DNA of 11,199 bases from Chamaesiphon sp. (lineage in GTDB: Bacteria > Cyanobacteriota > Cyanobacteriia > Cyanobacteriales > Chamaesiphonaceae): assembly GCA_026786125.1 (NCBI GenBank), contig JAJAYU010000381.1:1-11199 (forward strand), given 5' to 3'. Shown in pieces: positions 1 through 11,199 of this stretch. The notes beneath the pieces are model-generated. The model was not told the DNA's origin. It saw only the letters and a program-made list of their open reading frames with translations, and searched no databases. Numbering within the stretch: position 1 is the first letter of the stretch; the number at the start of each line of letters is the position of its first letter. Both the position numbers and the translations under genes were made by a program.

Positions 1-212
1 ATGCTGTCGCGCCTGGCCCAGTCTGGACACCTGGAATTCCAGGTACCATGACCCCAGAACAGGTAGATAATTTTGACAAAGATAATGCGATGCAACGCGC
101 CGGACAACCCGAAGAGCTGGCACCCGCCTATGTCTATTTTGGATCTGAAGATAGCAGCTTTGTAACGGGGGCAATTCTGGAAGTTACAGGCGGTCAGGTA
201 TCAAGTACATGA
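1..212 (+). CDS. SDR family oxidoreductase, C-terminal fragment (cut by window edge)
   Basis: The reading frame is open from base 3 to the TGA at 210-212 and encodes the last 69 residues of a short-chain dehydrogenase/reductase, an NAD(P)(H)-dependent Rossmann enzyme. It begins AVAPGPVWTP, the APG loop that follows the catalytic Tyr-Lys region in this family. It continues with AGQPEELAPAYVYFGSEDSS and FVTGAILEVTGG, the classic C-terminal SDR signature. The pattern (PGPVWTP, GQPEELAPAYV) fits the GSP39/YghA-like subgroup, which is often a general stress protein. The substrate cannot be told. The N-terminal cofactor site and the catalytic tetrad lie upstream of the window. An ATG at 48 is internal and not a start. 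It is followed at once by a strong hairpin. Confidence 0.92.
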   Translation, partial: AVAPGPVWTPGIPGTMTPEQVDNFDKDNAMQRAGQPEELAPAYVYFGSEDSSFVTGAILEVTGGQVSST

Positions 213-216
213 TCGA

Positions 217-256
217 AATAATGCCGCTCAATTTTTCTAAGTTGAGCGGCATTATT
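217..256. terminator. Strong hairpin terminator between convergent genes
   Basis: A perfect 15-bp inverted repeat (aataatgccgctcaa at 217-231, complement at 242-256) with a 10-nt T-rich loop lies 4 nt after the SDR stop codon. The A/T ends of the stem supply U-rich sequence in both directions. It therefore probably terminates the SDR gene and also transcripts arriving from the small minus-strand gene that ends at 381. Confidence 0.85.
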
Positions 257-315
257 CTATGGTATTTACTGTTAACAGAGAGCCGGGATTCAAAGCCCCA
301 TCTTACAAACCCAAT

Positions 316-379
316 TATCAATTACTTGTACTGAGCGGCTTGCATTGAGCGGAGCCGAAATGAGCCGAAGTATCAATTA
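316..379. repeat. Short degenerate repeat cluster flanked by 9-bp direct repeats
   Basis: Three related units, tgagcgg (332-338), tgagcgg (346-352) and tgagccg (361-367), are spaced 14 and 15 nt apart. A direct repeat gagccgaa occurs at 352-359 and 362-369. The block is bracketed by identical copies of tatcaatta at 316-324 and 371-379. It lies 2 nt past the stop codon of the 381-650 gene. It resembles the short intergenic repeats of cyanobacterial genomes. No protein is predicted here. Confidence 0.55.
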
Positions 380-380
380 T

Positions 381-650
381 TTAATTTCCACAGCTTAAGG
401 TTCCTTCCTTTGTAATACCAACTTTATCTTTCACCACCAGACGGGGTTGCTGTCCTGGATAACATCGGACTAATACGCGATCTTGACTGCGGGTTAAATA
501 CAAAACGTGGACGGGCTGACCGTTGAGTTTGGCTAAAACCAGTTGGGGTGGCATTGGAGCCGTTGCAATGGCTGGCATTATTGCCATGCCCGCCATCGCA
601 ACCGTCAATGCCAATCGGGAAAAACGATCAACAATTTGGATCAATTTCAT
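381..650 (-). CDS. Small exported protein with a cysteine pair, unknown function
   Basis: An 89-residue protein. Residues 1-11 are polar and basic and residues 12-28 are hydrophobic. They are followed by AxA sites (A27-I-A29, A29-T-A31), so a signal peptide cut near residue 29 or 31 is likely. The mature part of about 58 residues contains NGQPVHVLYLTRSQDRVLVR and only two cysteines, Cys63 and Cys87, which could form a disulfide in the periplasm or outside the cell. I do not recognise a named family. Its ATG overlaps the stop of the upstream PRC-barrel gene in an ATGA arrangement (647-650), so the two are probably translated together. The plus-strand frame over the same bases looks like a shadow. 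Confidence 0.75.
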   Translation of the reverse strand: MKLIQIVDRFSRLALTVAMAGMAIMPAIATAPMPPQLVLAKLNGQPVHVLYLTRSQDRVLVRCYPGQQPRLVVKDKVGITKEGTLSCGN

Positions 651-1042
651 ACACCTAATTCTGTCGCTTGAGAATTTTCAATATCGCCCGTGTTTTCATC
701 AAAATATAAATCGAGCAAGGTGCCTAGATCTTGATCGTTATTAGTCAAAACATGGTCGTAATTGAGGCGATTATTTTGCTCTAAAACATCGTGAATAGTG
801 GCATAATCACTGGCTGGAGCGATCGATTCTTTCCACGGAATGATAATTGCATCAGCTTCGATCGATTTAACTAGATACAATGGCAAAACTTTGGGATTAC
901 TAAACCAGCCATCTTGGTCAACTAGAAATCCTAACAAGCAGTTTTCATCTCGATCGAAGATTGGTGCAATCACCGTTTCGATTTTCTCGCCGGAATCATC
1001 GGCGACGATAGGCTTACCAATGATATCTTTTACTTTGAGCAT
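647..1042 (-). CDS. Short PRC-barrel domain protein, truncated paralogue of the 8094-9542 protein
   Basis: A 131-residue protein. Residues 1-75 form one PRC-barrel (MLKVKDIIGKPIVADDSGEK, then DRDENCLLGFLVDQDGWFSN and VLPLYLVKSIEADAIIIP). Residues 90-125 start a second barrel (HVLTNNDQDLGTLLDLYFDE). It aligns along its whole length with the N-terminus of the 482-residue protein at 8094-9542 (IGKPIVAYDTGEK, QDLGKMVDLYFDETTG). It stops right after the NTGDIE turn, where the longer protein goes on to complete its second barrel. PRC-barrels are small beta domains known from photosynthetic reaction centre subunit H and the ribosome maturation factor RimM. The partner here is unknown. It has no signal peptide, so it is probably cytoplasmic. 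The upstream ribosome site is weak. Confidence 0.85.
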   Translation of the reverse strand: MLKVKDIIGKPIVADDSGEKIETVIAPIFDRDENCLLGFLVDQDGWFSNPKVLPLYLVKSIEADAIIIPWKESIAPASDYATIHDVLEQNNRLNYDHVLTNNDQDLGTLLDLYFDENTGDIENSQATELGV

Positions 1043-1151
1043 GATCTTTATCTGCCTGGGTGTGAGAAATTAGTTATCTGCATAGTAGCAGTTCGATCAG
1101 TAGCAACTAATCTACCAATAGAGATAAAATAATCGATTGAGCTAGTACCCC

Positions 1152-1183
1152 ATTAGATAAATTTTGGTGTTTAATTATCTAAT
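1152..1183 (-). terminator. AT-rich hairpin after the general-stress-type gene
   Basis: Arms attagataaatt (1152-1163) and aattatctaat (1173-1183) pair with one bulged base across a short loop. The hairpin lies 20 nt past the stop codon of the minus-strand gene ending at 1203. It is A/T-rich and lacks a clean U-tract, so a terminator is plausible rather than certain. Confidence 0.5.
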
Positions 1184-1202
1184 CTACTGACGATCTTGCT
1201 GC

Positions 1203-1754
1203 TCACTTTAAAAGTGTGTTGAAAATCATCCAATCTTGAATATTTGCAGCCTTGAGTACCGACTCAGATCGATCAATTTGATCATCGGTGCCTTTGACTG
1301 TCAATAAATAATGTCCTTGGGTCAAAAGATCCTCATAATGTTGCGCTTGGGTTTCGGAAATCTCCAAACCACCTTCGTCACCTAGTAGTCCACCCGATAT
1401 GGCTCCATAGAAAGCTCCCGTTGCCATCCCTACCAACACCACCGCACCGCTAAACGCTGGGAAAGCTAGTGTTGTTAGTGCTGCGACTACTCCGCCGACC
1501 ACAGTTCCCGTAGCTCCAGCCGTTGCCGCAGCCTGTCCGATCTCCTCGACGGGACGATCTCCGGTAAACTCATGTTCAGACTTAACATTTGGTTCTTTCA
1601 ATTGTTCCAATTGTGGATCTGCTGAATCGGATTGTGGGACAAAAACCGAAACATTACTCATCGGAACGCCAGCCGATTTGAGTTGTTCGAGTGCTGACTC
1701 AATCTGTTGGATATCGGCAAATGTACCCAAGGCATTTTTGTATTTTAACATCAT
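1203..1754 (-). CDS. General-stress-protein-17M-like protein with central Gly/Ala-rich hydrophobic region
   Basis: A 183-residue protein from the ATG at 1752-1754. An upstream in-frame TTG at 1772 would add six residues, but ATGATG just before LKYKNALGTF matches the usual start of the family. Residues 8-45 (ALGTFADIQQIESALEQLKS, then AGVPMSNVSVFVP) have the pattern of the YflT/GSP17M N-terminal domain, a ferredoxin-like fold of about 40 residues. Residues 73-125 are Gly/Ala-rich and hydrophobic, like a glycine-zipper membrane hairpin. Residues 140-180 (HYLLTVKGTDDQIDRSESVL) resemble a second beta-alpha lobe. Relatives in cyanobacteria are usually uncharacterised and occasionally misnamed as kinases. 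No kinase motif is present. A role in stress at the membrane is inference. Confidence 0.75.
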   Translation of the reverse strand: MMLKYKNALGTFADIQQIESALEQLKSAGVPMSNVSVFVPQSDSADPQLEQLKEPNVKSEHEFTGDRPVEEIGQAAATAGATGTVVGGVVAALTTLAFPAFSGAVVLVGMATGAFYGAISGGLLGDEGGLEISETQAQHYEDLLTQGHYLLTVKGTDDQIDRSESVLKAANIQDWMIFNTLLK

Positions 1755-1901
1755 AAATATTTTGGTTAGCAATATTGCGATCGATTAGTCGATCAAATTA
1801 CGCATACTCACTATTATTATTGTCAGTGTATTCCAGCCAAATTCTATCCTCCTTTAGACAGACCCGATTGTTGGGATTGGATTAGAATATTTGACCTAAA
1901 C

Positions 1902-1938
1902 AAAGAACCCCAAACTCTTCAAGAATTTGGGGTTCTTT
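1902..1938 (-). terminator. Perfect 13-bp hairpin terminator
   Basis: aaagaaccccaaa (1902-1914) and tttggggttcttt (1926-1938) are perfect complements around an 11-nt loop. On the minus strand the stem ends in TTTGTTT. It lies 58 nt past the stop of the four-helix membrane protein gene and probably ends that transcript, separating it from the general-stress-type gene downstream. Confidence 0.85.
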
Positions 1939-1996
1939 AGCCGCAGTTCGCTATGAGAAACCAACAAGGCTCGTCCAACTCGATCACTCGGATTTA

Positions 1997-2650
1997 TTAT
2001 CGTTCGATCTCCATCGAACGAGGATGACGAAATCCCACTGTCGATCCGACTAAAGCAGCAACCAATCCTAACAGGGAACCAAATACAAACGACCAACTCA
2101 CTTTGGCTGTATTCGCCGCGACATCGCGAGTCTGTTGCGCTGTGATCGTCGGAATATTTGGCGCATTTAGCCCTGTCGTGCCCACAGGATTGTTAGGTAA
2201 AGTTTGCTGAGTTTGACTAATAACGCTTCCAGCATTGGAAGCTGCTACACCAAAGGCTCCCGATACACCGCTAGACAGCAACCAAGCACTTAGTGCTAAA
2301 GTGGATGCCCACAAGATTGCACCATTGAGCAAAGCGGAATTCCGACTCACTCGCCCTGATGTCCGCGCCGCAGTCCATCCCCCTACAAATAGGGCAATCA
2401 GCAAACTAATAATCGACCAAATCCCAACGCCAACACCAACCCCAGGCGCGTCAGTTCGAGGTGCTCCAGAGTCACCGATACTAGTCGTACCAACTGCCAC
2501 ACCCAGCGCACTCAAAACTAGCTGTGTGCTAAGGGCAATCACTAATCCTGCCACAATCGGCCCCCACCGAACTTGGTCATGGTAGTTGGTCACGGAGATG
2601 GGAACCGGGCGATCTCCAGCATAGTCAGCGGGTCTATCTATATAAGCCAT
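1997..2650 (-). CDS. Four-helix membrane protein, unknown function
   Basis: A 217-residue protein with a polar 28-residue N-terminus and four hydrophobic segments at about 29-54, 75-96, 106-137 and 184-207. The start of helix 1 (VRWGPIVAGLVIALSTQLVL) and the GG-WTAARTSGR motif after helix 2 resemble the YrzE/PhnA-like membrane protein group seen in rhizobia and cyanobacteria. No enzymatic role is known for that group. The loop between helices 3 and 4 (about 138-183) is rich in Gln, Asn, Thr and Pro and has no charge clusters. The short tail HPRSMEIER is charged. A weak AGGA lies 12 nt before the ATG. It stands as a single-gene unit with its own hairpin downstream. Plus-strand frames over it are shadows. 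Confidence 0.8.
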   Translation of the reverse strand: MAYIDRPADYAGDRPVPISVTNYHDQVRWGPIVAGLVIALSTQLVLSALGVAVGTTSIGDSGAPRTDAPGVGVGVGIWSIISLLIALFVGGWTAARTSGRVSRNSALLNGAILWASTLALSAWLLSSGVSGAFGVAASNAGSVISQTQQTLPNNPVGTTGLNAPNIPTITAQQTRDVAANTAKVSWSFVFGSLLGLVAALVGSTVGFRHPRSMEIER

Positions 2651-2814
2651 AATAATGATCCTAAATGGTTAGTTACTATGAAAAAATTTATCTTCAGTTT
2701 GTCTCGATCTTCAAGACTCCACCAGTAGCTTAACAGTTGGCTCTCTCAATCCTTATCTCTCCAATTGATGACTTTTTGATGGGATATCTGAGTCGATAGG
2801 TAGAGATAACTTGA

Positions 2815-2869
2815 TACTTACTCCCTTCCCAGTGAAAAATTAGACATCTAGTGTAGAGGTGAATGGTGA
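2815..2869. repeat. Dispersed intergenic repeat, copy 1
   Basis: tacttactccctt (2815-2827) and tagacat (2841-2847) recur at exactly the same 26-nt offset at 10437-10449 and 10463-10469. The neighbouring 20-mer agtgtagaggtgaatggtga (2850-2869) recurs at 10477-10496 in the opposite orientation. The stretch 2651-3011 otherwise holds no convincing gene. Confidence 0.65.
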
Positions 2870-2885
2870 ATGGTGGATGGTGGAT
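2858..2885. repeat. Heptanucleotide tandem repeat (STRR-type), four units
   Basis: Four back-to-back 7-mers: ggtgaat, ggtgaat, ggtggat, ggtggat. The unit changes from gaat to ggat half way. Short tandemly repeated heptanucleotides (STRR) are a known hallmark of cyanobacterial intergenic DNA. They overlap the end of the dispersed repeat copy 1. Confidence 0.75.
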
Positions 2886-3011
2886 CAATACTATTAGCTT
2901 CTGCTCGATTAAGTGGTGTAAAGCGTCGTTACTTCCAAGCATCTATAGCAATTAAATATAAAGTTTATTTGGTACAGTTTTTAGCAACGAGATAGCAATA
3001 GTTTGAGGATG

Positions 3012-3764
3012 CTAAATAAGATCGATCATCGGGGCAACTTGAACAACTTGAGCGTGGGAGTGAATCACCAATTGACCTTGTGGAGCCTCTAATTTGTATA
3101 ACTGGAGCGATAAACCTGGAATAATAAAATTTCGCAGATCTAGTAAAGCTGTAAGCTGTTCAACAATAACGGACACGAAATCTAGATTTAAACCTTGCCC
3201 TTTGATCGCTAAAATCTCCAAAGAGATACGATCTCCATCCTCTTGAATTTTAGGTATAGCAGTTACCGAAAGTTTTTTGATTTCAGTTTGATCCGCTAAG
3301 AGAAAATCAATATTTATCACAAACTTGTTGTCACCAGGTAGATTTACGATCACTTGTTGGACAGTGACAATTATCTCCTGTCCATTCATGATCATTTTCA
3401 AGCCACGTAATTTTGCTTGAATATAGTCGGATCTAAAAGCACGATTTAGATCGGTTTGGGTCAACACAATCAGGGCTTCAGCATCCGTTGGATGAATTAG
3501 TTCGATATTGCCAAAGACTGCACTAAATGGATCGATCCCAACTTTGCCAATACTTACTTCGAGGGTTTCCATTCGCAGATCTTGCTGCATTACCAATCCC
3601 TTGCCAGAGATTGTGACAGAATCTAATTTCCCCTGCACGAGCTTCCCAGGATTGGTACGAATATCAACATCGATCGATTCAGCTTCATCTAACTGATTAG
3701 CAATGCTCATTTCTACTACCTTGCTCAACGCTTTATTCCCTAAGTTTGGCCGATCTATTTCCAT
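3012..3764 (-). CDS. DUF2993 / LmeA-like lipid-binding protein
   Basis: A 250-residue protein of the DUF2993 family, whose actinobacterial member LmeA binds phospholipid and helps make lipomannan. Family features are present in order. Residues 12-50 contain NKALSKVVEMSIANQLDEAE followed by DVDIRTNPGKLVQGKLDSV. Residues 52-62 contain the ISGKGLVMQQD turn. Residues 70-100 carry VSIGKVGIDPFSAVFGNIEL. Residues 100-120 contain VLTQTDLNRAFRSDYI. The C-terminal strands (about 190-235) complete a beta-rich tubular lipid-binding fold. Unlike LmeA it shows no signal peptide, so it probably acts on the cytoplasmic side, perhaps at the thylakoid or inner membrane. Cyanobacteria carry several such paralogues of unknown task. 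It sits alone between intergenic gaps and lies next to the carotenoid protein pair, but no link is proven. Confidence 0.88.
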   Translation of the reverse strand: MEIDRPNLGNKALSKVVEMSIANQLDEAESIDVDIRTNPGKLVQGKLDSVTISGKGLVMQQDLRMETLEVSIGKVGIDPFSAVFGNIELIHPTDAEALIVLTQTDLNRAFRSDYIQAKLRGLKMIMNGQEIIVTVQQVIVNLPGDNKFVINIDFLLADQTEIKKLSVTAIPKIQEDGDRISLEILAIKGQGLNLDFVSVIVEQLTALLDLRNFIIPGLSLQLYKLEAPQGQLVIHSHAQVVQVAPMIDLI

Positions 3765-3840
3765 ATTTTGATTGTTTTGGGGCTAAGTTTGTGAACTAAA
3801 GGGATTGATAAATACTTGGGATGGATATTTATGCCAATAA

Positions 3841-4308
3841 TTAAATACGACTAAAACTGAGTAAGTCTTCTAAAGAAGCTAATAATTTTACTTCTACCAG
3901 CATAATTTCTTTAACAGCATTTAGCTCGATCAACCAACTGATATTGACGGTAAACCAGTTCATTTCGACTTTACCTTGAATCTGATATTTAGTGCGATCG
4001 CTATCCACTAGGTTAGCTGCGGTGTCAGTACTCGTTACTATTGCTCCATACTCTGGCAAAAATTTGACACCGATCGCTTCTTTTTGCAAATATTCAGTAA
4101 TTGCCTCTCTTCCCTGAAGCTGTTTATCAAATGGAGGAATTAGATATCCTTGCTCTGCGAATAACTCAGCAGTTGTGACAAATTCGCCATTATTCAATCT
4201 GGTAAAATACTCACAAATTACGGGTTCGTGTATCCCCTCAATCTCGACTTTTGGACTCACAGATTCCGGTACTAATGGAGATGGAACGGTTAATGAATTA
4301 ATTTTCAT
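3841..4308 (-). CDS. CTDH: orange carotenoid protein C-terminal domain homologue (NTF2-like)
   Basis: A 155-residue protein from the ATG at 4306-4308. In-frame ATGs at 4347 and 4374 would add 13 or 22 residues of unfamiliar sequence, and no start has a good ribosome site. It has the NTF2-like fold of the OCP C-terminal domain: KVEIEGIHEPVICEYF (20-35), AELFAEQGYLIPPF (47-60), then the GKVEMNWFTVNISWLIEL strand (112-129) and LLASLEDLLSF (142-152). By recalled OCP alignment, Tyr34, Trp118 and Trp125 match OCP Tyr201, Trp277 and Trp288. Tyr201 and Trp288 hydrogen-bond the carotenoid keto oxygen. CTDHs bind ketocarotenoid as dimers and can deliver it to HCPs. The only cysteine is Cys32, so a disulfide dimer like that of Anabaena CTDH may not form the same way. 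It is divergent from the HCP gene. Confidence 0.9.
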   Translation of the reverse strand: MKINSLTVPSPLVPESVSPKVEIEGIHEPVICEYFTRLNNGEFVTTAELFAEQGYLIPPFDKQLQGREAITEYLQKEAIGVKFLPEYGAIVTSTDTAANLVDSDRTKYQIQGKVEMNWFTVNISWLIELNAVKEIMLVEVKLLASLEDLLSFSRI

Positions 4309-4466
4309 AAATATTAATTGAATATTTCCACGACCTAATCTACCCATGTAAACACAAACATTAGTTATTTCCATCTATCTTTAGATTGATCGCAATATCC
4401 TCCTAAAGTGAGTATTAAATGCTCTGGATAATTACTATCGTGGAGAAGACCAATTAGAATCCGATT
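4309..4466. promoter_or_regulatory. Shared divergent upstream region of the CTDH and HCP genes
   Basis: These 158 bp separate the start codons of the two carotenoid protein genes and must hold both promoters if the chosen starts are right. I see -10-like gataat (4427-4432) and tattaa (4413-4418) on +, but no convincingly spaced -35. The minus strand carries a strong but orphan Shine-Dalgarno (aggagg, within 4395-4407). On + a ggaga at about 4442 lies roughly 17 nt from the HCP start. No operator is assigned. Confidence 0.45.
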
Positions 4467-4967
4467 ATGACAACTACAACTTCCAATATTAGCCCTGAAT
4501 TAGCTTCAGCTTTTACCGCTTTATCGACAGATCAACAGCTTGCACTACTGTGGTTTATCTACAAAGAAACTGGTAAATCGATTACACCTGCGGCACCTGG
4601 AGCTAGCACCGCTGCCCCAACCATTGCGGAAGGATTATTCAAGCAAGTGGCCGAAATGAGCCATGATGAACAGTTACAAGTCCAGCGCGATCTGATCGAG
4701 CATAAAAATAACTTAATTAGCCGCGAGTATGGTGCATTAAGCGATACCACAAAATTATTGTTCTGGTATCTATTGGCGCAGGGTATGGATCGGACTGAAA
4801 TTATCCCGATGCCAGATAACTATACCCTCGAACCTCAAGCAGCCCAGTGCTTGCAACAACTCCAACAACTCGAACAGTCTCAACAGATTACCATGCTACG
4901 GGATCTAGTTGCGGGTATGGGAGTAGATCCCAGCTCTAGCCCTCACGATCCTGCGACAGGACTGTAA
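4467..4967 (+). CDS. HCP: helical carotenoid protein (OCP N-terminal domain homologue)
   Basis: A 166-residue all-helical carotenoid-binding protein equal to the OCP N-terminal domain without the C-terminal domain. Signature stretches are FTALSTDQQLALLWFIYKET (16-35), PAAPGAS (41-47), LLFWYLLAQGMDRTEIIPMP (97-116) and LEQSQQITMLRDLVAGMG (135-152). By recalled alignment Trp29, Tyr32, Trp100, Tyr101 and Arg145 match OCP Trp41, Tyr44, Trp110, Tyr111 and Arg155. The first four contact the carotenoid and the Arg is used for OCP binding to the phycobilisome. It ends with a short Pro/Ser tail where OCP would have its linker. HCPs quench singlet oxygen, and one Anabaena clade (HCP4) quenches phycobilisome fluorescence. 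HCP4 is also the one encoded beside a CTDH, so HCP4-type is a guess. A hairpin follows at 5031-5060. Confidence 0.93.
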   Translation: MTTTTSNISPELASAFTALSTDQQLALLWFIYKETGKSITPAAPGASTAAPTIAEGLFKQVAEMSHDEQLQVQRDLIEHKNNLISREYGALSDTTKLLFWYLLAQGMDRTEIIPMPDNYTLEPQAAQCLQQLQQLEQSQQITMLRDLVAGMGVDPSSSPHDPATGL

Positions 4968-5030
4968 GTTTAAAATTCACAACTACTTCGAGACGATTTT
5001 CCCATAGAATTAGCTCGATCGAGCGAAATT

Positions 5031-5060
5031 AGACCCTACGATCCGACGATCATAGGGTCT
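5031..5060 (+). terminator. Hairpin terminator after HCP gene
   Basis: agaccctacgatc (5031-5043) pairs with gatcatagggtct (5048-5060), 12 of 13 positions, with a 4-nt loop. It lies 63 nt past the HCP stop. The following catactgcatatc is not a clean U-tract, but the stem is strong. A palindrome tagctcgatcgagc lies just upstream. The rest of 4968-5202 shows nothing I can name. Confidence 0.65.
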
Positions 5061-5202
5061 CATACTGCATATCTTTGTAAACAATTTTGTCCGCCAGAAA
5101 TAGCAAATTTAGGAGAAGCAAATATTGATAGCTATTCCTTTCAACAGATTACATAGCTAGGCTCGATCAAATAGGATCTTAGGTACAGCAAAAGATCGAA
5201 TT

Positions 5203-5979
5203 ATGAATACACCTAGCACCTCGACCCAAAAACCATCAAGATGGCAAATAGCAACAATCGCAGCAATCGGATTTGCGATTATTTGGAATTTTTTGACCAA
5301 TTGGTTTCCACCGACAGGAGTCTCGGTTGCCGAATTATCGAATACTGTTTTTGCTGATGTGAAAATCATCCCCGCAAACTATACCTTCTCGATCTGGGGC
5401 TTAATTTACATCGGGTTAGTTGCTTTTGGTTTTTATCAACTAGATTCCCGTCGTGCAGACAATCTACCCTTACAACAAACGCGCCCTTGGATTGTACTAG
5501 CATCCCTGCTCCAATCTGGGTGGATTTTATTATTTTTATATCAACAAATGATCCTGTCTTCATTAGCAATGCTGGGCATTGTTTGGGCATTAATTAAATG
5601 TTACCGTAGCCTCCATCCTTTGCAACCAAATCTTCGTCAATTACATCCCACTTGGGTACCAAGTGTATTTAGTATCTATCTTGGTTGGATTAGCGTTGCC
5701 ACGATCGTTAATATCGCTTCTACCCTCGATAGTTTTGGCTGGCAAGGTGCGCCGTTAGCTCCTAGTCTGTGGACATTATTGATGATCGCAATCAGCGTGG
5801 GTTTGGCATTAATCCTGCTTCGAGTCTATGCAGATCGAGCTTTTAGCGGCGTAATTATGTGGGCAATTGGGGGAATTACGATCGCTAATTTAGACGATCC
5901 AGCAATTACCCTCGGTGGCTTACTCTCGATCGCAATGCTAGCAATATTTACGATCCAACGATCGAATTCACCTGTTTAA
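5203..5979 (+). CDS. Tryptophan-rich TspO-like membrane protein
   Basis: A 258-residue multi-pass protein with about seven or eight hydrophobic segments (roughly 16-35, 62-80, 96-114, 117-134, 151-170, 188-208, 215-230, 235-250) and 12 tryptophans. The motif PANYTFSIWGLIYIGLVAFG (57-76) corresponds to the PPxWxFxxVWxxLY-type helix of TspO/MBR tryptophan-rich sensory proteins. It is longer than canonical five-helix TspO (about 155-160 residues) and belongs to the longer 'tryptophan-rich sensory protein' branch common in cyanobacteria. TspO proteins bind tetrapyrroles and are tied to stress and, in some phototrophs, pigment gene control. Function of the longer branch is not established. The ATG at 5203 lacks a clear ribosome site. 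Its last 32 bp overlap the convergent transglutaminase gene. Confidence 0.82.
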   Translation: MNTPSTSTQKPSRWQIATIAAIGFAIIWNFLTNWFPPTGVSVAELSNTVFADVKIIPANYTFSIWGLIYIGLVAFGFYQLDSRRADNLPLQQTRPWIVLASLLQSGWILLFLYQQMILSSLAMLGIVWALIKCYRSLHPLQPNLRQLHPTWVPSVFSIYLGWISVATIVNIASTLDSFGWQGAPLAPSLWTLLMIAISVGLALILLRVYADRAFSGVIMWAIGGITIANLDDPAITLGGLLSIAMLAIFTIQRSNSPV

Positions 5980-6745
5980 CCCAGACTTCCATACTAGTTA
6001 AATTCAAGCAGCCAAACTGAGTGGAGAGAGCCACATCCGCCGCATCGCGTCCATAGGAGATCGCCACTCGATTACCCCGTGGCTGTACTTGGGTAGCATC
6101 AAAGGTATACCACCGACCATTCAGATAGGCTTCAAACCAGGCGTGCAAGTCCATTGGCTCTAATTGGTAGAGATAGCCAGCCACCATCCGCGCGGGAATA
6201 TCCAGTGCGCGACATAAAGCGATGCCGAGATGGGCGAAATCCCGACAGACTCCCACCCGCTGCTCTGCGGTATCGAGCGCAGAGGTAGAGGCGTTGCTAG
6301 TGCCATACTGGTAGTCGATTCGATCGTGAATCCATGCCCGAATTGCCTCTACCTGGTCGTATCCTGGTGCATAATCCGCGCTGATTTCCGTGGCGAGATC
6401 GAATAATTGGTCTGACTGACAGTAGCGACTGGGTAATAAAAACTGTAACGTCCAATCGGGCAAAAATTTGATCGCAGTCATCGGTGCGCCAGGTGCTACC
6501 GCGATTGTATCGCTAGTTTCGATCCAGGCTTCGGTGCGAATCTCAAATGTCCCCACGGGCGCGATCAACCGCTGACAGAGATTGCCATGTACATCGGTAT
6601 ACTCCCGGGCGGGGACAAAAGGTTCTAACGAATAAGTCTCTTGCAACACCCATTGACTATCCCCACTCCGAGGTTTTAGCATGAGGATCAGTGGTGTGGG
6701 TTCGATCGCCTCAAACTTGAGATGACATCCTACTTCTAGTTTCAT
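5948..6745 (-). CDS. Transglutaminase-like cysteine protease family protein
   Basis: A 265-residue protein. Residues 1-85 form the bacterial transglutaminase N-terminal beta domain. Residues 115-220 form the papain-like core with a full catalytic triad: Cys167 in QRVGVCRDFAHLGIALCRAL, His201 in MDLHAWFEAY and Asp216 in YTFDATQ. The ARMVAGYLY stretch (185-193) is also typical. Members of this family are thought to be proteases or to cleave or form isopeptide bonds. Cytoplasmic versions often sit near ATP-grasp or circularly fused peptide-ligase genes, but none is seen here. There is no signal peptide. The C-terminus (243-265) extends into the 32-bp tail-to-tail overlap with the TspO-like gene. 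The substrate is unknown. Confidence 0.9.
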   Translation of the reverse strand: MKLEVGCHLKFEAIEPTPLILMLKPRSGDSQWVLQETYSLEPFVPAREYTDVHGNLCQRLIAPVGTFEIRTEAWIETSDTIAVAPGAPMTAIKFLPDWTLQFLLPSRYCQSDQLFDLATEISADYAPGYDQVEAIRAWIHDRIDYQYGTSNASTSALDTAEQRVGVCRDFAHLGIALCRALDIPARMVAGYLYQLEPMDLHAWFEAYLNGRWYTFDATQVQPRGNRVAISYGRDAADVALSTQFGCLNLTSMEVWVKQVNSIVGS

Positions 6746-6771
6746 TGGTTAGGGTGAATAATACGGAGAAA

Positions 6772-6810
6772 AACCATCACTAGCAGCTTAGCAGCTAACT
6801 TGTGATGGTT
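6772..6810 (-). terminator. Rho-independent terminator of the holin-4-like gene
   Basis: aaccatcac (6772-6780) pairs with gtgatggtt (6802-6810). On the minus strand the stem runs straight into TTTTTCTCC, a canonical U-tract. The loop contains a perfect tandem duplication of tagcagct (6781-6796). It lies 34 nt past the stop of the gene at 6845 and before the transglutaminase start. Confidence 0.85.
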
Positions 6811-6844
6811 GATCATAGGCGTTGAGGAAAGTTGGCAACTAGTG

Positions 6845-7249
6845 TTATTTCTGGCCAGATTCTAGCGACTTTTCAGGACTAGTTAAATTAGGCAGGCTGG
6901 GTAAGCTGCGACCCTCAAAATAACTGTTGAGGAAAGTCGTGCCCAGAGAAAGAACAACTGGTCCTAAAATAATAGCAGCGATCCCATTGACCGAGAATCC
7001 AGGTACTAATACTCCTGCTAACCAGAAACAAATCCCGTTAACTACAAAGGAAAATAAACCCAGACTTAAGAAGTTAATTGGTAGTGATAGTAGAGATATT
7101 ATAGGTCGAATCGAACCATTAATCACACCCAGAACAAGGGCGGCAATCAATGCGGTGGAGAAGCTATTAATCGAAACACTAGAAAATAGTGTATCTACGA
7201 TTAATAAGCTAAGTGCCGTAACTAATGTGGTTAATAAAAATCCAGTCAT
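6845..7249 (-). CDS. Phage-holin-4-like (YvlD-type) four-helix membrane protein
   Basis: A 134-residue protein with four hydrophobic helices at about 3-22, 31-55, 58-82 and 88-108, and a polar 25-residue tail. The stretch ALVLGVINGSIRPIISLLSL (37-56) holds the N-x-x-x-R-P motif typical of the Phage_holin_4_2/YvlD family, and GLFSFVVNGICFWLAGVLVPGF (64-85) is also typical. Despite the name, chromosomal members are not phage holins in any proven way; Bacillus YvlD belongs to an envelope-stress operon. The start is well supported: aaaggag lies 7 nt before the ATG. The gene is the last of an apparent minus-strand run 7951-6845, with gaps of 55 and 68 nt, ending in a canonical terminator. Confidence 0.9.
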   Translation of the reverse strand: MTGFLLTTLVTALSLLIVDTLFSSVSINSFSTALIAALVLGVINGSIRPIISLLSLPINFLSLGLFSFVVNGICFWLAGVLVPGFSVNGIAAIILGPVVLSLGTTFLNSYFEGRSLPSLPNLTSPEKSLESGQK

Positions 7250-7317
7250 GATATTCTCCTTTAGATCGATAATTACAAAAGTGATCGCCCGTGGGTACCC
7301 TTAGATTTACGCTGTTG

Positions 7318-7503
7318 CTAACTGTTTTCCGATTCAGCGTTCTCATAGTAGCGACCTGTAACCCACACTGCGTGGATAGCTCCAGGCACCCAACCTAATA
7401 AGGTCAGCCCGATATTAATTAGTAAGGTGATACTAAATCCATACTCTAGATAAATGGCGACTGGAGGTAAAGCGATCGCCAGGACATAACGGAGTAATTT
7501 CAT
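7318..7503 (-). CDS. Pmp3 / YqaE family proteolipid
   Basis: A 61-residue membrane proteolipid from the ATG at 7501-7503. A longer in-frame start at 7596 would add 31 unrelated residues and overlap the upstream gene. The protein is the standard UPF0057 hairpin: helix 1 LLRYVLAIALPPVAIYLEYG, helix 2 LLINIGLTLLGWVPGAIHAV, then a polar tail WVTGRYYENAESENS. The PPVAIYLEYG and LGWVPGAIHA motifs are diagnostic. Yeast and plant Pmp3/RCI2 relatives modulate plasma-membrane potential and are induced by cold and salt; bacterial YqaE function is unsettled. There is no clear Shine-Dalgarno. It lies in the middle of the probable three-gene unit with the charged helical protein upstream and the holin-4-like protein downstream. 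Confidence 0.9.
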   Translation of the reverse strand: MKLLRYVLAIALPPVAIYLEYGFSITLLINIGLTLLGWVPGAIHAVWVTGRYYENAESENS

Positions 7504-7558
7504 AATTGGTAATCCAAATTTGATAAATGTGGTCGGGTTGTTTGATTCAATGCTGGTG

Positions 7559-7951
7559 TTAAGCTTTCGGTGGTGCCGATCGGAATTTAGCAGCAATTTT
7601 TGCTCGAACTTCTCGTTCTGTCTCGGCGACAGTTTGACCTAATTTCTCCGCCTGTTTCGTCAGTTGGAGATCATTTTGCGCTAATGGTAGAGGACGATCT
7701 GGATTAGCTTTTTGCTCGGCGATTTGTTGGTCGTACCAGCTTTTTGTTTCACCCGCTCGTTGTTTGAGCGCGGCGTAGCGTTCGGGATAGCGTTCGGCTA
7801 ATTCCCGATCGATCTCTGTTGCTCCATCAGTGACTTGTTGCTTAAATCTGTCAATCTCACCGTCATGACGGGTAAAGAAAGCCAGAATTCGTAATTTAAT
7901 CATTGTCACGGTATTCGTAACCAATGCTTGAAGACGATTATTTTCTAACAT
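7559..7951 (-). CDS. Charged helical protein, unknown function
   Basis: A 130-residue protein. After a mildly hydrophobic N-terminus (MLENNRLQALVTNTVTMIKL, then RILAFFTR) it is highly charged and predicted almost fully helical (residues 30-124). Notable stretches are ELAERYPERYAALKQRAGE, KSWYDQQIAEQK and QAEKLGQTVAETEREVRAKI, the last with coiled-coil-like heptads. The tail KFRSAPPKA is basic. I do not recognise the family. The start at 7951 is supported by aggaga 7 nt upstream. It is the first gene of the probable unit with the Pmp3-like and holin-4-like genes, so a role at the membrane under stress is an inference from context only. Confidence 0.75.
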   Translation of the reverse strand: MLENNRLQALVTNTVTMIKLRILAFFTRHDGEIDRFKQQVTDGATEIDRELAERYPERYAALKQRAGETKSWYDQQIAEQKANPDRPLPLAQNDLQLTKQAEKLGQTVAETEREVRAKIAAKFRSAPPKA

Positions 7952-8056
7952 GAGATGATCTCCTGAGCTAATTCAAAAAAGAATATGTATTTAGCACTCC
8001 CACTTTTTCGATCAATTATTGTTAAAGTGTGGATCTAAATCCCGTCTTAATAACCT

Positions 8057-8096
8057 AATTAATAATTATCAATTATCAATTAATAATTATCAATTA
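8057..8096. repeat. AT-rich direct repeat running into a stop codon
   Basis: aattaataattatcaatt occurs at 8057-8074 and again at 8078-8095, a 21-nt period. Within it tatcaatta occurs three times (8067-8075, 8074-8082, 8088-8096). The last copy includes the TAA stop of the minus-strand gene at 8094. The same 9-mer flanks the repeat cluster at 316-379. Confidence 0.7.
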
Positions 8097-9542
8097 ACTT
8101 GCGACTGGGAGTGCAGCTCGACCTGGTTCTGGAGCGCGTAAGGTTGCTTCGCTAAATTGGGGTGTTTTGCTGTAAACCGATGAAAGTAGCACTTCCAACA
8201 TGCCAGCGCGTCTAGCAGCCTCGATCGATTGATGGGTAATTAATTCACCCGTATTTAGAATCACCCGATCCTGTCGGTCTAAAATTACGCGGGTAGTCGG
8301 ACGACCGAGGGCAGCTTTGATGTGCTGCTCTTCGAGGGCATGAGTGGTCTGTGTCCGCAGTTTCTGACCCGTTTGTTTAGCCCATTCCATCGATTGAGAA
8401 AAGCCGCTCTGAACCCGATCTCCTGCCCGATCTGCGGCATCGCCTGCGGCATCTAATGCCTCATTCGCACTCGATTTCGCAGCGGTAGTAGTAGAAACCC
8501 CGACAGAGCGCAATAGGGCTTCTTCAAGGTGATATGTCTGCGCCCGCTCGATCGTTTTTTCAGTGACAATTTGACCGGGTGCCGCCACGATTAAACCATC
8601 ACGGGTACGTACTACTGCCGCAGCTCTCCGCCCCAAGGCTTGGTTGATCGTGTAGTAAGCTGTTGCCCCATTGGTTTTCGTGGAGATATTCTGTGCGACA
8701 TCTTGGCCGATTTCCTTTGCCCGTTGCATAGCATCTTCAGTGAGATTGCCACCAGTCGCACGATAGAGCCGATCCAAAACGCCTAGTTGTTCGGCAACAG
8801 TAATGTCTGGGATGGTCACTAATTTGTTTGTTTCTATCAATACAGATCCATCGGGGCGCAAGACTGTCGATTGAGTTTTTCGACCTAAGACAAATCGTTT
8901 TTGAAGGTCAGGATCGACGATCGCATTAGCAATCTGAGTCTTAGTCTGACGGCTAACTTCAGAGATCTGTTCCCCTGCTTTGTGAGCGGCGGCTTGCACC
9001 TTGTCGCTAGTATCCTGAATGGCGGCTTTAATCCCGCCCACTTGTTCTTCCATCAAGTCCGCCACCATCGCGGGGACAAAGGCGTAATCCTCGCCAATAC
9101 GGAGGGTTTGGACGGCGGGGACAAAGGATCTACCGGAATAAGCATCGGCAAAAATCCCACCAGAAACTTCATAACCTTCGATCACACCTGTGGTTTCATC
9201 GAAGTAGAGATCGACCATTTTGCCTAAATCTTGACCGGATACAGTCATGATATGGGTGCCATTCATGATGTTATTCCGATCGAGAATTGCCGCTACTTGG
9301 GAATTGAGTTTTGCGGAAATGATATATTCTGCTTTGCTGACGATCGCTGCATCCATGCCGATCGATTGAATCGCCGCTAGCGGCAGTACTCTAGCATCAC
9401 TCATGAAGCCCTTTTCTTGGACGAGCAAAGCTACTAAGTAATTACGCTCTTGATCAAAAATTAAATCTCTAACTCTACCGACTTTTTCGCCAGTATCATA
9501 GGCAACAATCGGTTTGCCAATAACATCACTACCTTTACGCAT
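8094..9542 (-). CDS. Tandem PRC-barrel protein with three C-terminal repeats
   Basis: A 482-residue protein. Residues 1-75 form PRC-barrel 1 (VIGKPIVAYDTGEKVGRVRD) and residues 90-160 form PRC-barrel 2 (DLGKMVDLYFDETTGVIEGY). A helical, Ala/Gln-rich linker follows at about 162-210. Three copies of a repeat of about 46 residues come next: 216-262 (LGRKTQSTVLRPDGSVLIET), 301-346 (LGRRAAAVVRTRDGLIVAAP) and 409-456 (LGRPTTRVILDRQDRVILNT). They share the pattern LGR, V, D-G/R, V-I, G, I/V-T, I, A, L-x-x-L. Helical spacers at 265-298 and 355-405 separate them. Cyanobacterial proteins with such PRC domains are often labelled 'photosystem reaction center subunit H', but no reaction-centre role is shown. 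It has no signal peptide and is probably cytoplasmic. It is the full-length paralogue of the 647-1042 gene. Confidence 0.88.
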   Translation of the reverse strand: MRKGSDVIGKPIVAYDTGEKVGRVRDLIFDQERNYLVALLVQEKGFMSDARVLPLAAIQSIGMDAAIVSKAEYIISAKLNSQVAAILDRNNIMNGTHIMTVSGQDLGKMVDLYFDETTGVIEGYEVSGGIFADAYSGRSFVPAVQTLRIGEDYAFVPAMVADLMEEQVGGIKAAIQDTSDKVQAAAHKAGEQISEVSRQTKTQIANAIVDPDLQKRFVLGRKTQSTVLRPDGSVLIETNKLVTIPDITVAEQLGVLDRLYRATGGNLTEDAMQRAKEIGQDVAQNISTKTNGATAYYTINQALGRRAAAVVRTRDGLIVAAPGQIVTEKTIERAQTYHLEEALLRSVGVSTTTAAKSSANEALDAAGDAADRAGDRVQSGFSQSMEWAKQTGQKLRTQTTHALEEQHIKAALGRPTTRVILDRQDRVILNTGELITHQSIEAARRAGMLEVLLSSVYSKTPQFSEATLRAPEPGRAALPVAS

Positions 9543-9602
9543 CTAATTTACTCTCAACTTTTACTATTTTTTATTTGTCCGTCTAGCTGTGAATATCTCT
9601 AT

Positions 9603-9776
9603 TCAATTCAACGGTCGTGCTGGGTAGGTGCGTATTTCCAATCTATCATTACCAAAACCGTTAACAATGTTGATAGTTCCGGTATATTCCAAGCCGATGA
9701 CGGTGGCGATTGCTGCCAAGATTAATAAGCTCAAAGGAATAGCTGAATTAGATTGTTTTCCGACCAGACGTGGCAT
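9603..9776 (-). CDS. Small single-helix membrane protein, unknown function
   Basis: A 57-residue protein from the ATG at 9774-9776, which has ggag 7 nt upstream. A longer in-frame start at 9830 would lie inside the hairpin 9809-9838 and has no ribosome site, so it is not used. The sequence has a short basic N-terminus (MPRLVGKQSNS), one transmembrane helix (about 12-29, AIPLSLLILAAIATVIGL) and a polar tail of about 28 residues ending RTYPARPLN. No family is recognised. It sits between the CsbD gene and the large PRC-barrel gene, 60 bp from the latter's start. Confidence 0.6.
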   Translation of the reverse strand: MPRLVGKQSNSAIPLSLLILAAIATVIGLEYTGTINIVNGFGNDRLEIRTYPARPLN

Positions 9777-9808
9777 AATAAGCTCCGAACTAAAAAGTTT
9801 TGGATCGA

Positions 9809-9838
9809 AAGTCTGAGTAGTTAGATCCACTCAGACTT
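9809..9838 (-). terminator. Hairpin terminator after CsbD gene
   Basis: aagtctgagt (9809-9818) and actcagactt (9829-9838) are perfect complements around a 10-nt loop. On the minus strand the stem ends in CTTTCG. It lies 41 nt past the CsbD stop and separates that gene from the small membrane protein. Confidence 0.75.
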
Positions 9839-9879
9839 AATTTAAAAAGAGGTTAGGAGAGTAGAGAATTAGCTAGCAA

Positions 9880-10215
9880 TTAGCGCAAGTCTTCTTTAGC
9901 ATTGCGGGCATTGCCTTCAACTTGTTTCGCTCGACCTTCTGCTACTTTTGTAGGGTCATCGGTGGCATTACCGATCATCTCTTCGGCTTTACCAGCAACC
10001 TTTGAAGCAGCGGCTTTCACCCGCTCTTTAGCTCCTTCAGCAAGATCGCCTGCTTTGTCTTTTAAGTCTTCTGCTGAGTTGCGAACATCAGCTTCAGCTT
10101 GTTTAGCTTGACCTTCATGGCGATCAGCATTACTACCAGCGACATTACCCATGCCTTCTTGTACTTTACCTTCAATGTTTTTAGCAGTTGCCTTAGCTCT
10201 TCCTTCGATACTCAT
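9880..10215 (-). CDS. Double CsbD-domain stress protein
   Basis: A 111-residue protein from the ATG at 10213-10215, giving MSIEGRAKATAKNIEGKVQE. The in-frame ATG at 10239 would add eight residues not seen in the family. Two CsbD units follow each other: about 1-52 (NIEGKVQEGMGNVAGSNAD, then EGQAKQAEADVRN) and about 60-111 (KVAGKAEEMIGNATDDPTKV, then EGRAKQVEGNARNAKEDLR). CsbD of Bacillus is a sigma-B general stress protein. The family is tiny, polar, Ala/Glu/Lys-rich, probably natively flexible, and induced by salt, drought or phosphate stress. Usual length is 60-70 residues with one unit, so this is a duplication. No cysteine or enzymatic motif is present. It is a monocistronic unit with its own terminator. 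Confidence 0.92.
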   Translation of the reverse strand: MSIEGRAKATAKNIEGKVQEGMGNVAGSNADRHEGQAKQAEADVRNSAEDLKDKAGDLAEGAKERVKAAASKVAGKAEEMIGNATDDPTKVAEGRAKQVEGNARNAKEDLR

Positions 10216-10338
10216 GATAAATAATCCCGTAAGTTTCAATTTAAGAATGAAAAATTAACTAGTTGTTTTTAGTTAACTCAGCTTCAAACTTGTTTATAGC
10301 TTTAGTTTACGAAACTCAGCAGGTATCTCCATCTACCA

Positions 10339-10375
10339 AAAGAGGGGGATTTGAACCGATTTGATCGCCCTCTTT
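10339..10375 (-). terminator. Rho-independent terminator downstream of arfB
   Basis: aaagaggg (10339-10346) pairs with ccctcttt (10368-10375). After one mismatch the stem continues with three more pairs toward the loop. On the minus strand it ends in CCCTCTTTTGG, a short U-tract. It lies 126 nt past the arfB stop. The rest of 10240-10500 holds the dispersed repeat copy 2 and nothing else I can name. Confidence 0.7.
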
Positions 10376-10436
10376 AGGAAGACATTCAAAAAATGACGTG
10401 TTAGCCTACAAGACAACACCCCAAATCGATTGGGAC

Positions 10437-10496
10437 TACTTACTCCCTTTCCGCCCAAGGAATAGACATTATTGAGTCACCATTCACCTCTACACT
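10437..10496. repeat. Dispersed intergenic repeat, copy 2
   Basis: It shares tacttactccctt and tagacat, at the same 26-nt spacing, with 2815-2847. It then has the reverse complement of the 20-mer at 2850-2869 (here 10477-10496), ending 4 nt before the arfB stop codon. Confidence 0.65.
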
Positions 10497-10500
10497 CATC

Positions 10501-10911
10501 CTATTCCACAATTTTTCGCGATTCCTTGATTTGTGACTGCCGTTTCTTGTCCTCCAATCGTCGCCGAGCTTGTCCTTTGCTGGGAGTTCTGAGCTTGCGA
10601 GGTAGTACGATCACTGTTGTGGTCAAAATCAACGATCGCAATCTGTCTAGAGCTTCTGCACGATTGCGTTCTTGACTGCGATGTTCCTGTGATTTGATCA
10701 CAATTACGCCTTCGCTAGTGATGCGGCGATCTCGTAAATTCATCAATCGCTCTTTAGATCGATCGGGTAATGATGATGCCATAATATCAAAGCGCAAATG
10801 AATTGCTGTCGCTACTTTGTTGACATTTTGACCACCAGCACCTTGCGATCGAATCGCGCTCAGATCGATTTCACTGAGGGGAATACTGAGGTTGTTAGAA
10901 ATCTGGAGCAT
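10501..10911 (-). CDS. arfB: ArfB (YaeJ) ribosome-rescue peptidyl-tRNA hydrolase
   Basis: A 136-residue class-I release-factor-like protein without codon-recognition domains. The catalytic GGQ is at 26-28 within RSQGAGGQNVNKVAT, followed by AIHLRFD, the standard domain-3 core. The C-terminal tail is basic (KGQARRRLEDKKRQSQIKES), as in E. coli ArfB (about 140 residues), where it enters the empty mRNA channel of ribosomes stalled without a stop codon. The GGQ then hydrolyses the peptidyl-tRNA. Length, GGQ position and tail all fit a functional protein. It stands alone on the minus strand. The sequence just upstream of its start, from 10955 on, looks like the end of an IS200/IS605-type element, so its promoter may have been altered. 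Confidence 0.95.
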   Translation of the reverse strand: MLQISNNLSIPLSEIDLSAIRSQGAGGQNVNKVATAIHLRFDIMASSLPDRSKERLMNLRDRRITSEGVIVIKSQEHRSQERNRAEALDRLRSLILTTTVIVLPRKLRTPSKGQARRRLEDKKRQSQIKESRKIVE

Positions 10912-10954
10912 GAGTTAAATGGGTGACATATCTTAGTGCTTAGTCTACCCAACC

Positions 10955-11199
10955 CTCACCGCTTTGGCGGTAGAGTGAAAGCTCTCAAAACCCCAGACTT
11001 CCCATTTCAACCGCCGTTGCCTCCACACAAACAAGTTTATGTTTTGGTCTTACACAGCGTCCAGAGGTTTTAGACAAGTTTCCCCGCTACTTACTCTTTC
11101 GCTTGCCCTACTGTTTTGTCAAATCACTTGAGGCGGAATCCTCACGTCACTCGTATTCATCCCGTCGCTCACCGAAGCGGTAGAGCGCGGGGCTTCTAC
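10955..11199 (-). mobile_element. Probable IS200/IS605-type element end (or small derivative), running off the window
   Basis: Two hairpins of the same design lie 185 nt apart. At 10955-10975 the stem is ctc+accgc with gcggt+gag. At 11161-11191 it is cccg+cgctc+accg with cggt+gagcg+cggg. Both share ctcaccg and cggtagag and both have one extrahelical base at the same place, a T when read on the minus strand. Subterminal hairpins with an unpaired T are the transposase recognition sites of IS200/IS605 elements. On the minus strand a frame is open from the edge to a TGA at 11119 (VEAPRSTASVSDGMNTSDVR...) and another to 11147. Either could be the end of a TnpB-like gene, but both are too short to identify. 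The whole 10912-11199 stretch has no complete gene. Confidence 0.5.

Follow-up and report, generated by a model that had tools for sequence, protein, structure and literature searches.

The window, that is, the whole stretch of 11,199 nucleotides that was analysed, is a single contig of an incomplete (77%) 2.7 Mb genome of Chamaesiphon sp., a stream cyanobacterium. Two ORFs stand head to head on opposite strands within it (Table 1): one encodes an HCP, homologous to the N-terminal domain of the orange carotenoid protein (OCP), and the other a homologue of the OCP C-terminal domain (CTDH). The starts, at 4467 and 4308, are separated by 158 bp, so that families, order and spacing are all as in the original prediction. 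An in-frame ATG further upstream, at 4374, would lengthen the CTDH to 177 aa; we prefer the start at 4308 because in three relatives (L004, L005 and L006) an ATG occupies the equivalent position and is not preceded by any in-frame start codon.

Table 1. Genes and intergenic features of the HCP/CTDH locus, in window coordinates
Feature	Position	Strand	Evidence or remark
HCP, HCP1 clade, 166 aa	4467-4967	+	Carot_N 196.6 bits; 5fcy/5fcx (HCP1) 177 bits; trees
CTDH (OCP C-terminal-domain homologue), 155 aa	3841-4308	-	PDB match All4940, E 7e-28; alignment of 105 CTDHs
Palindromic site 1 (CTNNCTNNAGNNAG, 7 of 8 fixed positions)	4375-4388	.	centre at about -66.5 (hcp) and about -42.5 (ctdh), provided that the -10 predictions hold
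Palindromic site 2 (CTNNCTNNAGNNAG, 7 of 8 fixed positions)	4399-4412	.	centre at about -42.5 (hcp) and about -66.5 (ctdh), provided that the -10 predictions hold
Predicted hcp -10 hexamer, TATCGT	4436-4441	+	30 bp from site-2 centre; no TG before it
Tentative ctdh -10 hexamer, TTACAT, with TGN before it	4346-4351	-	30 bp from site-1 centre; mirrors the hcp side

In an OCP both domains are joined by a linker; here they are two ORFs on opposite strands, and a full-length OCP is found elsewhere in the same genome (contig C334, open frame of 350 aa). Comparison of the window with five relatives gave dN/dS values of 0.06-0.18 for hcp and 0.18-0.32 for ctdh, computable in four of the five comparisons per gene and with dS saturated in some. 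Both genes thus look to be under constraint, and ctdh evolves faster than hcp.

Clade of the HCP

The HCP is a single Carot_N domain (PF09150; Pfam cut-off 25 bits) with no C-terminal domain. Its best PDB relative is Anabaena HCP1/RCP (5fcy, 177.1 bits; 5fcx, 176.9 bits), with which it has an ASTxxP insertion in common; the score against 8qx5, a chain taken as HCP4-type from its GAAR motif and tree position and not from the literature, was 143.2 bits. HCP1 is likewise the best PDB relative of the HCP in G032, a divergent pair from outside the genus. Membership of the HCP1 clade was judged by grouping with All1123 (5fcx), apart from the HCP2 and HCP4-type references. In a tree of 76 rows, all eight divergent HCPs and the 5fcx reference fell in one clade of 14 rows (support 99/97), within which a further named clade may lie, named references for HCP3 and HCP5-9 being absent from the tree. 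The HCPs of tandem pairs fell outside this clade; most form a grade near 8qx5, and two, in the order CTDH then HCP, belong to another clade.

Positions 60 and 147 were placed on the HCP by way of an OCP sequence, and the residue assignments assume that this placement is right. In the alignment the HCP reads GASTAAP where 8qx5 has GAAR, and Gln where 8qx5 has Phe, and so lacks both Arg60 and Phe147. These residues (Synechocystis OCP numbering) are features of HCP4 and HCP5 (PMC12059629). Phycobilisome quenching is not a role that we would expect of this HCP, since it falls with HCP1 and has neither residue. Its membership of the HCP family stood up to phylogenetic placement, which put it in the HCP1 clade; the likeness to HCP4 drawn in the original prediction did not. 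To call the pair a split OCP is also misleading, given that the HCP groups with HCP1 and not with OCP N-terminal domains, and that the genome has an intact OCP.

Residues and placement of the CTDH

For the CTDH, searched in its 177-aa form, neither Pfam nor NCBIfam gave a family at E 0.001. The PDB matches were to All4940 (AnaCTDH, the Anabaena CTDH), at 7e-28, and to OCP chains, at 4e-19 to 2e-15. A Pfam NTF2 (PF02136) search of the CTDH's own genome returned no match; because the window CTDH itself went unmatched, this search is no test for CTDHs.

The equivalents of Tyr26 and Trp109, which contact the carotenoid, are kept in all 105 aligned CTDHs, the AnaCTDH reference among them, which bears out for the CTDH the prediction that the contact residues are retained. 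Four residues are missing after position 103 (NWF----TVN, against PWFGDSVGIN in the OCP of the same genome), a deletion that is stated to be a CTDH hallmark (PMC6123778). The redox Cys103 that marks CTDH clade 2, with its redox-locked dimer, is replaced by Phe. Across the 105-CTDH alignment, residue 103 is Phe in all nine divergent CTDHs and Cys in 25 of the 44 from HCP-then-CTDH tandems. The CTDHs of the Chamaesiphon pairs and that of G032 make up one clade on a long stem (100/100).

Frequency of the divergent arrangement

A separate CTDH occurs in eight of the nine genomes of the genus, and in seven of these eight it forms a divergent pair with an HCP, a regularity from which we conclude that the pairing is not due to chance. 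In the eighth genome (G005), each gene is close to a contig end, on two different contigs, and has its 5' end directed outward. The flanking ORFs, read by eye, vary among the genus genomes while the linkage is kept.

We compared CTDH and HCP listings by hand in 60 genomes of relatives, with HCP type not a selection criterion. Outside the genus, two genomes (G032 and G025) had the divergent order, 12 had HCP then CTDH on one strand, two had CTDH then HCP and three had OCP then CTDH; the remaining genomes had no such neighbours or no CTDH. The HCP was of HCP1 type in every one of the nine divergent pairs of this survey. HCP4/5-type HCPs, where paired, were on the same strand as the CTDH and upstream of it, and they were unpaired in L048, L170, L171 and L173. 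Among the best 80 of 214 named CTDH loci, two were divergent, both of them Chamaesiphon and from the same genomes as G002 and G003; 34 were HCP-CTDH tandems, one was CTDH-HCP, one was OCP-CTDH, and 42 had no such neighbour (six of these 42 being on stretches of <6.5 kb). The two divergent loci against 34 tandems in the HCP-then-CTDH order agree with the prediction that the divergent order is uncommon.

Another survey, selected for HCP1-type HCPs, started from the 64 of 388 genomes of the class with an HCP1-type match at E 1e-52 (63 loci plus G027) and covered CTDHs beside the HCP. A divergent CTDH lay within about 1.5 kb in 11, a tandem or convergent one in none, and no CTDH was adjacent in 53, some of which are at a contig edge. 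In total, divergent pairs were found in 19 genomes with eight family codes (f1, f16, f23, f26, f33, f48, f55 and f56); the order recurs but is in the minority. A common origin of the divergent HCPs is possible (not rejected, AU p 0.385), and the 19 divergent CTDHs cluster with two others (84/74).

Other neighbourhoods were seen along the way. A third arrangement, in which the CTDH precedes, on the same strand, an HCP from another clade, occurs at L015 (G029) and L019 (G055), both of one family (f20). The unpaired CTDHs of L011, L013, L016, L018, L020 and L022 lie beside a gene that, from the ORFs, we take to be queG-like, with what are presumably SpoIIE- or anti-sigma-like genes also nearby at some loci. 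A second ORF, weakly Carot_N-like (scores 32-51), lies beside the HCP1-type genes of L151, L152, L174, L186 and L221.

A double palindrome between the genes

The upstream regions of HCP1-type genes, paired and unpaired alike, have one element in common: the palindrome CTNNCTNNAGNNAG twice, mostly 24-25 bp apart, and then a hexamer TAnnnT. A profile of the element matches 4372-4442 in the window, which is itself a training sequence. TAnnnT is invariant in 39 aligned promoters. At loci scoring >=11, the distance between it and the centre of the second palindrome is 30-31 bp in 17 of the 18 divergent and 48 of the 53 unpaired ones. TG precedes the HCP-side hexamer, at 30 or 31 bp, in 36 of the 53 unpaired and six of the 18 divergent loci. 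With 100 shuffles per locus, p<=0.05 was reached at 52 of 81 loci, including 16 of the 19 divergent ones; the test is partly circular, the motif having been derived from the same loci. The best place is not always the aligned one (L008). The divergent loci L010, L247 and L291 miss this threshold, and L008 passes it only through a score tied with another place.

Between 3750 and 5210, a scan for sigma-70 promoters and terminators found one promoter-like site, where 4.2 were expected, no terminator, and no sigma-70-type promoter at the predicted -10 sites; the scan is uninformative.

On the CTDH side, 10 of the 18 divergent loci have a TGN-hexamer at 30 bp from the site-1 centre, against four of the 53 unpaired ones. 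Ten distances (26-35) were looked at in this comparison; at 28 the counts are eight and seven, since the sequence reads TGTG. Eight of the ten loci with the mirrored hexamer are Chamaesiphon or L242. The hexamer is TTTNAT-like, a poor -10, and in the window its second base is T, not the usual A. We regard the mirrored hexamer as suggestive. We rejected the idea that every divergent pair uses the operator symmetrically, because only the Chamaesiphon clade and L242 have a clear mirrored hexamer. If ctdh does use it, each gene would have sites near -42 and -67, which are places usual for an activator. The original prediction allowed one shared operator to set the ratio of carrier to quencher, which is conjecture; the geometry of the palindromes suggests joint activation of hcp and ctdh. 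The proposal of a shared control region has thus gained support from a conserved double palindrome and a -10-like hexamer on the HCP side, with a mirrored hexamer on the CTDH side mostly in the Chamaesiphon clade.

FurC bound the all1123 promoter in one study (PMC10406281), but the FurC box given there (CAAAATCATAACGACTTTG) differs from the element. The OrrA papers give no motif in the parts available, and OrrA and SigB2 are only candidates. The available part of a BPROM-based promoter study in F. diplosiphon (PMC8739951) presents no such element. Our literature search covered open-licence papers, and in these we found no description of the element or of divergent HCP1-CTDH pairing.

The element at other loci

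The profile, built from 39 sequences, was applied to a held-out set of 69 HCP loci outside training (187 kb), where it gave 37 matches at E<=0.05, 34 of them upstream of an HCP and no more than 250 bp from it. By HCP type, as assigned by short motif, the matches were 14/18 for HCP1-type, 10/12 for GASG-type, 9/25 for other, 1/18 for PELAP-type and 0/3 for HCP4/5-type. A second set of 79 loci (578 kb; 39 HCP4/5-type, 25 OCP, 21 PELAP-type and two other genes) yielded seven weak matches, three of which were upstream of PELAP-type HCPs. Over the two sets, the profile search found the element upstream of none of 42 HCP4/5-type and none of 25 OCP genes. Palindrome scores agree: values >=13 occur in 43 of 80 HCP1 upstream regions, 0 of 47 HCP4/5-type and 0 of 36 OCP, and further in 18 of 92 other HCPs and 11 of 104 CTDHs, the divergent ones included.

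Across the 60 genomes there were 74 profile matches at E<=0.1, six of which are training sequences; comparison by hand with the Carot_N genes placed 19 of the other 68 directly upstream of such a gene and 49 not. The corresponding fractions are 10/25 at E<=0.01 and 8/9 at E<=0.001. Since the Carot_N genes so preceded include some from the HCP2 and GASG-type clades, the element is common to several HCP clades; it belongs to these and not to the divergent pair as such. Many of the 53 HCP1-match genomes that have no adjacent CTDH retain the element, and a nearby partner is therefore required neither by HCP1 nor by the element.

In three Chamaesiphon genomes a match lies just ahead of a short lipoprotein-like gene, similar in all three and perhaps part of the same regulon: L314 (G007, E 0.002), L325 (G003, 0.011) and L331 (G002, 0.67). 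Match L315 (G011:C183:38965-39028 -, E 0.0025) is near the start of a CsbD-like stress gene, as read by eye.

Discussion

The closest relative of the HCP, Anabaena HCP1 (All1123, PDB 5fcx/5fcy), is of the same clade, is its best PDB match and has the same ASTxxP insertion; unlike it, the window HCP is paired with a CTDH. In Anabaena the HCP1 and CTDH genes are, we assume, apart. OCP differs in that its two domains, to which the HCP and CTDH are homologous, are here two proteins, with the HCP in the HCP1 clade and not among OCP N-terminal domains, and with the deletion specific to CTDHs. AnaCTDH has Tyr26, Trp109 and the four-residue deletion, as does the window CTDH. The HCP4-CTDH pair of Anabaena PCC 7120 also has an HCP adjoining a CTDH (PMC6123778), but in the window the HCP is HCP1-type, the genes are divergent, Phe replaces Cys103 and a double palindrome lies upstream, which the HCP4/5-type genes examined do not have. 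Euhalothece has an adjacent HCP5 and CTDH1 (ezr2074-ezr2075), with the CTDH in clade CTDH1 (PMC6971039); by its description it is set apart from the window pair in that its HCP is HCP5 and ours HCP1.

From the genes, their clades, their conserved arrangement and an element at a fixed distance from the -10-like hexamer of hcp, we think it on balance probable that the two proteins form a co-activated, reversible HCP1-CTDH carotenoid exchange pair, co-activation and exchange being the parts that we infer. The CTDH would take ketocarotenoid from the membrane and hand it to the HCP1-type HCP, a putative soluble carotenoid carrier or store. Given an HCP of HCP1 type and a CTDH without the redox Cys103, transfer would be expected to run in both directions, with no disulfide lock. 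An activator may bind the two palindromes of the shared intergenic region and so switch on both genes together; for each gene, one palindrome would be centred near -42 and the other near -67.

Much of this would follow if carotenoid passes between the window proteins as it does in vitro between HCP1 and CTDH of Anabaena. There, CTDH takes canthaxanthin from membranes and is required for holo-HCP1 to form; holo-CTDH loads HCP4 just as it loads HCP1; and carotenoid is returned to CTDH-C103F by HCP1 and not by HCP2-4 (PMC6123778). The retention of HCP1 beside a CTDH without Cys103 fits this return by HCP1 only, in a sample of four Anabaena HCPs (PMC6123778). Indirect support for joint stress control comes from N. 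punctiforme, in which the genes orthologous to All1123, All3221 and Alr4783 go up together with stress genes of the CsbD and PRC-barrel kinds, and another gene with a carotenoid-binding domain falls 11-fold (PMC7660261). The window has CsbD- and PRC-barrel-type genes as well. Reversible carotenoid exchange without a redox lock, under joint stress control, is by analogy the simplest function and the most likely one.

A possible objection is that the element governs the HCP only, and that the CTDH, expressed on its own and not co-regulated, is a neighbour maintained by descent or as a donor close at hand. The occurrence of the element upstream of unpaired HCP1-type genes and other HCP clades would fit this, as would the hexamer spacing, which over the whole set is fixed on the HCP side only. 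We nevertheless find it somewhat unlikely, given that the mirrored TGN-hexamer is so much more frequent at divergent loci than at unpaired ones (10/18 against 4/53), and that the genus keeps the linkage while the flanking ORFs differ by eye. Nor is the role of HCP1 agreed upon: Anabaena HCP1 is proposed to be a carrier and not a quencher of singlet oxygen or phycobilisomes (PMC6123778), whereas a review counts the HCPs of N. flagelliforme, HCP1 included, as good singlet oxygen quenchers (PMC12157317), which weakens a pure carrier role. The HCP might then be a stress-induced singlet oxygen quencher that is merely loaded by the CTDH, return flow being immaterial; the review and the stress co-induction in N. 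punctiforme (PMC7660261) speak for this, the carrier proposal speaks against it, and we hold it to be unlikely.

A split OCP, or an HCP4-like phycobilisome quencher with its carotenoid donor, seems to us quite improbable. The adjacency of HCP4 and CTDH in Anabaena (PMC6123778) is matched here, but so placed with HCP1, and lacking the two HCP4/5 residues (PMC12059629), the HCP is a poor candidate; paired HCP4/5-type HCPs are moreover tandem and without the element, and the OCP of this genome is intact. Least credible, and hardly to be entertained, is that the palindromes are an RNA leader structure and not operator DNA. They are inverted repeats close to a start codon, as such a leader would be, but they lie upstream of a TAnnnT that fits a -10, and hence outside the predicted transcript, and Rfam gave no match at E 1 in 3700-5300.

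Beyond the exchange pair, a wider reading is conceivable, although we would put it short of probable: the CTNNCTNNAGNNAG pair at about -42 and -67 before TAnnnT would define a regulon of non-quencher HCPs (HCP1, HCP2 and relatives) that leaves out HCP4/5 and OCP, and in one old lineage a bidirectional HCP1-CTDH promoter would have made of it a reversible shuttle. If so, a redox-insensitive CTDH is co-activated with HCP1, and the regulon is a stress regulon of those HCPs that do not quench phycobilisomes. A lineage with HCP1 beside a CTDH lacking Cys103 makes the carrier idea directly testable, and the shared promoter element, which fits the N. punctiforme data set, offers a handle on its regulator (PMC7660261).

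The window is rich in general-stress-type genes, at 1203-1772, 8094-9542 and 9880-10239 (-). Their products include a PRC-barrel protein, a CsbD-like protein and a protein of 189 aa, with no family match, that presumably resembles a general stress protein. Downstream of the HCP and on the same strand, 5203-5979 (+) encodes a protein of 258 aa whose only match, to HlyIII, is below threshold. A homologue of this protein is found by the pair in G004 as well (L004); another copy in that genome is preceded by a weak match to the element (L326, E 0.04).
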